A DNA stretch of 64,000 bases, taken from assembly GCA_014763545.1 (NCBI GenBank), contig JACXVD010000001.1:1-64000 (forward strand), written 5' to 3'. Of this stretch, positions 1 through 64,000 are shown piece after piece. Numbering within the stretch: position 1 is the stretch's first letter; each line of letters begins with the position of its first letter. Origin of the DNA: Sphingomonadales bacterium. GTDB taxonomy: Bacteria; Pseudomonadota; Alphaproteobacteria; Sphingomonadales; Sphingomonadaceae. Both the position numbers and the translations under genes were made by a program. The notes under the pieces were generated by a model, which saw nothing but the letters and a program-made list of their open reading frames with translations, was not told where the DNA came from and did not search any database.

Positions 1-51
1 CTCGGCATCGCGGGCGAGGCGGCGCGACAGGTCGGAAGCGTCGCGGGGCAT
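1..51 (-). CDS. Toprim-type primase/DUF7146 protein, 5' end only
   Basis: Only 17 codons are in view, starting with ATG at 51 and running leftward off the window. They read MPRDASDLSRRLARDAE, which matches the start of the gene fragment just upstream (MARRDASELAQRLGRQAE) apart from one extra residue and conservative changes. That start is typical of toprim-domain primase-like proteins encoded by alphaproteobacterial integrative elements. The start codon overlaps the stop of the upstream fragment (TGATG), so translation may be coupled. This is probably the intact copy of a duplicated gene; the toprim domain itself is not visible. Confidence 0.6.
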   Translation of the reverse strand, partial: MPRDASDLSRRLARDAE

Positions 52-359
52 CACCAAATCCCCCGCCGTGCGCCGACGTTATGTTGCGCCCAAGCTGATG
101 ATCGCCCGCAGGGCAAGGACCAACCCTGGGGACGCAACATAACCCGCGCCGCAACATGTTCAGTCCATTTGCCCGCCGCACCCTTGCCGGAATCGGCCCC
201 CTTCAAGCGGACGAACATCGAGCGGCCCGGTGTGTTGCGGACGTCGCCGACCAGCCAGTAGCGGCCCTCGCGATATCCGGCCGAGAGATAGTGCCGGCAC
301 ACAGCCTCGGCCTGTCGTCCAAGGCGCTGTGCCAGTTCGGATGCGTCGCGGCGGGCCAT
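51..359 (-). pseudogene. Truncated N-terminal copy of a toprim-type primase
   Basis: The first 65 or so residues (with YLSAGYREGRYWLVGDVRN and GKGAAGKWT) look like the N-terminal domain of the toprim/DUF7146 proteins of integrative elements, normally around 300 residues or more. After GKWT the similarity stops and the frame runs through a 66-bp segment bounded by inverted repeats to a stop at 51. The ATG at 359 directly abuts the stop codon of the upstream helicase gene. A second start with nearly the same first residues begins at 51, so this is best read as the leftover 5' end of a duplicated or recombined gene. The fragment could still be translated. Confidence 0.65.
78..143. repeat. 11-bp perfect inverted repeats around 44 bp
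   Basis: GTTATGTTGCG (78-88) and CGCAACATAAC (133-143) are exact inverted copies. A shorter related piece, GCAACAT, occurs again at 151-157. The segment sits exactly where the truncated primase copy loses similarity and just before the second primase start, so it could be an operator of the downstream gene, a recombination site or the ends of a tiny inserted sequence. Function is unknown. Confidence 0.7.
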
Positions 360-3300
360 TTACACGGCCTCCCGCTCGGCGATCCGCTGGACGGGATAGC
401 GCTCCATGACCTTCGAAAGCACGGCCGAACCACTCGCGTCCGTTGGCACGAACATGCGGAGCTTCCAGGAGATGATCTCATGGAAAAGGCCGTAAGCGCT
501 GAGGCGCTCGCGCATGGTGTCGGTGAAGCCGGAGAGCTCGATGCGGTTGGCGCCCATGACGCGGACGCGGCGGAGTTGGAGACCCTCGGCGAGGTCGAGG
601 ATGGTCTTGCCGTCTATCAGGGCCGCGAAGGCGTCATCTGGCGCCAGCGTGCTGGTCCCTGTTGCCAGCGCGCCCGCGACCCAGGCGGGCGAAACCTTGC
701 GGCCGATGATGCGCTCGCCGTCGTCGGTCTGGAGCCGGTAGACCCGCGTCGACTCGTTCGGCAGGCGCTTCCAGATCGGCAGCAGCAGGCCGGCGACGAC
801 ATGGATCGCGCTGTCGGAGAAGGCCGGCACGTCGGCGACCTCGCCGGTCCACGCCGATGCGAAGGCCGCGCGGTCGGCTTCGACCCAGTGGCTTTCCGCC
901 ATCATGGTCAGCGAGGCGTGATGCTGCTCCATCGGCCGGATCAGCCGGACGCGGCGTTCGATCTCGCCGTCATCCAACATCAGCGATGACGCCGGCACCT
1001 GAACGGCGGCGCGGCCGGAGCGATCGTTGAGCAGCAGCATCGCCCGACGATCCGACAGTAGGTCCATCGCCTCGTCGAGCGTGACCGGCCGGTTGCGCTT
1101 CCGCTGCGTGATCGTCAGCAGACGGGTTTCCGCACCCGTACTCGGGTGGACGTGAATGGTGCGCCGGTCGGTGACGAAGAAGCTCTCCGCCTTCAGCGTT
1201 TCCAGTCCGACGTCGTAGGTGCCGCTGGCGATGGCGCCCTCGATCTTGGCGTTGAGGAGCTGCTCGAACGCCGTGAAGAGGATGCCTTGCAGTTCGATCG
1301 TCAGGGCGAGCAGGCGGTTGAGGAACGTCGTGATCGGCGGCAGCTCGTCCTTGATGCCATTTGAGTCCATCAGCGAAAGGCCGGTCGCGTCTTCGAACAT
1401 CTGGAGCGTGCAGCCTTCGACCTTGCCGCGCACCAGCAGCAGGTAGAGCTGACGCAGCGCATCGCGGGCATAGTGGCTCTCCAAATTGTCCTCGGGGCGG
1501 AACAGGCCCTGGCCGCCGGTCTGGCGTTGGCCCCGCGTGATCGCGCCCAAAGTGTCGAGACGGCGGGCGATCGTGGAGAGGAAGCGCTTCTCGGCCTTCA
1601 CGTCGGTCGCGATGGGGCGAAAGAGCGGCGGCTGCGCCTGGTTGGTGCGATTGGTGCGGCCGAGGCCCTGAATGGCGGCGTCGGCCTTCCAACCCGGCTC
1701 CAACAGATAGTGGACGCGCAGTCGCTGGTTCCGCGCGGACAGCTCGGCGTGGTAGCTGCGACCTGTGCCGCCCGCGTCGGAGAAGACGAGGATCCGCTTC
1801 ACGTCGTCCATGAAGGCGGCGGTCTCGGCGAGATTGGCCGATCCGGCGCGGCTCTCTACGACAAGCCGGTCGCCTTTGCGCACGATACGACGCGAACGGC
1901 CGGTGACCTCGGCGACGATGTCTGTGCCGAAGCGCTGAACGATCTGGTCGAGCGCGCCTGGAACCGGCGCCAACGACGCCAAGTGCTCGATCAGCCGATC
2001 GCGGCGAGCGACGGCTTCGCGGCTCTCGACGGGCTGGCCGTCGCGATAGACCGGGCGTGACGACAGGTTGCCTTCGGAATCCGTGAACGGCTCGTAGAGC
2101 TGCACCGGGAAGGAATGGGCGAGATAGTCGAGCACATATTCCCTCGGGGTGATGTCGACACGGACGTCGTTCCACTCGTCGGTAGGAATCTCAGCCAGGC
2201 GGCGCTCCATCAGCGCTTCGCCCGTCGAAACGATCTGGATGACGGCGGCATGGCTCTCCGCCAGATCGCGCTCGACGGACCGGATCAGGGTTGGCGTCTT
2301 CATGCTGGTCAGGAGATGACCGAAGAATCGCTGCTTGGCGGATTCGAAGGCCGATCGAGCGGCGGACTTGGCCTGCGCATTGAGCGTGCCCTTGTCGCCG
2401 GTGATGTTGGCGGCCTCCATCGCCGCCGACAGGTTGTTGTGGATGATGGAGAACGCCCCGGCATAGGCGTCATAGATGCGCGTCTGCTCGGGCGTGAGCT
2501 GGTGCTCGATCAGCTCGTATTCGACGCCGTCGTAGGAGAGCGAGCGGGCCGTGTAGAGCCCCAGCGCTCGGAGGTCGCGCGCGAGCACTTCCATGGCCGC
2601 CACGCCGCCGGCCTCGATCGCCTCCACGAACTCGGACCTGGTCGAGAACGGAAAATCCTCGCCGCCCCAGAGACCGAGCCGCTGCGCATAGGCCAGATTG
2701 TGGACCGTGGTCGCGCCGGTAGCGGATACGTAGACCACGCGCGCGTTCGGCAGCGCATGTTGAAGGCGCAGCCCGGCGCGCCCCTGTTGCGAGGCGGCCT
2801 GGTCGCCGCGTTCACCCTTGCCGCCGGCGGCGTTCTGCATGGCGTGGCTCTCGTCGAAAATGATCACTCCATCGAAATCGGAGCCCAACCAATCGACGAT
2901 CTGACGGACGCGCGAAACCTTCTCGCCACGCTCGTCGGAGCGTAGCGTGGCATAGGTGGTGAATAGGACGCCTTCCGGCAGCCGGATCGGCATTCCCTGA
3001 CGGAAGCGCGAGAGCGGCGTCACCAGCAGGCGCTCCATTCCGAGCGCGGACCAGTCGCGTTGCGCGTCCTCGATCAGCTTGTCGGATTTCGAGATCCAGA
3101 CGGCCTTGCGGCGACCCTGCATCCAGTTGTCGAGAATGATGCCGGCGCTCTGACGGCCTTTGCCGGCGCCAGTGCCGTCGCCGAGCATGAAGCCGCGCCG
3201 GAAGCGGACGGCGTTCGGGGCATCCTCGCGCGCGGCGGACATGACGTCGAGGGTCTCGTCCACGGTCCACGATCCGGCGAGATAATCGCCGTGGGCCTCG

Positions 3301-4694
3301 CCGGCATAGATCACCGTCTCGAGCTGGGCGTCGGACAGCAGGCCCTCCATGAGAAGGCGTGCCGGCAAGCGCGGCCGGTAGCTCGGCTTGGGCGGCGCGA
3401 CCGAGGCCATCGCAGCGGACTGCACGAGCTTCGTCGGGTGGGCCTGAGAGCCGGGAATACGGATCGACTGCAATCCGTATTCTTCATAAATCGCATCCGT
3501 GAGCCGGGAACCTTCGGCCGGCTGCCAGTCGATGGTCTCATAGGCGAGATCGACGCCTTCGGGTTCGCCCAGAACGGTGGTCTCGGGCGCCGACGAACGT
3601 GGTCGGGCGAGGTAGCCGCGCACGGTGTGGGGAACTGCGGGACGCACCGTGGCCTGGGCCGCCGTGGATGCGGCGACCGGCAAGCGCGCTGGCATATCGC
3701 GGATCACCCAACCGAGCAGCGTGGCGGCGTCCGGCGCGGTGCCGCGCGAGGTGGCGACGACCGTGGGATCGTCGGCCGGCGACTTGTCGATGACAGTCAG
3801 CCGCGTGTCGGTCGTCGTGCCATGCTTTGCGTAGACCGAGCCATCGACTGCGGCCGAGAACACGACGCGGCCATGCTCCTGAAGCCGGACGAAGGCTTCA
3901 CGCCACGCCGGCGCGTCGGGCGCGAAGCTCGCACCGGTAATCGCCACGAGACGTCCGCCGTCAGCCAGGCGCGCCAGTGCGGAGGCGATATGGCGATAGG
4001 CAGCGTCGGCCATGCGGCCGGAGACGTTCGCCATCACCGAGAACGGCGGGTTCATCAGAACGATGCTCGGCACGATCCCGGCATCGAGATGATCGTTGAT
4101 CTGGGCGGCGTCGAAGCGGGTGACGGGAACGGTCGGAAAGAGGTGGGTGAGAAGACCGGCACGGGCCTCGGCCAGTTCGTTCAAGACCAGCGACGCGCCG
4201 GAGAGCTCGGCGAGAATGGCGAGCAGGCCGGTGCCGGCCGAGGGCTCCAGCACGCGGTCGGCCGGCGTGATCGACGCCGCGGTCGCGGCAGCGAACCCGA
4301 GCGGAATCGGTGTCGAGAACTGCTGAAACGTCTCGCTCTCCTCGGAGCGCCGAGTGTGGGTAGGGAGAAGGCTGGCGATCCTCGCCAGCATCGGCAGTGC
4401 GGCCGCCGGAGAACCGGCTTTGCGCAAAAGCGCCTTTCCGTATTTGCGGAGAAACAGCACCGTCGCCGCCTCGCCGGCGTCGTAGGCGGTCTTCCAATCC
4501 CAGGCGCCAGACGCATCGGAGGCGCCGAAGGCGTCCTTCATAGCCGCGCGCAGCATCGCAGCGTCGATGCGCTGACCTCGGTCGAGAGGGGGGAGAAGAT
4601 GGCCGGCGGCCGCGGCGACAGCGGACCCGGTGTCGGTGGCAACAAGCGGAAACGGCGCAGCCGCGAGGGCCGCGGTGACGGAAAGGTCGTTCAT
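360..4694 (-). CDS. Methyltransferase / strawberry-notch-like helicase fusion
   Basis: A 1444-residue protein. The N-terminal part is a class I SAM-dependent N6-type DNA methyltransferase fold, with motif I EPSAGTG near residues 150-156 and the catalytic NPPF near 215-218. The second half is an SF2 helicase of the strawberry-notch type, with Walker A in GDGTGAGKGR near 505-514 and the DESH box near 614-617. Such fusions are common in alphaproteobacterial integrative elements; their role is unproven, but DNA processing or protection of the element is a fair guess. I chose the ATG at 4694 because an upstream in-frame extension of 53 residues is low-complexity and crosses the hairpin leader. It is transcribed leftward into the primase fragment with no gap. 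Confidence 0.85.
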   Translation of the reverse strand: MNDLSVTAALAAAPFPLVATDTGSAVAAAAGHLLPPLDRGQRIDAAMLRAAMKDAFGASDASGAWDWKTAYDAGEAATVLFLRKYGKALLRKAGSPAAALPMLARIASLLPTHTRRSEESETFQQFSTPIPLGFAAATAASITPADRVLEPSAGTGLLAILAELSGASLVLNELAEARAGLLTHLFPTVPVTRFDAAQINDHLDAGIVPSIVLMNPPFSVMANVSGRMADAAYRHIASALARLADGGRLVAITGASFAPDAPAWREAFVRLQEHGRVVFSAAVDGSVYAKHGTTTDTRLTVIDKSPADDPTVVATSRGTAPDAATLLGWVIRDMPARLPVAASTAAQATVRPAVPHTVRGYLARPRSSAPETTVLGEPEGVDLAYETIDWQPAEGSRLTDAIYEEYGLQSIRIPGSQAHPTKLVQSAAMASVAPPKPSYRPRLPARLLMEGLLSDAQLETVIYAGEAHGDYLAGSWTVDETLDVMSAAREDAPNAVRFRRGFMLGDGTGAGKGRQSAGIILDNWMQGRRKAVWISKSDKLIEDAQRDWSALGMERLLVTPLSRFRQGMPIRLPEGVLFTTYATLRSDERGEKVSRVRQIVDWLGSDFDGVIIFDESHAMQNAAGGKGERGDQAASQQGRAGLRLQHALPNARVVYVSATGATTVHNLAYAQRLGLWGGEDFPFSTRSEFVEAIEAGGVAAMEVLARDLRALGLYTARSLSYDGVEYELIEHQLTPEQTRIYDAYAGAFSIIHNNLSAAMEAANITGDKGTLNAQAKSAARSAFESAKQRFFGHLLTSMKTPTLIRSVERDLAESHAAVIQIVSTGEALMERRLAEIPTDEWNDVRVDITPREYVLDYLAHSFPVQLYEPFTDSEGNLSSRPVYRDGQPVESREAVARRDRLIEHLASLAPVPGALDQIVQRFGTDIVAEVTGRSRRIVRKGDRLVVESRAGSANLAETAAFMDDVKRILVFSDAGGTGRSYHAELSARNQRLRVHYLLEPGWKADAAIQGLGRTNRTNQAQPPLFRPIATDVKAEKRFLSTIARRLDTLGAITRGQRQTGGQGLFRPEDNLESHYARDALRQLYLLLVRGKVEGCTLQMFEDATGLSLMDSNGIKDELPPITTFLNRLLALTIELQGILFTAFEQLLNAKIEGAIASGTYDVGLETLKAESFFVTDRRTIHVHPSTGAETRLLTITQRKRNRPVTLDEAMDLLSDRRAMLLLNDRSGRAAVQVPASSLMLDDGEIERRVRLIRPMEQHHASLTMMAESHWVEADRAAFASAWTGEVADVPAFSDSAIHVVAGLLLPIWKRLPNESTRVYRLQTDDGERIIGRKVSPAWVAGALATGTSTLAPDDAFAALIDGKTILDLAEGLQLRRVRVMGANRIELSGFTDTMRERLSAYGLFHEIISWKLRMFVPTDASGSAVLSKVMERYPVQRIAEREAV

Positions 4695-4718
4695 GGAGGG
4701 AACCTCGGGAGAGCGGGA

Positions 4719-4769
4719 ACGGGGCGAGCCGACCGGCGCTCTCTCTCGACCGCACCGGCTCAAACCCGT
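4719..4769 (-). promoter_or_regulatory. Nested-hairpin leader before the helicase gene
   Basis: Two nested stems can be drawn: ACGGG (4719-4723) with CCCGT (4765-4769), and GAGCCG (4726-4731) with CGGCTC (4756-4761). The structure ends 24 bases before the helicase start codon. It has the same layout as the leaders before parB and ardC in this element, although the primary sequence is more diverged. It may be an RNA control element, or a protein site; the sequence alone does not decide. Confidence 0.5.
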
Positions 4770-4807
4770 CCCGGCCGACCTCTCCCTTTGACTCCAATGG
4801 CTTAGCG

Positions 4808-4833
4808 CGTAGCGTCGTAGCGTCGTAGCGTCG
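4808..4833. repeat. Three tandem copies of CGTAGCGT
   Basis: The octamer CGTAGCGT repeats three times head to tail, followed by CG. It lies between the divergent helicase gene and the small membrane protein gene at 4993, about 40 bp upstream of the helicase leader. It could be a repeated protein-binding site or a slippage product. The rest of the 298-bp gap holds the leader hairpin, a good ribosome site for the rightward gene and nothing else I can name. Confidence 0.8.
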
Positions 4834-4992
4834 CCGCACAAGCCACTCGTCACGGCGCGATCCTCATGTTGACGGGTTTCGGTCGCCGGGCCGCGCGGCT
4901 ACACTTCTCCGATAGTCCCCAAGGCGCGTATCCGTTCGGCCCCGAGGCCTGTCCGCGTCTTTTTGTGAAACGCGGTCGAAAGGAGGCGAACG

Positions 4993-5403
4993 ATGAAAGG
5001 AAGCGCAGTCGGGATCATCGCCGTGGTCGCGCTGGCGGTGGGTTTTGGTGCGGGGTTCGGCCTGCGACCGGTTCTCGTTCCCGTGACCTCGGCCGCTGCG
5101 GTAACAGGCCTTGCGCAGCCGACCGAGCAGGAAGCGACGGACGCCGTGCGGCGTCACAAGCTCTTTACGGGCACGTCGCTCGCCAATGCGACGCTGAAGC
5201 TTGGCGATTGCTCGCCGGGCGGCGTCGGGCCTGGCGTTACTTGCATGACGCAGCTCACGATGGATCCTACCCGGCCCAATGCCGAGCCCCAGAACCGCCC
5301 GATCGGCTTCGCGCGCGTCAACGCCAATGGGAGGTGGCCGTCTGGTAGCGGCCAGGACGCGCCAACGCCATCAACGGGTCCTCCAAAGAAAAAGCCCGGC
5401 TGA
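4993..5403 (+). CDS. Small secreted or membrane-anchored hypothetical protein
   Basis: The 136-residue product starts with a hydrophobic segment (residues 5-35, rich in V, A and G) that reads as a signal anchor, followed by a short soluble part with one cysteine pair (C72, C84) and a proline-rich tail. I do not recognise a family. The strong ribosome site AAAGGAGGCG just before the ATG supports expression. It is the only rightward gene within the leftward ardC-parB-helicase module, so it probably has its own promoter between 4770 and 4980. Its stop codon lies inside a hairpin. Confidence 0.6.
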   Translation: MKGSAVGIIAVVALAVGFGAGFGLRPVLVPVTSAAAVTGLAQPTEQEATDAVRRHKLFTGTSLANATLKLGDCSPGGVGPGVTCMTQLTMDPTRPNAEPQNRPIGFARVNANGRWPSGSGQDAPTPSTGPPKKKPG

Positions 5404-5428
5404 TCCCTGTGGCACAGGGGGCCGGGCT
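5393..5428 (+). terminator. Hairpin terminator between convergent genes
   Basis: AGCCCGGC (5393-5400) pairs perfectly with GCCGGGCT (5421-5428), and inside it CCCTGT pairs with ACAGGG. The hairpin covers the stop codon of the small membrane gene and lies 50 bp from the end of the convergent parB gene. There is no clear T-run, so termination strength is uncertain; it could serve both directions. Confidence 0.55.
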
Positions 5429-5480
5429 CTGAGGGATTGGTATATCGGGCGAGGCAATGATTGCCGCCGCGCCGTCTCGC

Positions 5481-7616
5481 TTATTCGGCAGCGATGAGGT
5501 GGGCAGGGTTCTCTTCGTTGTCGGCCGAGCTCTCATCATCGCTGGTGAGGAATTCCGGCAACGCCTCGATCTCACCATCGGTCCCCGCCGCCGACCCGGT
5601 GGCCGGTTCGACCTCGGTGAGGCGCAGCGGCTCGGGTAGCCAGCCGCTGTCGGCTAGCAACCGTTCCGCTTCCTTGGCCATGTCGCCCTTTTTCAGATGG
5701 TCAATGAGTTGCGCGGCCCGCTCGCCAGCCCCTTCGCGCACGGCTTCGAGGATTCGCGGCTTGGTCACGCGGCCGAGATAGTTATCGACGGTAGGCGTCC
5801 AGCCGACTTCAACCATGTCGAGCCGGACCGCGCGGGCCAGACGATCAGCCTGACCGAGGCGGCGTTCGAGGCTGTGCTGCGAGACGCCGGAGCCGCCATA
5901 ACGGTCGACCTTCTCGAACAGCGCGTTGACGCCGTAGCTGACGCAATGGGCGAGCAGCGCCAGACGGCTGGCGTCGTCCAGTCTGTCGAGCCAGTCCCAC
6001 AGCGCCTGATCCTCCTGCGGGATGTCGGTCTTCCAAGCCTCCTGCCGCTCGTTGACAGCCTTGGCGGACGCGCTGTCCTTCAGGTCGGCGGCCTGCACGG
6101 GGAAGAAGATATGCCGGACGCTGGCTTCCAGGCACCCACCGGCGGTCGAGCCGCGCTGGAAAATGTCGGTGACGAGCTTGTGCAGCAGCGCCGTCAGCGC
6201 GACGTGGGGATTGTTCGCCAGCGCGTCGCGCAATGCCAGTGTGCGATGCGCGGTCAGCTCCATCACGAGCCGTTCAGGCAAGGGCTTGATCGTCTCCTCC
6301 TCGTCATCCTCCGCCTCGGTCGATTGGCCGCCAATGGTGATGACGGCCCGCTGCACCGATGGTGCCGCCGGATCGGAACCCTCGGCGCCTTGGCTGGCCT
6401 CACCGCCATCGGTTTCGACAGTCACCGGCGCTTCGTCCTCCGGGCGCACGTAACCGCGATCGATCGAGGGTGAGCCGTCGGCGTCGATGCTGATGAACAC
6501 GCCGGCGCGGGCGATCTCGGTCGGATCATAGATGGCGGCCCGCTGCTCGAAGGCGTTCAGCGCCGTCTCGATCTCGCCAAGCCGCTCGTCCACATCGTCG
6601 GGTAGTTCGTCGGCGCTTTCATAGTCCGCCTCCAGCCTGGCGTATTCGGCGTTGAGGGCCTCGATCGTCGCGCGCTCGTCGTCGGTCAGATCAACCGGCG
6701 TGCCGGTAATCTCGCGCAGTCCGCGCGCGACATCGTAGGGATGGCTGACATCGACCTCGATCCATTTCCAGCCTTCGCCCGCGACCTCGTCGGCGATGGT
6801 CTTCAGCTTCTCCGAAACCAAGTGATCGAGCAGCGCCGGGTCCTGCAGCCATCCGCCATCGTCGGCCTGAAACAGATCGCGCATGATGCTGCCGCCAGCG
6901 GCCTCATAGGCGTCGAGCCCGACGAAGATCGCCCGCTTGTCGGACGCGCGCACGGTGCTTTCTGTCAGCATCCGGCGGATCTGATAGGGTTCCTTGGACC
7001 AGGAGTTGCGGATCGATTCCCAGACCTGCACCTGACGTGCCTCGTCGCCTGAGACGGTAAAGGCCATGAGCTGCTCCAGCGTCATACCGTCCTCGGCATA
7101 GACATCGAGGAGCGACTGCGCGACCGCGGCCAGGCGCAGGCGCTGCTTCACGACGTTGACGGGAATGAAGAAGGCCGCCGCGATGTCCTCCTCGGACTGG
7201 CCCTTCAGGCGCATGTCCTGGAAGGCGCGGAACTGATCGAGGGGATGCAGCGGCGCGCGTTCGATATTCTCGGCGAGCGAATCTTCCTCGGCGAGGATGG
7301 CGGTCGAGGGATCGCGCACCACGCAGGGCACCGGGGCTGTCTTGCCCAGGCGCTTCTGCTTCACCAGAAGCTCCAGCGCTCGGTAGCGGCGGCCGCCGGC
7401 GGGAACCTCGAACATGCCGGTCTCCTGGCCCTCGGCGTCGAGGACGGGGCGGACGTTGAGGCTCTGGATGAGGCCGCGGCGGGCGATCGAGGCCGCAAGG
7501 TCGTCGATCGAGACGCCAGCCTTCACGCGCCGGACGTTTGACTGGCTCAGCACCAGCTTGTTGAAGGGAATGTCGCGCGAGGACGACAGGGTAATCTTCT
7601 GAACGGCAGTAGCCAT
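5481..7616 (-). CDS. Large ParB/RepB-family protein, orphan (no ParA)
   Basis: The 711-residue protein begins with a ParB N-terminal nuclease-like domain: SQSNVRR near 25-31, GGRRYRALELL near 75-85 and ENIERAPLHPLDQFRAF near 115-131, followed by a helix-turn-helix region. The rest is a long acidic linker and a helical C-terminal half without a named domain. Chromosomal and plasmid ParB proteins are usually 280-350 residues, so this is the extended form found in integrative elements. No ParA is next to it. Possible jobs are DNA binding for element maintenance or gene control rather than true partition. It follows a nested-hairpin leader, and GGAG sits between the hairpin and the ATG. Confidence 0.88.
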   Translation of the reverse strand: MATAVQKITLSSSRDIPFNKLVLSQSNVRRVKAGVSIDDLAASIARRGLIQSLNVRPVLDAEGQETGMFEVPAGGRRYRALELLVKQKRLGKTAPVPCVVRDPSTAILAEEDSLAENIERAPLHPLDQFRAFQDMRLKGQSEEDIAAAFFIPVNVVKQRLRLAAVAQSLLDVYAEDGMTLEQLMAFTVSGDEARQVQVWESIRNSWSKEPYQIRRMLTESTVRASDKRAIFVGLDAYEAAGGSIMRDLFQADDGGWLQDPALLDHLVSEKLKTIADEVAGEGWKWIEVDVSHPYDVARGLREITGTPVDLTDDERATIEALNAEYARLEADYESADELPDDVDERLGEIETALNAFEQRAAIYDPTEIARAGVFISIDADGSPSIDRGYVRPEDEAPVTVETDGGEASQGAEGSDPAAPSVQRAVITIGGQSTEAEDDEEETIKPLPERLVMELTAHRTLALRDALANNPHVALTALLHKLVTDIFQRGSTAGGCLEASVRHIFFPVQAADLKDSASAKAVNERQEAWKTDIPQEDQALWDWLDRLDDASRLALLAHCVSYGVNALFEKVDRYGGSGVSQHSLERRLGQADRLARAVRLDMVEVGWTPTVDNYLGRVTKPRILEAVREGAGERAAQLIDHLKKGDMAKEAERLLADSGWLPEPLRLTEVEPATGSAAGTDGEIEALPEFLTSDDESSADNEENPAHLIAAE

Positions 7617-7631
7617 CGGGATTTACTCCGC

Positions 7632-7672
7632 GACGGGCGGCCGAAAGCCTCTCTCTCGGCCTCCAACCCGTC
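7632..7672 (-). promoter_or_regulatory. Nested-hairpin leader before parB
   Basis: GACGGG (7632-7637) pairs with CCCGTC (7667-7672), and inside it GGCCGA (7639-7644) pairs with TCGGCC (7656-7661). On the coding strand the block GGATTTTCGTGACGGGTTG is almost the same as in the ardC leader. The hairpin ends about 15 bases before the parB start, and the ribosome site GGAG follows at once, so folding could affect translation start. Confidence 0.6.
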
Positions 7673-7698
7673 ACGAAAATCCCGCGACCCTCTTCCTC

Positions 7699-8148
7699 TC
7701 AGGAGCTCCGTGACGAAGGCCCGCCGAGCCCGGAACCCTTGGAACAAGCGGCGCGGACATCGCCTACGAGTTCCTCCGTCGCCTTGAGCGCCTGTTGCGG
7801 TGACAAGAGCGCCGGTTCGTGCGCCGCCAGATCGCGAATGCGATGGCGGCAATAGTAGGGCGAGAGGATCGCGACGAGCGGATGCAGATCTGGGTAGCTC
7901 GGACGGAAGCCGAGCCCTTCAGCGGCATCCAGCGCTTTGGTCAGGTCGTGCCGGATTTCGAGCCGGCACTGTTCATCGCTCCAACCCCGGGATTGCAGGA
8001 AGGATTTGAGCGACAGTTCGATCGCACAGGCAATTTGGTGAAGCACGATTTCACGGGAGTGGTTGTCATCCCGGGATAGGTGCTGGGCGCCGGCCAGAAA
8101 TCCGGCGGCGTTCTTGAGCAGATGCTCGCCATGGAAGCGCGTTGGCAT
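7699..8148 (-). CDS. HEPN-like small protein downstream of ardC
   Basis: The 149-residue protein is mostly helical. Its N-terminal half (AGAQHL, then ACAIELSLKSFLQSRG, then RHDLTKAL) resembles HEPN-type helical domains, where an R-x4-6-H motif can act in RNA cutting; here I see no clear catalytic motif, only the RHDL stretch, so the assignment is tentative. The ATG overlaps the stop of ardC (TGATG), so the two are co-translated and likely act together during entry of the element into a new cell. It could also be an unrelated helical accessory protein. Confidence 0.5.
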   Translation of the reverse strand: MPTRFHGEHLLKNAAGFLAGAQHLSRDDNHSREIVLHQIACAIELSLKSFLQSRGWSDEQCRLEIRHDLTKALDAAEGLGFRPSYPDLHPLVAILSPYYCRHRIRDLAAHEPALLSPQQALKATEELVGDVRAACSKGSGLGGPSSRSS

Positions 8149-9110
8149 CAGGCCACCTCCCGCTCGCCGGCGTCAACAGACACCGGAGCAAGTCGTTCGT
8201 CTTCGGGCAGAAAGCCGAGCAGGAAGTCGGCAGCTTTGCTAGCTTGTGATGCCGCGCGGACGATGGCGCGATTGTCCTCGCGCAGGACCTCGGCCCACGA
8301 GCCGACGTAGTCAGCGTGGCGCACGGTCGGCACGATGCCGAGGGCCGCGCAGCAGAACGCTGCCGAAATTTCGGCCACCAGCTCCTCGAAGGCGTACTTC
8401 CGGGAACCGAAGGACCCCGAGAGATCGCGGTTCAGACGGTGCGGCGCCCCGCTGGCATGGGAGCATTCATGCAGGGCCGTTCGATGCCAGTTGATCGGCT
8501 CGAAAAACGCCTGGGGCGGCGGGACCATGACATAATCGTGCGCCGGCACATAGAAGGCGCGGTCGCCGCCGATGCGGAAATCGATTCCGCTCGCCTTGAT
8601 GAGCGCCTCGACCCTCGGCTCGATCAGGCCGGGCTCAGGCGGCGGTGCGGCAACGGCGAGGTTTTCGGGCAAGCCCTCGCATTGCGCCAGGTTGAAGACC
8701 GTGAATCGCTTGAGGAATGGGATGGCCTGGGCATCCTCGCCGGTCTCGCGAGCGCGCCGCTTCTCGTCGTCGGGAACGAAGCGGTCGGCATATACGACGG
8801 TGATGCCATGCTCGCCCCGGCGGACATGGCCGCCGAGCGAGAGGGCTTGGCGAAAGGTCAACCAGCTCTGGCAGGGGAAGCCGTGCTGGATGACGGCGCC
8901 CCAGAGGATCAGCACATTGACGCCGGAATAGCAGCGTGCGGTGGCCGCGTTCCTCGGCATGGCGAGGGGCGCCTTGGCCGCCGCTGTCCCCCAGGGCTGA
9001 ACCCAGGGAAGCCGGCCGGCTTCCAGCTCGGCGAGGATCCTGGCGGTGATTTCGTCATAGAGGCTCGTCCGATCGGAGCCGGAACGGGCGCGCGCATCTT
9101 GTCTGGACAT
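8148..9110 (-). CDS. ardC: ArdC-family antirestriction protein
   Basis: The 320-residue protein has the N-terminal ssDNA-binding domain typical of ArdC (IT.RILAELEAGRLPW..PW near 23-41, then CYSGVNVLILW) and a C-terminal zincin-like metallopeptidase domain with HECSH near 213-217 and a downstream EELVAEI glutamate. ArdC proteins protect incoming single-stranded DNA from restriction during conjugation; the length is normal for the family. It is the first gene of the leftward module and overlaps the HEPN-like gene by a TGATG junction. A hairpin leader and a GGAG ribosome site precede the ATG. Confidence 0.92.
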   Translation of the reverse strand: MSRQDARARSGSDRTSLYDEITARILAELEAGRLPWVQPWGTAAAKAPLAMPRNAATARCYSGVNVLILWGAVIQHGFPCQSWLTFRQALSLGGHVRRGEHGITVVYADRFVPDDEKRRARETGEDAQAIPFLKRFTVFNLAQCEGLPENLAVAAPPPEPGLIEPRVEALIKASGIDFRIGGDRAFYVPAHDYVMVPPPQAFFEPINWHRTALHECSHASGAPHRLNRDLSGSFGSRKYAFEELVAEISAAFCCAALGIVPTVRHADYVGSWAEVLREDNRAIVRAASQASKAADFLLGFLPEDERLAPVSVDAGEREVA

Positions 9111-9123
9111 TGCGGGTCTCCGC

Positions 9124-9163
9124 GACGGGCGCCGGAGGCCTCTCCTCCAACCCTCAACCCGTC
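9124..9163 (-). promoter_or_regulatory. Nested-hairpin leader before ardC
   Basis: GACGGG (9124-9129) pairs with CCCGTC (9158-9163), with an inner stem GGAGG (9134-9138) and CCTCC (9144-9148). The coding-strand block GGATTTCCGTGACGGGTTG differs by one base from the parB leader, while the inner stem is different in sequence. The hairpin ends 13 bases before the ardC start, directly before the ribosome site. Confidence 0.6.
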
Positions 9164-9298
9164 ACGGAAATCCGGCCTGCACTCTTACTCTTTGGGGGCG
9201 TTGCGGGGTCTCCCCGCAGAAGGGGTCGGCCGAGACGGAAGGCTCGGGCCGCAGGGGAAGGCTTTCCCCACCACCAATTTCCAGATCACGGCTCTAGC

Positions 9299-9351
9299 AG
9301 TTCCAATCTACAGGCCATTGACTTCCAATTATCATGCCTCATAGTTCCAAT
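9299..9351. repeat. Three direct repeats (TTCCAAT) spaced by two helical turns
   Basis: AGTTCCAATC (9299-9308), ACTTCCAATT (9321-9330) and AGTTCCAATC (9342-9351) share the TTCCAAT core, with 21-22 bp from one to the next. They end about 20 bp before the ATPase start codon at 9373. Regular two-turn spacing suggests a protein that binds one face of the DNA, probably a repressor or activator of the ATPase gene. Confidence 0.6.
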
Positions 9352-9372
9352 CGTCAGAGAATCGGAAAGTGC

Positions 9373-10593
9373 ATGTACGAGCGGTTCGTGGAGCGTCGGG
9401 CGGAGGAAGCCCTCTCAGACACCCCGGTGGTCCTGATCGTGGGACCGCGCCGGGCCGGCAAGACCACGCTTGTCCGGAAGATGGGAGAAGCGGGTCGGAC
9501 TTATATCACGCTCGACGATCAGACGGTCCTCGACGCTGCACAGTCCGATCCGGCCGGCTTCATTCGTGGCCTGGATAAAGCCATCATCGACGAGATCCAG
9601 CGCGCGCCCGACCTGCTGTTAGCGATCAAGAAGACGGTGGACGAGGACTATCGTCCTGGCCGCTTTCTGCTGACCGGCTCCGCCAATGTGCTCACCTTGC
9701 CCCGGGTCGCCGACAGCTTGGCGGGGCGGATGGAAACCCTCCGGATGCTGCCGCTGGCCCGGGCTGAAATAAAGGGCAGGGCGCCGACCTTCCTGGAACG
9801 CCTGTTCGCGGGAAAACTTCAGGGGGAGCGGGAGGCGATCGTCGGCGACGATCTCGTCGAGCTCGCGCTGGCCGGGGGCTTTCCCGAGGCGATCAGCCGT
9901 GAGAGCGAACGGCGGCGACAGGATTGGGCGCGGTCCTACCTGGCGTCGGTTCTGACCCGCGACCTCAGAGACATTGCCGAGATCGAGAAGCTAACGGAGC
10001 TGCCGAAGTTCGTCCGGCTGCTCGCGGAGCATTCGGGGCAGTTGGTCAACTACTCGCAGTTCGGCTCCAGCATCAATGTCAGCCACAAGACCGGACAACG
10101 CTATGTCGCGCTGTTGGAGCAAGTCTTCCTCGTTTCGACATTGCAGCCCTGGTACACGAATGCGCTGAAGCGGATCGCCAAGACGCCGAAGCTGCATTTC
10201 CTCGATTCCGGCCTGCTCGCCACGGCGCGCGGATTGAGCTTCGATCGGGTGAAGGCGGACCGCGAGGTGTTTGGCCCGCTTCTGGAAAGCTTCGTGTTCT
10301 CCGAAATCCTGAAGCTCATGACGGCGTCGGACCTGCGACTGTCGCCTTATCATTTCCGCGACCAGCAGATGCACGAGGTGGACATCGTGCTGGAGCGCGA
10401 CGACGGCATGATCGTGGGGATCGAGGTGAAGGCGGCCGCAACGGTGAAGTCCAGCGACTTCGCCGGGCTGCGGACCTTGGCCGAGGCCTGCAAGGAACGG
10501 TTCGCCTACGGCGTCGTGCTCTATGACAGCACCGATCTCGTGCCTTTCGGCGACAGGTTGGCGGCGGCGCCATTATCGTCGTTGTGGGGCTGA
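9373..10593 (+). CDS. AAA_14/DUF4143 ATP-binding protein
   Basis: The 406-residue protein has Walker A GPRRAGKTT near residues 21-29, a Walker B region with IDEIQRAPDLL, sensor motif LLTGSANVL, and the C-terminal DUF4143 domain ending in a restriction-endonuclease-like core (VDIVLERDDG.IVGIEVKA). This is the standard layout of a widespread ATPase family often found in accessory regions, with no firmly known function. I preferred the ATG at 9373 (MYERFVERR) because family members start there and GGAAAG precedes it; an in-frame ATG at 9334 is possible. It faces away from ardC. Confidence 0.88.
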   Translation: MYERFVERRAEEALSDTPVVLIVGPRRAGKTTLVRKMGEAGRTYITLDDQTVLDAAQSDPAGFIRGLDKAIIDEIQRAPDLLLAIKKTVDEDYRPGRFLLTGSANVLTLPRVADSLAGRMETLRMLPLARAEIKGRAPTFLERLFAGKLQGEREAIVGDDLVELALAGGFPEAISRESERRRQDWARSYLASVLTRDLRDIAEIEKLTELPKFVRLLAEHSGQLVNYSQFGSSINVSHKTGQRYVALLEQVFLVSTLQPWYTNALKRIAKTPKLHFLDSGLLATARGLSFDRVKADREVFGPLLESFVFSEILKLMTASDLRLSPYHFRDQQMHEVDIVLERDDGMIVGIEVKAAATVKSSDFAGLRTLAEACKERFAYGVVLYDSTDLVPFGDRLAAAPLSSLWG

Positions 10594-10598
10594 GCGCT

Positions 10599-10775
10599 AT
10601 GGGCCGGCGCGAAGACACACTGCGTATAAGGAGCTGGCGGGCAATCAAGCTCAGGTCGGGAAAGGCTGGGCCTGTCCAAGACGTTCTTGCGCCTGCAAGG
10701 CAACAGATTGATGAAGCCATTTGGGATAGATGGTTGCAGTATAATAGAAATATTGGGGGGCGAGACAGGCAATGA
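10599..10775 (+). CDS. Short uncertain reading frame before the helicase remnant
   Basis: A 58-codon frame ends in IDEAIWDRWLQYNRNIGGRDRQ, and its stop overlaps the next start as ATGA, the usual sign of a real gene pair. It has no recognised family and no good ribosome site at its ATG, so it may be the tail of a lost gene that once preceded the helicase. Local composition is more AT-rich than the surroundings near 10,690-10,770. Confidence 0.3.
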   Translation: MGRREDTLRIRSWRAIKLRSGKAGPVQDVLAPARQQIDEAIWDRWLQYNRNIGGRDRQ

Positions 10776-11005
10776 AGGCGTTTGAATTCGACCATCGTCT
10801 TATCAATTCCTACGCCCGGTTCTCGCGGTCGTTCAGCACCATTCGATCTGAAGACCTGAAATCAGAGATCGGTCGGCAGTACGATGCCGGGCGCTTCTGG
10901 CCGGACGCTCTACTGTCGCTGAACCCTCGATATCTTGAGGGCCCGACCGTCGATGATCTGGTCGCCTCGGGTGATCTCGACGAAGCGACCGGCAGGATAT
11001 TTCGT
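10772..11005 (+). pseudogene. N-terminal remnant of a large helicase
   Basis: The first 78 or so residues (FDHRLINSYARFSRSFSTIR, then GRFWPDALLSLNPRY, then GDLDEATGRIFR) resemble the start of very large DEAD/DEAH helicases seen in defence-type loci. Soon after, the frame loses similarity and meets a stop at 11191. No helicase motif is present, so only the beginning of the gene survives. A GGGGGG run precedes the ATG. The family name is from memory of similar N-termini and is tentative; the truncation itself is clear from the downstream ATPase tail in another frame. Confidence 0.5.
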
Positions 11006-12047
11006 TTCGGCGGCCGAAATGACGCGCCTCGAAGCGCTGTTCAGTGCCGACAAGCTCGTTCGCGATCAATATGCGGCGCTGACCGGCCGCATCGCGCAGG
11101 AGAATTCAGCGCTCCAGACCCTCGAAACCCGGCTCACCGATGCGCAAGGCGCTGCAGCTCGCCGGAAAGAACTTCAGGTCGAGCGGGATGACACCTACGG
11201 CCGGGTCTTCGAGGCGATTATCAACGAACAGCGAGCGCTCGCCGGTCTTTACGCGCCGCTGATGGCGCGGCTCGCGTCGTCGTCAGGCACACTCAAGAAG
11301 CTCAGCTTCTCGCTTCGCCGAATTGCCGACGTTCAAGCCTGGGGCATGGTCGCGGAGGAAGAGCTCCTCGACAGACGTAAGGCCGGACCGTTCTATGGTC
11401 GTGGCTCTCTGATCGCGGCCGCGACGCAGGCACTCAAACCCGCCTGGGAGACCGGCTCGGCGGCCGAGGTTCAGGCCGCGATGACTGCCTTCATGGGGAA
11501 ATACCTGAAGGACCTGCTCTCGCACGCGCCCTACGCCCCGACGCAGCAGGCCGAATTCCGGGCCTGGTCAAAGCAGTTCGCGCACTGGCTTTTCGGCACC
11601 GACCACATCACAGTTCGCTACGAAATCGCCTATGACGGCGTGGACATCCGAAAACTCTCGCCGGGCACGCGGGGAATTGTGCTGTTGTTGCTCTATCTCG
11701 CTCTCGATGATGCAGACGATCGACCGCTGATCATCGACCAGCCTGAAGAGAATCTTGATCCGAAGTCCGTGTTCGACGAGTTGGTGGCATTGTTCACCGC
11801 GGCAAAGGGGAAGCGCCAGGTGATCATGGTCACGCACAACGCCAACCTCGTCATCAACACCGACGCTGACCAGATCATCGTAGCTGCAGCGGGCCCACAT
11901 CCCTCCGGCGGTCTGCCACCCATCACCTACGCGGCAGGCGGGCTTGAGAGTGCGGACATCCGCAAGGCCGTTTGCGACATTCTAGAAGGCGGCGAGGTCG
12001 CTTTCCGGGAGCGCGCGCGGCGATTGCGCGTGAGGTTAGAACGCTAA
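11005..12047 (+). pseudogene. C-terminal remnant of an SMC-like ATPase
   Basis: From about 11,005 a different frame (open from 10,935) encodes a coiled-coil stretch followed by an ABC/SMC-type head: signature-like LSPGTRGIVLLLLYLAL, Walker B PLIIDQPEENLD and the switch region VIMVTHNANLVIN. These match the tail of long SMC-like ATPases such as the TrlF type. The Walker A half is absent and the fragment joins directly to the helicase start, so the gene lost its 5' part, probably in a deletion that fused two defence-like genes. A truncated product could be made only from an internal start. Confidence 0.7.
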
Positions 12048-12269
12048 AACCAGGCGGTTGGCGAACTGGTGTGCCTATCGAACGCGCCTCCAGGGATGGC
12101 GGCTATCGCCTGACCTCTCGTCGCTCGATCTCCTGACGTTCTCGTCTACCTGATCCATCAGGTCAACCTTGGCGTCCGGCGTCCATGTCCGCGACGAGCG
12201 CGGCGTTCACGAAGCCTGACTCGCCCGCGACGGCGGGCAAGCGAAATGACGCAATAAAATCGGAGGAGG

Positions 12270-12323
12270 TGGCGCACCCAACAGGATTCGAACCTGTGAC
12301 CTCCACCTTCGGAGGGTATGTCC
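12270..12323 (-). pseudogene. 3' half of tRNA-Arg(CCG), fossil attachment site
   Basis: On the minus strand the sequence carries an anticodon loop CTCCGAA, a T-arm GGTTCGAATCC and an encoded CCA at 12270-12272, as in the 3' half of tRNA-Arg(CCG). The 5' half does not follow: no acceptor strand able to pair with TGGGTGC lies at the right distance. Elements that use tRNA-Arg leave or carry such 3' fragments, so this is most likely an old attachment-site copy. The 361-bp gap from 12048 to 12408 holds nothing else I recognise. Confidence 0.75.
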
Positions 12324-12408
12324 TGCGTCATAGACTCACCTGAACCTTAGAATCTTGGGCCAAAATATCGGGGATCACGGGAGCATGTCGGCGACCGAAA
12401 TTTTGTCG

Positions 12409-12840
12409 CTATGAGCCGCCCCGCAGCGGGTTGATCGTGCTGATCCCTGCAAAATGCTCCTCATTGTCGGTGACGATCGTGCAGCCGTTAGATTCCGCAA
12501 CGGCGGCGATGATCATTTCCAAGGCGCTGCGCGGGTGGCCAGCGGCTGTCCCATCGGCCATTAGTCTCGCCCAAACGAGACCTGCCTTCTCGTCGAAGGG
12601 GAGAACGCGCCCGGCGAAGAGAGCTGATGGGCCTTCCGGCCCTGCGAACCACGCTTCGAGCTGATCGCGCTTGCGGCCGGCAGGCTTCTCCAGCACGCCG
12701 CGCCGAATCTCGGCGATGGTGAGCGAGGCGATGAAAAGGTCTTCGTCGACCTGTTCGGCCATCCACGCCAGCAGCGATTTCGAGGGGGCGGTCTTGGTGA
12801 CGTTGCTGATAATGCTGGTGTCGAGAAGATACCGGCTCAC
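12409..12840 (-). CDS. PIN-domain toxin (VapC-like)
   Basis: The 143-residue protein is a PIN-domain ribonuclease: acidic residues D7 in YLLDTSIISN, E43-E44 region AEIRRGVLE, and the later TDNEEHFAG near 125-133. These form the metal-binding site that cuts RNA in VapC toxins. It starts with GTG at 12840, overlapping the antitoxin stop (GTGA), so both are translated together. Length is normal. It sits beside the fossil tRNA-Arg site, where it could stabilise the element. Confidence 0.85.
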   Translation of the reverse strand: MSRYLLDTSIISNVTKTAPSKSLLAWMAEQVDEDLFIASLTIAEIRRGVLEKPAGRKRDQLEAWFAGPEGPSALFAGRVLPFDEKAGLVWARLMADGTAAGHPRSALEMIIAAVAESNGCTIVTDNEEHFAGISTINPLRGGS

Positions 12841-13139
12841 AGGTCAACCTTGCGACCTGGCTCATAGGGGCGGGCTGGCACGGCATCGGCGCCAACCAGA
12901 GGCGAGCGTCGGAGGGCTTCGAGGATGCCACCCTTTCGCGGCGGCTGACCGGCGATGCCTTGGCTGAAGGCAGCGCGCAAGCGCTCGGCCTCTGGGCCGT
13001 TCTCGGCCAAGCGCTTCGCAAACGAGCGAATTAGCTCCCGATCGGAATCGCGCCCGAGAACCTCGAAGCGCGCCATGCCGCGTTCAACCAAGCGGTTCCG
13101 GTAGTTCTTGATGGCGCGCCTCTGAGACGTGTCGCTCAT
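12837..13139 (-). CDS. Antitoxin partner of the PIN toxin
   Basis: The 100-residue basic protein (RRAIKNYRNRLVERGMARFEVLGRDSDRELIR cut into its motifs: RRAIKNYR, RFEVLGRD, LIRSFAKRL) belongs to a conserved small family found directly upstream of PIN toxins. The N-terminal part is expected to bind the operator, and the C-terminal part (LRRSPLVGADAV...GRKVDL) to block the toxin. GGAGG lies seven bases before the ATG. A palindrome overlaps the probable promoter, as expected for self-repression by the toxin-antitoxin complex. Confidence 0.8.
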   Translation of the reverse strand: MSDTSQRRAIKNYRNRLVERGMARFEVLGRDSDRELIRSFAKRLAENGPEAERLRAAFSQGIAGQPPRKGGILEALRRSPLVGADAVPARPYEPGRKVDL

Positions 13140-13154
13140 GATTGACCTCCGCGA

Positions 13155-13168
13155 TATTACCAGTAATA
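13155..13168. promoter_or_regulatory. Palindromic operator of the toxin-antitoxin pair
   Basis: TATTAC-CA-GTAATA is a perfect inverted repeat 16 bp upstream of the antitoxin ATG, in an AT-rich patch that also offers a TATATT or TAATAT -10 box on the minus strand. Binding here would block transcription. The remaining 260 bp up to 13434 show no other gene or site I can support. Confidence 0.6.
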
Positions 13169-13433
13169 TATCCAGTCACAGGCCGGACGGCAAGATGGCC
13201 TGGAGCAAAAGGGCTCGTTCCGGGAGGGAAGCGATGATGGCTGATGCCGTCGAACACCGCACGCGACCGCATCACCCAGCCGCCGATTGTAGGTATTTGC
13301 GCTTCGCCACGACGCGCCAGGGTTCGCCAGCGGAGCCTAACGCGACCGGGAGTTGCCGATATTCCACTGCATGTTTCTCGCGTAACCAACTGAAACTGTT
13401 CAATGTTGTGTGGTTAGATGCAACAATGACGGC

Positions 13434-13679
13434 ATGTCTGCCAACGTGGTTCAATTCCCAGCGTCGCAGGGCGACGCCGACCTTTACGACTACGTCCGCC
13501 CAATCCGGTCGGCGCTGCCGGAGCCGCGGTCACGCGCTCGGAACGGGGGCGAGCACGAGGCGAGCCTCAAAATCTCTGATGACTGGCCCGATCACGTGCC
13601 GGTCACTGAGGCAGAGCTGGACCTTTTCGAAGTCCATTTCGGTCCGCTCCTCGACGAGCTGCTGGGCTCGAAAAACTGA
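13434..13679 (+). CDS. Small hypothetical protein upstream of the recombinase
   Basis: An 81-residue acidic protein (MSANVVQFP start; LYDYVRPIRSALPEP in the middle; EAELDLFEVHFGPLLDELL near the end). I do not recognise a family. It ends 21 bp before the serine recombinase gene in the same direction, so the two are likely co-transcribed; small genes in this position can be excision or control factors, but nothing here proves that. An in-frame GTG at 13410 is an alternative start. Confidence 0.5.
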   Translation: MSANVVQFPASQGDADLYDYVRPIRSALPEPRSRARNGGEHEASLKISDDWPDHVPVTEAELDLFEVHFGPLLDELLGSKN

Positions 13680-13700
13680 ATTTGTGAAGGGAGGTCCCGC

Positions 13701-15377
13701 ATGAACGCCAAAGCGACCCCCGCCTTGGCATCGCCGGGGCGTGCCGCTCTCTATCTGCGTGTTTCGACCGGCCGGCAGGCCGAACACGATCTTTCGATTC
13801 CAGACCAGCGCCGTCAACTTCAAGCCTATTGCCAAGCGAAAGGCATCGCCGTCGTCGCCGAGTTTGTCGAGCCGGGTGCATCGGCGACAGACGACCGGCG
13901 ACCTGAGTTTCAGCGGATGATGGACGCCGGAGCACAAAAGCCCGCGCCGTTCGACTTCATCATCGTGCATTCCTTCTCGCGCTTCTTTCGCGATCAGTTT
14001 CAGCTCGAATTCTATGTCCGGCGACTGGCGAAGAACGGTATCCGCCTCACGTCCATCACGCAGGATCTCGGCGATGATCCGATGAGCGTGATGATGCGTC
14101 AGATCATGGCATTGTTCGATGAATACCAGTCGAAAGAGAATGCCAAGCACACGCTCCGGGCCATGCGGGAGAACGCCCGTCAGGGCTATTGGAACGGCTC
14201 GCGGCCGCCCTTCGGCTACAAAATCGTAGCGGCCGAGCAACGAGGCGCGAGGACCAAAAAGAAGATCGAGCCTGATCCGGCCCAGGTTGAGACGGTCCAG
14301 CTTATGTTCCGCCTCGCACGGATCGGCACTGACGACGGTCCAATGGGGTCGCGCCAGATCGCCGATTATCTGAACATGCGTGGTATCCGGACGCAGACCG
14401 GCGGGCGCTGGGGCGTCGGGGCGGTGCACCAAATCCTGACCAGGGAGACCTACATCGGCCGCCATCGCTTCAACGTCTCGGGGAAGCGTAAAGGAGAGCA
14501 GAAGTCCGAAGACGAAATCGTCGACGTGACGGTCGAGCCGATCATCGACGAGGAGGAGTTCGCTGAGGTGCAGGCGGTGATGCGCTCTCGCAGCCCGCAA
14601 CTGAAGGCCCCGCGGTTCGTGACGGCCGGGACGCTCCTCGGTGGCGTGTGCTTCTGTGCCGACTGCGGGGGAGCGATGACGCTCCGTACCTCCGGCAAGG
14701 GCGACCAATACCGCTACTACACCTGCTGCACGACGGCACGGCAGGGGAAGACGGCGTGCCGCGGCCGCACGATCCCGATGGACGAGCTGGATACGATTGT
14801 TGTGTCGCATCTGGAGGAGCGACTTCTTGCGCCCGAGCGGCTTGAGGAGCTGCTCGCCGGCCTGCTCAAGCGCAGGGAGGAACACGCCGGACGCCTGAAG
14901 GGGCGGATCGCCGAGCTGAGGAAGCAGGCTGCGGACGCGGAAGCCAAGCTGACTCGGCTGTATGAGGCCATTGAGAATGGTCTCGCTGAAATGGACGATT
15001 CCAACCTCAAGGGACGGATTGTCGAGTTGAAGCGGATCCGTGATTCGGCGCGGGCCGATGCGGACCGGGCCGAAAACAGGGGAGAGGGCGACGACAATCG
15101 AGTGACGCCGGAGCTGCTGCGTCGGTTCGGCATCGAGGCTCGTAAGAAGATCAGGGATCGAGAGGGCGGTTTCCGGCGCCATCATCTCCAGGCGCTAGTT
15201 CAGCGGGTGGAGGTCGGAGCCGACGAAATTCGGATCAGGGGATCGAAGCCAAGGCTCCTCCAGACGCTTGTGGCGTCTGGAGGAAACTATGGAGTGGAAA
15301 CTGCGGCGCACGGCGTTCGCAGTTTCGTTCCGAATTGGCTCCCCGAGTTGGATTCGAACCAACGACCAAGTGATTAA
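13701..15377 (+). CDS. Large serine recombinase (site-specific integrase)
   Basis: The 558-residue protein has a resolvase domain with catalytic serine S22 in YLRVSTGRQ and the conserved SRFFRD, a recombinase domain (RPPFGYK, then IADYLNMRGI), a zinc ribbon (CFCADCGG...YTCC...ACRGR) and a coiled-coil region near 390-430. Large serine recombinases integrate and excise elements with no need for host factors. The last 13 codons, including DSNQRPSD, are read from the antisense of the tRNA-Asn 3' end, so the stop codon is supplied by the tRNA gene. GGGAGG lies before the ATG. Confidence 0.92.
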   Translation: MNAKATPALASPGRAALYLRVSTGRQAEHDLSIPDQRRQLQAYCQAKGIAVVAEFVEPGASATDDRRPEFQRMMDAGAQKPAPFDFIIVHSFSRFFRDQFQLEFYVRRLAKNGIRLTSITQDLGDDPMSVMMRQIMALFDEYQSKENAKHTLRAMRENARQGYWNGSRPPFGYKIVAAEQRGARTKKKIEPDPAQVETVQLMFRLARIGTDDGPMGSRQIADYLNMRGIRTQTGGRWGVGAVHQILTRETYIGRHRFNVSGKRKGEQKSEDEIVDVTVEPIIDEEEFAEVQAVMRSRSPQLKAPRFVTAGTLLGGVCFCADCGGAMTLRTSGKGDQYRYYTCCTTARQGKTACRGRTIPMDELDTIVVSHLEERLLAPERLEELLAGLLKRREEHAGRLKGRIAELRKQAADAEAKLTRLYEAIENGLAEMDDSNLKGRIVELKRIRDSARADADRAENRGEGDDNRVTPELLRRFGIEARKKIRDREGGFRRHHLQALVQRVEVGADEIRIRGSKPRLLQTLVASGGNYGVETAAHGVRSFVPNWLPELDSNQRPSD

Positions 15378-15410
15378 CAGTCACCTACTCTACCGCTGAG
15401 CTATCGGGGA
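15336..15410 (-). tRNA. tRNA-Asn(GTT), element insertion site
   Basis: The minus strand folds as a full tRNA: acceptor TCCCCGA with TCGGGGA, discriminator G and encoded CCA at 15336-15338, anticodon GTT at 15376-15378 in the loop CTGTTAA, and T-loop GGTTCGAATCC. The recombinase gene on the other strand overlaps its 3' 42 bases, which marks this end as the attachment site. Confidence 0.95.
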
Positions 15411-15482
15411 GCAGCTCTCGCGAGCGGAGCCGGGCCTATATGCAGGGCCGCGGCGCTTGGCAAGCCGTTGCTGCGGATTTTT

Positions 15483-16271
15483 TCAGACCATGAACTGTTC
15501 GGCCGCGATGCGTTCGTCGAGCGAGTGCCCTTCGTCGAACAGCAGGGTCAGCCGCGTGTCCTTATCCACCTCGACATGGACTTCGGCAACGTCGCGCAGC
15601 TCCTTCTGGTCGGCGACCACGCTCACCGGCCGCTTGGACGGTTCGCGGATGCGGAACTGCAGCGTCGAGCGGTCGGGCAACACCGCGCCGGACCAGCGGC
15701 GCGGGCGGAAGGGGCTGATCGGGGTCAATGCCAGTAGCTTGGAATCGAGCGGCAGGATCGGCCCGTTGGCCGACAGATTGTAGGCGGTCGATCCGGCGGG
15801 GGTGGACACCAGCACGCCGTCGCACACCAGCTCGTCGATCCGCACCCGCTCGTCGACCGAGATTTCGATCTTGGCGGTCTGGCGCGTCTCGCGCAGCAGC
15901 GACACTTCGTTGATCGCCGACATGCGGCAGGATTCGCCGGTCTGGGTGAACGCCTCGCATTTCAGCGGATTGATGGTGAAGCCGCGCGCATCGTTGACCC
16001 GTTCGAGCAGCTTGGCCCCGCCGCGATCGCGGTTCATCAGGAAGCCGACGGTGCCGCGGTTCATGCCATAGGCCGGGATCAGCCGCTTGCTATCGAGCAT
16101 CGAATGCAACACGTGCAGCATGAAGCCGTCGCCGCCGAGCACGACGACCGCATCGGCCTCTTCCATCGGAACCCAGTCGTGCAGGCGCCGCAGGCTGCCC
16201 AGGGCCTCCTGCGCGCGTTCCGAATCGGAACTGACGAGCGCCAGTTTCCGGAAATCATTGGCTTCACTCAC
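15483..16271 (-). CDS. nadK: NAD kinase
   Basis: The 262-residue enzyme phosphorylates NAD to NADP with ATP or polyphosphate. It shows the GGDG motif at 46-49, GMNRGTVGFL, the NE.SL region and the DG.L.STPAGSTAYN motif that binds NAD. I chose the GTG at 16271 (VSEANDFRKL) because GGGAGGG precedes it and the upstream extension is not conserved in type. It is the first core gene right of the element and is divergent from the EAL gene. Confidence 0.93.
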   Translation of the reverse strand: MSEANDFRKLALVSSDSERAQEALGSLRRLHDWVPMEEADAVVVLGGDGFMLHVLHSMLDSKRLIPAYGMNRGTVGFLMNRDRGGAKLLERVNDARGFTINPLKCEAFTQTGESCRMSAINEVSLLRETRQTAKIEISVDERVRIDELVCDGVLVSTPAGSTAYNLSANGPILPLDSKLLALTPISPFRPRRWSGAVLPDRSTLQFRIREPSKRPVSVVADQKELRDVAEVHVEVDKDTRLTLLFDEGHSLDERIAAEQFMV

Positions 16272-16385
16272 CGGCCGCCCTCCCTGCGGGTTCGAGTCGG
16301 GCGCGAAGCTAGCAGCGCTGTCCCGTTTGGCAACGCGGCGAAAATGCCAATCACTTGGCAATCATCTCGCGCTAGGGGGGATTCG

Positions 16386-17705
16386 ATGGGAACCACGCCT
16401 AACCAGACTGCAACGCCGGCGCGCGACCGGCTGACCGGGCTTTATGGCCCGGGCGATGCTCATACCACGCTGGGCCGCTGGCAGGCGGATTACAGCGCCC
16501 GTGGCCATGTCGCGCCGATCCAGGCGATGTTGCTGGGGCTGGGGCGGTTCGATACGGTCAATCTCGCCTATGGCGAGGCCGCCGGCGATGGCGCGCTGGC
16601 GGAGGTCGCGCGGCGCATCCTCCATTTCGCGGAAGACGAATTCGAAAGCGGCGCCTCGCTGGTTGCACGCATCGGCGGGGGCCAGTTCCTCGTCGCCGCG
16701 CTGGAAGCCTGCAGCCGCGAACGCTGGGAATGGCTGGCCGATGCGCTGGCCGATGCGGTGGCGCTGCCGATCGCCGATCTCGAAGGTGCGGGCACGCTGC
16801 GCCTGTGGCCGCGCGTCGCCCTGATGCGCGCGACCCACGGCGAAGGGCCGGAAATCGTGGTCGACCGGCTTGCGCAGGCGCTGGCGCAGGCGCAGGCCGA
16901 ACCGGCGCGGCGTGTGTTGTGGGCCGATGGCGGGCTGAGCCTGCCGGGCCGCCGTTCTGCCCAGCTGGAGGCGGACTTGCTGGCCGCACTCGATCGCGAC
17001 GAGATCGAGGTCCTCTACCAGCCGCAATTCTCGCTGGTGGACGAGCGGCTGACCGGTGCCGAGGCGCTGGCGCGCTGGCAGCATCCGGAAATCGGGCGGA
17101 TCGGGGCAGGGGCGCTGTTCGCCATCGCCGAGCGGGCCGACCACGTCGCGCAATTGAGCCGCCACATCGCCACCCGCGCCCTTGCCGGTGCGGCGGGCTG
17201 GCCGGGCCATCTGCGCCTGTCGCTCAACATTACCCCGGCAGACCTTGCCGCGGGCAGTTTCGCGCAGGAATTTTCCGCACTGCTGGGGCAGTCGGGCTTC
17301 CCGGCGGAGCGGCTGACGCTGGAAATTACCGAGCAGGTGCTGCTGGCCGATATCGAGCGCGCCGCCGCTTCGCTCGACCGCCTGCACGCGCTCGGCATCC
17401 GCATTGCGCTGGACGATTTCGGGGCGGGCTTCTGCAATTTCCGCTATCTGAAGCTGCTGCCGCTCGATTACCTCAAGCTCGACCGGGCGATGGTCGACGG
17501 GGTGAGCGAGGACAGCCGCGACCTTGCCGTGCTGCGCGGCATCGTCGCCATGGCCAAGGCGCTCGACCTGCAGGTGATCGCCGAGGGCATCGAAAACGAG
17601 GCCCAGCGTGCGATCATCGCCGCCGAGGGGTGCGATTACTACCAGGGCTTCCTCAGGGCGACGCCGATGGGCGCGGGCGAGTTTGCGGAATTCGCGGGGC
17701 GCTAG
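16386..17705 (+). CDS. EAL cyclic-di-GMP phosphodiesterase with degenerate GGDEF
   Basis: The 439-residue protein has an N-terminal GGDEF-like domain whose active motif is degraded (RIGGGQF instead of R-GGDEF), so it should not make c-di-GMP. The C-terminal EAL domain keeps the catalytic set: EAL in GAEALARW, the LNIT asparagine, LEITEQ, DDFGAG, LKLDR lysine and AEGIENEAQ. It therefore likely degrades c-di-GMP in the cytoplasm; no membrane segment or sensor domain is present. It has its own promoter region, divergent from nadK. A tandem repeat covers its stop codon. Confidence 0.88.
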   Translation: MGTTPNQTATPARDRLTGLYGPGDAHTTLGRWQADYSARGHVAPIQAMLLGLGRFDTVNLAYGEAAGDGALAEVARRILHFAEDEFESGASLVARIGGGQFLVAALEACSRERWEWLADALADAVALPIADLEGAGTLRLWPRVALMRATHGEGPEIVVDRLAQALAQAQAEPARRVLWADGGLSLPGRRSAQLEADLLAALDRDEIEVLYQPQFSLVDERLTGAEALARWQHPEIGRIGAGALFAIAERADHVAQLSRHIATRALAGAAGWPGHLRLSLNITPADLAAGSFAQEFSALLGQSGFPAERLTLEITEQVLLADIERAAASLDRLHALGIRIALDDFGAGFCNFRYLKLLPLDYLKLDRAMVDGVSEDSRDLAVLRGIVAMAKALDLQVIAEGIENEAQRAIIAAEGCDYYQGFLRATPMGAGEFAEFAGR

Positions 17706-17730
17706 CGCCTTTCGCGGAGCGCTAGCGCCT
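17691..17730. repeat. Tandem 20-bp repeat over the EAL stop codon
   Basis: Two back-to-back 20-bp copies (17691-17710 and 17711-17730) differ by one base. Each contains a GCGCTAGCGC palindrome; in the first copy it extends to GGCGCTAGCGCC. The first copy includes the TAG stop. They lie between convergent genes and may work as a pair of terminator stems, though no T-run follows. Confidence 0.75.
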
Positions 17731-17739
17731 TTCGGGCAC

Positions 17740-19494
17740 CTACTCGGCCGCTTCGGGCATGCTGGCGCGCTGCGGACCGCGAATCAGGCCGCCGGGTGTC
17801 GCGCCGGTCCATGTGCCGTCGCGGAAGGTGACCACACCGCCCTTGATTGTCGCGACATAGCCTTCGGCCTTTTGCAGCAAGCGCTTGCCGCCGGCCGGAA
17901 GGTCGAACGCCAGCCAAGGCTTGCCCAACCGGATACGGTCGAGGTCGACGATGTTGAGATCGGCGAGGTAACCCGGCGCAAGCACGCCACGGTCTTCCAG
18001 CCCATAGAGCCGCGCCGTATCGGCGCATTGGCGCTTGATGGCCGTTTCCAGGGCGATCCTGCCGGGGCGCTGGCGATCGCGCACCCAATGCTGGAGCATG
18101 AAGGTGGGCGAGGCCGCGTCGCAAATCGTGCCGCAATGCGCACCGGCATCGCTCAGCGAATTGACCGTGTCGTCCGCCGCCTGCAGCGCGACCAGGAAGT
18201 CCAGATTGCCATCGGCATAGTTGAGGATCGGCAGATAGATGAAGCCGCCGGCATCGTCGCGGCACAACATGTCGTAAGCATATTCCGCCGGTGACATCCC
18301 GGCCTGGGCCGCGCGTTGCGCGACGCTGGCGTCGGCTTGCGGTTCGTAGTCGAAATCCTCGTCCATTTCGAATTGCAGGGTCCAGCCCATGGTGATCGCC
18401 AACACGAGCTGGGCGATGTCCGTCGGGGCCGTGGCAAAATCATTTGCCTCGGCCAGCAGCTGCGCCTTGAACGCCGGATCGAGCAGCCGGGCCTTCTGCT
18501 GCTCCCACGGCAGGTCGGCGATCGCCATCCAGCTGGGTCGAAACAGGAACGGATGGACCGTGCCCTGCCACGCCATGATGATCCCGTTGCCACGCAGGGC
18601 AATCTGCGCGACGATATTCGCGCCATTGTCGTTTTCCGCGCGCATGCAGGCGATCTGTTCGTCGAGCGGCAGTTCCTTGGCGCTCGATTGGAGCGCGGCG
18701 AAGGTCACCGGCATCCCGGTTTCGCGCGACAATTGCCCCATCCACGCAAATTCGTTCCATTCGCGCCGCAGGTCCGAAGCGATCTCGAACACGCCGAATC
18801 CCGCGCGTGCCATGGCGCGGCCGATTTCGACCAGCTCGTGCGCGGTCGCGGTAGTGCCGGGCACCGGCTCGCCATCGACCGATTTGTGGATCACGGTGCG
18901 CGAGGTGGAAAAGCCCAGGGCGCCCGCCTGCACGGCTTCACCCACGATCTTGCCCATCTCGGCAATGTCTTCCTCGGTCGGGACCGCACCGGGCTGTTCG
19001 CGTTCGCCCAGCACATAGGCGCGCACTGCGCCATGCGGAATATGCGTACCGATATCGATCGTGCGGGGCAGTTTCTCCAGCGCATCGAGATATTCGGGGA
19101 AGGTTTCCCAGTCCCAGCTGATCCCTTCGGCCAGCGCGGTGCCCGGAATATCCTCGACCCCTTCCATCAGCCCGATCAGCCATTCGTGGCGGTCAGGCTG
19201 CGCCGGGGCGAAGCCCACGCCGCAATTGCCCATGATAACGGTGGTGACGCCGTGCCAGCTCGACGGTGCCATTTCCTGGTCCCATGTGGCCTGCCCGTCA
19301 TAATGGGTATGCACATCGACAAAGCCGGGAATGACCAGCCTGCCGGAAGCGTCGATTTCCTGCGCCGCCGATCCCTCGACCGGGCCAACGGCTGCGATCA
19401 GCCCGTCGCTGATGGCGATATCGCCAGTGAAGGGTGCGCTGCCGGTGCCATCGACGATGGTACCGCCCCGGATGATCAGGTCGAATGTGGACAT
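17740..19494 (-). CDS. N-acyl-D-amino-acid deacylase-like amidohydrolase
   Basis: The 584-residue cytoplasmic enzyme belongs to the amidohydrolase superfamily, D-aminoacylase branch. It begins with a short beta domain (FDLIIRGGTIVDGTG), then the metal motif FVDVHTHYDGQ near 58-68, a later SDAGAHCGT with the catalytic aspartate, and a C-terminal GVLAPGYLADLNIVD segment. Members hydrolyse N-acyl-D-amino acids or related amides; the real substrate is not shown. It stands alone, converging with the EAL gene. Confidence 0.82.
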   Translation of the reverse strand: MSTFDLIIRGGTIVDGTGSAPFTGDIAISDGLIAAVGPVEGSAAQEIDASGRLVIPGFVDVHTHYDGQATWDQEMAPSSWHGVTTVIMGNCGVGFAPAQPDRHEWLIGLMEGVEDIPGTALAEGISWDWETFPEYLDALEKLPRTIDIGTHIPHGAVRAYVLGEREQPGAVPTEEDIAEMGKIVGEAVQAGALGFSTSRTVIHKSVDGEPVPGTTATAHELVEIGRAMARAGFGVFEIASDLRREWNEFAWMGQLSRETGMPVTFAALQSSAKELPLDEQIACMRAENDNGANIVAQIALRGNGIIMAWQGTVHPFLFRPSWMAIADLPWEQQKARLLDPAFKAQLLAEANDFATAPTDIAQLVLAITMGWTLQFEMDEDFDYEPQADASVAQRAAQAGMSPAEYAYDMLCRDDAGGFIYLPILNYADGNLDFLVALQAADDTVNSLSDAGAHCGTICDAASPTFMLQHWVRDRQRPGRIALETAIKRQCADTARLYGLEDRGVLAPGYLADLNIVDLDRIRLGKPWLAFDLPAGGKRLLQKAEGYVATIKGGVVTFRDGTWTGATPGGLIRGPQRASMPEAAE

Positions 19495-19563
19495 GGGTAA
19501 CTCCTCTCGACCGGGTAAGTCTCATGAAGCAACCGATATGTCCATAAGGCGGCCTGCTGCGTG

Positions 19564-22500
19564 TCAGCCCTTCGCAGCGCGCTTGACGATCCCGCTCAGC
19601 CCCTTGGTCAGCTGGAACAGGCCGTTGAGGCGGCTTTGCGGGTCGCCCCACGCGCGGTCGATCACCAGCTTCATGTCGGGGCGCAGGCGCGCGGTGCCTT
19701 TGAGCCGTTCGACATAGGCGATCAGCCCGGCAGGGTCGGGGAACTCGTCCTTGTGGAAGCTCACCAGCGTGCCGCGCGCGCCCACATCGACCTTGGCGAT
19801 ATTGGCCGCGATGGCCTGGTGCTTGATCTCGATCAGCCGCACGAGATTGGCGGTGGGCTGGGGCAGGGGGCCGAAGCGGTCGATCATCTCGGCGGCCAGC
19901 GCCTCGATCTCGTCCTTGCCCTTGGCGTCGTTCAAGCGGCGGTAGAGGGCCATGCGCACCGCGAGGTCGGGGACGTAATCCTCGGGGATCATGATCGGCG
20001 CATCGACAGTGATCTGCGGCGACAGCGTGTCGCGCTGGATCCCCGAACCGCCGGCCTTGGCCTCGAGGATCGCGTCTTCCAGCATCGACTGGTAGAGTTC
20101 GAAGCCGACTTCGCGGATATGGCCCGACTGTTCGTCGCCCAGCAAATTCCCCGCACCGCGAATGTCGAGATCGTGGCTGGCGAGCTGGAAACCGGCGCCC
20201 AGCCCGTCGAGGTCGCCCAGCACCTTGAGCCGCTTTTCCGCCACCTCGCTCAATTGCTGGTCGCGCGGGTGGGTGAGGTAGGCATAGGCGCGCAGTTTCG
20301 AACGACCGACGCGGCCGCGCAGCTGGTAGAGCTGGGCAAGGCCGAACCGGTCGGCGCGGTGGATGATGATGGTGTTGGCGCTGGGGATGTCGAGCCCGCT
20401 TTCGACGATGGTGGTCGACAGCAGCACTTCGTATTTCTTCTCGTAGAAGGCGGCCATGCGCTCTTCCACTTCGCCGGGCGACATCTGGCCGTGGGCGGAG
20501 ATGAATTTCACCTCGGGCACGTGTTCGTGCAGCCAGTCTTCCACTTCGGCCATGTCGGCAATGCGGGGCACGACGACGAAGCTTTGCCCGCCGCGGTGGT
20601 GTTCGCGCAGCAGGGCCTCGCGCATCACCATGTCGTCCCACTCCATCACATAGGTCCGCACTGCCAGCCGGTCGACCGGCGGGGTCTGGATGGTGGACAG
20701 CTCGCGCAGCCCGCTCATCGCCATCTGCAGCGTGCGCGGGATCGGCGTGGCGGTGAGGGTCAGCACGTGGACATCGGCCCGCAATTGCTTGAGCCGTTCC
20801 TTGTGGGTGACGCCGAAACGCTGTTCCTCGTCGACGATCACCAGCCCGAGATCGCGGAACCTGGTCGTCTTCGACAGGATCGCGTGGGTGCCGATGACGA
20901 TGTCGACCGTTCCGGCCTCCAGCCCTTCGCGCGTTTCCTTCATCTCGCGGTCGGGGACGAGGCGGCTGAGGCGACCGACCTTGAGCGGGAAGCCGCCGAA
21001 ACGCTGGCTGAAATTCTCGAAATGCTGGCGCGCGAGAAGGGTGGTGGGGGCGACCACCGCGACCTGCTTGCCTGCCATTGCCGCGACGAAGGCGGCGCGC
21101 AGGGCGACCTCGGTCTTGCCGAAGCCGACATCGCCGCAGACCAGCCGGTCCATCGGGCGGCCCTGGCCCAAGTCGCCCAGCACATCCTCGATCGCGCGGT
21201 CCTGGTCGTCGGTTTCCTGCCACGGGAAACGCTCGACGAATTGCGGGTAGCTCGAGGCTTCGGGTTCCAGCGCCGGGGCCTGTTTGAGCGCGCGTTCGGC
21301 GGCGGTGCGCATCAGTTCGCCTGCGATCTCGCGGATGCGTTCCTTGAGCCGCGCGCGGCGTTTCTGCCAGGCCTCGCCGCCCAGCCGGTCGAGCATCACC
21401 GCATGTTCGGACGATCCGTAGCGGCTGAGCACGTCGATATTTTCGACCGGGATGTAGAGTTTGTCGCCGCCGGCATATTCCAGCATCACGCAATCGTGCT
21501 GGCTTTTGCCCACCGTGATCGGCTCGAGCCCTAGGTACTTGCCGATGCCGTGTTCCATATGGACCACGAGGTCGCCCGCGTTGAGTGCGGAGAGTTCGGC
21601 GAGGAAGGCGTCGGAATCCTTCTTGCGTTTCTTGCGGCGGACCAGCCGGTCGCCGAGCAGGTCCTGCTCGGTCAGCAGTTCCATCTGATCGTTGGCGAAG
21701 CCGCTTTCCAGCGGCAGCACCATCGCCACCGGCGTGCCCCTGGCAGACAGGCCGAGCGCTTCCTGCCAGCTGTCCGCCAGCTTGGGTTCCGCCCCGGCTT
21801 CGGCGAGGATCGAGGAAATGCGCGCCCGGCTGCCCCTGGAATAGGTTGCCAGCAGCGGGCGCTTGCCGGCCTTGCCCAGCGCCTTCAGATAATCGGCGGC
21901 GGCGGCATAGATATTGTCGCCCGAACCGCTGGAAATCCTGGCGCGTTCGGGGGTGAAGTCGCGGCTCGATGCAAAGCCGAAGTCGAGCACCTGGGCCGAT
22001 GCCGGCTCGGCGAAGATGCTGGCGCGGTGGATCGGCCATGCGGCCTGCTGGGCGCTCCATTCCTCGCCCGAGAGATACAGCCCGTCGGCGGGCAGCGGGC
22101 GATAGGAACCCGCGGCACCGCCGGATTGTTCGCTGCGCTGCTGGTGGTAATCGGCAATGTCGCCCAGCCGTTCCTCCACCGCGCCGATCGCGCCGCTGTC
22201 GACCACCAGCACATCGCCCGGCGAGAGATGGTCGAACAGCGTCGCCAGCCGCTCCTCGAACAGCGGCAGCCAATGTTCCATCCCGGCAAGCCGCCGTCCG
22301 TCGCTGACTGCCTGGTAGAGCGGATCGCCGGTGGCGGTCGCGCCGAACATCTCGCGATAGCGGCTGCGGAAGCGCTTGATGCTTTCCTCGTCCAGCAGCG
22401 CTTCACTGGCGGGCAGCAGCAAATGCGATGGGAGGATACCGGTGCTCATCTGCGTGCCCGGGTCGAACAGGCGCAGGCTTTCCAGCTCGTCCCCGAAGAA

Positions 22501-23049
22501 ATCGAGCCGCAGGCCCTGTTCGAGGCCCGAAGGGAAGATGTCGAAGATGCTGCCGCGCACGGCATATTCGCCGTGATCGACCACCGTATCGGTGCGGCTG
22601 TAGCCTTGCCGCTGCAGCAGGGCGGACAGGCTCTGGTGGCCGATCTCGGTCCCGGGCCGGAAGTCGCGCACCGATTCGCGGATGCGGAACGGGGTCAGCA
22701 CGCGCTGCAGCACCGCGTTGGCGGTGGTGACGAGCAGCTGCGATCCCTGCTTACCTGCCTGCAACCGGTGCAGCGCAGCCAGCCGCCGCGCGCTGATCGA
22801 CAGGGCAGGGCTGGCCCGGTCGTAGGGCAGGCAGTCCCACGCCGGGAAGGTGATGACCTCCAGTTCCGGGGCGAAGAATTGCGCGGCGTCGGCCACCGCC
22901 TGCATCGCCGCCTCGTCCGGTGCGATGAACACCGCCCGCCCGGTGGCTGTGCGGGCAATATCGGCCAGCACCAGCGGCTGCGCCCCGCGCGCCAGCGCGG
23001 CGAGGGTCAGCGGAGTTTTGGCGGCAAGGATCTTCGAAATATCGGGCAT
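19564..23049 (-). CDS. mfd: Transcription-repair coupling factor Mfd
   Basis: The 1161-residue protein removes RNA polymerase stalled at lesions and recruits nucleotide excision repair. It has the UvrB-like N-terminal part, the CarD-like RNA polymerase binding domain (GDLVVHMEHGIGKYLGLE), then a RecG-like helicase with Walker A CGDVGFGKTE, the DEEQRFG box and TATPIPRT, and the TRCF C-terminal domain. Length fits the family (about 1150). It lies 118 bp downstream of sdhE in the same direction; that gap has no clear signal. Confidence 0.97.
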   Translation of the reverse strand: MPDISKILAAKTPLTLAALARGAQPLVLADIARTATGRAVFIAPDEAAMQAVADAAQFFAPELEVITFPAWDCLPYDRASPALSISARRLAALHRLQAGKQGSQLLVTTANAVLQRVLTPFRIRESVRDFRPGTEIGHQSLSALLQRQGYSRTDTVVDHGEYAVRGSIFDIFPSGLEQGLRLDFFGDELESLRLFDPGTQMSTGILPSHLLLPASEALLDEESIKRFRSRYREMFGATATGDPLYQAVSDGRRLAGMEHWLPLFEERLATLFDHLSPGDVLVVDSGAIGAVEERLGDIADYHQQRSEQSGGAAGSYRPLPADGLYLSGEEWSAQQAAWPIHRASIFAEPASAQVLDFGFASSRDFTPERARISSGSGDNIYAAAADYLKALGKAGKRPLLATYSRGSRARISSILAEAGAEPKLADSWQEALGLSARGTPVAMVLPLESGFANDQMELLTEQDLLGDRLVRRKKRKKDSDAFLAELSALNAGDLVVHMEHGIGKYLGLEPITVGKSQHDCVMLEYAGGDKLYIPVENIDVLSRYGSSEHAVMLDRLGGEAWQKRRARLKERIREIAGELMRTAAERALKQAPALEPEASSYPQFVERFPWQETDDQDRAIEDVLGDLGQGRPMDRLVCGDVGFGKTEVALRAAFVAAMAGKQVAVVAPTTLLARQHFENFSQRFGGFPLKVGRLSRLVPDREMKETREGLEAGTVDIVIGTHAILSKTTRFRDLGLVIVDEEQRFGVTHKERLKQLRADVHVLTLTATPIPRTLQMAMSGLRELSTIQTPPVDRLAVRTYVMEWDDMVMREALLREHHRGGQSFVVVPRIADMAEVEDWLHEHVPEVKFISAHGQMSPGEVEERMAAFYEKKYEVLLSTTIVESGLDIPSANTIIIHRADRFGLAQLYQLRGRVGRSKLRAYAYLTHPRDQQLSEVAEKRLKVLGDLDGLGAGFQLASHDLDIRGAGNLLGDEQSGHIREVGFELYQSMLEDAILEAKAGGSGIQRDTLSPQITVDAPIMIPEDYVPDLAVRMALYRRLNDAKGKDEIEALAAEMIDRFGPLPQPTANLVRLIEIKHQAIAANIAKVDVGARGTLVSFHKDEFPDPAGLIAYVERLKGTARLRPDMKLVIDRAWGDPQSRLNGLFQLTKGLSGIVKRAAKG

Positions 23050-23166
23050 CGGTCACACAACGGCAAGCGCCCCCTGCCCGGTCGGGAAGGGGGTCGGTGG
23101 AATATCTGAACCGCCATCTAGGGGTGCGGCGCGCGTTTTACCAGCGCCGCGCGGCGCGCCGGGAAG

Positions 23167-23433
23167 TCAGCGCGGAATGTGGACGTAATCGAGCCGCCGG
23201 AACAGCTCCATCTGCGCCCCGGCGAAGCCATCGGGCACGGCGGCCTGGCCCAGCGCCCAGGCCATGATGTCCACGTCTTCTTCTTCCAGCAGCGCCTCGA
23301 ACCAGGCCAGTTCGGCCTCGCCCCATGCGGCATGGTAGCGGTCGAAAAAGCCGCCGATCATGAAATCGGCTTCGCGCGTGCCGCGATGCCAGGCGCGGAA
23401 TCGTGCACGGCCGAGGCGGTTGGTGTCGGGCAT
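23167..23433 (-). CDS. sdhE: FAD assembly factor SdhE
   Basis: The 88-residue protein has the RGTREAD motif (RGxxExD) near 17-23, used to attach FAD to the flavoprotein subunit of succinate dehydrogenase, and the expected YHAAWGEAELAWFEALLEE helices cut by family positions. Length is typical (80-100). It is divergent from recG, with 58 bp between starts, and precedes mfd. Confidence 0.93.
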   Translation of the reverse strand: MPDTNRLGRARFRAWHRGTREADFMIGGFFDRYHAAWGEAELAWFEALLEEEDVDIMAWALGQAAVPDGFAGAQMELFRRLDYVHIPR

Positions 23434-23491
23434 GGCGGCGCGGTAGGATACTCGCCAAGCCCGCGCAAGCGGCTATAGGATGGGGTCTGCG

Positions 23492-25552
23492 ATGCGGCCC
23501 GACATGCTCAATCCCCTGTTTGCCGAAACCCGGACGCTCGAAGGCGTCGGGCCGAAGCTCGAAAAGCCGCTCGAACGGCTTGGCCTGACGCGGGTGAAGG
23601 ATGTTGCCTATCACCTGCCCGAACGGTTCGTGTCGCGCCGGGCAATCGCGAATCTCGATGAGGCGAGCCCCGGCGAACAGGTGGTGGTGGCGCTGACGCC
23701 GGTGGAGCATCGCTCCGGCCCGTCGCCGCGCGCGCCCTATCGCGTGCTGGCGCAGGATGCGGTCGGCAATATCTGCGCGCTGACCTATTTCGGGCGGGCA
23801 TCCTACAGCGCGAAAAAGCAGCTGCCGGTGGGCGAGAAACGCTGGATCGCGGGCAAGCTCGACCAGTTCGGCCAGATGTTGCAGATCGTCCATCCCGATC
23901 ACATCGCGGATGAAAGCAGCGCGGCGATGGGGCAATTGGTCGAACCGGTCTATGCCCTGTCGGAAGGGCTGACCCAGCCCAAGATCGCCGGTCTGGCGGG
24001 ACAGGCGCTGGCCCGGCTGCCTGACCTCGCCGAATGGATCGAGCCGGCGGTTTTCGCCCGCGAAGGCTGGCCGGCGTGGCGCGCGGCGCTGCAACGGGCG
24101 CACCAGGGCGACGATGCCGCAGCGCGCGACCGGCTCGCTTATGACGAATTGCTCGCCAACCAGCTGGCGCTGATGCTGGTGCGAGCCGATAATCGCAAGC
24201 GCAAGGGGCAGGCACTGCAGGGTGACGGATCGCGGCGGGCGAAGCTGCAATTGCCGTTCCCGCTGACCGGCGCACAGGCGCGGTCGATCCGCGAGATCGA
24301 AGGCGACATGGCGCAGGATGCGCCGATGCTGCGGCTGCTGCAGGGCGATGTCGGCGCGGGCAAGACGGTGGTTGCGCTCGAAGCCATGCTGGTCGCGGTG
24401 GAGGCGGGCGCACAGGCGGCACTGCTGGCCCCGACCGAAATCCTTGCCCGCCAGCATTACGAGACGATCCGTCGCCTCGCCGCGCCCACCGGGGCGCAGG
24501 TCGCGCTGCTGACCGGGCGCGACAAGGGCCGGGGGCGCGAAAGCATCCTGATGGGCCTGCTCGACGGCAGCATCGACATCGTCGTGGGCACCCATGCGAT
24601 TTTCCAGGATACGGTGACGTACCGCAACCTGGCGCTGGTGGTGATCGACGAGCAGCATCGCTTCGGCGTGTCGCAGCGCCTGATGCTGACGCAGAAGGGC
24701 AAGCGCGCTCCGCATGTGCTGGCGATGACCGCAACCCCCATCCCGCGCACGCTGGTGCTGGCCAACCATGGCGAGATGGACGTGAGCAAGCTCGACGAGA
24801 TGCCGCCCGGCCGCAAGCCGATCGTCACCAGGGTGATGGCGCTGGAACGCCTGGACGAGATCGTCGAGGGCGTCGCCCGCCATCTCGATACCGGGCAGCA
24901 GGCGTTCTGGGTCTGCCCGATGGTACAGGAAAGCGAAGCTGCCGATCTCGCCGCCGCCGAGGCACGCTATGCCGCGCTGAAAGAGCGGTTCGGCGATGGC
25001 GTGGTGCTGGTCCACGGGCAACAGAAGCCCGAGGTGAAAGACGCCGCGATGGAACGCTTCGTGCGCGGCGAGGCGAAGCTGATGGTGGCGACCACGGTGA
25101 TCGAGGTGGGGGTTGACGTGCCCAATGCGACGCTGGTGGTGATCGAACAGGCCGAACATTTCGGGCTGGCCCAGCTGCACCAGTTGCGCGGCCGGGTGGG
25201 GCGGGGCAGCGAACAGGCGGTCTGCCTGCTGCTGCGCGGCGACAAGCTTTCGGAAACCGCCAAGCGCCGGCTCGCCCTGATGCGCGAAACGCAGGACGGG
25301 TTCCGCATCGCCGAGGAAGATCTCGAACTGCGCGGCGGCGGCGAATTGCTCGGCACACGGCAGAGCGGCGAGGAAGGGTTTTCCGTCGCCTCGCTCGAAC
25401 AGGTCCAGCGCCTGCAGCAGATGGCACATGACGATGCGCGCCTGCTGATGGACCGCGACGGCGGCTTGTCGAGCGAACGGGGCGAGGCGGCGCGCGTGCT
25501 GCTGTATCTGTTCGACCGCGATTTCGGGGTGAAGACGCTGCGGGGCGGGTGA
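23492..25552 (+). CDS. recG: ATP-dependent DNA helicase RecG
   Basis: The 686-residue protein remodels stalled replication forks and Holliday junctions. It has the N-terminal wedge/OB domain (LEGVGPKLEKPLERLG start), Walker A GDVGAGKT, the DEQHRFG box, TATPIPRTL, and the C-terminal QLRGRVGRG and ELRGGGELLGTRQSG motifs. I chose the ATG at 23492 (MRPDML); a codon 12 bp earlier is possible. After it, 233 bp hold a T6 run at 25664 without a good stem and the promoter of the next gene. Confidence 0.96.
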   Translation: MRPDMLNPLFAETRTLEGVGPKLEKPLERLGLTRVKDVAYHLPERFVSRRAIANLDEASPGEQVVVALTPVEHRSGPSPRAPYRVLAQDAVGNICALTYFGRASYSAKKQLPVGEKRWIAGKLDQFGQMLQIVHPDHIADESSAAMGQLVEPVYALSEGLTQPKIAGLAGQALARLPDLAEWIEPAVFAREGWPAWRAALQRAHQGDDAAARDRLAYDELLANQLALMLVRADNRKRKGQALQGDGSRRAKLQLPFPLTGAQARSIREIEGDMAQDAPMLRLLQGDVGAGKTVVALEAMLVAVEAGAQAALLAPTEILARQHYETIRRLAAPTGAQVALLTGRDKGRGRESILMGLLDGSIDIVVGTHAIFQDTVTYRNLALVVIDEQHRFGVSQRLMLTQKGKRAPHVLAMTATPIPRTLVLANHGEMDVSKLDEMPPGRKPIVTRVMALERLDEIVEGVARHLDTGQQAFWVCPMVQESEAADLAAAEARYAALKERFGDGVVLVHGQQKPEVKDAAMERFVRGEAKLMVATTVIEVGVDVPNATLVVIEQAEHFGLAQLHQLRGRVGRGSEQAVCLLLRGDKLSETAKRRLALMRETQDGFRIAEEDLELRGGGELLGTRQSGEEGFSVASLEQVQRLQQMAHDDARLLMDRDGGLSSERGEAARVLLYLFDRDFGVKTLRGG

Positions 25553-25719
25553 CCGCGCGGGCGGGCGACTATTTTCCTACTTCGCCTGCATTCGCTAGGC
25601 CGGGTGCATGCGCCCGCTCACTGCCTCGGATCGCCCCGTTTGCCACCGCCGCCGGCCCGCCGCTTTTTTCGCCCCAGGACAGTGTAACACCCGGTCCATG
25701 TCTCGGTGCAATCACCCTC

Positions 25720-25747
25720 TCGCAATCGCGGAGTTCGCTGCTATATT
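25720..25747 (+). promoter_or_regulatory. Candidate promoter of the aldehyde dehydrogenase gene
   Basis: TCGCAA (25720-25725) and TATATT (25742-25747) are 16 bp apart, 39 bp before the ATG. The -10 is good and the -35 weak, so the call is modest. Confidence 0.45.
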
Positions 25748-25785
25748 CGTAAGCAACGCATACAAAACGGGATGAGAGGCACTCC

Positions 25786-27132
25786 ATGACCAAGAGCAAC
25801 CAGACCGCCGCCGACGTCGCCGGCGAAATCCAGCGCGTGTTCGACCTGCAGCGCGCCCATATGTGGGAAGCCAAGGCCAGCAGCGCCGATGCGCGCAAGG
25901 AAAAGCTCGCGAAATTCAAGGCTGCCGTGGAAGCGCGGGCGGACGATATCGTCGCTGCCGTGCTGGCCGACACGCGCAAGCCCGAGCAGGAAATCCGCAT
26001 CACCGAAGTGCTGAACGTCACCGCCAACATCCAGCGCAACATCGACAACCTCGAAGAGTGGATGAAGCCGAGCGAGGTTGCCACGTCGATGAACCCGGCG
26101 GACAAGGCGATGATCCGTTATGAAGCGCGCGGCGTCTGCCTGATCCTGGGGCCCTGGAACTTCCCGCTCGGGCTGGTGTTCGGGCCGGTCGCGGCGGCGA
26201 TTGCGGCGGGGAACACCTGCATGGTCAAGCTGACCGACCTGTGCCCCAATGTGGCGCATATCGCTGCCGAGATTGTCGAGGAAGCCTTCGAAGAGCGCGA
26301 CGTCGCCGTGTTCGAAGGCGATGTCAGCGTGGCCGAGGCGCTGCTCGACCTGCCGTTCAACCACATCTTCTTCACCGGCAGCACGCGCGTCGGCCAGATC
26401 GTGATGATGGCTGCGGCCAGGCACCTCGCCAGCGTGACGCTGGAACTGGGTGGCAAGTCGCCGGTGATTGTCGACAAGGGCGCCGATATCGCCAAGGTCG
26501 CCGCCGACCTTGCCAATGCCAAGCAGTTCAACGGCGGGCAGGCGTGCATCAGCCCCGATTACGTCTTCGTGCCGCAGGATGAGCAGGCGAAGCTGGTCGA
26601 AGGGTTCCGCGCCAATGTCGAGGCCAATCTCTATGCCGATGGCACGCTGAACAAGGCGGGCATCGCGCAGATCGTGAACAAGCGCAATTTCGAGCGGGTG
26701 AAGAGCCTGTTCGACGATGCGGTGGCCCAAGGGGCGACCGTGGCCGTGGGCGGCACCTTCGAGGAGGATGACCTGACCGTTCACCCCACGATGCTGACGA
26801 ATGTGACGCCGCAGATGAAGATCCTGCAGGAAGAGATCTTCGCGCCGGTCATCCCGGTGATGACCTACGACACGCTCGACCAGGCGATCGACTATATCGA
26901 CGAACGCGACAAGCCGCTGGCGCTCTACATGTATTCGCCGGACGAGGCGAACGTGGAGCAGGTGATCAACCGCACCTCATCGGGCGGGACCACGATCAAC
27001 GGCGTATTCTCGCACTACCTCGAAAACAACCTGCCCTTCGGTGGGGTCAACGCCAGCGGCATCGGGAGTTATCACGGCTATTTCGGCTTCAAGGCGTTCA
27101 GCCACGAACGCGCGATCTACATGCACCAATAG
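25786..27132 (+). CDS. NAD(P)-dependent aldehyde dehydrogenase, class 3-like
   Basis: The 448-residue enzyme oxidises aldehydes to acids. It shows PWNFPLGL near 123-130, FTGSTRVG near 196-203, general base E220 in LELGGKSP and catalytic C254 in GGQACISPDY, with no extra domains. The shorter length (about 450) and the C-terminal FGGVNASGIGSYHGYFGF fit the class 3 / coniferyl-aldehyde type rather than the 490-residue types. The substrate is unknown. It stands alone and ends 6 bp from the convergent phosphatase gene. Confidence 0.92.
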   Translation: MTKSNQTAADVAGEIQRVFDLQRAHMWEAKASSADARKEKLAKFKAAVEARADDIVAAVLADTRKPEQEIRITEVLNVTANIQRNIDNLEEWMKPSEVATSMNPADKAMIRYEARGVCLILGPWNFPLGLVFGPVAAAIAAGNTCMVKLTDLCPNVAHIAAEIVEEAFEERDVAVFEGDVSVAEALLDLPFNHIFFTGSTRVGQIVMMAAARHLASVTLELGGKSPVIVDKGADIAKVAADLANAKQFNGGQACISPDYVFVPQDEQAKLVEGFRANVEANLYADGTLNKAGIAQIVNKRNFERVKSLFDDAVAQGATVAVGGTFEEDDLTVHPTMLTNVTPQMKILQEEIFAPVIPVMTYDTLDQAIDYIDERDKPLALYMYSPDEANVEQVINRTSSGGTTINGVFSHYLENNLPFGGVNASGIGSYHGYFGFKAFSHERAIYMHQ

Positions 27133-27138
27133 GCCGGT

Positions 27139-27618
27139 TCAGCGCTGCGGCGCGCGGGCGAGCATAGCGACCAGCCGCGCCGCTGCCGTGCTGACATCGG
27201 CCCAGGTCGCGGCGAAACCTTCGGCCCCGCCGTAATAGGGGTCGACCACAGCCTCGCCCTCGCGGCCGGGCACCGCGTCCAGCAACAGCGCCAGCTGTGC
27301 GCCGGACCCGGCAGGGGCGAGCCGCTCCAGCGCGGCGAGGTTCTGGTGATCGAGCGCGAAGATATGGGTGAAGCGTGCGAAGTCCTCGGCCACGGCCTGC
27401 CTTGCCCGCAGGCCGGCAATATCCGCGCCGTTCGCCGCCGCCGCGCGGATCGCCCTCGGATCGGGTGGCTCGCCGACATGATAGGCGGCGGTGCCTGCGG
27501 AATCGATGTGCAACTCGATCCCCGCCGCTGCCGCCGCCTGCCGCATCGCCCCCTCCGCCATCGGGGAGCGGCAGATATTGCCGAGGCAGACGAACAGGAA
27601 AGACGGGATTTGGCTCAT
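27139..27618 (-). CDS. Low-molecular-weight protein tyrosine phosphatase
   Basis: The 159-residue cytoplasmic phosphatase has the P-loop CLGNICRS (C11 as nucleophile, R17) followed by PMAEGAMR, and the late aspartate in VVDPYYGG that acts as general acid. Length is typical. It overlaps the end of the upstream CmcJ-like gene by ATGA, so the two are co-translated. No tyrosine kinase or capsule gene is next to it, so the target is open. Confidence 0.92.
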   Translation of the reverse strand: MSQIPSFLFVCLGNICRSPMAEGAMRQAAAAAGIELHIDSAGTAAYHVGEPPDPRAIRAAAANGADIAGLRARQAVAEDFARFTHIFALDHQNLAALERLAPAGSGAQLALLLDAVPGREGEAVVDPYYGGAEGFAATWADVSTAAARLVAMLARAPQR

Positions 27619-28445
27619 TCGTACCAGTAACACACCGCGCGCATCTCGACACTCGCCCGCGGCGTCGCCCCGGGGCCGACCGATGGGTCGGTAAAGGCGG
27701 TATGCGGCACGTAGCGAGCTTTCGCCGGATCGGAATCCCAGCGCTTGAACACCAGCACTTCGTCGGGCGTCATGTCGGAGAAGTAATACCATTTGTGGCG
27801 GGGGCTGAAGCGGAAATTCATGCTCGGCAATTTCCACACGACCTCGCCGCCGACATCGAAATTGGCGCTCGCCTCGATCACATCCTCGTCACGCACGGTT
27901 TGCGCATTGCAGATGGTCAGCGGGACATCGATCGGCGGCCCGGAAAAGGCGCGCCAGATATTGTGATGCGCGCAGCGCGCCACCTTGCGCTCGGGATGCG
28001 GGTTGATCTCGGCGCACTGGGCGATCGCCGCGTCGAAATACATGTCGGAATGGACCAGCCGCGCAGCGTAGGAATTGTTGCGTGTCCCCGCCTCACCCGA
28101 TCGCTCGCCCCAGCGCAGGATCGGCGGGCCGGTAACGACCACCGCGTCGCAGCCGGCAATCCGCTCGATGAATGCGGCGATCTCGCCAGGATGGAGCGAT
28201 CCGGCCTGCTGCTCGTCACGCCAGTCGCTCACCGCGCTGGGCATGGGGAAGAGTTCGAACCCGTCGATGTCGAGCCGCGGGGCATCCGGCAGGGTTCGGG
28301 CGTCGGTGATGGGGACGCGATGTGCCTCCTTGACCACCGTATCGAGCGAAAGGTCGTTGGCATGAAAGCCCTCCACCCGGCCGGTATCGACCGCGTAGAA
28401 CAGCTCGCCCTCGACCTGGCGTGGGGTGGTGAATGTGGTTGTCAT
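27615..28445 (-). CDS. CmcJ/NvfI-family oxidoreductase
   Basis: The 276-residue protein looks like the CmcJ/NvfI family of putative iron-dependent hydroxylases or methylation-linked enzymes: VHSDM near the middle (a likely H-x-D metal pair), CAHHNIWRAF, and FSPRHKWYYFSDMTPDEVLVFKRWDS near the end. Members occur in secondary metabolism, but many bacterial copies stand outside such clusters, as here. I chose the ATG at 28445 (MTTTFTTPR). It is the first gene of a two-gene unit with the phosphatase. Confidence 0.75.
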   Translation of the reverse strand: MTTTFTTPRQVEGELFYAVDTGRVEGFHANDLSLDTVVKEAHRVPITDARTLPDAPRLDIDGFELFPMPSAVSDWRDEQQAGSLHPGEIAAFIERIAGCDAVVVTGPPILRWGERSGEAGTRNNSYAARLVHSDMYFDAAIAQCAEINPHPERKVARCAHHNIWRAFSGPPIDVPLTICNAQTVRDEDVIEASANFDVGGEVVWKLPSMNFRFSPRHKWYYFSDMTPDEVLVFKRWDSDPAKARYVPHTAFTDPSVGPGATPRASVEMRAVCYWYE

Positions 28446-28504
28446 CGCGCTCTCCCTAACGAATGTTATGATGGGACGCGTGCCGGGTGGCAAGGGGAGC
28501 GAGA

Positions 28505-29311
28505 CTATTCCTTGGCGGGGGAGAGAGCGGCCAGCTCGCTTTCGAGCATGGCGCGCGAAAGCTCACCGACATGCGTTGCCACGATCATCCCTCTGGCGTC
28601 GACGAAGATGGTCGTCGGCAATGCCTTGCCGCCGGTCGCAGCAGACAGGGCCGCAGCCGGATCGAGGACGACTGCTGCGCCATCGACCCCGTTCTTGCGA
28701 AGATACTCGGCAACCTGCGCAGCGCTTTCCCCCTGGTTTACCAGCAGGATCGGAATGTCCGATTTTTCCGCAGCATCTGCCAGCATCGGCAACTCGCGGC
28801 GACAGGGCGGGCACCAGGTTGCCCACAGGTTCAGGACATAGGGCTTGGCCGCAAGCGATTGGCGGTCCGCCACCGTTCCATCGAGTCGCGCCAGAACCGG
28901 AAGGGCCGACATGGGGCGGGGCGCAGGGCGCAGCAGGGCAGAGCCTGCGTACCAAGTGGCTCCGAGCATAAGCAGCACAGCGACAGCTTGCAGCATCGCC
29001 CGGGGCGGCCGCATCCGCCAGGCAATGACCATGGCTGCTGCCAGCAACCCTGCCCAGGCGAGGAACCCGCCTTGCCAGATGGCGAGGGCCGACCCCCAAT
29101 CCTGCGCGAAGGCCGCCCAATGCTGTACGACATAGGCCGCTCGTGCGACGATCACGCCCGCCGCCAACGCCAGCCCGCTGGCCCGCGTCGCGTCCTTGCC
29201 GGCGCGCAAGGCAATGCGATCCATCGCCAGTACGAACAGGAAAATCAGCCCCACCGCCAGCAGGCGGTCGGTCGCGAGGGCCAAGGGGCCGAGTTGCACA
29301 ACGCCGTCCAT
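28505..29311 (-). CDS. TlpA-type thioredoxin with N-terminal membrane domain
   Basis: The 268-residue protein has about four hydrophobic segments in the first 120 residues (LLAVGLIFLFVLAM, GLALAAGVIVA, WAGLLAAAMVIA, AVAVLLMLGATW), then a thioredoxin fold with WATWCPPC near 161-168. TlpA/DsbE proteins reduce disulfides outside the inner membrane, for example in cytochrome c maturation. The N-terminal part resembles prolipoprotein diacylglyceryl transferase membrane segments rather than a single anchor, so this is a fusion. GAGGTG lies before the ATG at 29311; an upstream GTG is in frame. Confidence 0.82.
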   Translation of the reverse strand: MDGVVQLGPLALATDRLLAVGLIFLFVLAMDRIALRAGKDATRASGLALAAGVIVARAAYVVQHWAAFAQDWGSALAIWQGGFLAWAGLLAAAMVIAWRMRPPRAMLQAVAVLLMLGATWYAGSALLRPAPRPMSALPVLARLDGTVADRQSLAAKPYVLNLWATWCPPCRRELPMLADAAEKSDIPILLVNQGESAAQVAEYLRKNGVDGAAVVLDPAAALSAATGGKALPTTIFVDARGMIVATHVGELSRAMLESELAALSPAKE

Positions 29312-29347
29312 GCGGTGCACCTCACATATCGGGGTGAAAAAGCAAAA

Positions 29348-29424
29348 TGGTCGGGGAGAGAGGATTCGAACCTCCGGCCCCTGCCTCCCGAAGACAGTGC
29401 TCTACCAGGCTGAGCTACTCCCCG
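29348..29424 (-). tRNA. tRNA-Pro(CGG)
   Basis: The acceptor stem CGGGGAG/CTCCCCG, encoded CCA at 29348-29350, T-loop GGTTCGAATCC and anticodon loop TTCGGGA (anticodon CGG) are all visible. It is divergent from thyA. Confidence 0.95.
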
Positions 29425-29537
29425 ACCGGATGCTGCCCCAGTGCGCAACCTGTGCGATCCGGGGCGAGGCAGAGGCGGCCCTATAGGGGGCAGATGCCGG
29501 GGTGGCAAGCGGGCATTTTCGGGTGTAGCGATGTCTT

Positions 29538-30494
29538 ATGGCTTCCACGATGTTCCAGCCCGATTCCGCCACCGCGATCCATCCCGAATGGCAATATCTC
29601 GACCTGATGCGCGCGATCTGGACTGGCGGGAGCGAGCGGCGCGACCGCACCGGTGTGGGCACGCGGTCGATCTTCGGCGCGACGATGCGATTCGATCTGG
29701 GGGAAGGGCGCATGCCCTTGCTCACCACCAAGCGAGTCTACTGGAAGACGGCAACGCGCGAGATGCTGTGGTTCCTTACCGGCAACACCAATATCCGCCC
29801 GCTGGTGTTGCAGGGCGTGAAGATCTGGAACGAGTGGCCGCACGCCCATTATATGCGCGAAACCGGCGAGGATATTTCGCTGGAAGACTTCGTCGCGCGG
29901 ATTGCCGAGGACGAGGCGTTTGCCGAACGCTGGGGCGACCTGGGCCCGGTCTATGGCAAGCAATGGGTCGACTGGCCGACCTATCGCTATCGCAAGGACG
30001 GAACCTATGAGAAGGGGCCGGGGATCAACCAGGTCGCCGAAGTGGTCGAGAGCCTGAAGGCCAATCCCGGCAGCCGCCGCCACATTATCGAGGGCTGGAA
30101 CGTTGCCGAGCTTGACCGGATGGCGCTGCCGCCGTGCCACAAGACCTATCAGTTCCATGTCGCGGACGGGCGGCTGAACGGCTTGCTCTACCAGCGCAGC
30201 TGCGATGTGGCGCTGGGCCTGCCGTTCAACCTGTGGTCGGCGGCGCTGCTGCAGCGGATGATCGCGGCACAGGCCGGGCTGGAGCCGGGCGAGTTCGTCT
30301 GGATGGGGGGCGACGTACACCTCTACCTCAACCATGCCGAACTGGTTGAGGAACAATTGCGGCGGGAACCCTCAGGCGATCCGCGGCTTGTGTTGAACAG
30401 GGTGCCGCCGAGCATTTTCGACTACCGTATCGAGGATTTCGAGGTGCGCGACTACGCGCCGCAGGGCGCCCTGCGGGCACCGATCGCCGTCTGA
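29538..30494 (+). CDS. thyA: Thymidylate synthase ThyA
   Basis: The 318-residue enzyme makes dTMP from dUMP with methylene-THF. The catalytic cysteine is C200 in ALPPCH, the phosphate-binding pair is in GSRRHII near 178-184, and QRSCDVALGLPFN follows. It is longer than the 264-residue E. coli enzyme because of an insert near residues 105-135, as in the L. casei type. It probably uses the promoter between it and tRNA-Pro. Confidence 0.96.
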   Translation: MASTMFQPDSATAIHPEWQYLDLMRAIWTGGSERRDRTGVGTRSIFGATMRFDLGEGRMPLLTTKRVYWKTATREMLWFLTGNTNIRPLVLQGVKIWNEWPHAHYMRETGEDISLEDFVARIAEDEAFAERWGDLGPVYGKQWVDWPTYRYRKDGTYEKGPGINQVAEVVESLKANPGSRRHIIEGWNVAELDRMALPPCHKTYQFHVADGRLNGLLYQRSCDVALGLPFNLWSAALLQRMIAAQAGLEPGEFVWMGGDVHLYLNHAELVEEQLRREPSGDPRLVLNRVPPSIFDYRIEDFEVRDYAPQGALRAPIAV

Positions 30495-30503
30495 GGAGCG
30501 TTC

Positions 30504-30532
30504 TTGACTCTTGCGGTGGTTTGAAAGATTAT
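30504..30532 (+). promoter_or_regulatory. Candidate promoter of the bkd operon
   Basis: TTGACT (30504-30509) and GATTAT (30527-30532) are 17 bp apart in the short gap after thyA, about 66 bp before the E1-alpha ATG. It fits a sigma-70-type promoter with a moderate -10. Confidence 0.55.
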
Positions 30533-30534
30533 AA

Positions 30535-30560
30535 CGCAGATGTAAAACTTTGCGTCTGCG
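30535..30560. promoter_or_regulatory. Inverted repeat after the bkd promoter
   Basis: CGCAGATG (30535-30542) and CGTCTGCG (30553-30560) form an imperfect palindrome (7 of 8 pairs) just after the -10, near the expected transcription start. It could be an operator or a short leader hairpin. No regulator gene is next to it. Confidence 0.5.
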
Positions 30561-30597
30561 CCATCTCGCGCCGATCCACGCAAGGGGAGAGAGCCAA

Positions 30598-31887
30598 ATG
30601 GGCAGCAGCCCCCCGCCACGCCCGCCACATGGCAGCAACAAGCCGGCCTTGTCGCTGCATGTTCCCGAACCGCATTTTCGCCCCGGCGATCCGGTCGATT
30701 TCTCGTTCATCGAAGTAAGCAAGCCCGGCGCGCAGCCGCGCCCCGACGAGGCTTGCGAAGCGGCAGAGACAGGTCCGCTGACAACCGATCTCGTGCGCGT
30801 GCTGGGTGACGACAACCAGGCGCATGGGCCGTGGGATCCCAAGCTCGACCCGGAGACCTTGCGCGACATGCTGCGCCACATGGCGCTGGTCCGTGCCTTC
30901 GACGAGCGGATGTATCGCGGCCAGCGGCAGGGCAAGACCAGCTTCTACATGAAGTGCACCGGGGAAGAGGCGACTAGCGTCGCCGCCGCCATGGCGCTGG
31001 CGAGCGACGACATGGTGTTCCCCAGCTATCGCCAGCAGGGCATCCTGATCGCGCGCGGCTATCCGTTGGTCGAAATGATCAACCAGATCTATTCCAACCG
31101 CGGGGACAAGCTGAAGGGCCGCCAGCTGCCGATCATGTATTCGAGCAGGGCGCACAGCTTCTTCACCATCAGCGGCAACCTTGCCACCCAGCTGCCGCAG
31201 GCGGTGGGCTGGGCGATGGCAAGCGCGATCCGGCATGACAGCCGCATCGCGGCGGCCTGGGTGGGTGAAGGATCGACGGCGGAAAACGATTTCCACGCCG
31301 CCTGCACCTTTGCCGCGGTCTATAATGCGCCGGTGATCTTCAACGTCGTCAACAACCAGTGGGCGATTTCCAGCTTCTCCGGCTTTGCCGGTTCGGAACG
31401 GACCACCTTTGCCGCGCGCGCGGTCGGCTATGGCATTGCCGGGCTGCGGGTGGACGGGAACGATCCGCTCGCCGTCTATGCGGCGGAGCAATGGGCTGCC
31501 AACCGCGCCCGCGCCAATGCCGGGCCGACGATCATCGAGCACTTCACCTATCGCGCCGAGGGCCATTCGACCTCCGACGATCCCAGCCAGTATCGCAGCG
31601 CGCAGGAGCGTGAGGAATGGCCGCTGGGGGATCCGGTCGACCGGCTCAAGAAGCACCTGATCGCGATCGGCGAATGGAGCGAAGAACAGCAGGAAGCGAT
31701 GGACCTCGCCTGTGCCGAACAGGTCAAGGCAGCGACCAAGGATGCCGAGAAGAACGGCATCCTCGGCCACGGGCTGCACCATCCGTTCCACACCATGTTC
31801 GAGGACGTGTTCGAGGAGCTGCCCTGGCATCTCGAGGAACAGGCAGCGCAGGCGATCCGCGAAAGGAAGATCAAATGGCCCGAATGA
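30598..31887 (+). CDS. bkdA: Branched-chain 2-oxoacid dehydrogenase E1 alpha
   Basis: The 429-residue subunit decarboxylates branched 2-oxoacids from Val, Leu and Ile with thiamine diphosphate. It has GEEATSVAAAMAL, the GDG-like ThDP site GEGSTAENDFHAAC...NNQWAISS, and the phosphorylation-loop region YRAEGHSTSDDPSQYR. The long N-terminal extension (about 60 residues before the fold) is typical of the bacterial BCKDH type, not the pyruvate type. I chose the ATG at 30598 after AAGGGGAGAG. It overlaps the E1-beta start. Confidence 0.92.
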   Translation: MGSSPPPRPPHGSNKPALSLHVPEPHFRPGDPVDFSFIEVSKPGAQPRPDEACEAAETGPLTTDLVRVLGDDNQAHGPWDPKLDPETLRDMLRHMALVRAFDERMYRGQRQGKTSFYMKCTGEEATSVAAAMALASDDMVFPSYRQQGILIARGYPLVEMINQIYSNRGDKLKGRQLPIMYSSRAHSFFTISGNLATQLPQAVGWAMASAIRHDSRIAAAWVGEGSTAENDFHAACTFAAVYNAPVIFNVVNNQWAISSFSGFAGSERTTFAARAVGYGIAGLRVDGNDPLAVYAAEQWAANRARANAGPTIIEHFTYRAEGHSTSDDPSQYRSAQEREEWPLGDPVDRLKKHLIAIGEWSEEQQEAMDLACAEQVKAATKDAEKNGILGHGLHHPFHTMFEDVFEELPWHLEEQAAQAIRERKIKWPE

Positions 31888-32951
31888 GCGCGGATCTGAC
31901 CGAAGACGACATCCCCGTCTCGCAGCTCGAGGCGAGTTCGCGGCGGATGAACATGATCGAAGCGATCAACGACGCGCTCGACATCATGCTCAGCCACGAT
32001 CCCAGCGTGATCGTGATGGGCGAGGATGTCGGCTATTTCGGCGGCGTGTTCCGCGCGACGGCGGGGCTGCAGGCCAAATACGGCAAGACCCGCGTGTTCG
32101 ATACGCCTATCAGCGAATGCGGCATCATCGGCGCGGCGGTGGGCATGGGTGCCTATGGCCTGCGCCCGGTGCCCGAAATCCAGTTCGCCGATTATATCTA
32201 TCCCGGCATCGACCAGCTCATCAGCGAGGCTGCGCGGCTGCGCTATCGCTCGGCGGGCGAGTTCATCGCGCCGCTGACCGTCCGCAGCCCCTTCGGTGGT
32301 GGCATTTTCGGCGGCCAGACCCACAGCCAGAGCCCCGAGGCGATCTTTACCCACGTCGCCGGGCTCAAGACGGTGATCCCCGCGACGCCGCGCGATGCCA
32401 AGGGGCTGCTGATCGCCGCGATCGAAGACAACGACCCGGTGATCTTCTTCGAGCCCAAGCGGATCTACAACGGGCCCTTCAGCGGTTATTACGACAAGCC
32501 TGTCGAACCGTGGAAGAACCACCCCGACAGCGAGGTGCCCGAGGGCTATTACCGGATCCCGCTGGGCAAGGCGCGCGTCGCCCGCAGCGGGGATGCCATG
32601 ACCATCCTGACTTATGGCACCATGGTGCATGTCGCGCAGGCGGTTTGCCAGGCGAAGGGCGTGGATGCCGAAATTCTCGATTTGCGCACGCTCGTTCCCC
32701 TCGATGTGGAGGCTGTGGAAAACTCTGTGCAGAAAACGGGGAAATGCCTCGTCGTCCACGAAGCGACGCGGACCAGCGGGTTTGGCGCGGAACTGGCTGC
32801 GCTGGTTCAGGAACGCTGCTTCTACCACCTCGAAGCCCCGGTGGAGCGCGTGACCGGTTTCGACACGCCCTATCCGCACAGCCTCGAATGGGCCTATTTC
32901 CCCGGTCCCGTCCGCATCGGCGATGCGATCGACAAATTGCTGGAGGCCTGA
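31875..32951 (+). CDS. bkdB: Branched-chain 2-oxoacid dehydrogenase E1 beta
   Basis: The 358-residue partner of E1 alpha completes the thiamine diphosphate site. Motifs seen are MGEDVGYFGGVF, FDTPISECGIIGAAVGMG, the VRSPFGGGIFGGQTHSQSPE loop region and EATRTSGFGAEL. Its ATG lies 13 bp before the E1-alpha stop, so translation is coupled. Length and motifs fit BCKDH beta chains. It ends 4 bp before E2. Confidence 0.93.
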   Translation: MARMSADLTEDDIPVSQLEASSRRMNMIEAINDALDIMLSHDPSVIVMGEDVGYFGGVFRATAGLQAKYGKTRVFDTPISECGIIGAAVGMGAYGLRPVPEIQFADYIYPGIDQLISEAARLRYRSAGEFIAPLTVRSPFGGGIFGGQTHSQSPEAIFTHVAGLKTVIPATPRDAKGLLIAAIEDNDPVIFFEPKRIYNGPFSGYYDKPVEPWKNHPDSEVPEGYYRIPLGKARVARSGDAMTILTYGTMVHVAQAVCQAKGVDAEILDLRTLVPLDVEAVENSVQKTGKCLVVHEATRTSGFGAELAALVQERCFYHLEAPVERVTGFDTPYPHSLEWAYFPGPVRIGDAIDKLLEA

Positions 32952-32955
32952 GCCC

Positions 32956-34290
32956 ATGGCGCGTTTCACCTTCAACCTGCCCGACATCGGCGAAGGCATT
33001 GCCGAAGCCGAGATCGTGGCGATGCACGTCAAGCCCGGCGACAAGGTCGAGGAAGACCAGCAGATCGCCGACATGATGACCGACAAGGCGACGGTCGAGA
33101 TGGAAAGCCCGGTTTCGGGCACCGTGGTCGAGGTCGCCGGTGAAGCGGGCGATGTGATCGCGATCGGCTCGATGCTGGTGGTGATCGAGACCGACGCCGC
33201 AGGTGTGGTCGAACCGGCACCGGTCAGCGAGAGCGTGGCCGAGCGGATCGAGGTGGAAACACCCGATGCCAGCGATGCCGATGACGCGATCGCCGCGGCG
33301 CCGCCTCCACCAGCTGCAGCGCCGCCAGCGCCGGTGGCCGCACCGGAGCCGACGCCCGCGCCCAGGCCGGTCGCGCCGCCTGCGGCAAAGGCTGCGCCGG
33401 TGATGGCGCACAGCACTGCCAAGGTGCTCGCGTCGCCGGCTGTGCGCCAGCGCGCCGCCGAACTGGGGATCGACCTGTCGGAAGTCCGCCCGGCGGAAGA
33501 CGGGCGCATCCGCCATGCCGATCTCGATGCCTTCGTTTCCTATGGCGCGCGCAAGGGCTTTGCACCGGCTGCGGCCACGCGTGCCGACGAGCAGATCAAG
33601 GTTATCGGCCTGCGCCGCCGCATCGCCGAGAACATGCAGGCCGCCAAGCGCCACATCCCGCATTTCACCTATGTCGAGGAATGCGACGTTACGGAGCTAG
33701 AGCGGCTGCGCACGCAGCTCAATCAGGCAAAGGGCGAGCGGCCCAAGCTGACCATGCTGCCGCTGCTGATCACCGCGATCTGCCGCACGCTGCCCGATTT
33801 CCCGATGATCAACGCCCGCTACGATGACGAGGGCGGGGTGGTCACGCGCCACGGTGCGGTCCATCTCGGCATGGCCACCCAGACCGACAACGGCTTGATG
33901 GTTCCCGTGATCCGCGATGCGCAGGCGAAGAACCTGTGGCAGCTCGCCAGCGAAGTCCTGCGCCTGGCGAGTGCCGCGCGCGATGGGTCGGCCAAGTCGA
34001 ACGAGCTTTCCGGCTCGACGCTGACGATTACCTCGCTCGGCCCGCTGGGCGGCGTGGCGACGACCCCGGTGATCAATCGCCCCGAAGTGGCGATCATCGG
34101 GCCGAACCGGATTGTCGAACGCCCGATGTTCGTGCCCGACGGAATGGGCGGGGAGCGGATCGAGAAGCGCAAGCTGATGAACATCTCGATCAGCTGCGAT
34201 CACCGCGTGGTCGATGGCTATGATGCGGCCAGCTTCGTGCAGGCGCTCAGGAAACTGATCGAAACGCCGGTCCTGTTGCTCGCCGACTGA
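32956..34290 (+). CDS. Branched-chain 2-oxoacid dehydrogenase E2
   Basis: The 444-residue dihydrolipoamide acyltransferase has an N-terminal lipoyl domain with the lipoylated lysine in MTDKATVEM near residue 43, a long proline/alanine linker, an E1/E3-binding domain (VLASPAVRQRAAELGIDLSEV) cut at residues 150-175, and a catalytic domain ending in SCDHRVVDGYDAA. It is the last gene of the operon here; the E3 lipoamide dehydrogenase must be encoded elsewhere. Confidence 0.94.
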   Translation: MARFTFNLPDIGEGIAEAEIVAMHVKPGDKVEEDQQIADMMTDKATVEMESPVSGTVVEVAGEAGDVIAIGSMLVVIETDAAGVVEPAPVSESVAERIEVETPDASDADDAIAAAPPPPAAAPPAPVAAPEPTPAPRPVAPPAAKAAPVMAHSTAKVLASPAVRQRAAELGIDLSEVRPAEDGRIRHADLDAFVSYGARKGFAPAAATRADEQIKVIGLRRRIAENMQAAKRHIPHFTYVEECDVTELERLRTQLNQAKGERPKLTMLPLLITAICRTLPDFPMINARYDDEGGVVTRHGAVHLGMATQTDNGLMVPVIRDAQAKNLWQLASEVLRLASAARDGSAKSNELSGSTLTITSLGPLGGVATTPVINRPEVAIIGPNRIVERPMFVPDGMGGERIEKRKLMNISISCDHRVVDGYDAASFVQALRKLIETPVLLLAD

Positions 34291-34322
34291 TTGCGCTAGT
34301 TTGGCGGCGGGAGGAATGCCCC

Positions 34323-34907
34323 ATGCCGACCGATCCGCGCATCGACGATTACATCGCCCGCGCTGCGCCTTTCGCGCAGCCGATCCTCGCGCATTTGCGC
34401 GAACTGGTGCACCGGGTGCTTCCCGATGTCGAAGAAGGCATCAAATGGGGCATGCCGCATTTCCTGCTCGGTGGGAAAAACGTGGCGGGGATGAGCGCAT
34501 TCAAGGCTCATTGTGCCTTCGTGATCCACGGTGATGGGCGCAAGGGCGATGCGATGGGGCAATGCGGCAAGATCGCCGCAGTCTCCGACCTGCCGCCGGA
34601 GACGGAACTGGCCACCGCGCTACTGGCAGCCGCCACGCGGGTGGCCGAACGCGGGAGCGCTACCGCTGGCCGGGGCAAGGGTGCGCCCAAGCCGGAAATC
34701 CCCGTGCCGCAGGATCTGGCCGAGGCGCTGGATGGCAATCCGTCCGCTCGCGCCACGTTCGACGCATTCGCACCGTCTCACCGGCGGGAATATCTCGAAT
34801 GGATCACCGAGGCGAAGCGCGAGGACACCCGCGCCAAGCGGATTGCACAGGCGCTCGAATGGTTGGCCGAAGGCAGGAAGCGGAACTGGAAATACGAGAA
34901 ATGCTGA
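34323..34907 (+). CDS. YdeI/OmpD-associated family protein with DUF1801
   Basis: The 194-residue protein joins a DUF1801 domain (EEGIKWGMPHFLL...NVAGMSAFKAHCAF) to a C-terminal YdeI-type helical region (ALDGNPSARATFDAFAPSHRREYLEWI...KR). The family is widespread and of unclear function; some members have been linked to bacteriocin or peptide resistance by name only. It starts 32 bp after E2 but is unlikely to serve the dehydrogenase. Confidence 0.85.
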   Translation: MPTDPRIDDYIARAAPFAQPILAHLRELVHRVLPDVEEGIKWGMPHFLLGGKNVAGMSAFKAHCAFVIHGDGRKGDAMGQCGKIAAVSDLPPETELATALLAAATRVAERGSATAGRGKGAPKPEIPVPQDLAEALDGNPSARATFDAFAPSHRREYLEWITEAKREDTRAKRIAQALEWLAEGRKRNWKYEKC

Positions 34908-35348
34908 TCAGCGCACGAAAGCGCTGAACACGACCCGCCCCTTGCCACGGGCCGCTTCCCGAGCGGGAATGCGCCAGCGCAAATTGGTCACGTCTTCGGG
35001 TGAGGCGAGCCGGTCGCCGATTCGCAATGTGCCGAGCATGCCCCAGTTGCGCCCGCCGTCCACCGATACTTCGGTGCCGTCGGCGCTGCTGCGCTGGAAG
35101 GCGAGGGCGCTCGGCACGGGGCTCGACAGGGTGAATCCCTTGCCGGGCTCGCTGGCCTGCCATTCGACCATCAGGACCACGCGATCGCCGGGGCGCAGCG
35201 ATTCGGCACGGTCGATCGAGCGGGCCAGTCCTTCGCCACGCGGGGCTGCACGCTCGACATAGACCGCACGCGACAAGGCGACCTTGTCCTGCGCCATGGC
35301 GGGCGCGGCGAGCGTGAGTGCCATTGCGGCGGCGAGAGAGATGCGCAT
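34908..35348 (-). CDS. Secreted hypothetical protein
   Basis: The 146-residue product begins with a clear signal peptide (MRISLAAAMALTLAAPAMA, cut after AMA) and continues as a beta-rich domain (LRPGDRVVLMVEW, WRIPAREAARGKGRVVFSAFVR) that resembles the small repeat-domain proteins of sphingomonads. No catalytic motif is seen. I chose the ATG at 35348 because the signal peptide starts there. It converges with the YdeI-like gene, their ends touching. Confidence 0.65.
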   Translation of the reverse strand: MRISLAAAMALTLAAPAMAQDKVALSRAVYVERAAPRGEGLARSIDRAESLRPGDRVVLMVEWQASEPGKGFTLSSPVPSALAFQRSSADGTEVSVDGGRNWGMLGTLRIGDRLASPEDVTNLRWRIPAREAARGKGRVVFSAFVR

Positions 35349-35485
35349 CGTTCGGTCCCATGCTTCCGGCCAATCCGGCCGACCTGCTTGTCGCAACAAG
35401 GGCCGAAAATATGGTTAATCACCGCCCGCCCACCGCGTGTTGGTTGCATCTGGCGAAAAGGCGAAAAAATGGGGTTCCACAGATG

Positions 35486-35514
35486 TTGACACACCCCCGA
35501 TGCTGGACTAGTGG
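35486..35514 (+). promoter_or_regulatory. Probable promoter of tRNA-Asp
   Basis: TTGACA at 35486-35491 is a perfect -35; with a 17-bp spacer the -10 would be TAGTGG at 35509-35514, which is poor. The tRNA starts 34 bp further on. Confidence 0.5.
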
Positions 35515-35547
35515 CGCCTCTCCCAAGCGGCGCTGTCCCGAAATTGC

Positions 35548-35624
35548 GCGGGTGTAGCTCAGTTGGTTAGAGTGCCGGCCTGTCACGCCGGAGGTCGCGG
35601 GTTCGAGCCCCGTCACTCGCGCCA
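35548..35624 (+). tRNA. tRNA-Asp(GTC)
   Basis: The acceptor GCGGGTG pairs with CACTCGC, CCA is encoded at 35622-35624, and the anticodon GTC lies at 35582-35584 in the loop CTGTCAC. D- and T-arms are intact. Confidence 0.96.
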
Positions 35625-35670
35625 CTTGGGATTTCCAGCCGGAAGAAAGCGCCCCCTCGCGGGGCGTTTT

Positions 35671-35898
35671 TCATTTCTGCGGCGGGCTCCAGCTGCCGGT
35701 TTCCATCCAGATCAGGAACCGGCGCAGCGGCAGCAGCCAGATCGTCCCGAAGAAAATATAGACCAGCGTCTGCGCCAGCACATGCCACCCGCCGATCAGC
35801 TCGGGCACGTAGCGGGCCACCACCACACCATAGACGATCAGCGCCGTCAGCAGGCCGAGGATGCCGAGCGGGATACGAAGCGTGGGTTGGTCGCGCAT
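35671..35898 (-). CDS. DUF2842 membrane protein
   Basis: The 75-residue protein has two membrane segments (IPLGILGLLTALIVYGVVVA and VLAQTLVYIFFGTIWLLPL by position 9-28 and 40-58) and the C-terminal RRFLIWMETGSW typical of DUF2842, a small alphaproteobacterial family of unknown function. Its start overlaps the stop of the upstream cyclo-ligase gene (TGATG). Confidence 0.88.
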   Translation of the reverse strand: MRDQPTLRIPLGILGLLTALIVYGVVVARYVPELIGGWHVLAQTLVYIFFGTIWLLPLRRFLIWMETGSWSPPQK

Positions 35899-36470
35899 CA
35901 GAAAGGTCCGTAGAGGCGGGTTGGGGTAATCACCGCGCTGAGCGGCACATCATGGGCTTCGGTCGGCAAGCTGTCGACCAGCTGGCAATCCCACGCAAGC
36001 CCGATGGCGATGGTGCCGGGATGGTCCGCCAGCCAGCGGTCGTAATGCCCGCCGCCCTGGCCAAGCCGCTCGCCGCGCTCGGTGAAGCCCACCAGCGGCA
36101 TGAACAGCACCTTTGGCACGATCGGCGCGGCATCCGCCATGGGCTGGACGAGGTTGAATGTCCCGCGCTCAAGGTCGCTTTCGCCGAACGGATCGCTCCA
36201 GGCGCGGAATTCCATCGGGCTTTGCCGGTCCGCGAACCAGGGCAGGGCGATGGGATAGCCTTCTTCATACAGAAACCGGGCATAGGCACCGGCGGGCGCC
36301 TCGTCCGCTTCGGCATGATACAGGCCGATCGGCGCTCCTTGCGGGACCAGCTCCATCACCGCGCCGGGCGGGCGGCGGAACAGGAGCGCGCGCGTTGTCT
36401 GGGGCAGGGCGGCGGCATGCTCGGCCCGCAGCTTGCGGAGCGTCCTGCGCAGGGCCTGCTTGTCGTCCAT
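35898..36470 (-). CDS. 5-formyltetrahydrofolate cyclo-ligase
   Basis: The 190-residue enzyme turns 5-formyl-THF into methenyl-THF with ATP. It shows the N-terminal KQALRRTLR, the substrate region MEFRAW, the MPLVGFTERGERLGQGGGHYDRWL loop (residue 120-143) and a C-terminal AHDVPLSAVITP. I chose the ATG at 36470 after GGAGC. The gene lies downstream of 6S RNA, an order also found in E. coli (ssrS-ygfA), so the two may share a transcript. Confidence 0.92.
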   Translation of the reverse strand: MDDKQALRRTLRKLRAEHAAALPQTTRALLFRRPPGAVMELVPQGAPIGLYHAEADEAPAGAYARFLYEEGYPIALPWFADRQSPMEFRAWSDPFGESDLERGTFNLVQPMADAAPIVPKVLFMPLVGFTERGERLGQGGGHYDRWLADHPGTIAIGLAWDCQLVDSLPTEAHDVPLSAVITPTRLYGPF

Positions 36471-36514
36471 CACAGCTCCGGGAAAAATGGTGAGTGGCGG
36501 AACCACCATGGGTC

Positions 36515-36667
36515 GGTTGCCCGAGAAATCCTCTGACGCCTCAACGTCAGGTGGGCGCCGTGTACCCCAACCCTCCGGACGAACCAGTGAGCCGGGGCAG
36601 GGACAACTCCCGTGGATTGCTTATAGCCTCAGGGATATTCAAACGGCTCGTGCCGGGCAGTCCCGCC
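36515..36667 (-). ncRNA. ssrS: 6S RNA
   Basis: The 206-bp gap between the cyclo-ligase and zapA genes is the normal site of alphaproteobacterial 6S RNA. On the minus strand the 5' piece TGCCCG (36654-36659) can pair with CGGGCA (36518-36523) to close a long hairpin with an open centre. 6S RNA binds RNA polymerase and lowers transcription in stationary phase. The 5' end follows from the promoter next to it; the 3' end is uncertain and could extend to about 36,497, where CCGCC can pair with the first GGCGG. Confidence 0.8.
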
Positions 36668-36673
36668 ACCGCC

Positions 36674-36702
36674 CATTTAGGCATTCGCGGCCTTGCCCTC
36701 AA
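36674..36702 (-). promoter_or_regulatory. Promoter of 6S RNA
   Basis: On the minus strand TTGAGG (36697-36702) and TAAATG (36674-36679) are exactly 17 bp apart, placing the start near 36,667. The -10 box includes the zapA stop codon, so the promoter overlaps the 3' end of zapA. Confidence 0.6.
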
Positions 36703-37531
36703 GCTTCGCTGCGCAGCTTTCGAGCAGATCGGCGAATTTCTCCAGCGCCGGGGCCAGATCGGGGTCGGCCACAAGCGGCAGCGAGCCCTGCGGAGGCGCG
36801 AGAGTGGCGGGTTGGGGCGGCGGCGCATTGCGCAGCGCGTCGAGCTCCTGCTCCATCGCTTCGGCGGCCTCACGGGCGCTGTCGCGTTCAGCCAACATCG
36901 CCTGCTGGGCGGCGCGCAAATCGTCCAGTTCGGCGGCGACCTGTATGCTGCCCGCACTGGCTGCGGCCAGTTCGGCCTTCAGCGCATCGAGTTCCTCGCG
37001 CATTGCGCCGACCTTGGAATTGCGACTGTCGAGTTCGTTCTGGAGCGACTGCAGAGTCTCCGCATTGCGGCGGGCCTCCTCCTGTGCCCGCTGCAGGGCA
37101 TCGCCGGTGGCGAGGTGCTGCTCCTCCAGCCCGGCAAGCTTGCCCTCCGCCGCGTCGCGCGCATGCGCGGCCTGTTCGGCGGCGATCTTCAATGCGTCAC
37201 GCTCGCTGGCAAGTTCTTCCAGCCGGTCGCGGGTTGCCGCGCATTCGGTTTCGAGTGGGCCGATGCGCCGCCGCAGATCGGCCAGTTCCTCGACCGTGGA
37301 CAGTACGTCATCCTTCGCGGCGAGCAGTTCGCGCCCGCGTTCATGCAGGTCGTCGGCGAGCAGCAGTGCCGCGAACAGGAAATTGCGGCTCTCGTTCGGG
37401 CCAAGCGCCAGCCCCATGCCCGCGACCTTCGAATCGATCATCTGCCCAAGGCCGACGACATGGGCCTCTTCGCCCTCGGCGCAGGACACCGCGAAATTGC
37501 GGCCACCGATGGTCAGCGAGACTTCGCTCAT
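36677..37531 (-). CDS. zapA: Cell-division protein ZapA with long coiled-coil tail
   Basis: The first 75 or so residues are a normal ZapA domain (EVSLTIGGRNFAVSCAEGEE, MIDSKVAGMG, LFAALLLADDL by positions 3-62), which binds FtsZ filaments and strengthens the division ring. After that come about 150 residues of coiled coil and a proline-rich tail, giving 284 residues; standard ZapA is about 100. The extension may add bundling or a new partner. Its start overlaps the end of a 64-residue coiled-coil gene. Confidence 0.85.
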   Translation of the reverse strand: MSEVSLTIGGRNFAVSCAEGEEAHVVGLGQMIDSKVAGMGLALGPNESRNFLFAALLLADDLHERGRELLAAKDDVLSTVEELADLRRRIGPLETECAATRDRLEELASERDALKIAAEQAAHARDAAEGKLAGLEEQHLATGDALQRAQEEARRNAETLQSLQNELDSRNSKVGAMREELDALKAELAAASAGSIQVAAELDDLRAAQQAMLAERDSAREAAEAMEQELDALRNAPPPQPATLAPPQGSLPLVADPDLAPALEKFADLLESCAAKLEGKAANA

Positions 37532-37722
37532 TCCTCGAGCCTTTCGATCAGCTCATCCAGCTCTTTCAACGTGTTGCTTGCCACTTCGCGCAAGTTTTCA
37601 TGCCGGACGACCAGCCCGGAAACGGATGGCGGTGCCGGGCGCATCGTTTCCGCGCTTTCGGCAATGCGTGCCAGCGCCGCTTCGATCCGTTGCACAGCCT
37701 GTTCGATGCGTTCCTCGCTCAT
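37528..37722 (-). CDS. Small coiled-coil protein upstream of zapA
   Basis: The 64-residue protein is almost all helix (ERIEQAVQRIEAALARIAE near 4-22; NLREVASNTLKELDELIERLEE near 43-64) and shares a four-base ATGA overlap with zapA. I know no function; the fixed pairing with zapA suggests a role in division. It could be a ZapB-like helper. The 227 bp on its upstream side, up to tkt, show no clear promoter I can defend. Confidence 0.65.
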   Translation of the reverse strand: MSEERIEQAVQRIEAALARIAESAETMRPAPPSVSGLVVRHENLREVASNTLKELDELIERLEE

Positions 37723-37949
37723 GCGCGGAAAATATCCATTTTCTCCATCGTGCGCAAAAGTTTGCGGCGGCCTGTTGATAACTTGCCTTCACCCCGCCAG
37801 CGCACGCAGCCGGGGGCGGTGCAGCCGGGGAGAGGTTGAGACACGGCCCTTGCCATGCTTGACCTGAGGGAACGCGTCCGCAAGGGACCGCGGGCAGCGA
37901 TTCGCCCGGCGAACGCCGTGCCCGACGAATGAGAGCAGGAGCCCGGAAT

Positions 37950-39920
37950 ATGAGCCTCGACCCGCAGCGCCTGGCGCCCATGGCCAACGCGATTCGCGCC
38001 CTGTCGATGGATGCTGTCCAGGCCGCCAATTCGGGGCACCCCGGCATGCCGATGGGCATGGCCGATGTGGCGACCGTGCTGTGGTCGAAATATCTGAAGT
38101 TCGACCCTGCCGCGCCCAAATGGCCCGACCGCGACCGTTTCGTGCTGTCCGCCGGCCACGGTTCGATGCTGATCTATTCGCTGCTCCACCTGTCGGGCTA
38201 CGCCTCGCCGACGATGGAGGACATCCGCAATTTCCGCCAGCTGGGCAGCGTTTGCGCCGGGCACCCGGAAAACTTCCTGATCCCCGGTGTCGAATGCACC
38301 ACCGGCCCGCTGGGCCAGGGGCTGGCGATGGCGGTGGGCATGGCGATGGCCGAACGCCATCTCAACGCCGTGTTCGGTGACGGGCTGGTCGACCACCGTA
38401 CATGGGTCGTCGCGGGTGACGGCTGCCTGATGGAAGGCATCAACCACGAAGCGATCGGGCTGGCCGGACACCTCAAGCTCGGGCGCATGGTCGTGCTGTG
38501 GGACGACAACCGCATCACGATCGACGGCGATACCGACCTGTCCACCAGCGAAGACATTGCCGCCCGCTATGAAGCGACAGGCTGGCATGTCACCAGCTGC
38601 GACGGACACGATTTCGCCGACATAGCCCGCGCGATCGACGAAGCGGTGGCGGACGAACGCCCCTCGCTGGTCGCCTGCCGGACGATCATCGGCAAGGGCG
38701 CACCCAACAAGCAGGGCGGGCATAATGTCCACGGTGCCCCGCTCGGTGGCGACGAGATTGCCGCGGCGCGCGAATATCTCGGGTGGGACGCCGCACCGTT
38801 CGAAGTGCCCGAGGCGATCCTGTCCGACTGGCGCACGACCGGTGAGCGCGGCGCGAGCGCGCATGCGGAATGGAACAGCCGCCTCGCCGCCGCGCCTGAC
38901 GCGCAGGAATTCTCGCGCCGGATGGCGGGCGACCTGCCCGATGGCGAACAGGCGGCTGCTGCCTTCGACGCATGGCTGGGCGAATCGCAGAAGGTCGCAA
39001 CGCGCAAGGCGTCCGAATTGGCGCTGGGCGTGCTGACCCCGCTGGTGCCGGAAATGGTCGGCGGCTCGGCCGATCTTACCGGATCGAACAACACCAAGAC
39101 CAAGGCGACCCCGCCATTCTCGGCCGACGATTATTCGGGCCGCTATGTCTATTACGGCATCCGCGAATTCGGCATGGCTGCGGCGATGAACGGGATGGCG
39201 CTACACGGCGGCATCATCCCCTACGGCGGGACCTTCCTGGTCTTCTCCGATTATTGCCGCAACGCCGTGCGGCTGTCGGCGCTGCAGCACCAGCGGGTGG
39301 TCTATGTCTTCACCCACGACAGCATCGGGCTGGGCGAGGACGGGCCGACCCACCAGCCGGTCGAGCATGTCATGTCGCTGCGCATGATCCCCAACCTCAA
39401 TGTCTATCGCCCGGCGGACATTATCGAGACCGCCGAATGCTGGAATCTCGCGCTGCAAAGCCGCGAAACTCCGTCGGTCCTCGCGCTGACGCGGCAGAAC
39501 CTGCCGCAGCTGCGCAGCAGCGGCGAGATGTTGAGCGCCAAGGGTGCTTATCGCCTGCAAAGCGCAGGCGCAGAGCGGAAGGTGGTGCTCGTCGCGACGG
39601 GTTCCGAAGTCGAGCTGGCGGTCAATGTGCGCGCCGCGCTGGAGGCGCAGGGGATCGGTGCCGATGTCGTCTCCATGCCTTGCGCAGAGCTGTTTCTGAA
39701 GCAGGATGCCGCCTACCGCGCCGATGTGCTGCCGCACGACACGCTCAAGGTATCGATCGAGGCGGGCGTGACGATGGGCTGGGAACGGTTCACCGGCACC
39801 GACGGGATCAATATCGGGATCGACAGTTTCGGAGCCTCTGCGCCGGCAGAGGTATTGTTCGAGCATTTCGGCCTCACGGTTGACAAGATCGTGCCGCAGA
39901 TCACTGAAAAACTGGCATAA
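37950..39920 (+). CDS. tkt: Transketolase
   Basis: The 656-residue thiamine-diphosphate enzyme moves two-carbon units in the pentose phosphate pathway. It has [10 protein letters not shown] near 30-39, [23 protein letters not shown], the ThDP motif [13 protein letters not shown], and the C-terminal [17 protein letters not shown] region with catalytic histidine and glutamate. The ATG at 37950 follows GCAGGAG. It opens a run with gap, pgk and fba, 23 bp before gap. Confidence 0.96.
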
Positions 39921-39943
39921 CCAAGCAGAGCAGGAGCTTCCTC

Positions 39944-40951
39944 ATGGCGACCAAGGTTGCAATCAACGGTTTCGGACGTATCGGGCGCCTGGTGGCGCGC
40001 GCCATCCTCGAACGCACCGATCATGACCTCGAACTGGTGACGATCAACGATCTGTCGGACACGGCATCGAACGCGCTGCTGTTCGCTTTCGACAGCACCC
40101 ATGGCCGCTTCCCCGGCACCGTCGAAGTCGATGGGTCGGATCTCGTCGTGAACGGCAAGCATATCCATGTCACTGCCGAGCGTGATCCGGGCAAGCTGCC
40201 GCATGGCGAAATGGGCATCGACCTGGTGATGGAATGCACCGGCTTCTTCCAGTCGGACGAGGCGGCCCGCCCGCATCTCGCCGCCGGTGCCAAGCGCGTG
40301 ATCATCTCGGCCCCGGCGACGGGCGTGTCGAAGACGATCGTCTACGGCGTCAACCACGACACGCTGACGGCGGACGACGACATCATCTCCAACGCCAGCT
40401 GCACCACCAACTGCCTGGCCCCGGTGGCCAAGGTGCTGCACGATCTCGTCGGCATCGAACGCGGCTTCATGACCACGATCCACAGCTACACCAACGATCA
40501 GCGCATGCTCGACCAGATCCACAAGGATCTGCGGCGTGCGCGCGGCGGTGCGCAGAACATGATCCCCACCACCACCGGTGCGGCCCGCGCGGTCGGCCTG
40601 GTGCTGCCCGAACTGAAGGGCAAGCTGGACGGTTCTTCGGTCCGCGTGCCGACCCCGAATGTCAGCCTGGTCGACCTGTCTTTCGTGCCCGGCCGCGATA
40701 CTTCGGCGGAAGAACTCAACGCTGCGCTGAAGGCTGCTGCCGAAGGCCCGATGAAGGGCGTGTTGTCCTACACCGACCAGCCGCTGGTCAGCAGCGACTT
40801 CAACCACTTCCCGGCCAGCTCGACCGTCGACAGCCTGGAAACCGCCGTGCTGGAGGGCAAGCTCGCCCGCGTGGTCAGCTGGTATGACAACGAATGGGGC
40901 TTCTCCAACCGGATGATCGACACCGCCGGCGTGGTGGCGAGCTTCCTCTGA
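39944..40951 (+). CDS. gap: Glyceraldehyde-3-phosphate dehydrogenase
   Basis: The 335-residue enzyme oxidises glyceraldehyde 3-phosphate with phosphate and NAD. It has the NAD site [10 protein letters not shown] near 7-16, catalytic C153 in [12 protein letters not shown], and the C-terminal [13 protein letters not shown]36-type residue in TINDLSD favours NAD. It is co-directional with tkt and pgk; a hairpin follows its stop. Confidence 0.97.
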
Positions 40952-40965
40952 GGTCCGACCCGTTC

Positions 40966-40986
40966 GCCCCGCGTCCATCGCGGGGC
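40966..40986 (+). terminator. Hairpin between gap and pgk
   Basis: GCCCCGCG (40966-40973) and CGCGGGGC (40979-40986) form a perfect 8-bp stem with a five-base loop. No T-run follows, so it may slow polymerase or stabilise the gap mRNA end rather than stop all transcription. Confidence 0.5.
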
Positions 40987-41022
40987 AGGCGTTTGCTTGA
41001 TGTGCTGAGCCGGAAGTAGGAA

Positions 41023-41048
41023 CGGGGCTTCGACAAGGCTCAGCCCGG
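41023..41048. repeat. REP-like intergenic element before pgk
   Basis: The stretch with GGGCTTCGACAAGGCTCAG and its flanking GGGCT/AGCCC pair resembles the short dispersed palindromes with the core CTTCGACAAGCTCAG that are common between genes in sphingomonads. It ends 13 bp before the pgk start. Confidence 0.45.
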
Positions 41049-41061
41049 ACGGATCAGGGCT

Positions 41062-42264
41062 ATGGCAAATTTCAAGACCCTCGATGACCTTGGCGCGGAC
41101 CTGTCCGGCCAGGTCGCGCTGGTGCGCGTCGATCTCAACCTGCCGATGAAGGACGGGTCCGCGACCGATGTGACCCGGGTGGAAGCGGCGAAGCCGACGA
41201 TCCTCGAACTCGCGGATCGCGGCGCGAAAGTGCTGTTGCTGGCCCATTTCGGCCGTCCCAAGGGCGCGCGCAATTCCACCATGTCGACCAGCATGGTGCA
41301 GGGCGATGTCGAGCGGGTGATCGGCCGCGAGATCATGTTCATCCCCGAAGTGTCCGGCCCCGTGGCGCAGCAGGCGATCGGCATCCTGCGCGATGGCGAT
41401 ATCGGGCTGATGGACAATGTCCGCTTCTGGCCGGGCGAAGAGAAGAACGATCCCGAATTTGCCAAGGGCATTGCCGCGCTGGGCGATTTCTACGTCAACG
41501 ATGCGTTCTCTGCCGCGCACCGCGCGCATGCCAGCACCGAGGGGCTGGCGCATTTGTTGCCCGCCTATGCCGGCCGCTCGATGGAGCAGGAACTCAAGGC
41601 GCTCGATGCGGCCCTGGGCAGTCCCACGCCGCCGGTTGCCGCGGTGGTCGGCGGGGCCAAGGTGTCGTCCAAGCTGGCGGTGCTGGAAAACCTCGTCGGC
41701 AAGGTGCAGCACCTGATCATCGGCGGCGGGATGGCCAACACCTTCCTCGCCGCACGCGGCGTGGACGTGGGCAAGAGCCTGTGCGAACACGATCTGACCG
41801 ATACCGCCAACGCCATCCTCGCCAAGGCGGATGAAAGCGGCTGCACGGTGCATTTGCCCTATGACGTCGTGGTGGCGAAGGAATTTGCCGCCAACCCGCC
41901 CAGCATGCGCGTGTGCAACGTGCATGAGGTTGCGGCGGACGAAATGATCCTCGACGTCGGCCCGCTCGCGGTGGAGGCGCTGGGCGATGTTCTCAAGACC
42001 TGCCGCACTTTGGTGTGGAACGGGCCGATGGGCGCCTTCGAGACGGCGCCGTTCGACGCCGCGACCGTGGCGCTGGCACGCACCGCTGCGGCGCTGACCA
42101 AGGAAGGTTCGCTCGTCTCTGTGGCGGGCGGGGGCGACACGGTCGCCGCGCTCAACCATGCAGGCGTAGCAGGCGATTTCACCTATATCTCGACGGCGGG
42201 CGGTGCCTTCCTCGAATGGATGGAAGGCAAGCAACTGCCCGGCGTGGTAGCGTTGCAGGCGTGA
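41062..42264 (+). CDS. pgk: Phosphoglycerate kinase
   Basis: The 400-residue enzyme transfers phosphate between 1,3-bisphosphoglycerate and ADP. It has VRVDLNLPM near 20-28, [10 protein letters not shown], the [14 protein letters not shown] motif, [12 protein letters not shown] and the C-terminal nucleotide site [13 protein letters not shown] with [15 protein letters not shown]. Length fits. Its stop overlaps the start of the thioesterase gene (GTGA). Confidence 0.97.
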
Positions 42265-42713
42265 GCGAACGGGTCAAACCTGCTGCGGCAGGCTGGGGGC
42301 CGGTCCCGGTCACCGAGGGTGAATGGGCCGGATGGAGCGCCTGGCAGCTCGATGCGTTCGAGACACTGGCCGGTCCGTTCTACGAAAAGACGGATGATAA
42401 TGGCGAACGGGTCACTGCCTTCCGGGCCGAACCGCGCCACCTGAATGGTGCGGGCAAGATGCATGGCGGTTGTTTGCTGACCTTTGCCGATTCGGCGCTG
42501 TTCACGATTGCATCGCGCGAGCTGGAGGGGACATTCGGGGTCACGGTGAACCTGACCGGCGATTTCCTCGATCCGGTCGAAGTCGGCCAGCTGGTCGAGG
42601 CGCGCGGGCGGGTGGTTCGCGCAGGGGGCAAGACGATTTTCGTCGAAGGCCTGGCCACCGCCGATGGCAAGCCGGTGCTGCGGTTCAACGGAATAATCCG
42701 TAAACTGCGCTGA
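42261..42713 (+). CDS. PaaI-type hotdog thioesterase
   Basis: The 150-residue protein has a hotdog fold with the PaaI-type active region [20 protein letters not shown] (near 68-87) and [16 protein letters not shown]. Such enzymes split acyl-CoA esters; the substrate is not known. It starts with GTG inside the pgk stop, so its expression is tied to pgk. Confidence 0.85.
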
Positions 42714-42811
42714 CAAGGGCAGCCGCCCGCCTTGCAGGTCCATGCTGCACCCGCTAAGGGCGCGCCCGTGCATTCGTATGCAATCACCGGATTAGCGATG
42801 AGGGACCGCAA

Positions 42812-43699
42812 ATGAACCAGCAGGACATGATGGAGCGTATCACCACCGGGCAGGGCTTTATCGCCGCGCTCGACCAGAGCGGTGGGTCCACTCCCAAGGC
42901 CCTGCGTGGCTATGGCGTGAGCGACGACGAATGGAGCGGCGACGACGAAATGTTCGCCCGCATCCACGAAATGCGTGCCCGTGTGATTACCTCGCCCAGC
43001 TTCGCCAATGGCAAGGTCATCGGCGCCATCCTGTTCGAAAAGACGATGGACGGCACCGTCGATGGCAAGCCCACCGCCGAGGCGCTGAAGGATCGCGGCG
43101 TGGTGCCCTTTATCAAGGTCGACCAGGGGCTCGAGGACGAGGCCGATGGCGTCCAGCTGATGAAGGACATGGACAAGCTCGACGCGCTGCTGGCCAAGTC
43201 GGTCGCTGCGGGCATGTTCGGCACCAAGATGCGCTCGGTCATCAAGTCGGCCAGCCCGACCGGCATCGCCGCGATCGTCGCGCAGCAGTTCGACTATGCC
43301 AATCGCATCGCCGATGCCGGGCTGGTGCCGATGGTGGAACCCGAATACGACATTCACGCCGCCGATCGTGCGGATGGTGAAAAGATCCTGCTGGCCGAGC
43401 TGCAGAAAGCGCTCGATGCGCTGCCGGAAGGCCGCATGGTCATGCTCAAGCTGTCGATCCCGGTCGAGGCGGACCTCTACGCCCCGCTGATCGCGCATCC
43501 CAATGTCGCGCGCGTGGTGGCGCTTTCGGGCGGCTATTCGACCGAAGAAGCTTGCGAACGCCTGGCCCAGAACCATGGCATGATCGCCAGCTTCAGCCGC
43601 GGGCTGCTGCAGGATCTGCGCAAGAACCTCAGCGACGAGGAATTCGACGCAGTGCTGGGCAAGGCGATCGACACGATCGCAGCCGCCAGCGTCGCCTGA
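42812..43699 (+). CDS. fba: Fructose-bisphosphate aldolase, class I
   Basis: The 295-residue enzyme cleaves fructose 1,6-bisphosphate by a Schiff-base lysine, without metal. It starts with the class I pattern FIAALDQSGGSTPKALRGYG (near 17-36), has RARVITSP, AILFEKTMDG, FIKVDQGL and the lysine-bearing MLKLSIP, and ends in VVALSGGYSTEEA. This is the short bacterial class I form (about 295 residues). A 98-bp gap separates it from the thioesterase gene. Confidence 0.94.
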   Translation: MNQQDMMERITTGQGFIAALDQSGGSTPKALRGYGVSDDEWSGDDEMFARIHEMRARVITSPSFANGKVIGAILFEKTMDGTVDGKPTAEALKDRGVVPFIKVDQGLEDEADGVQLMKDMDKLDALLAKSVAAGMFGTKMRSVIKSASPTGIAAIVAQQFDYANRIADAGLVPMVEPEYDIHAADRADGEKILLAELQKALDALPEGRMVMLKLSIPVEADLYAPLIAHPNVARVVALSGGYSTEEACERLAQNHGMIASFSRGLLQDLRKNLSDEEFDAVLGKAIDTIAAASVA

Positions 43700-43722
43700 A
43701 CGGACGTGGAGGGAAAGTCCGT
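43700..43722 (+). terminator. Terminator-like hairpin after fba
   Basis: ACGGAC (43700-43705) pairs with GTCCGT (43717-43722), followed by CTTTCCC. It is placed right after the fba stop and covers the apparent GTG start of the next gene. Confidence 0.45.
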
Positions 43723-44182
43723 CTTTCCCTACCACCGCAGCATCGCACCGATGGTATGGGCAATGTTTGCCCTGTCACTGGTCGAACTGTTCGCGGTTCA
43801 TTTCTTCATTGCGCTGCGCTGGCCGATGATCGGTTGGCCCTTGACGATCCTGTCGGCCGCCGCCGCAGTGTGGATGGTCTTCTGGATACGATCGTTCCGG
43901 CGGCTGCCGCACGGGCTTGACCGGGATGGCCTGACGCTCAGGCTGGGCTTGCTCAAGGGGACCAGGGTGGATCTGGCGCAGATCGCCCGGGTCTCCCGCG
44001 GTTGGGAACAAGGCGCGGTGAAGGCGCGCGACGCCATCAATCTGGCGGCGATCAGCTATCCGAACCGCTGCATCGAACTGGCCGGGCCGATCAGGCGCGG
44101 CAAATCGCGCATTTTCATCCGGCTCGACGAACCCGAGGGGTTCGATAGCGCCATGCTGGAAGCGGGTATTCCCGTCGCCTGA
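43706..44182 (+). CDS. Two-pass membrane hypothetical protein
   Basis: The 158-residue protein has two membrane segments (near 16-36 and 42-61) followed by a small PH-like soluble domain (DRDGLTLRLGLLKGTRVDLAQI by positions 74-95). I do not know a function. The GTG at 43706 is needed to include the YHRSIAPM lead-in to the first segment, but no ribosome site precedes it and it lies in a hairpin loop. An ATG at 43751 is a weaker choice. Confidence 0.6.
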   Translation: MEGKSVFPYHRSIAPMVWAMFALSLVELFAVHFFIALRWPMIGWPLTILSAAAAVWMVFWIRSFRRLPHGLDRDGLTLRLGLLKGTRVDLAQIARVSRGWEQGAVKARDAINLAAISYPNRCIELAGPIRRGKSRIFIRLDEPEGFDSAMLEAGIPVA

Positions 44183-44186
44183 CGCT

Positions 44187-44549
44187 TCAGCGCGCCAGAT
44201 CGGGCGCGTAGCTGAAGGTGAAGCGGTATTCGGGGGCCGGGCCGGTGGAAACCGGTGCCGGGCCTGCGTCGGTCAGGGTCAGCATCCCGCCCTTCGTGCG
44301 CGCAGGCACACCCAGTTCGAGCAGCTTTTCCTCGGACTTGTCGCCCTTCTCGACGCTTGCGCGCAGCACCAGTCGCCCGGCCCAGATGCAGGAAACGTCG
44401 GAGGGGCAGCGGCTGTCCTCCTCCACGACCAGCGGGGTGACGGTGATGCCGTGTCCGACATCGGCCGCTTCGCCCAGTGCCACCGCGCGCGGCTGCGCAG
44501 CGGGCGTCGCGAGGGCAAGGGCAGCACAGGAGAGCAGGAGCATTTTCAT
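44187..44549 (-). CDS. Secreted hypothetical protein with CPxxxxCxWxG motif
   Basis: The 120-residue product has a signal peptide (MKMLLLSCAALALATPA) and a beta-rich domain with a conserved-looking SRCPSDVSCIWAGRL stretch, likely a disulfide pair, and a closing PEYRFTFSYAPDL. Similar small exported proteins occur in sphingomonads; the function is unknown. The 70 bp up to thiE contain no TPP-riboswitch-like structure. Confidence 0.6.
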   Translation of the reverse strand: MKMLLLSCAALALATPAAQPRAVALGEAADVGHGITVTPLVVEEDSRCPSDVSCIWAGRLVLRASVEKGDKSEEKLLELGVPARTKGGMLTLTDAGPAPVSTGPAPEYRFTFSYAPDLAR

Positions 44550-44627
44550 GGGCGCAAATCTGGCCGATCGCGGCTGAACCGCAGCCGAACGCTTGGCGTT
44601 AAGGCCCGCAGGCCCTAGATGCGCGCC

Positions 44628-45281
44628 ATGACCGACCAGACGCCAGCCTGCCAGCTCTACCTGATCTCGCCGCTCGAAACGGGGGGCGACTTCCCGCAGC
44701 GGCTCGAACGCGCGCTTGCTGCCGGACCCGTCGCGGCCTTCCAGTTCCGCGTGAAGGGGCTGGACCAGCACGAAGCCGCGCGGCTTGCGGAGCCGCTGCA
44801 GGCGATCTGCGCGGCGCACGATGTTGCGTTCATCGTCAACGATTCGATCCCACTGGCCAAACGGATCAAGGCCGACGGGGTGCATCTGGGGCAGAAGGAC
44901 GGTTCCGTAGAGGATGCGCGCGAACAGCTTGGCCGCGACGCCCAGATCGGGGTGACCTGCCACGCAAGCCGCCACCTCGCGATGGAAGCGGGCGAGGCCG
45001 GGGCGGACTATGTCGCCTTCGGCGCCTTCTTCCCCTCGAACACCAAGCAGACCGATCACCATGCCGAGGTCGATCTGTTGCAATGGTGGAGCATGCTGTT
45101 CGAAATCCCCTGTGTCGCCATCGGCGGGATCACGCCCGACAATTGCGGCCCGCTGGTCGAGGCGGGGGCGGATTTCCTCGCGGTCAGCGGGGCGGTGTGG
45201 GACGGTGACGAAGCGGCCAGTATTGCCGCCTTCCACCGGGCAATCTCCGCCGCCGCTTCCCAAGTTCAGAGCGATATGTAA
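44628..45281 (+). CDS. thiE: Thiamine phosphate synthase
   Basis: The 217-residue enzyme joins the thiazole and pyrimidine halves of thiamine phosphate. It has the N-terminal YLISPLETG, FQFRVKG with the phosphate-handling positions, FIVNDSIPLAKRI, DGVHLGQKDG, and AIGGITPDNCGPLVEAGADFLAV. The first part (F-P-F of the barrel) is a ThiE-type TIM barrel of normal length. An ATG 9 bp earlier is possible. No other thi gene is near. Confidence 0.88.
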   Translation: MTDQTPACQLYLISPLETGGDFPQRLERALAAGPVAAFQFRVKGLDQHEAARLAEPLQAICAAHDVAFIVNDSIPLAKRIKADGVHLGQKDGSVEDAREQLGRDAQIGVTCHASRHLAMEAGEAGADYVAFGAFFPSNTKQTDHHAEVDLLQWWSMLFEIPCVAIGGITPDNCGPLVEAGADFLAVSGAVWDGDEAASIAAFHRAISAAASQVQSDM

Positions 45282-45314
45282 TCACCCGCCCGTTTTTCGA
45301 GGCGGGAGTTGACG

Positions 45315-47285
45315 ATGATGGCTGACACGGGCGCAACGGCTCACAGCGGCGGGCTGCGCGAACTGACGCTGCGGGCAGTCGTCCTGGGCGGGATCATCAC
45401 GCTCGCCTTCACTGCGGCCAATGTCTATCTCGGGCTGAAAGTCGGCCTGACCTTCGCCACCTCGATCCCCGCCGCGGTGATTTCCATGGCGATCCTGCGG
45501 TTGCTGCCGGGCGGGACGATCCTGGAAAACAACATTGTCCAGACGATCGCCAGCGCCGCCGGAACGCTGGCGGCGATCATCTTCGTCTTGCCGGGGCTGG
45601 TCATGGTTGGCTGGTGGCAGGGTTTCCCCTTTGTCACGACCACCGCGATCACCATGCTGGGCGGGATTCTCGGCGTGCTCTTTTCCGTCCCGCTGCGGCG
45701 GGCGTTGGTGGTCGATACCGATCTCCCCTATCCCGAAGGGCGCGCCGCTGCCGAGGTGCTGACGGTCGGCGCGGCCAGCGCAGAAGGCGCGGCGGAGAAC
45801 GCTGCCGGACTGCGGGTGCTGGTGTGGAATTCCATCGTCTCGGCCGGTTTCGTGCTGCTGACCCAGATGAAGCTTGCTGCTGCCGAGGTCGCGCGCTGGT
45901 TCCGCGTCGGCACCGGTGCGACCGGGATTTCGGGCGGACTGTCGTTCGCGCTGTTCGGGGTGGGCCACCTTGTCGGCCTGTCGGTCGGTCTGGCGCAATT
46001 GGTTGGCATGGTCACCGGTTGGTGGATCCTGCTGCCGATCCTGACGCAGGGTGGCAGCGGCGAGCCGGAAGCACTGGCGAACGACGTGTTCCGTGCCGAT
46101 GTGCGCTTCTTCGGTGCCGGTGTGATCGGTTTGGCGGCCATTTGGACCTTGCTCAAGATTGCAGGCCCGGTGCTCGGCGGCATCCGGTCTGCCATGGCCG
46201 CGTCGAAGGCGCGCGGTGCGGGTGAGGAACTGGCACTGCAGGAACGCGACATGCCCATCGCCTGGGTGCTGGGCGGTACGATTGCGCTGATGTTGCCCAT
46301 CGCCTGGCTGCTGTGGAGCGTCATCGCAGGCGGGCCGCTTGCCGGTTCGGCAGCGATCCTGATCGTCGGCGCACTGCTGTTCGTGATCGTCATCGGCCTG
46401 ATGATCGCGGCGGTCACCGGCTATATGGCCGGGTTGATCGGCGCATCGAACTCGCCCGTCTCGGGCATCGGCATCCTTGCCATCGTTGCCTCTTCGCTGA
46501 TGCTGGTCGGCATGTTCGGCCGGGGCGGGGGCGACGAGGAAACCCAGGCGCTGGTCGCCTATGCGCTGATCGTCACCGGGCTGGTGTTCGGGATCGCGAC
46601 GATTTCGAACGACAATCTGCAGGACCTCAAGACCGGCCAACTGGTCGGCGCCACCCCGTGGAAACAGCAGCTGGCGCTGATTATCGGCGTCGTCTTCGGC
46701 TCGCTGATCGTGCCGCCAGTGCTCAATGTGCTCAACACCAGCATGGGTTTCGTGGGTGCGCCCGGGGCCGGGCCGGATGCGCTGGCCGCTCCGCAGGCGG
46801 GGCTGATCTCGTCGCTCGCCAAGGGCGTGCTCGGCGGCGACCTCAACTGGACGATGCTGGGCTGGGGCGCGGTTGCCGGTGCCGGTTTCATTGCGCTGGA
46901 TGAAATACTCGGCAAGGCGAAGAAAATGCGCCTGCCGCCGCTGGCCATCGGGATCGGGATTTACCTGCCGATGGCGGTGATCCTGCCGGTGTGTATCGGG
47001 GCCATCGCTGGCTGGTTTTACGATCGCTGGTCCGATCGTCGCGGCAACCCCGAGTTTGCCCGGCGCATGGGCGTGTTGGCGGCGACCGGGATGATCGTGG
47101 GCGAAAGCCTGTTCGGCGTAGTCTATGCCGGGATCGTCGCCGCCACCGGCGACGACGCGCCCTTGGCCTTGGTGGGTGACGGCTTTGCCACCCCGGCGAT
47201 TGTCGTGGGCGCAATCGCCTTCGCTGGCTTCGCCTGGCTGAGCTACGCGCGCACGCGGCGTGAGGCGGCGAAGATCGCGGGTTAG
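45315..47285 (+). CDS. OPT-family oligopeptide transporter
   Basis: The 656-residue inner-membrane protein has about 15 hydrophobic segments and the OPT patterns NVYLGLKVGLTFATSIPAAVI (by position 38-58), NNIVQTIASAAGTLAA and DLPYPEGRAAAEVL. OPT proteins import small peptides or metal chelates by proton symport. It follows thiE by 33 bp, but a link with thiamine is unproven. GGGAG precedes the ATG at 45315. Confidence 0.92.
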   Translation: MMADTGATAHSGGLRELTLRAVVLGGIITLAFTAANVYLGLKVGLTFATSIPAAVISMAILRLLPGGTILENNIVQTIASAAGTLAAIIFVLPGLVMVGWWQGFPFVTTTAITMLGGILGVLFSVPLRRALVVDTDLPYPEGRAAAEVLTVGAASAEGAAENAAGLRVLVWNSIVSAGFVLLTQMKLAAAEVARWFRVGTGATGISGGLSFALFGVGHLVGLSVGLAQLVGMVTGWWILLPILTQGGSGEPEALANDVFRADVRFFGAGVIGLAAIWTLLKIAGPVLGGIRSAMAASKARGAGEELALQERDMPIAWVLGGTIALMLPIAWLLWSVIAGGPLAGSAAILIVGALLFVIVIGLMIAAVTGYMAGLIGASNSPVSGIGILAIVASSLMLVGMFGRGGGDEETQALVAYALIVTGLVFGIATISNDNLQDLKTGQLVGATPWKQQLALIIGVVFGSLIVPPVLNVLNTSMGFVGAPGAGPDALAAPQAGLISSLAKGVLGGDLNWTMLGWGAVAGAGFIALDEILGKAKKMRLPPLAIGIGIYLPMAVILPVCIGAIAGWFYDRWSDRRGNPEFARRMGVLAATGMIVGESLFGVVYAGIVAATGDDAPLALVGDGFATPAIVVGAIAFAGFAWLSYARTRREAAKIAG

Positions 47286-47380
47286 CCCCTCCGATTGGTC
47301 AGCATCGGGAAATATCTCCCTCCCCGTGAGTAGTTAAGGGGAAGGGAGCGCAAGGTGCCTCTCTGACGAGGAGAGATTTC

Positions 47381-48634
47381 TTGCGCAAATTCCTGGCCTT
47401 GGCGTTGCTGGCAACCACCGCAGCGTGTGGATCGCAACTCGCGCCTGACGCGCCGACGCAGGACCAGGCACCGACCACGCCGCCGACAAGCGCAAGCGAT
47501 AATCTGGCGGACACGATGGCGTCGCATGACGGCACGACCCTCGGCGATGCCGAACTGGCGATTCCCGATCCCGAAGCGCGCCCGGTGATGCAGGCGCAGG
47601 TGGTGCTCGACCGGCTCGGTTTCGGGCCCGGCGTGATCGACGGCGAAATGGGCATGAGCACGCAGAATGCATTGCGCGGGTTCCAGCAGGCGCGCGGACT
47701 GCCGGTGACCGGCAAGCTTGATGACGCCACGAAGCAGGCGCTGGGCATGATGGACGGGGGCGCGATGGACGGGATCGAGGCGACCCGCATCGTCCGCATC
47801 CCGGCCGACTGGGCCTCGCTCACCTTCGAGAAGACGCCCGAAGGCGCCGCCGCCCAGGCGAAGATGGATCGGCTCGGCTATCAGTCGCTGGACGAGCGGC
47901 TTGCCGAACGCTTCCACACCACGATCGACGTACTCGACAAGCTGAATCCGGGCGGGCGACCGGCGGGTGCGAAGGCGAACCAGTCGGTCCCCGCAGATTT
48001 CGCGACCCCGGCAGCTGCATCACCTACGCCTACGCCCACGCCAACGTCGACCCCGACTTCGACGCCGAGCGAAAGCGCGTCAGCTGCGGTGAGCAAGTTC
48101 AAACCCGGCCAACTTGTACGCGTGCCCAATATCGGCGCCGATCGCATCGCTCCCGGCGCGGTAGACGACCCCGACTGGCAGCAGACCTTGCAGATGCTGG
48201 GGGTCGGCACCGAGCAGCCCGATGTCGCGCGCATCGTGGTCAGCAAGTCGAAGGACACGCTCAGCGCCTATGACGAAGGCGGCAAGCTGGTGGCGCTGTT
48301 CACCGTGAGTTCGGGCAGTTCGCACGATCCGTTGCCGCTCGGTAACTGGAAGATCGCCGGCGTCGCGCACAATCCGCCATTCGCCTTCGATCCCGAGCTG
48401 ATGTGGGATGTGCCCGATACTGCGGAGAAGCAGCAATTGCCGCCGGGGCCGAACGGACCGGTAGGCGTGGTGTGGATCGACCTGTCCAAGGATCACTACG
48501 GCATCCACGGCACGCCCGAACCGCAGACCATCGGGCGCGCGCAAAGCCATGGCTGCGTGAGGCTGACCAACTGGGATGCGGCGCGGCTCGCGCAGATGGT
48601 TTCGACCGGCACCAAAGTGGTGTTCGAAAAATGA
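47381..48634 (+). CDS. L,D-transpeptidase lipoprotein with peptidoglycan-binding domain
   Basis: The 417-residue protein starts at TTG after AGGAG. It has a lipoprotein-like signal (LALLATTAACGS), a peptidoglycan-binding domain (VLDRLGFGPGVIDGEMG...ALRGFQQARGL), a Thr/Pro linker, and a YkuD domain ending in HGTPEPQTIGRAQSHGCVRL with the catalytic SHGC-R cysteine. Such enzymes make 3-3 crosslinks or anchor proteins to the wall. It overlaps the M23 gene by ATGA, so both act on the wall. Confidence 0.9.
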   Translation: MRKFLALALLATTAACGSQLAPDAPTQDQAPTTPPTSASDNLADTMASHDGTTLGDAELAIPDPEARPVMQAQVVLDRLGFGPGVIDGEMGMSTQNALRGFQQARGLPVTGKLDDATKQALGMMDGGAMDGIEATRIVRIPADWASLTFEKTPEGAAAQAKMDRLGYQSLDERLAERFHTTIDVLDKLNPGGRPAGAKANQSVPADFATPAAASPTPTPTPTSTPTSTPSESASAAVSKFKPGQLVRVPNIGADRIAPGAVDDPDWQQTLQMLGVGTEQPDVARIVVSKSKDTLSAYDEGGKLVALFTVSSGSSHDPLPLGNWKIAGVAHNPPFAFDPELMWDVPDTAEKQQLPPGPNGPVGVVWIDLSKDHYGIHGTPEPQTIGRAQSHGCVRLTNWDAARLAQMVSTGTKVVFEK

Positions 48635-49305
48635 GCGGCGGCGGGCGAGGGCTGGCACTGGCCGACCGCGCGGCGACGATCATCGTCACCGCCGGTCTGA
48701 CCTCGCTCGTCTGGTTGCTGGTGGGCTTCGGCCCGCCCACGACCTCGTCAACCGCGCCGAACCCGGAAATATCAGAGCCTGCGGCGCCGAAGGTCGAACC
48801 GGATGCATCGCAAAATGAACGCCTGCCCGGATTGGTCCCTGCGGCTCCAGCAAGCCCGAATGTGTCGGGCCTTGTCATCCCGGTTGCCGGCATAAAGCCT
48901 GGCGAGCTGACCGACAGCTTCACCGACGCGCGCAGTGGGGGTGAACGGGTGCACGAGGCGATCGACATCATGGCCCCGGCAGGCACCCCGGTGATTGCCG
49001 CGACCGGTGGCACGATCGAAAAGATGTTCCTTTCGGAAGCGGGCGGGAACACGATCTACCTCCGCTTGCCCGGCGGCGGCACGATCCATTATTACGCGCA
49101 CCTGCAGGCCTACGCACCGGGCCTGGCCGAAGGACAGGTGGTGAAGCAGGGGCAAGTCCTGGGCACGGTGGGCAGTTCGGGCAATGCTTCGCCCGAGGCG
49201 CCGCACCTCCATTTCGCGATCATGCAGACCAATCCGGACGCGCATTGGTATGACCCGGCGCGGGCGGTCGATCCCTATCCCTTGCTGACAGCGGGCAGCC
49301 GCTGA
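48631..49305 (+). CDS. M23-family peptidoglycan endopeptidase, membrane-anchored
   Basis: The 224-residue protein has one N-terminal membrane segment (IIVTAGLTSLVWLLVGF) and a periplasmic M23 zinc peptidase domain: HEAID for the first metal ligands, then HYYAHL and HLHF. M23 enzymes cut peptide bridges of peptidoglycan. The key residues are present, so it should be active. It is translationally coupled to the L,D-transpeptidase. Confidence 0.9.
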   Translation: MSGGGRGLALADRAATIIVTAGLTSLVWLLVGFGPPTTSSTAPNPEISEPAAPKVEPDASQNERLPGLVPAAPASPNVSGLVIPVAGIKPGELTDSFTDARSGGERVHEAIDIMAPAGTPVIAATGGTIEKMFLSEAGGNTIYLRLPGGGTIHYYAHLQAYAPGLAEGQVVKQGQVLGTVGSSGNASPEAPHLHFAIMQTNPDAHWYDPARAVDPYPLLTAGSR

Positions 49306-49310
49306 CCCGT

Positions 49311-49685
49311 TCAGTTGGCGCTGCCGATCCGGGTGCAGCGCTTTTCGGACAGGCTCCCGTCGACAGCCTGTTCGCGGATCGTGTTGCTGCCGGTCTTGGC
49401 GAACACCATGCCTTTCATCGGGCCGCTGGTGAACTGCACCGTCTTGCCGGTCAGCAAATAGGTGCCTTTGCCCGCGCCGTTCGCATAGCTTGAGCCGAAA
49501 ATGATCGAGAAATCCGCCTCTGTCACCGGCACCACGGCCAGTCCGGCGGCATCGCCGGGCAGCGTGCAGGCGTAATTGCCGAGCGGCAAGGTCCCCAGCC
49601 GCCCGCCGGGAGTCGCCGTGGCCGCAGCAGCGGTTGTTGCAAGCAGCAGCATAAGGGCGAGGCGAGGCAGGCGAATGGCGGACAT
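49311..49685 (-). CDS. Small secreted hypothetical protein
   Basis: The 124-residue product has a signal peptide (LALMLLLATTAAAATA) and a small beta domain with two cysteines (C39 and C117) that may form a disulfide (GNYACTLPGD and SEKRCTRIG). No family is recognised. It faces efp, with 127 bp between the starts, and converges with the M23 gene 5 bp away. Confidence 0.6.
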   Translation of the reverse strand: MSAIRLPRLALMLLLATTAAAATATPGGRLGTLPLGNYACTLPGDAAGLAVVPVTEADFSIIFGSSYANGAGKGTYLLTGKTVQFTSGPMKGMVFAKTGSNTIREQAVDGSLSEKRCTRIGSAN

Positions 49686-49812
49686 GGCCCGCTGATAGCA
49701 GCCTGTGCCAACATGCGCCACCGCCTTGCCCGCGCGCGTCACCTCGGCTAAGGGCCGCCGGTCCGGGGAGGCCGCAGGCGCTTTCCCGTCTTTCTCATCA
49801 AGGCATGCACAC

Positions 49813-50376
49813 ATGAAGATCAGCGGCGTCGATATCCGTCCCGGCAACATCCTGGAATATGAAGGCGGCATCTGGAAGGTTGCCAAGATCCAGCACACCC
49901 AGCCCGGCAAGGGCGGCGCCTATATGCAGGTCGAAATGAAGAACCTGCAGGACGGTCGCAAGACCAACGTCCGCTTCCGCAGCGCCGACACGGTCGAACG
50001 CGTGCGGCTGGATACCAAGGATTTCCAGTTCCTTTACGAAGACGGCGACATGCTGGTGTTCATGGACCAGGAAACCTACGAGCAGATCAACCTGCCGAGC
50101 GATTTGCTGGGCGACGCGCGCCCGTTCCTGCAGGACGGGATGCAGGTGATGCTCGAACTGTGGGAAGAAAAGCCCATCAGCGTCGAACTGCCGCAGCAGG
50201 TCGAAGCGACGATCGTCGAGGCGGATGCAGTGGTGAAGGGCCAGACGGCCAGCTCCAGCTACAAGCCGGCGATCCTCGAAAACGGCGTGCGCATCATGGT
50301 GCCGCCGCATATCGAAAGCGGCACGCGCATCGTCGTCGACGTGTATGAACAGGCTTACGTGGGCAAGGCGGGATAA
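49813..50376 (+). CDS. efp: Elongation factor P
   Basis: The 187-residue factor helps ribosomes through polyproline. The three beta domains are complete; the tip loop reads QPGKGGA, so the modified position is a lysine, as in EpmA-type or unmodified EF-P, and not the arginine of the EarP type. It is followed after 2 bp by a small gene and then the inositol monophosphatase. Confidence 0.96.
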
Positions 50377-50378
50377 TC

Positions 50379-50729
50379 ATGTCCGACGCGGCTGACCGGT
50401 TTTCCGGACTGGATCTCGAAAACAGCTATCTGCTGAACGTGATCTATGACGACCGGTCGCTGACGCTGGAGATGGATTTCCGCCTCAATCCGCGCCACCC
50501 CGCATACGAAGAACCTGCTGCAGATGCGGAGGGATGTTTCCGCAACGGCTTCATCCGTTTCGCGCAGATCGACGATCTCCAGCTCGACAAGGCGAAGAAT
50601 GCGGGCGAGGGCGAGCAGGATTTCAGCGAGATTTTCGAGGTAACGCGGCTCGGCGGGATGTTCGAAATGTCCTGTGGCTGGGGCGTAATCAAGGTGACCG
50701 CCCGATCGATCCAGGTCGGGCTGGACTGA
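50379..50729 (+). CDS. Conserved small hypothetical protein after efp
   Basis: The 116-residue soluble protein (SYLLNVIYDDRSLTLEMDF; IRFAQIDDLQLDKAK; MFEMSCGWGVIKV) has no known domain I can name. It lies 2 bp after efp and 13 bp before the next gene, so it is part of that operon. The acidic, beta-rich composition suggests a small binding domain. Confidence 0.6.
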   Translation: MSDAADRFSGLDLENSYLLNVIYDDRSLTLEMDFRLNPRHPAYEEPAADAEGCFRNGFIRFAQIDDLQLDKAKNAGEGEQDFSEIFEVTRLGGMFEMSCGWGVIKVTARSIQVGLD

Positions 50730-50742
50730 CGAGGTAATTCAA

Positions 50743-51564
50743 TTGGCTGCAATTTCCGGTCTTATTCGCGTGATGGAAAAGGCTGCCCGCAAGGCGGGTG
50801 GCCGGCTGCGCCGCGATTTCGGCGAAGTCGAACATTTGCAGGTGAGCCGCAAGGGCCCGTCGGATTTCGTATCCAAGGCCGACCGCATCGCCGAACGCAC
50901 GATTTACGACGAACTGCGCGCGGCGCGCCCCGACTGGGGTTTCCTGCTCGAAGAAGCAGGCGAGATCGAAGGCGACCCGACCAAGCCGCGCTGGATCGTC
51001 GATCCGCTCGACGGGACCAGCAACTTCCTGCACGGCATCCCGCATTTTGCAGTGTCGATCGCTGCGCAGGAGCCGCGCCTCGATGGCAAGGGCTGGGGCG
51101 ATGTGGTCGCCGGGGTGGTCTATCAGCCGATCACGGACGAGACGTTCTGGGCAGAGAAGACCCGTGGCGCATGGCTGCACGATGCGCGCCTGCGCGTGTC
51201 GGCGCGCAGCCGGCTCGACGATGCGCTGGTCGCGACCGGTATCCCGTTCCAGGGGGCGGGCGATCTGCCGCAATGGGTAAAGATCTATTCCGCCTTCGGG
51301 CCGCGCGTGGCGGGCATACGCCGGTTCGGCTCGGCCGCGCTCGACCTCGCCTGGGTGGCTGCGGGGCGGTATGACGGGTTCTGGGAAACCGGCCTGAAAC
51401 CGTGGGACACCGCGGCAGGTTGCCTGCTGGTGCGCGAGGCTGGCGGCTTCGTCACCGATTTCCGCGGCCGTTCGCAGCCGGTGTGCGACAGCGAAGTGCT
51501 GGCGGGCAACGACGCGCAGCATTCCAAGCTGCACAAGCTGCTGGTCGCCGCACTGAAGGATTGA
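50743..51564 (+). CDS. suhB: Inositol monophosphatase family protein
   Basis: The 273-residue enzyme has the metal- and substrate-binding motifs of the family: EEAGEIEGD with the first acidic ligands, WIVDPLDGTSNFLHGIPHFAVSI (positions 84-106), and WETGLKPWDTAAGCLLVREAGG near the end. It dephosphorylates inositol phosphates or, in the SuhB role, also acts with the transcription machinery. It starts at TTG after GAGGT. Confidence 0.92.
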   Translation: MAAISGLIRVMEKAARKAGGRLRRDFGEVEHLQVSRKGPSDFVSKADRIAERTIYDELRAARPDWGFLLEEAGEIEGDPTKPRWIVDPLDGTSNFLHGIPHFAVSIAAQEPRLDGKGWGDVVAGVVYQPITDETFWAEKTRGAWLHDARLRVSARSRLDDALVATGIPFQGAGDLPQWVKIYSAFGPRVAGIRRFGSAALDLAWVAAGRYDGFWETGLKPWDTAAGCLLVREAGGFVTDFRGRSQPVCDSEVLAGNDAQHSKLHKLLVAALKD

Positions 51565-51621
51565 TTTGCGTATCGCGCTTGATGGCGCGAGCGGCGGCGT
51601 CTAGGGGCGTCGCCACGAAGT

Positions 51622-51705
51622 GCCCCTGTGGCGGAATTGGTAGACGCGCTCGACTCAAAATCGAGTTTCTTTGAAGTGCCGGTTCGAGTCCGGCCAGGGG
51701 TACCA
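51622..51705 (+). tRNA. tRNA-Leu(CAA)
   Basis: The acceptor GCCCCTG pairs with CAGGGGT (one G-U), the anticodon loop CTCAAAA gives CAA, a long variable arm is present as expected for a class II tRNA, and CCA is encoded at 51703-51705. Confidence 0.95.
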
Positions 51706-51780
51706 AGCACTTCGCGCCAACACTCTGTTTTGCGCATGCTTCCTTGCGGATTGCCGCAAGCCGTGGTGTAAGCTCGCGCA

Positions 51781-53580
51781 ATGCCGGGCGTCCCCTCCTA
51801 TCATGCGATGGCCGCGATGGTGGTTACCTTCGCGATGTTCGTCGCCTTCGCGCGCGCGCGCCTGTCGGCGGAAATCATCTCCCTACTGACCATCGCGGTG
51901 ATTGCCGTCGGGCTGTATTTCTTCCCTCTTCCGGGCAGCCAGCCGACCGATGGGCTGCAGCTCGCCTTCTCGGGCTTCGGTCATTACGCGCTGATTACGA
52001 TCTGTTCGCTGATGATCATGGGGCGCGGACTGGTGGTGACCGGCGCGCTCGATCCCGCGGCGCGGGTGCTTGAACAAGTGTGGAAGATCAACCACCAGGT
52101 CGGCATGCTGGTCTCGCTGCTGCTGGCATTTACCCTGTCGATGTTCATCAACGACACGCCGGTGCTGGTGCTGTTGCTGCCCATTTTCGTGCAGCTGGCG
52201 GCGCGCGGGGCGATGCCGGCTTCGAAAACGCTGATGCCGCTCAACGCTGCGGTGCTGATCGGCGGCATGGCGACCACCATCGGGACATCGACCAATCTGC
52301 TGGTGGTGTCGATCGCGCGCGATCTCGGCATGCCGCAGATGAACGTGTTTCACTTCACCCATATCGTGGTGATCGCCGCGCTCGTCGCGCTGCCTTACCT
52401 GTGGCTGGTGATGCCGCGCCTGCTGGGCGACAACACGGTGACCGACGCAGCCGAGCAGCGCCGCTTCCAGACGCGCCTGCGGCTCGGCCCCGACAGCATG
52501 CTGACCGGCAAGGACCTGTCGAGCGTCCTGCCGAAACTGCCGAAGGATATCGAGTTCCTCGACAAGCCCAACCGCCCCCTGCTGGCCGAGGACCGCTTGC
52601 GGATTTCCGGCACGCATGAGGCGCTGGAAGAGGCGGTGCGCACGCTGAAGGGCGAGATTGCCCCGTCATGGGTGGTCGAAGGGATCCGCCGCCGGGCGAG
52701 CAGTGAAGACCACGATGTGCTGGTGGTCGAAATGGCGGTGACGGCGGATTCGCGCCTCATCAACCGCACCCTGCCGACATCGGGCATTGCCGACCTTTAT
52801 GGCGTTGCCGTGCTCGGCATCCATCGCCCGCGCACTTTCCTGGCGGAAAAGGACCAGTTCAGCGAAGGCGGCGATTTGCGCATCGCGGAAGGCGATGTGC
52901 TGCTGGTGATGGGGCTGGACCACGAATTGAACAATTTTGCCCGCACCGACAGCCTGCTGCTGCTCGATGGGGCGCGTGAATTGCCGCGTCGGTCGAAGGC
53001 GCTGCTGTCGTTGGGCATCATGGTGGGTTCGGTCGGGCTGGCCTCGATCGGCTTCCTGCCCATCGCGATTTCCGCGCTGGCGGGTGCGATCCTGATGTTC
53101 GTGACCGGCTGCGTGAAGTTCGACCGCGTGGGCAAGGCGCTGTCCGCCAAGGTGATCGTGCTGGTAGCTGCTTCCATCGCCGTCGGGCGGATCATCCTCG
53201 AATCGGGCGCGGCGGAATGGATCGGGATGGTCATGTCCGCCTTCCTGCAATTCATGCCGCCCGCGATGATCCTGGCGGCGATCATGCTGTTCGTCACGGT
53301 GCTGACCAATTTTGCCTCGAACGCGACTGCGGCGACGGTGGGGACGCCGATTGCCTTCAATATCGCCAACCATCTCGGGCTGCCGTCCGAACCGCTGATC
53401 CTGGCGGTGCTGTTCGGCTGCAACCTGTGTTACGCAACGCCGATTGCCTATCAGACCAACATGCTGATCATGGCCGAGGGTAGCTATCAGTTCCGCGACT
53501 ATATCCGCACGGGTGTGCCACTGGTGCTGCTGATGGTGACGACATTGTCGATCCTGCTGGTGACTACTTACGGGATGTAG
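51781..53580 (+). CDS. SLC13-family permease with TrkA-C domains
   Basis: The 599-residue membrane protein has two groups of hydrophobic segments, with FINDTPVLVLLLPIF and IGTSTNLLV in the first and the matching FASNATAATVGTPIA in the second, as in sodium/dicarboxylate or sulfate carriers. Between them lie two RCK/TrkA-C-like domains (near 280-400) that may sense a ligand. The substrate cannot be told from sequence. It has its own start region after tRNA-Leu. Confidence 0.88.
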   Translation: MPGVPSYHAMAAMVVTFAMFVAFARARLSAEIISLLTIAVIAVGLYFFPLPGSQPTDGLQLAFSGFGHYALITICSLMIMGRGLVVTGALDPAARVLEQVWKINHQVGMLVSLLLAFTLSMFINDTPVLVLLLPIFVQLAARGAMPASKTLMPLNAAVLIGGMATTIGTSTNLLVVSIARDLGMPQMNVFHFTHIVVIAALVALPYLWLVMPRLLGDNTVTDAAEQRRFQTRLRLGPDSMLTGKDLSSVLPKLPKDIEFLDKPNRPLLAEDRLRISGTHEALEEAVRTLKGEIAPSWVVEGIRRRASSEDHDVLVVEMAVTADSRLINRTLPTSGIADLYGVAVLGIHRPRTFLAEKDQFSEGGDLRIAEGDVLLVMGLDHELNNFARTDSLLLLDGARELPRRSKALLSLGIMVGSVGLASIGFLPIAISALAGAILMFVTGCVKFDRVGKALSAKVIVLVAASIAVGRIILESGAAEWIGMVMSAFLQFMPPAMILAAIMLFVTVLTNFASNATAATVGTPIAFNIANHLGLPSEPLILAVLFGCNLCYATPIAYQTNMLIMAEGSYQFRDYIRTGVPLVLLMVTTLSILLVTTYGM

Positions 53581-53624
53581 CGGGCAGGGCTTTTCATCCT
53601 CGCCGCGCCGGTTACAACCGTCAC

Positions 53625-54953
53625 ATGACCAGCAAACCCATCCTTCTCGCCGCGTTGGGCCTCCTTGGCGCCACGCTTGTTCCCGCAGTCGCGCAGGCGG
53701 ACGATTTGCGCAGTTCGGTCGCGGCCGACATGCCCGACATGATGGCGCTCTATCGCGACCTGCACGAGCACCCGGAGCTGAGCTTCCAGGAAGTGAATAC
53801 GGCGAAAAAGCTTGCCGCGCGCGCTCGCGAACTGGGGTTCGAGGTAACGGAGAACGTCGGCAAGACGGGTGTCGTGGCGGTCATGAAGAATGGCCCCGGC
53901 CCGGTGCTGATGATCCGCGCGGACATGGATGGCCTGCCGGTGGTCGAGCAGACCGGTCTTGCCTTCGCCTCGAAAGAGAAGGCGATCCCCGCTTCGGGGG
54001 TCGAAACCGGCGTGATGCACGCCTGCGGCCACGATACGCATATGACGGCGTGGGTCGCCACGGCGGAACAGATGGCTGCCCGCCGGGCGGACTGGAGCGG
54101 AACGCTGGTTATGATCCTCCAGCCCGCCGAGGAAATCGGCGAAGGCGCGCTGGCGATGATCGACGATGGGCTGTTCACCCGCTTTCCCAAGCCTGATTAT
54201 GTCATCGGCTTCCATGACGCGGCCCAGTTCCCGGCGGGGACCATTGGCTATTCGACGGGTTATGCGCTGGCCAATGTCGATAGCGTCGACATCGTGGTCC
54301 ATGGCGTTGGCGGACACGGTGCCTATCCGCATACCACCAAGGACCCGATCGTGCTGGCCGCGTCGATCGTGATGAAGCTACAAACGCTGGTCAGCCGCGA
54401 AACGAACCCGCTGGACCCTGCGGTCGTGACAGTGGGCAGCTTCCACGCCGGATCGAAGCACAATATCATTTCCGACGAAGCGCATTTGCAGCTCACTGTG
54501 CGCAGTTACACCGATGAGGAGCGCAAGCTGCTGCTTGACGGTATCGCCCGCATCGCGCGCGGCGAGGCGATCGCGGCCGGAATGCCGGACGATCGCATGC
54601 CCGAAGTGACGGTGCAGGCGAATTACACGCCTTCGACCTACAACACGCCCGAATTCTCCGAAGATGTGATGGGCAAGCTGCGCACGCGGTTCGGCGCGGA
54701 TCGGGTGAAGAAGGTCCCGTCGGTCATGGGCGGTGAGGATTTCGGGCAATTCTATCGCGCCGACCCGGATCATATCCAGTCGTTGATCTTCTGGGTTGGC
54801 GGGGTGCCGATGGATCAGTGGGAAAAGGCGCAAAAGGGCGAAGTCACATTGCCCTCGCTCCACAGCCCCTATTGGGCGCCCGACGCGGAAAAGGTGATCT
54901 CCACCGCCACCGAGGCGATGACAGCCGCAGCGCTTGCCATCCTGACGAAATAG
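53625..54953 (+). CDS. Periplasmic M20-family amidohydrolase
   Basis: The 442-residue protein begins with a signal peptide (LLAALGLLGATLVPAVAQA) and has the M20 peptidase pattern: DLHEHPELSF, IRADMDGLPV, MHACGHDTHM with the metal-bridging residues, AEEIGEGA, and a dimerisation domain in the middle. Such enzymes remove acyl or amino groups from N-acyl amino acids, here outside the cytoplasm. The exported form is less common than the cytosolic one. Confidence 0.9.
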   Translation: MTSKPILLAALGLLGATLVPAVAQADDLRSSVAADMPDMMALYRDLHEHPELSFQEVNTAKKLAARARELGFEVTENVGKTGVVAVMKNGPGPVLMIRADMDGLPVVEQTGLAFASKEKAIPASGVETGVMHACGHDTHMTAWVATAEQMAARRADWSGTLVMILQPAEEIGEGALAMIDDGLFTRFPKPDYVIGFHDAAQFPAGTIGYSTGYALANVDSVDIVVHGVGGHGAYPHTTKDPIVLAASIVMKLQTLVSRETNPLDPAVVTVGSFHAGSKHNIISDEAHLQLTVRSYTDEERKLLLDGIARIARGEAIAAGMPDDRMPEVTVQANYTPSTYNTPEFSEDVMGKLRTRFGADRVKKVPSVMGGEDFGQFYRADPDHIQSLIFWVGGVPMDQWEKAQKGEVTLPSLHSPYWAPDAEKVISTATEAMTAAALAILTK

Positions 54954-54974
54954 CGAGGCGGGGCGGATGCCCCG

Positions 54975-55523
54975 TCAGTCGCCCAGATCTTCCGAGGTTC
55001 CGCCGGCTCGCTGCCGTGCGGCAGCGGTCAGCTTGGCAATCTGCTGCTCCCGCTCGTCGGGCGATTGGCCATAGCGGCCCTGACGGATGCGTTTCAGCAA
55101 GTCCTTGCGCTGTTCGGGAGAGAGCTTGGTCAGCGTCTCTTCCGGCACACCGAATTCCTGGTTGAAAGATGACGGGACTGCCGGCGGTGGCAAAGGCGCA
55201 CCCATGTCGGCATCGATGCCTGATGCCTCGATTGCAGAGCCGGTGCGGTCCATCGGTGCGCCGAAATCCGACTGACTGTCCTGAAAATCCGCGCTCGAGC
55301 TGTAGCTGCTGGGTGGTTGCTTGCTGCGTGTCTCCAGCTTGGCTTCGCCCAGGTGATCGTTGCTCGGCGCGACCTGCGCGACCTGCGCCTGCAGTTCCTG
55401 GCGCTTTCCGCCGTCTGCGAACAGGGCGAGCAGCGCCGTCGCCGCGACCGTCACCACCGCGAAGTGGCGATAGATCTTGGTATCGGGTTTCTGGTTCTTC
55501 TTGCGGATTGTGGTTGCGGCCAT
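54975..55523 (-). CDS. Single-pass membrane hypothetical protein
   Basis: The 182-residue protein has a basic start, one membrane segment (FAVVTVAATALLALFADG), a long disordered periplasmic linker and a C-terminal helix (LSPEQRKDLLKRIRQGRYG...IAKLTAAARQR). No domain is recognised; charged helices suggest a partner-binding tail. It converges with the M20 gene. Confidence 0.6.
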   Translation of the reverse strand: MAATTIRKKNQKPDTKIYRHFAVVTVAATALLALFADGGKRQELQAQVAQVAPSNDHLGEAKLETRSKQPPSSYSSSADFQDSQSDFGAPMDRTGSAIEASGIDADMGAPLPPPAVPSSFNQEFGVPEETLTKLSPEQRKDLLKRIRQGRYGQSPDEREQQIAKLTAAARQRAGGTSEDLGD

Positions 55524-55586
55524 GCGTCTGGCCCTAGCATGCGAAGGTTAACGCTCCGCCCCGCGCTCTGGTTATCGAAAAATTGA

Positions 55587-55618
55587 CGACCGCCGGGAAA
55601 GGGGGCTCCCGGCGGTCG
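55587..55618 (-). terminator. Strong terminator of the small gene at 55653
   Basis: CGACCGCCGGGA (55587-55598) pairs perfectly with TCCCGGCGGTCG (55607-55618), an 8-base loop between. On the minus strand it is followed by TCAATTTTTCG, so it is a good rho-independent terminator. Confidence 0.8.
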
Positions 55619-55619
55619 T

Positions 55620-55639
55620 ATTCTCCTCCCCAGGAGAAT
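55620..55639. repeat. Second stem-loop after the small gene
   Basis: ATTCTCCT (55620-55627) pairs with AGGAGAAT (55632-55639) around CCCC. It sits 13 bp downstream of the small gene's stop and directly before the terminator on the minus strand. Confidence 0.6.
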
Positions 55640-55652
55640 CTGTGCGTATGCG

Positions 55653-55823
55653 TCAGCAATAGGTTCCGAGGCGGTGATGCAGCGCGTTGATGCGCGCAAG
55701 TTCCTCGCGGTCTTCGGTGACACGGGCATGGCTGGTGAGCGCAGCGCGCAGGAGCTTGAAATCCGCGGTCGAGAACAGGGCTCGCGCGCGGGCCGGTTCC
55801 TTGGGCTGGGTGGGGGTTTCCAT
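55653..55823 (-). CDS. Short conserved-looking hypothetical protein
   Basis: The 56-residue protein (METPTQPKEPARAR start; FKLLRAALTSHARVTED; LARINALHHRLGTYC end) is helical, basic and ends in cysteine. The AAGG before the ATG, a strong terminator after it and a divergent promoter region support a real gene. No family is recognised. It is divergent from the ScfR-type regulator. Confidence 0.5.
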   Translation of the reverse strand: METPTQPKEPARARALFSTADFKLLRAALTSHARVTEDREELARINALHHRLGTYC

Positions 55824-55894
55824 GGTGAGCCTTTCGATGTGAGTGCGTCCTGAGATGCTGGATACGTCCGAATGGCACAAAATTTCAGAAAAAA

Positions 55895-55944
55895 TTACAC
55901 ACTAACTTGTCTATCAGAGCGTTATGATGCAGTTCGATGTGTAA
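55895..55944. promoter_or_regulatory. Inverted repeat in the scfR promoter region
   Basis: TTACACA (55895-55901) and TGTGTAA (55938-55944) are exact inverted copies, 43 bp apart centre to centre, about four helical turns. The ScfR start is 40 bp further. ScfR-type regulators are known to bind their own promoter, so this is a candidate self-control site; the AT-rich TGTAAAAATATTGACA next to it would hold the promoter. Confidence 0.5.
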
Positions 55945-55983
55945 TGATGTAAAAATATTGACAGGCAGAATTGCGAGGCGACC

Positions 55984-57366
55984 GTGAGTGAAGGACCTCT
56001 CTTTGCCGGCCCAGCGATGCGGCGGCTGCGACGCCGCGAGGGCCTGACGCAATCCGCCATGGCGGACCGCCTTGGCATATCGCCAAGCTATCTCAACCTG
56101 ATCGAGCGCAACCAGAGGCCGCTTAGTGCGCGGGTCGTGGTCCAGGTGGTCGACCAGTTCGATTTCGACCCGCGCGCCTTGCGCGAGGACGAGGCGATCG
56201 GCGGCCTGGCGGGGCTGGCCAGGCGCCTGGCCGATGAACGTTTCGCCGATCTGTCGATCGACCGCGACGAAATCGCCGAGTTTCTCGCAGCGGCCCCCCA
56301 GGCCGCGGCGGCATTCGCGCGCCTTTACGATGCAGCGGGCGAGGGGGCGGCAAGCCAAGGGGATCCTATTGCCGCCGCGCGCAAGGAAATCGAACGCTGG
56401 CGCAACCATTTTGCCGACCTCGACATGGCGGCAGAGGACCTGGCCGACGATCTGCGCCTGTCGCATGCCGATATGGGCAGCGCTCTGGCGGAACGGCTGC
56501 GCGAGCGCCACCAACTGGCGATCCGCGTGCTGCCCGGCGATGTAATGGGTGACGCAGTACGTCGGCTCGACCTTCATGCGCGGCAATTGCAGCTCAGCGA
56601 AATGCTCGACGGTCCGGCGCGCAATTTCCAGGTCGCACTGCAGGTGGCTCAGCTCGAGCAGCGTGACAAGTTCGCTGCGCTGGTCGCCGGGGCCCGGTTT
56701 CCGGACGATATTTCGCGCGAGATGTTCCGGCGGCATCTCCATGCCTATTTCGCCGCGGCGCTGCTGATGCCCTATTCCCGCTTCCTGCGTGCCTGTGATG
56801 CGACGGGATACGATCTACCGGTGCTTCAGCGGCGTTTCGGTGTCAGTTTCGAACAGCTTGCGCACCGTCTGACCACGTTGCAGCGTGTCGGCCAGCGGGG
56901 TTTGCCCTTTTTCATGGCCCGGATCGACCGGGCTGGTGTGTGGTCGAAACGGTTCGTCGGGGCGAGCGGTGCTACCTGGCTCGAGTCTCCGTCCAGTTGC
57001 CCGTTGTGGATCGCCCATCGTGCGTTCGAGCGACCCGGGGAGATTTGCGCGCGCGCCGAATTGATCGACGGCACCGGGGCAGAGGCGGCGCACTGGCTTT
57101 CGATTGCCCGGACCGTGGATGCACGCGGATTGCCGGGTGAGGCGCGGTTTGTCGTGGTGCTCGGGATAGAAGCCCGGCTTGCGGGCAATCTTGCACAGGC
57201 GCGCGGTCTTTCATTGCGGCCTGAGGAAGCAGCACCCACCGGTGTGTCGTGCCTGCGTTGTCATCGCGCCGACTGTAGGCAGCGATCACTGCCGCCGCGT
57301 GGTGCCCAGCTGCACTTCGACACGGCGCGTAACGGACTGACTCCGTTCGAATTTTCTTCCCGCTAG
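55984..57366 (+). CDS. ScfR/short-chain-fatty-acyl-type XRE regulator
   Basis: The 460-residue regulator has an N-terminal XRE helix-turn-helix (LRRREGLTQSAMADRLGISPSYLNLIE by positions 15-41), a middle helical region, an IrrE-type domain (FPDDISREMFRRHLHAYFAAALLMPY by position 238-263) and a C-terminal part with cysteines (SCLRCHRADCRQR) of the DUF2083 type. Relatives control carbon metabolism with acyl-CoA as effector. The zinc-peptidase motif of active IrrE proteins is absent, so it acts as a binder only. Confidence 0.85.
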   Translation: MSEGPLFAGPAMRRLRRREGLTQSAMADRLGISPSYLNLIERNQRPLSARVVVQVVDQFDFDPRALREDEAIGGLAGLARRLADERFADLSIDRDEIAEFLAAAPQAAAAFARLYDAAGEGAASQGDPIAAARKEIERWRNHFADLDMAAEDLADDLRLSHADMGSALAERLRERHQLAIRVLPGDVMGDAVRRLDLHARQLQLSEMLDGPARNFQVALQVAQLEQRDKFAALVAGARFPDDISREMFRRHLHAYFAAALLMPYSRFLRACDATGYDLPVLQRRFGVSFEQLAHRLTTLQRVGQRGLPFFMARIDRAGVWSKRFVGASGATWLESPSSCPLWIAHRAFERPGEICARAELIDGTGAEAAHWLSIARTVDARGLPGEARFVVVLGIEARLAGNLAQARGLSLRPEEAAPTGVSCLRCHRADCRQRSLPPRGAQLHFDTARNGLTPFEFSSR

Positions 57367-57441
57367 TCCGTTCGCCTGCAACTTCGCCGGAACCGCATCG
57401 CGACCGCGCCGTTGAATCGCCCAATAGCGAGGAGATTTATC

Positions 57442-57735
57442 GTGACCGAAGAACGTATTACTCGAGTCGACAGTCCCGACGGTGATCCGCATACGACGCA
57501 CACCACCATCATCCATGACGGCGGCGACCGCCGCGGTGGTATTTCTGGCTGGTTCGTGATGTTCGCCGTGCTGCTGGCGGTGCTGGTCGGCGTATGGGCC
57601 TTCACCAGCATGGGCGGCGCGGAAATGGCGAAGGACAATGCCATCGCCGATGCGGCCGACAATGTCGGTGCCGCAGCCAACAAGGTGGGCGATGCCGCGC
57701 AGGATGTCGCGGACAACGTCACCAACAACAATTAA
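57442..57735 (+). CDS. Small membrane hypothetical protein
   Basis: The 97-residue protein starts with GTG after GAGGAG, has a polar N-terminus (DPHTTHTTIIHDGGDRR), one membrane segment (WFVMFAVLLAVLVGVWAF) and an alanine/aspartate-rich amphipathic tail (ADAADNVGAAANKVGDAAQDV) of heptad type. No family is known to me. A strong terminator follows. Confidence 0.6.
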   Translation: MTEERITRVDSPDGDPHTTHTTIIHDGGDRRGGISGWFVMFAVLLAVLVGVWAFTSMGGAEMAKDNAIADAADNVGAAANKVGDAAQDVADNVTNNN

Positions 57736-57746
57736 GCCCTGCTTTA

Positions 57747-57783
57747 CCCTCGCGAACCGCGACAGGCGCGCGGTTCGCGAGGG
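57747..57783 (+). terminator. 15-bp hairpin terminator
   Basis: CCCTCGCGAACCGCG (57747-57761) pairs perfectly with CGCGGTTCGCGAGGG (57769-57783) around a seven-base loop. It isolates the small membrane gene from the exopolysaccharide operon. Confidence 0.7.
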
Positions 57784-57801
57784 CTGTAAAATTTACCGAC
57801 A
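57784..57801 (+). promoter_or_regulatory. Candidate PEP-CTERM box (PrsR site)
   Basis: TGTAAAATTTACCGACA contains the palindrome GTAAAATTTAC (57786-57796) followed by CGACA. It lies 61 bp before the first exopolysaccharide gene, in the operon that carries prsK and prsR. A box of this general type is described upstream of PEP-CTERM genes. The assignment is inference; a clean -24/-12 promoter is not seen. Confidence 0.5.
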
Positions 57802-57861
57802 TTTCATCTCTGGCGCTTAATCCGGCTTCCTGACGAGGAATTATCGCGGAGCCGGACAGAG

Positions 57862-59247
57862 ATGATCCGCCTGTTCAAACATTATATCCCGCACGCTGTC
57901 GCGCTGCTCAGCCTGTTCGACCTGGCACTGCTGGTGATTTCCGGCGAGGCGGGCTGGCGCCTGCGTGCCTCCAACATCGGCATTGCTCCCGGCGAGTTGG
58001 GCGATCGTTTCTGGCAACTGGCTGGTTTCGGTCTGGTCATCTGGCTCGCGATGATCGCGGTCGGGGTCTACGGGGCCGAGGCGCTGCGCTCGATGCGCTA
58101 TGCGGTCGCCCGCCTGGTCGTAGCCGTCAGCCTTGGGATCATCGCGCTTTCGGTGATGGACTTCCTCATCCCGGGCGCGACGTTCTGGCGCTCGACCCTG
58201 CTGTACGCGATGGCCATCTCGATGGGTCTGCTGGTCGTGAACCGGCTGCTGGTCGGCAGCTTCATCGGTACGTCGGCCTTCCGCCGCCGCGTCATGGTGC
58301 TGGGTGCCGGCGACCGCGCGCAGCGTTTGCGCAAGCTGGGTGAACGCCCCGAGAGCGGCTTTTCGATCGTCTCCTACATCGCGATGAACGAAGGCGAGCG
58401 CGTGGTCGAGGAAGCCATTCCGCGATCCGCCGTTCACGATCTTGGCCGCTTCGTCGAAAATCTCGGCGTGAGCGAGGTCGTGCTGGCGCTGCAAGAACGG
58501 CGCAATGCGCTGCCGCTCAAGGATCTGTTGAGGATCAAGACCATGGGGGTCCATGTCAATGATTTCAGCAGCTTCATGGAGCGGGAGACGGGCCGGGTCG
58601 ATCTCGATACGCTCAATCCCAGCTGGCTGATTTTCTCCGACGGCTTTTCCTCCGCGCGCATGTTGTCGAGTGCGGCGAAGCGCATGTTCGACATCGCCGC
58701 GAGCGGGCTGCTGTTGCTGTTGACCTTTCCCATCATCGCGCTGTTCGCGCTGCTGGTGAAGCTCGACAGCAAGGGCCCGGCGTTCTTCAGGCAACAGCGG
58801 GTCGGCCTTTATGGTGAGCCCTTCCACCTCGTGAAGCTGCGCTCCATGCGCACCGACGCCGAGAAGGATGGCGCCAAATGGGCCGAGAAGAACGATCCGC
58901 GCGTCACGCGCCTGGGCCGGTTCATTCGCAAGGTGCGGATCGACGAATTGCCGCAGGTCTGGACCGTGCTGAAGGGCGACATGAGCTTCGTTGGCCCGCG
59001 CCCCGAAGTGCCCAAATTCGTCGACGATCTGGAAGACAAGCTGCCCTATTATGGCGAGCGGCACATGGTGAAGCCGGGCATTACGGGCTGGGCGCAGATC
59101 AATTATCCCTACGGCGCGAGCATCGAGGATGCGCGGCACAAGCTGGAATATGATCTCTACTACGCCAAGAATTACACGCCGTTCCTCGATCTCCTGATCC
59201 TGCTGCAGACCTTGCGTGTCGTGCTCTGGCCCGAAGGCGCGCGATGA
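57862..59247 (+). CDS. Exopolysaccharide polyprenyl glycosylphosphotransferase (EpsB-like)
   Basis: The 461-residue membrane enzyme starts polysaccharide synthesis by moving a sugar phosphate to a polyprenyl carrier. It has four or five N-terminal membrane segments, a CoA-binding-like central domain (RRVMVLGAGDRAQRLRKLG), a fifth segment before the catalytic domain, and the KLRSMRTDAEK, DELPQVW, GPRPEVP and GITGWAQINYPYGAS motifs. It is the TIGR03013/EpsB type seen in XrtA loci. Its stop overlaps prsK by ATGA. Confidence 0.9.
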   Translation: MIRLFKHYIPHAVALLSLFDLALLVISGEAGWRLRASNIGIAPGELGDRFWQLAGFGLVIWLAMIAVGVYGAEALRSMRYAVARLVVAVSLGIIALSVMDFLIPGATFWRSTLLYAMAISMGLLVVNRLLVGSFIGTSAFRRRVMVLGAGDRAQRLRKLGERPESGFSIVSYIAMNEGERVVEEAIPRSAVHDLGRFVENLGVSEVVLALQERRNALPLKDLLRIKTMGVHVNDFSSFMERETGRVDLDTLNPSWLIFSDGFSSARMLSSAAKRMFDIAASGLLLLLTFPIIALFALLVKLDSKGPAFFRQQRVGLYGEPFHLVKLRSMRTDAEKDGAKWAEKNDPRVTRLGRFIRKVRIDELPQVWTVLKGDMSFVGPRPEVPKFVDDLEDKLPYYGERHMVKPGITGWAQINYPYGASIEDARHKLEYDLYYAKNYTPFLDLLILLQTLRVVLWPEGAR

Positions 59248-61364
59248 GCGGGACGGGCCCCGACTTCTGGCACGTGGCAGGCTTCGCCATAAACCTGGCG
59301 GGTGCGATCACCTGTGCGCTGGTGCTTGCCTATCTGTGGCAACGCGGCGACCGTGCGCGGCCCGATCATCGCGCAGCGATGGTCGCGCTGGCGATCACGG
59401 CGACGTGGTCGGTGCTGGCCGCCGCCTTCGGTCCGGCATCGTCCTTCGCCAGCCTGGCCGAAACTGCCCGCAACCTTGCTTGGCTGATGGTCCTCTACCG
59501 CCTGTTCGCGAGTGACGGGCGGCACGAGAGCATGGCACCGATCCGGCCCGTGCTGGTGGCGCTGGGCTTCGTCGAATGCCTCCATCCCGCGTTGTTGTTC
59601 GTCGGCCATCGCTTTGCCCTGACGCCGGAATTGCAGGATCTGACCTATCACCTCATCGTGATGTTCCGCGCGCTGACCGCCATCGGGGCGCTGATGCTGG
59701 TCCACAATCTCTACGCCGGTGCTTCGGGTTCGAACCGCGTGGTGCTGCGGTGGAGTGCTGCGGCGCTGGCCGGGATGTGGGTCTATGACCTCAATCTGTA
59801 TACCATTGGCTATCTCGGGCAGGAATTGCCGCGCGAACTGGCATCGGTACGTGGCCTGGTTGCGGGCGCTATGGCGGTGCTGTTTGCGCTCGGCGGCGAT
59901 GCGCGCTCGGCTCAAATGCGGCTGCGTCCATCGCGTGCGGTCGCCTTCCAGACGCTGTCTCTGCTCGTCATCGGCATCTACCTGCTCGTCATGGTCGGGC
60001 TGGCACAGTCGCTCGACTTCCTTGGCGGCAATCTCGCGCGACTGACCCAGGTCGGTTTCATTTTTGCTGCGATTGTCGTCGCGCTGTTGTGGCTGCCTTC
60101 GCGCAAGCTGCGGGGCTGGCTGCGGGTCACTGCGCTCAAGCACCTGTTCCAGCACCGCTATGACTACCGCGCCGAATGGCTGCGCTTCATGGCGACGATC
60201 GGGCGCGGTGACGGCAGCGCTGCATCATTGCCGCAACGTGCGGTCAAGGTGCTGGCCGACATCACCGACAGCGGTAAGGGGCTGCTGATGGCTCCGGGCG
60301 AGGACGGCACTTGCGAGCTGGTGGCCCGGTGGCAGTGGGACGAGTGCGACGTGCCTGCCGCCGCGCTGCCCCGCGCACTGGGCGATTGGCTGGAGGCGCG
60401 CAGCTACATTCTCGATCTCGACGAACTCCGCGCCGGGAGCGACCCGCGCAATGTCGCGCATATGGTGCCCGACTGGCTATGCGAGAACCGCGAGTGCTGG
60501 GCCTTGGTACCGCTAGTCCATTTCGACCGGCTGATGGGGGTCGTGGTGCTCAGCCGTCCCTTCGCCCCCCGTCCGCTCGACTGGGAGGATTTCGATCTGC
60601 TCAAACTCGTCGGCGCGCAGCTGGCGAGCTATCTTGCCGAACAGGCGGGCCAGGCCGCGCTGCTGGAGGCGAGCCGGTTCGATGAATTCAACCGGCGCAT
60701 TGCCTTCGTCATGCACGATATCAAGAACCTCGCCAGCCAGCTGGGCTTGCTGGCGCGCAATGCCGAACGCCACGCCGACAATCCTGCATTCCGAGCGGAC
60801 ATGCTGGTGACGTTGCGCAACAGTGCCGACAAGCTCAACGCATTGCTGGCGCGCCTCAATCGCTATGGCGCGAGCGGGGCGGAAAAGCGCGAGCCGGTCG
60901 AGATCGCCGCACTGGTGGAACGCGTCGCCGGGCGTTTCTCGCATAGTCACCCGGTGATCCTGACCCGCAAGGAAGATTGCCGGGTGCTGGGTGATGCCGA
61001 GGCGCTGGAGCAGGCGTTGGTTCATCTGGTACAAAACGCAATCGACGCCAGCGACCAGAGCTCGCCGGTCTATCTCGAGGCGGTCTGCGGCGGGTTGCAA
61101 GGCAAGATCCAGGTGGTCGATTCCGGCGCCGGGATGACCCCGGAATTCATCCGTAACGGCCTGTTCAAGCCGTTCGTCTCTTCGAAGAACGGGGGCTTCG
61201 GTATCGGCGCCTTCGAAGCGCGCGAACTGGTCCGTTCGATGGGTGGACGGCTCGACGTGGAATCGCGGCAGGGGTTGGGCACCCGCTTCGCGATCAGCCT
61301 GCCCGCAGCCGCAGCCGCTCAGGCATTTCCCCCCCCAAACAATTCCACTGCCGAGGTTGCGTAA
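59244..61364 (+). CDS. prsK: XrtA/PEP-CTERM histidine kinase PrsK
   Basis: The 706-residue membrane kinase has about eight N-terminal hydrophobic segments, a GAF-like region (ECWALVPLVHFDRLMGVVVLS), the phospho-acceptor box FVMHDIKNLASQ with H, and a GHKL ATPase domain with LVHLVQNAIDASD, DSGAGM and GGFGIGAFEAREL. PrsK is paired with PrsR in PEP-CTERM/exosortase loci. Its stop overlaps the prsR start (TAATG). Confidence 0.9.
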   Translation: MSGTGPDFWHVAGFAINLAGAITCALVLAYLWQRGDRARPDHRAAMVALAITATWSVLAAAFGPASSFASLAETARNLAWLMVLYRLFASDGRHESMAPIRPVLVALGFVECLHPALLFVGHRFALTPELQDLTYHLIVMFRALTAIGALMLVHNLYAGASGSNRVVLRWSAAALAGMWVYDLNLYTIGYLGQELPRELASVRGLVAGAMAVLFALGGDARSAQMRLRPSRAVAFQTLSLLVIGIYLLVMVGLAQSLDFLGGNLARLTQVGFIFAAIVVALLWLPSRKLRGWLRVTALKHLFQHRYDYRAEWLRFMATIGRGDGSAASLPQRAVKVLADITDSGKGLLMAPGEDGTCELVARWQWDECDVPAAALPRALGDWLEARSYILDLDELRAGSDPRNVAHMVPDWLCENRECWALVPLVHFDRLMGVVVLSRPFAPRPLDWEDFDLLKLVGAQLASYLAEQAGQAALLEASRFDEFNRRIAFVMHDIKNLASQLGLLARNAERHADNPAFRADMLVTLRNSADKLNALLARLNRYGASGAEKREPVEIAALVERVAGRFSHSHPVILTRKEDCRVLGDAEALEQALVHLVQNAIDASDQSSPVYLEAVCGGLQGKIQVVDSGAGMTPEFIRNGLFKPFVSSKNGGFGIGAFEARELVRSMGGRLDVESRQGLGTRFAISLPAAAAAQAFPPPNNSTAEVA

Positions 61365-62728
61365 TGGCCGAACAACTCCCCAAACTGCTAGTGGTCGAAG
61401 ATGACGAAGGCCTGCAGGCACAGCTCAAGTGGGCTTACGACGATTTCGAGGTGGTGATCGCGGGCAATCGCGAGGCGGCGCTGGCAGCACTGCGGGCGGA
61501 GGAACCGGCGGTCGTGACGCTCGACCTGGGCCTTCCGCCGGATCCTGACGGCACGACCGAAGGTTTCGCCGTGCTCGATGCGATCATGGCGCTCAAGCCC
61601 GATACCAAGGTGATCGTCGCATCCGGCCACGGCGCACGCGAAAGCGCGCTGCAGGCGATCGAACGCGGTGCCTATGATTTCTACCAGAAGCCTGTCGATA
61701 TCGAGACGCTGGGGCTGATCGTTCGCCGGGCCTACAACTTGCACGCGATCGAGGAAGAAAACCGCCGCCTCGCCGCGCGGGTGGGGGATGACAATCGCGT
61801 GCTGGGGACGCTGATCACCGCAGCGCCGGAGATGGCCAAGGTCGCCCGCACGATCGAGCGCGTCGCCAACACCAATGTGTCGGTGATGCTGCTTGGCGCC
61901 AGCGGAACCGGCAAGGAACTGCTCGCACGCGGGCTGCACGATGCCAGCGATCGCAAGTCCGGTGCCTTCGTTGCGATCAACTGCGCGGCGATCCCCGAAA
62001 ACCTGCTGGAAAGCGAGCTGTTCGGGCACGAGAAGGGTGCCTTCACCGGCGCGGTGAAGACCACGGAAGGCAAGATCGAACAGGCGAACGGCGGCACATT
62101 GTTCCTTGATGAAGTTGGCGACATCCCGCTGCCGCTGCAGGTCAAGCTGCTGCGCTTCCTGCAGGAGCGTTCGATCGAGCGAATTGGCGGTCGCCAGCCG
62201 ATCCATGTCGACACGCGTATCGTCTGCGCGACACACCAGGATCTCGAAGCGATGATCGCCGAGGGGCGGTTCCGTGAAGACCTGTTCTATCGCCTCGCAG
62301 AAATCGTCGTGAAGATTCCCACGTTGGCGGAGCGGCCGGGCGATGCGACGCTGGTGGCCAAGGCGTTCCTCCAGCGTTTCGCGCGCGAGATGAACCCTCA
62401 GGTCAAGGGTTTCGCCCCCGATGCGCTGGCAGCGATCGACGGCTGGAACTGGCCGGGCAACGTCCGCGAACTGGAAAATCGGGTGAAGCGCGCGGTCATC
62501 ATGGCCGAGGGGAAGCTGGTCAGTGCCGAGGACCTCGACCTGGTCGAAAAGCTCGACGAGGAATCGCTGGCGCTCAACCTGAAGGGCGCGCGCGAACAGG
62601 CTGACCGCAAGGTCATCCGCCATGCGCTCGCACGCAGCGAAGGCAATATCTCCAGCACGGCAAAGATGCTCGGGATCAGCCGCCCGACGCTGTACGACCT
62701 TCTCAAGCAGTATGATCTGCACGCCTGA
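61364..62728 (+). CDS. prsR: PEP-CTERM-box response regulator PrsR
   Basis: The 454-residue NtrC-type activator has a receiver domain with phospho-acceptor D54 in LDLGLPPD, a sigma-54-interacting AAA domain with Walker A GASGTGKE and the GAFTGA loop, Walker B LFLDEVGD, and a Fis-type helix-turn-helix at the end (STAKMLGISRPTLYDLL). It should switch on sigma-54 promoters of exopolysaccharide and PEP-CTERM genes when phosphorylated by PrsK. Confidence 0.92.
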   Translation: MAEQLPKLLVVEDDEGLQAQLKWAYDDFEVVIAGNREAALAALRAEEPAVVTLDLGLPPDPDGTTEGFAVLDAIMALKPDTKVIVASGHGARESALQAIERGAYDFYQKPVDIETLGLIVRRAYNLHAIEEENRRLAARVGDDNRVLGTLITAAPEMAKVARTIERVANTNVSVMLLGASGTGKELLARGLHDASDRKSGAFVAINCAAIPENLLESELFGHEKGAFTGAVKTTEGKIEQANGGTLFLDEVGDIPLPLQVKLLRFLQERSIERIGGRQPIHVDTRIVCATHQDLEAMIAEGRFREDLFYRLAEIVVKIPTLAERPGDATLVAKAFLQRFAREMNPQVKGFAPDALAAIDGWNWPGNVRELENRVKRAVIMAEGKLVSAEDLDLVEKLDEESLALNLKGAREQADRKVIRHALARSEGNISSTAKMLGISRPTLYDLLKQYDLHA

Positions 62729-64000
62729 AATTGGCTTGCGATGGGTGCTGCCGTTGCTGCTGCTGTTTGCAGCGGCTGCTTGCAGCGACCCGACGCCGCC
62801 GCCGCCGTCGCTCGACGAGGCGCGGGCAGCGCTGGCGCGTGGCGACGGCCTGGGCGCCGAAATCGTGCTGCGTCAATTGCTCGAAACCGGCACCCCGCGA
62901 GAAGATCTGGCCGCGTGGCTGGGCGAAGCGGAACTGGAACAGGGACAGCTGGTCGAGGCGCGGCGTTGGCTGGGTGAGGGTACCTTCTCACCAGACAGTG
63001 CAGGCGTCGGTTTCCACATGCTTGGTCGGCTCGAAATGCGCGAAGGTAATCTGCCCGCCGCCGGGCAGGCGTTCGACCGCGCCTTGCAGGCGAGCCCCGA
63101 CGATCCTGAACTATGGGTGGATATCGGGCGGCTGCGCTATCGGGGCGGCGAACAGATACAGGCGGTCGAAGCGAGCGAAAAGGCGGTGGCTCTGGGGCCG
63201 GAAAACCCCGCCGCGCTGCAATTCCATGCCCAGATCTTGCGGGACTCGCACGGGATGGAGGCCGCGCTGCCATGGTTCGAACGGGCGCTCGACCATAATC
63301 CCGACAATCTCGACCTGCTGGGGGATTACGCCGCGACGCTGGGCGAGCTGGGCCGCGCGAAGGAGATGCTCACCATCGTGCGGCGCATGACCGCGCTCGA
63401 TCCGGGCAATCCGCAGGCCCTGTGGCTCGAGGCGGTGCTCGCGGCACGTGCGGGCGATTATGATCTTGCCCGGCGCTTGCTGCAATTGACCGACGATGCC
63501 CACCGCGAATCCCCTGCCGGGCAATTGCTGTCAGGTGTCATCGACATGCGCAGCGGCAATTACGCCAGCGCGTCGCAGACCTTCGACGGGTTGCTCGACG
63601 CGCAGCCCGATAACCGGCGCGTGCGGCTGTTGCTGGCGCGGGCGCTGGCGCTGGACGGGAGCCATCGCGAGCTGGTGTTCCGCTTCGGCGACGTGGCCCT
63701 GCGCCCGAGTTCTCCACCCTATCTGACCCTGCTGGTCGGGCAGGGATACGAGGCGCTGGGTGAACGTGACAAGGCGGCCCAATATCTCGACCGGGCAGCG
63801 ACGCCGCGGGGTGGGGAACTGGTCGCCGTGCCCGGCACCGTGCCGCTGGCGGTGGTCGAATTGCGCGGGGTCGATCGAGGGAGCGATGCCCTGTCGCTGG
63901 TGCGCGGGCTGATCGTCGCTGGCCAGCCCGGCGCCGCGTCTGCAAAGGCGGAGGCGTTCCAGAAGAAGTACCCCGGCTCGGCCGATGCACTGGGGCTTGC
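62712..64000 (+). CDS. prsT: TPR lipoprotein of the PEP-CTERM locus, 3' end cut
   Basis: The frame overlaps the prsR end by 17 bp and stays open to the right edge, so the product is at least 429 residues. It has a lipoprotein signal (LRWVLPLLLLFAAAACS, cysteine near residue 24) and then repeated helical pairs such as GNLPAAGQAFDRALQASPDDPELW broken into units near 95-120, typical of TPR repeats. PrsT lipoproteins are assumed to help exopolysaccharide assembly in the periplasm. The symbol is by context. Confidence 0.82.
   Translation, partial: MICTPEIGLRWVLPLLLLFAAAACSDPTPPPPSLDEARAALARGDGLGAEIVLRQLLETGTPREDLAAWLGEAELEQGQLVEARRWLGEGTFSPDSAGVGFHMLGRLEMREGNLPAAGQAFDRALQASPDDPELWVDIGRLRYRGGEQIQAVEASEKAVALGPENPAALQFHAQILRDSHGMEAALPWFERALDHNPDNLDLLGDYAATLGELGRAKEMLTIVRRMTALDPGNPQALWLEAVLAARAGDYDLARRLLQLTDDAHRESPAGQLLSGVIDMRSGNYASASQTFDGLLDAQPDNRRVRLLLARALALDGSHRELVFRFGDVALRPSSPPYLTLLVGQGYEALGERDKAAQYLDRAATPRGGELVAVPGTVPLAVVELRGVDRGSDALSLVRGLIVAGQPGAASAKAEAFQKKYPGSADALGL

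Follow-up and report, generated by a model that had tools for sequence, protein, structure and literature searches.

A likely RIT-type transposon carrying site-altered copies of its toprim target gene in both ends, at the left edge of a Sphingomonadales contig

Results

Interrupted toprim gene at the contig edge

The window analyzed here is the 64,000-nucleotide stretch at the start of contig JACXVD010000001.1 of a Sphingomonadales bacterium (contig G000:C63 of our collection, 102,770 bases), so that its position 1 is base 1 of the contig. At its left edge, two toprim starts follow one another on the minus strand, with ATG codons at positions 359 and 51 (Table 1), in agreement with the original prediction. 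The open reading frame from 359 begins with MARRDASELAQRL and comprises 102 codons with the stop at 53–51, and the second start, MPRDASDLSRRLARDAE, is open to the contig end, with 17 codons visible. It had also been claimed that the upstream copy loses its similarity after GKWT, ends exactly where the second one begins, and is left as a leader peptide. All of this holds: the upstream copy is a normal toprim up to codon 66, followed by a 36-codon unrelated tail; the leader stop and the second ATG overlap as TGATG; and 66 host codons are kept in the 102-codon leader ORF, which has no Pfam or NCBIfam match. The strawberry-notch family helicase gene lies upstream in the operon, its stop codon abutting the toprim start at 359.

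As the contig begins at window base 1, the second toprim gene cannot be followed in this genome, and the element-specific sequence in the window comprises only 51 nt of toprim and about 110 nt of the leader. The visible residues of the second start have 13–15 out of 17 positions in common with 15 element-borne toprim copies described below, and 8–13 (mostly 8–10) in common with 76 host toprim copies.

Table 1. Features of the window, in order of position.
Feature	Coordinates	Strand	Basis and remarks
Element-borne toprim, first 17 codons	1–51	−	Residue sharing with element copies; contig end within gene
Chimeric leader ORF (66 host codons + 36 element-end codons)	51–359	−	TGA overlaps next ATG
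Purine-rich GGCGGGGG, candidate ribosome-binding site	60–67	−	Sequence reading; 8 nt ahead of second start
Element terminal sequence ACATGTTGCGGCGCGGGTTATGTTGCG ... CGCAACATAAC	78–159	−	Resembles ends of ordinary RIT elements
Putative 6-bp crossover core GACTGA	160–165	−	Sequence reading, aligned junctions
5′ fragment of interrupted host toprim, codons 1–66, ends GKWT	162–359	−	Homologous loci
Strawberry-notch family helicase gene	360–4853	−	Pfam AAA_34, E 1.7e-123; Helicase_C_4, E 8.8e-97
ParB-domain protein gene	5481–7616	−	Pfam ParB_N, E 6.1e-07; neighboring island or plasmid-type backbone
Large serine recombinase gene	13701–15377	+	Pfam Resolvase, Recombinase, Zn_ribbon_recom
tRNA-Asn	15336–15410	−	ARAGORN; overlaps serine recombinase gene
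Mfd	19564–23049		
Transketolase	37929–39920		

The ParB-domain and strawberry-notch genes lie to the left of the serine recombinase and tRNA-Asn, and housekeeping genes lie to the right. Since the serine recombinase stands beside tRNA-Asn and is followed by the genes for Mfd and transketolase, the toprim operon is probably part of an island integrated at tRNA-Asn, with its probable boundary at positions 13701–15410 and the large serine recombinase as its probable integrase. The RIT-type element discussed below would then probably sit inside this island.

Host homologues of the 5′ fragment

A search with the 66-residue 5′ piece returned a long list of loci, of which 80 were kept for comparison. 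In 78 of them the sequence continues at codon 66 into a complete toprim, with Lys in the GKW motif in 77 loci and His in one (L057), and in the remaining two (L061 and L073) it gives way at codon 66 to an unrelated tail, as in the window. Both the carried and the target gene encode DUF7146 followed by Toprim_3 (PF23639, E 2.2e-38, and PF13362, E 4.9e-22, in the L092 copy).

The genome of the window contains a second strawberry-notch/toprim pair (G000:C19:38692-40519; loci L002, L096, and L140), which is uninterrupted and has AIGNWVD at the target site. The host toprim L057, from Rhodomicrobium, has AGHWTD at the site, and possibly derives from an element copy or is an allele with natural resistance; a RitA relative was not found in its genome.

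The same junction in other genomes

A similarity search with window positions 1–480 yielded plasmids whose alignments span both starts. By blastn of positions 1–165, the leader and the toprim start were found together over at least 80% of the query in six of the 72,556 plasmid records of PLSDB, and ten records matched this query at all, most of the main ones at two or four places each. This recurrence across plasmid records argues that the junction is not due to chance. Including the window, 13 insertions were collected: seven in six plasmids, three in Rhodoplanes elegans, and one each in L073, G236, and the window.

A complete second toprim was found in Mesorhizobium NZP2077, Rhodobacter xanthinilyticus (two loci), Haematobacter massiliensis, Aminobacter aminovorans, and Sagittula MA-2, and the plasmids of these five organisms share one gene order, namely, the second toprim, three tyrosine recombinases, an inverted toprim, and the 3′ part of the interrupted toprim. 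In the relatives with the junction the second gene is a complete toprim of 343–350 aa, so the intact second copy anticipated by the original prediction does exist. The predicted replacement of the old gene, in contrast, is not borne out in relatives, as the old 3′ part is still present there at the other end of the element. Mesorhizobium amorphae contains a decayed version of the element. Cargo genes are located inside the elements of Haematobacter (ureC, ureB, and nikR) and Aminobacter (genes for a potassium channel and an SLC13 permease).

The draft genome of R. elegans (G579) contains three toprim 5′ fragments, each 109 bases from a contig end (locus L061 is an R. elegans contig stopping inside the repeat), three 3′ remnants, each with the repeat end and spacer ahead of it, and a 4.8-kb core contig in which a toprim, the recombinase trio, and an inverted toprim follow one another; the RitA of this contig and its Haematobacter counterpart are 65% identical. 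The natural reading of these pieces is three copies of one element. The occurrence of the repeat twice per element also explains where the present contig ends. Near-identical elements occur in Sagittula p4 and R. xanthinilyticus pEJ01, and together with the three R. elegans insertions they point, at the level of sequence comparison, to movement of the element.

In the genome of the window, neither a second element toprim nor a recombinase trio was found, only three single integrases on three contigs and the C19 toprim. Comparison of window positions 1–360 with 197 relatives gave matches in 29, with the whole query covered only in the source genome itself; the stronger partial matches cover the ordinary 5′ part (about 160–359). 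No RitA relative was found among the viral contigs. In the class as a whole, RitA is present at E ≤ 1e-60 in two of 385 genomes, with no toprim beside the trio in the stretches examined, and the junction pattern is present in one of 385.

Structure of the element

Each end of the element consists, from the outside inward, of a short recombinase-type terminal sequence, its outermost motif RIT-like, and a full-length toprim directed inward; the middle part consists of three adjacent tyrosine recombinase genes, in some cases together with cargo. The genes of the trio overlap, e.g., by 4 and 8 bp in L090 and by 4 and 14 bp in L092. The Phage_integrase domain was detected in all six trio proteins tested, with XerC/XerD-like domains, and an element recombinase is 33% identical to a trio-borne protein on pHG1. 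From core to spacer, the element measures 5.6 kb in L091, L100, and L101, 8.9 kb in L092, and 8.7 kb in L093.

According to self-comparison, the inverted repeats comprise 1167 bp (99.83% identity) in L091, 1173 bp (99.83%) in L092, 1122 bp (99.91%) in L093, 1139 bp (100%) in L100, and 1138 bp (99.91%) in L101, and thus five of the six complete elements have terminal repeats of 1.12–1.17 kb instead of short ones (about 34 bp). In the sixth, L090, a 1090-bp repeat is 78.6% identical overall, with the outer 400 bp identical.

The host toprim is cut after codon 66 at a 6-bp core, represented in relatives by GACCGA, CACCGA, TACGGA, and other variants. All eight clean right junctions (L091, L092, L093, L100, L101, and three in R. 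elegans) have a 20-bp palindromic spacer, TTATGT...ACATAA, between the element and the host core, on the side facing the 3′ remnant. When the flanks are rejoined, an open toprim of 323–344 aa is restored in all five cleanly resolved cases. The 3′ part of the old toprim is retained beyond the element in L091, L092, L093, L100, L101, and R. elegans, and these remnants are mostly still open, so that decay marking the old gene as dispensable is scarce.

The element is found in both orientations. The trio and the host gene point the same way in L090, L091, and L092 and opposite ways in L093, L100, and L101; pEJ01 of R. xanthinilyticus has one insertion of each orientation. In the cases with an imperfectly palindromic spacer, its strand varies among insertions: when reversed, the L093 spacer differs from that of L092 at one base, and one of the R. 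elegans spacers is the exact reverse complement of the other two. Such strand differences are expected from a near-palindromic attachment site with two usable cores.

Leader and its junction with the element toprim

In all 11 ends analyzed, the leader stop lies 120 or 123 nt from the target codon, a multiple of three, and overlaps the start of the element toprim, as TGATG in all ends except L091, which has GTGA. The leader tail retains a YVA..MLR...QHN pattern, with HVA in some ends, and this pattern is the translation of the recombinase site in one frame. Since ten of the 11 ends have another stop-free frame as well, the openness of the leader frame alone is weak evidence. The overlap would allow translational coupling of the leader and the element toprim.

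Evolution of the element toprims

In a tree of 62 toprims, all 14 element copies fall on one side of a branch with support 99/100, the bootstrap being not fully settled. For seven of the 55 host loci no ORF with the site motif was obtained, and the frameshifted right copy of L091 was omitted. The clade of element toprims lies within the diversity of the host gene, and in it the left and right copies stand together or nearly so. The left and right copies are 98.5–100% identical in L092, L093, L100, and L101, and different elements diverge by as much as about 35% at the DNA level. The end copies in L090 and R. elegans are most alike at the outer end and less so toward the inside, which suggests that the copies are homogenized from the tips.

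The element toprims are under purifying selection, with pN/pS of 0.18–0.41 between different elements (near-identical L100/L101 pairs left out; many of the dS values are near saturation). In some elements one copy is damaged: a frameshift affects the L091 copy distal to the operon, the operon-side copy being open, and one end copy in R. elegans carries a stop. Retention of two intact and identical copies is not universal, since those of L090 agree fully only in the outer 400 bp.

Altered target site

The element-borne toprims differ from their targets at the residue where the element inserts. Out of 15 element copies, 13 have His, two have Arg, and none has Lys at this position (AG(H/R)WTD). 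The interrupted genes have AGK(W/F) in 13 of 13 sites hit, with AAR beside the core in the DNA. In uninterrupted host toprims from a sample not selected on the site, Lys was observed in 20 of 22 parsed genes, counted among the rows listed for 30 loci, where the others did not match the expression or were noise. In a selected sample, 76 of 78 uninterrupted loci were parsed and Lys was observed in 75, L057 with its His being the exception; this count is biased, since one of the six search peptides contained the site.

With His or Arg in place of Lys, the element would be barred from inserting into its own copy, i.e., would have immunity. As the element toprims form one clade, the altered codon possibly reflects just one or two old inherited changes.

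Discussion

The main outcome of this study is that the left edge of the contig probably represents the left end (window positions 1–162, at codon 66 of the host toprim) of a RIT-type transposon whose ends repair the gene that it enters and contain a modified version of the target site. It is assigned as a left end because the leader, the stop overlap, the outer motif, and the first 17 codons all match the elements in other genomes, and its interior is presumably the same as theirs.

The structure of the junctions suggests how such an element could operate. The recombinases would integrate the element from a circular form, using a nearly palindromic attachment site with a 6-bp core on each side of the 20-bp spacer, and either core would pair with the target core. 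If either core can pair, the element can enter in either orientation, and with a toprim in each end, the end landing behind the interrupted 5′ half would always supply a complete gene. The supplied toprim, overlapping the stop of the chimeric leader, would be translationally coupled to it, and the His or Arg codon that takes the place of Lys next to the core would spare the element's own copy. The circular intermediate and transposition, as well as expression of the element toprim and functional rescue by it, are predicted here from sequence comparison.

We considered several other explanations. The original prediction attributed the double start to recombination that had swapped in a new primase allele. 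Its first half stands, as a new toprim allele did come in, but the event appears to be a precise insertion of a mobile element and not allelic recombination. Two related 5′ ends in tandem, the second one intact in relatives, are what homologous recombination importing a second allele and leaving the old 5′ end would produce; however, the break in the old gene of the relatives is always at the same point, with the 3′ part across the recombinase trio, rejoining of the flanks gives back the open frame, and there are two copies of the incoming allele, inverted relative to each other, so that plain allelic replacement, contradicted already in the complete plasmids, is very improbable. Even less credit can be given to an assembly artefact or a chimeric contig end: the feature does lie within the last 360 bp of a draft contig, but the same junction is found inside complete circular plasmids, and the R. 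elegans contigs likewise break off in the repeat, which is to be expected of a multi-copy repeat. Tandem duplication of the toprim 5′ end by slippage or unequal crossing over, suggested by the likeness of the two 5′ ends, can be practically dismissed, as the starts belong to different lineages, the second one resembling the element copies more closely than most host genes, and the sequence between them matches RIT ends.

A more serious competitor, though an unlikely one, is a RIT element in which toprim is a mere passenger of long repeats, with no selection for repair of the target. RIT-type elements with other neighbors do exist, and one of the two toprim copies is sometimes broken. On the other hand, the carried gene is the target gene in every case found, its start coincides exactly with the leader stop in each end read, and purifying selection, the changed target site, and the mostly near-identical pair of copies are not what would be expected of a passenger.

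Returning to the transposon that heals its target, we lean, by a modest margin of belief, toward its fuller version, that of a natural self-rescuing transposon. Both repeats would encode a complete, site-altered, and coupled replacement of the target, insertion would be free of orientation due to the palindromic site, and the element would thereby achieve low-cost occupancy of a core gene of plasmids and ICEs, with self-exclusion and with end copies homogenized from the tips inward. If this is right, the element ends do two jobs, serving both as recombination sites and as spare parts for the broken gene, which would explain how a transposon can specialize in a conserved backbone gene of conjugative elements. 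It would also predict a role of long inverted repeats in concerted evolution and give a simple assay of site and orientation choice by recombinase trios. The repeats would further account for a class of contig breaks, namely, draft contigs ending inside a toprim start.

Comparison with known systems

RIT elements have been described in plasmid pHG1 (PMC2864759), and the available text of a 2012 study presents their mobility as still undemonstrated (PMC3414803). The RIT elements of Cupriavidus (PMC3414803, PMC2864759) and the toprim element both have three adjacent overlapping tyrosine recombinase genes (about 415, 318, and 331 aa) and a similar terminal motif, TATGTTGCGGC...TTATGT, and both insert inside genes. 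For RIT elements, RitA is reported to have two core-binding domains, and RitC an extra C-terminal helix (PMC8138268). The differences concern the ends. The RIT repeats comprise 34 bp in the accessible part of one report (PMC10214605), or 25–92 bp in our comparison elements with placeable ends, as opposed to about 1.1 kb in the toprim element; and ordinary RITs are reported to inactivate radC or IS66 tnpA (PMC2864759, in excerpt), whereas the toprim element has a full copy of the target per end. Our searches of the open-access literature, to the extent of its available text, yielded only RIT elements with short repeats, often inactivating the target, and did not reveal a RIT element described with toprim or a copy of its target gene in the ends.

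Other systems with several tyrosine recombinases acting together and high site specificity are the strand-biased circularizing elements (SE), GInts, and Tn554 (PMC10214605, PMC5385486); SE also resembles the toprim element in having inverted repeats with a 6-bp spacer. These systems differ from it in gene content, and target-gene copies in their ends are not described in the accessible parts of the same sources.

Among our comparison elements, toprim was absent from L102, L103, L163, L165, L166, L167, and L125, with short repeats of 25–92 bp, and no clear repeat was found in L105. A general rule of RITs carrying their own targets in the ends was considered and is not established. In L104 and L167, the RIT interrupts a gene identified by eye as IS21 istA. 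There, an inverted istA 5′ half is present in both flanks, outside the RIT ends and not inside them, with 558 bp at 98.4% identity in L104 (5319–9739) and 91 bp at 81% in L167 (5758–9269). A RIT-like trio in Candidatus Megaera (L164, 5285–10139) lies between 237-bp inverted repeats of 97.9% identity. In a Sphingobium plasmid (L187, 30–11786), two recombinase trios split a strawberry-notch gene, and nothing indicates that the gene is restored, in contrast to the toprim case. In Sagittula p4 (L100/L190), a second, different trio adjoins the toprim element at the expected place of the strawberry-notch gene.

Prophages and ICEs entering tRNA genes, prfC, and the like carry host-gene sequence and thus spare the gene; they restore one end via a short segment of identity, in one orientation. 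The toprim element, in contrast, supplies the whole gene at each end, and both orientations occur. The engineered toxin-antidote and cleave-and-rescue elements likewise disrupt their target and supply a copy without the target site; according to the available excerpts they are synthetic, nuclease-based, and designed for animals, and thus provide an analogy only (PMC7951863, PMC7046741). If our interpretation is correct, it predicts that such site-altered rescue designs have a natural counterpart.
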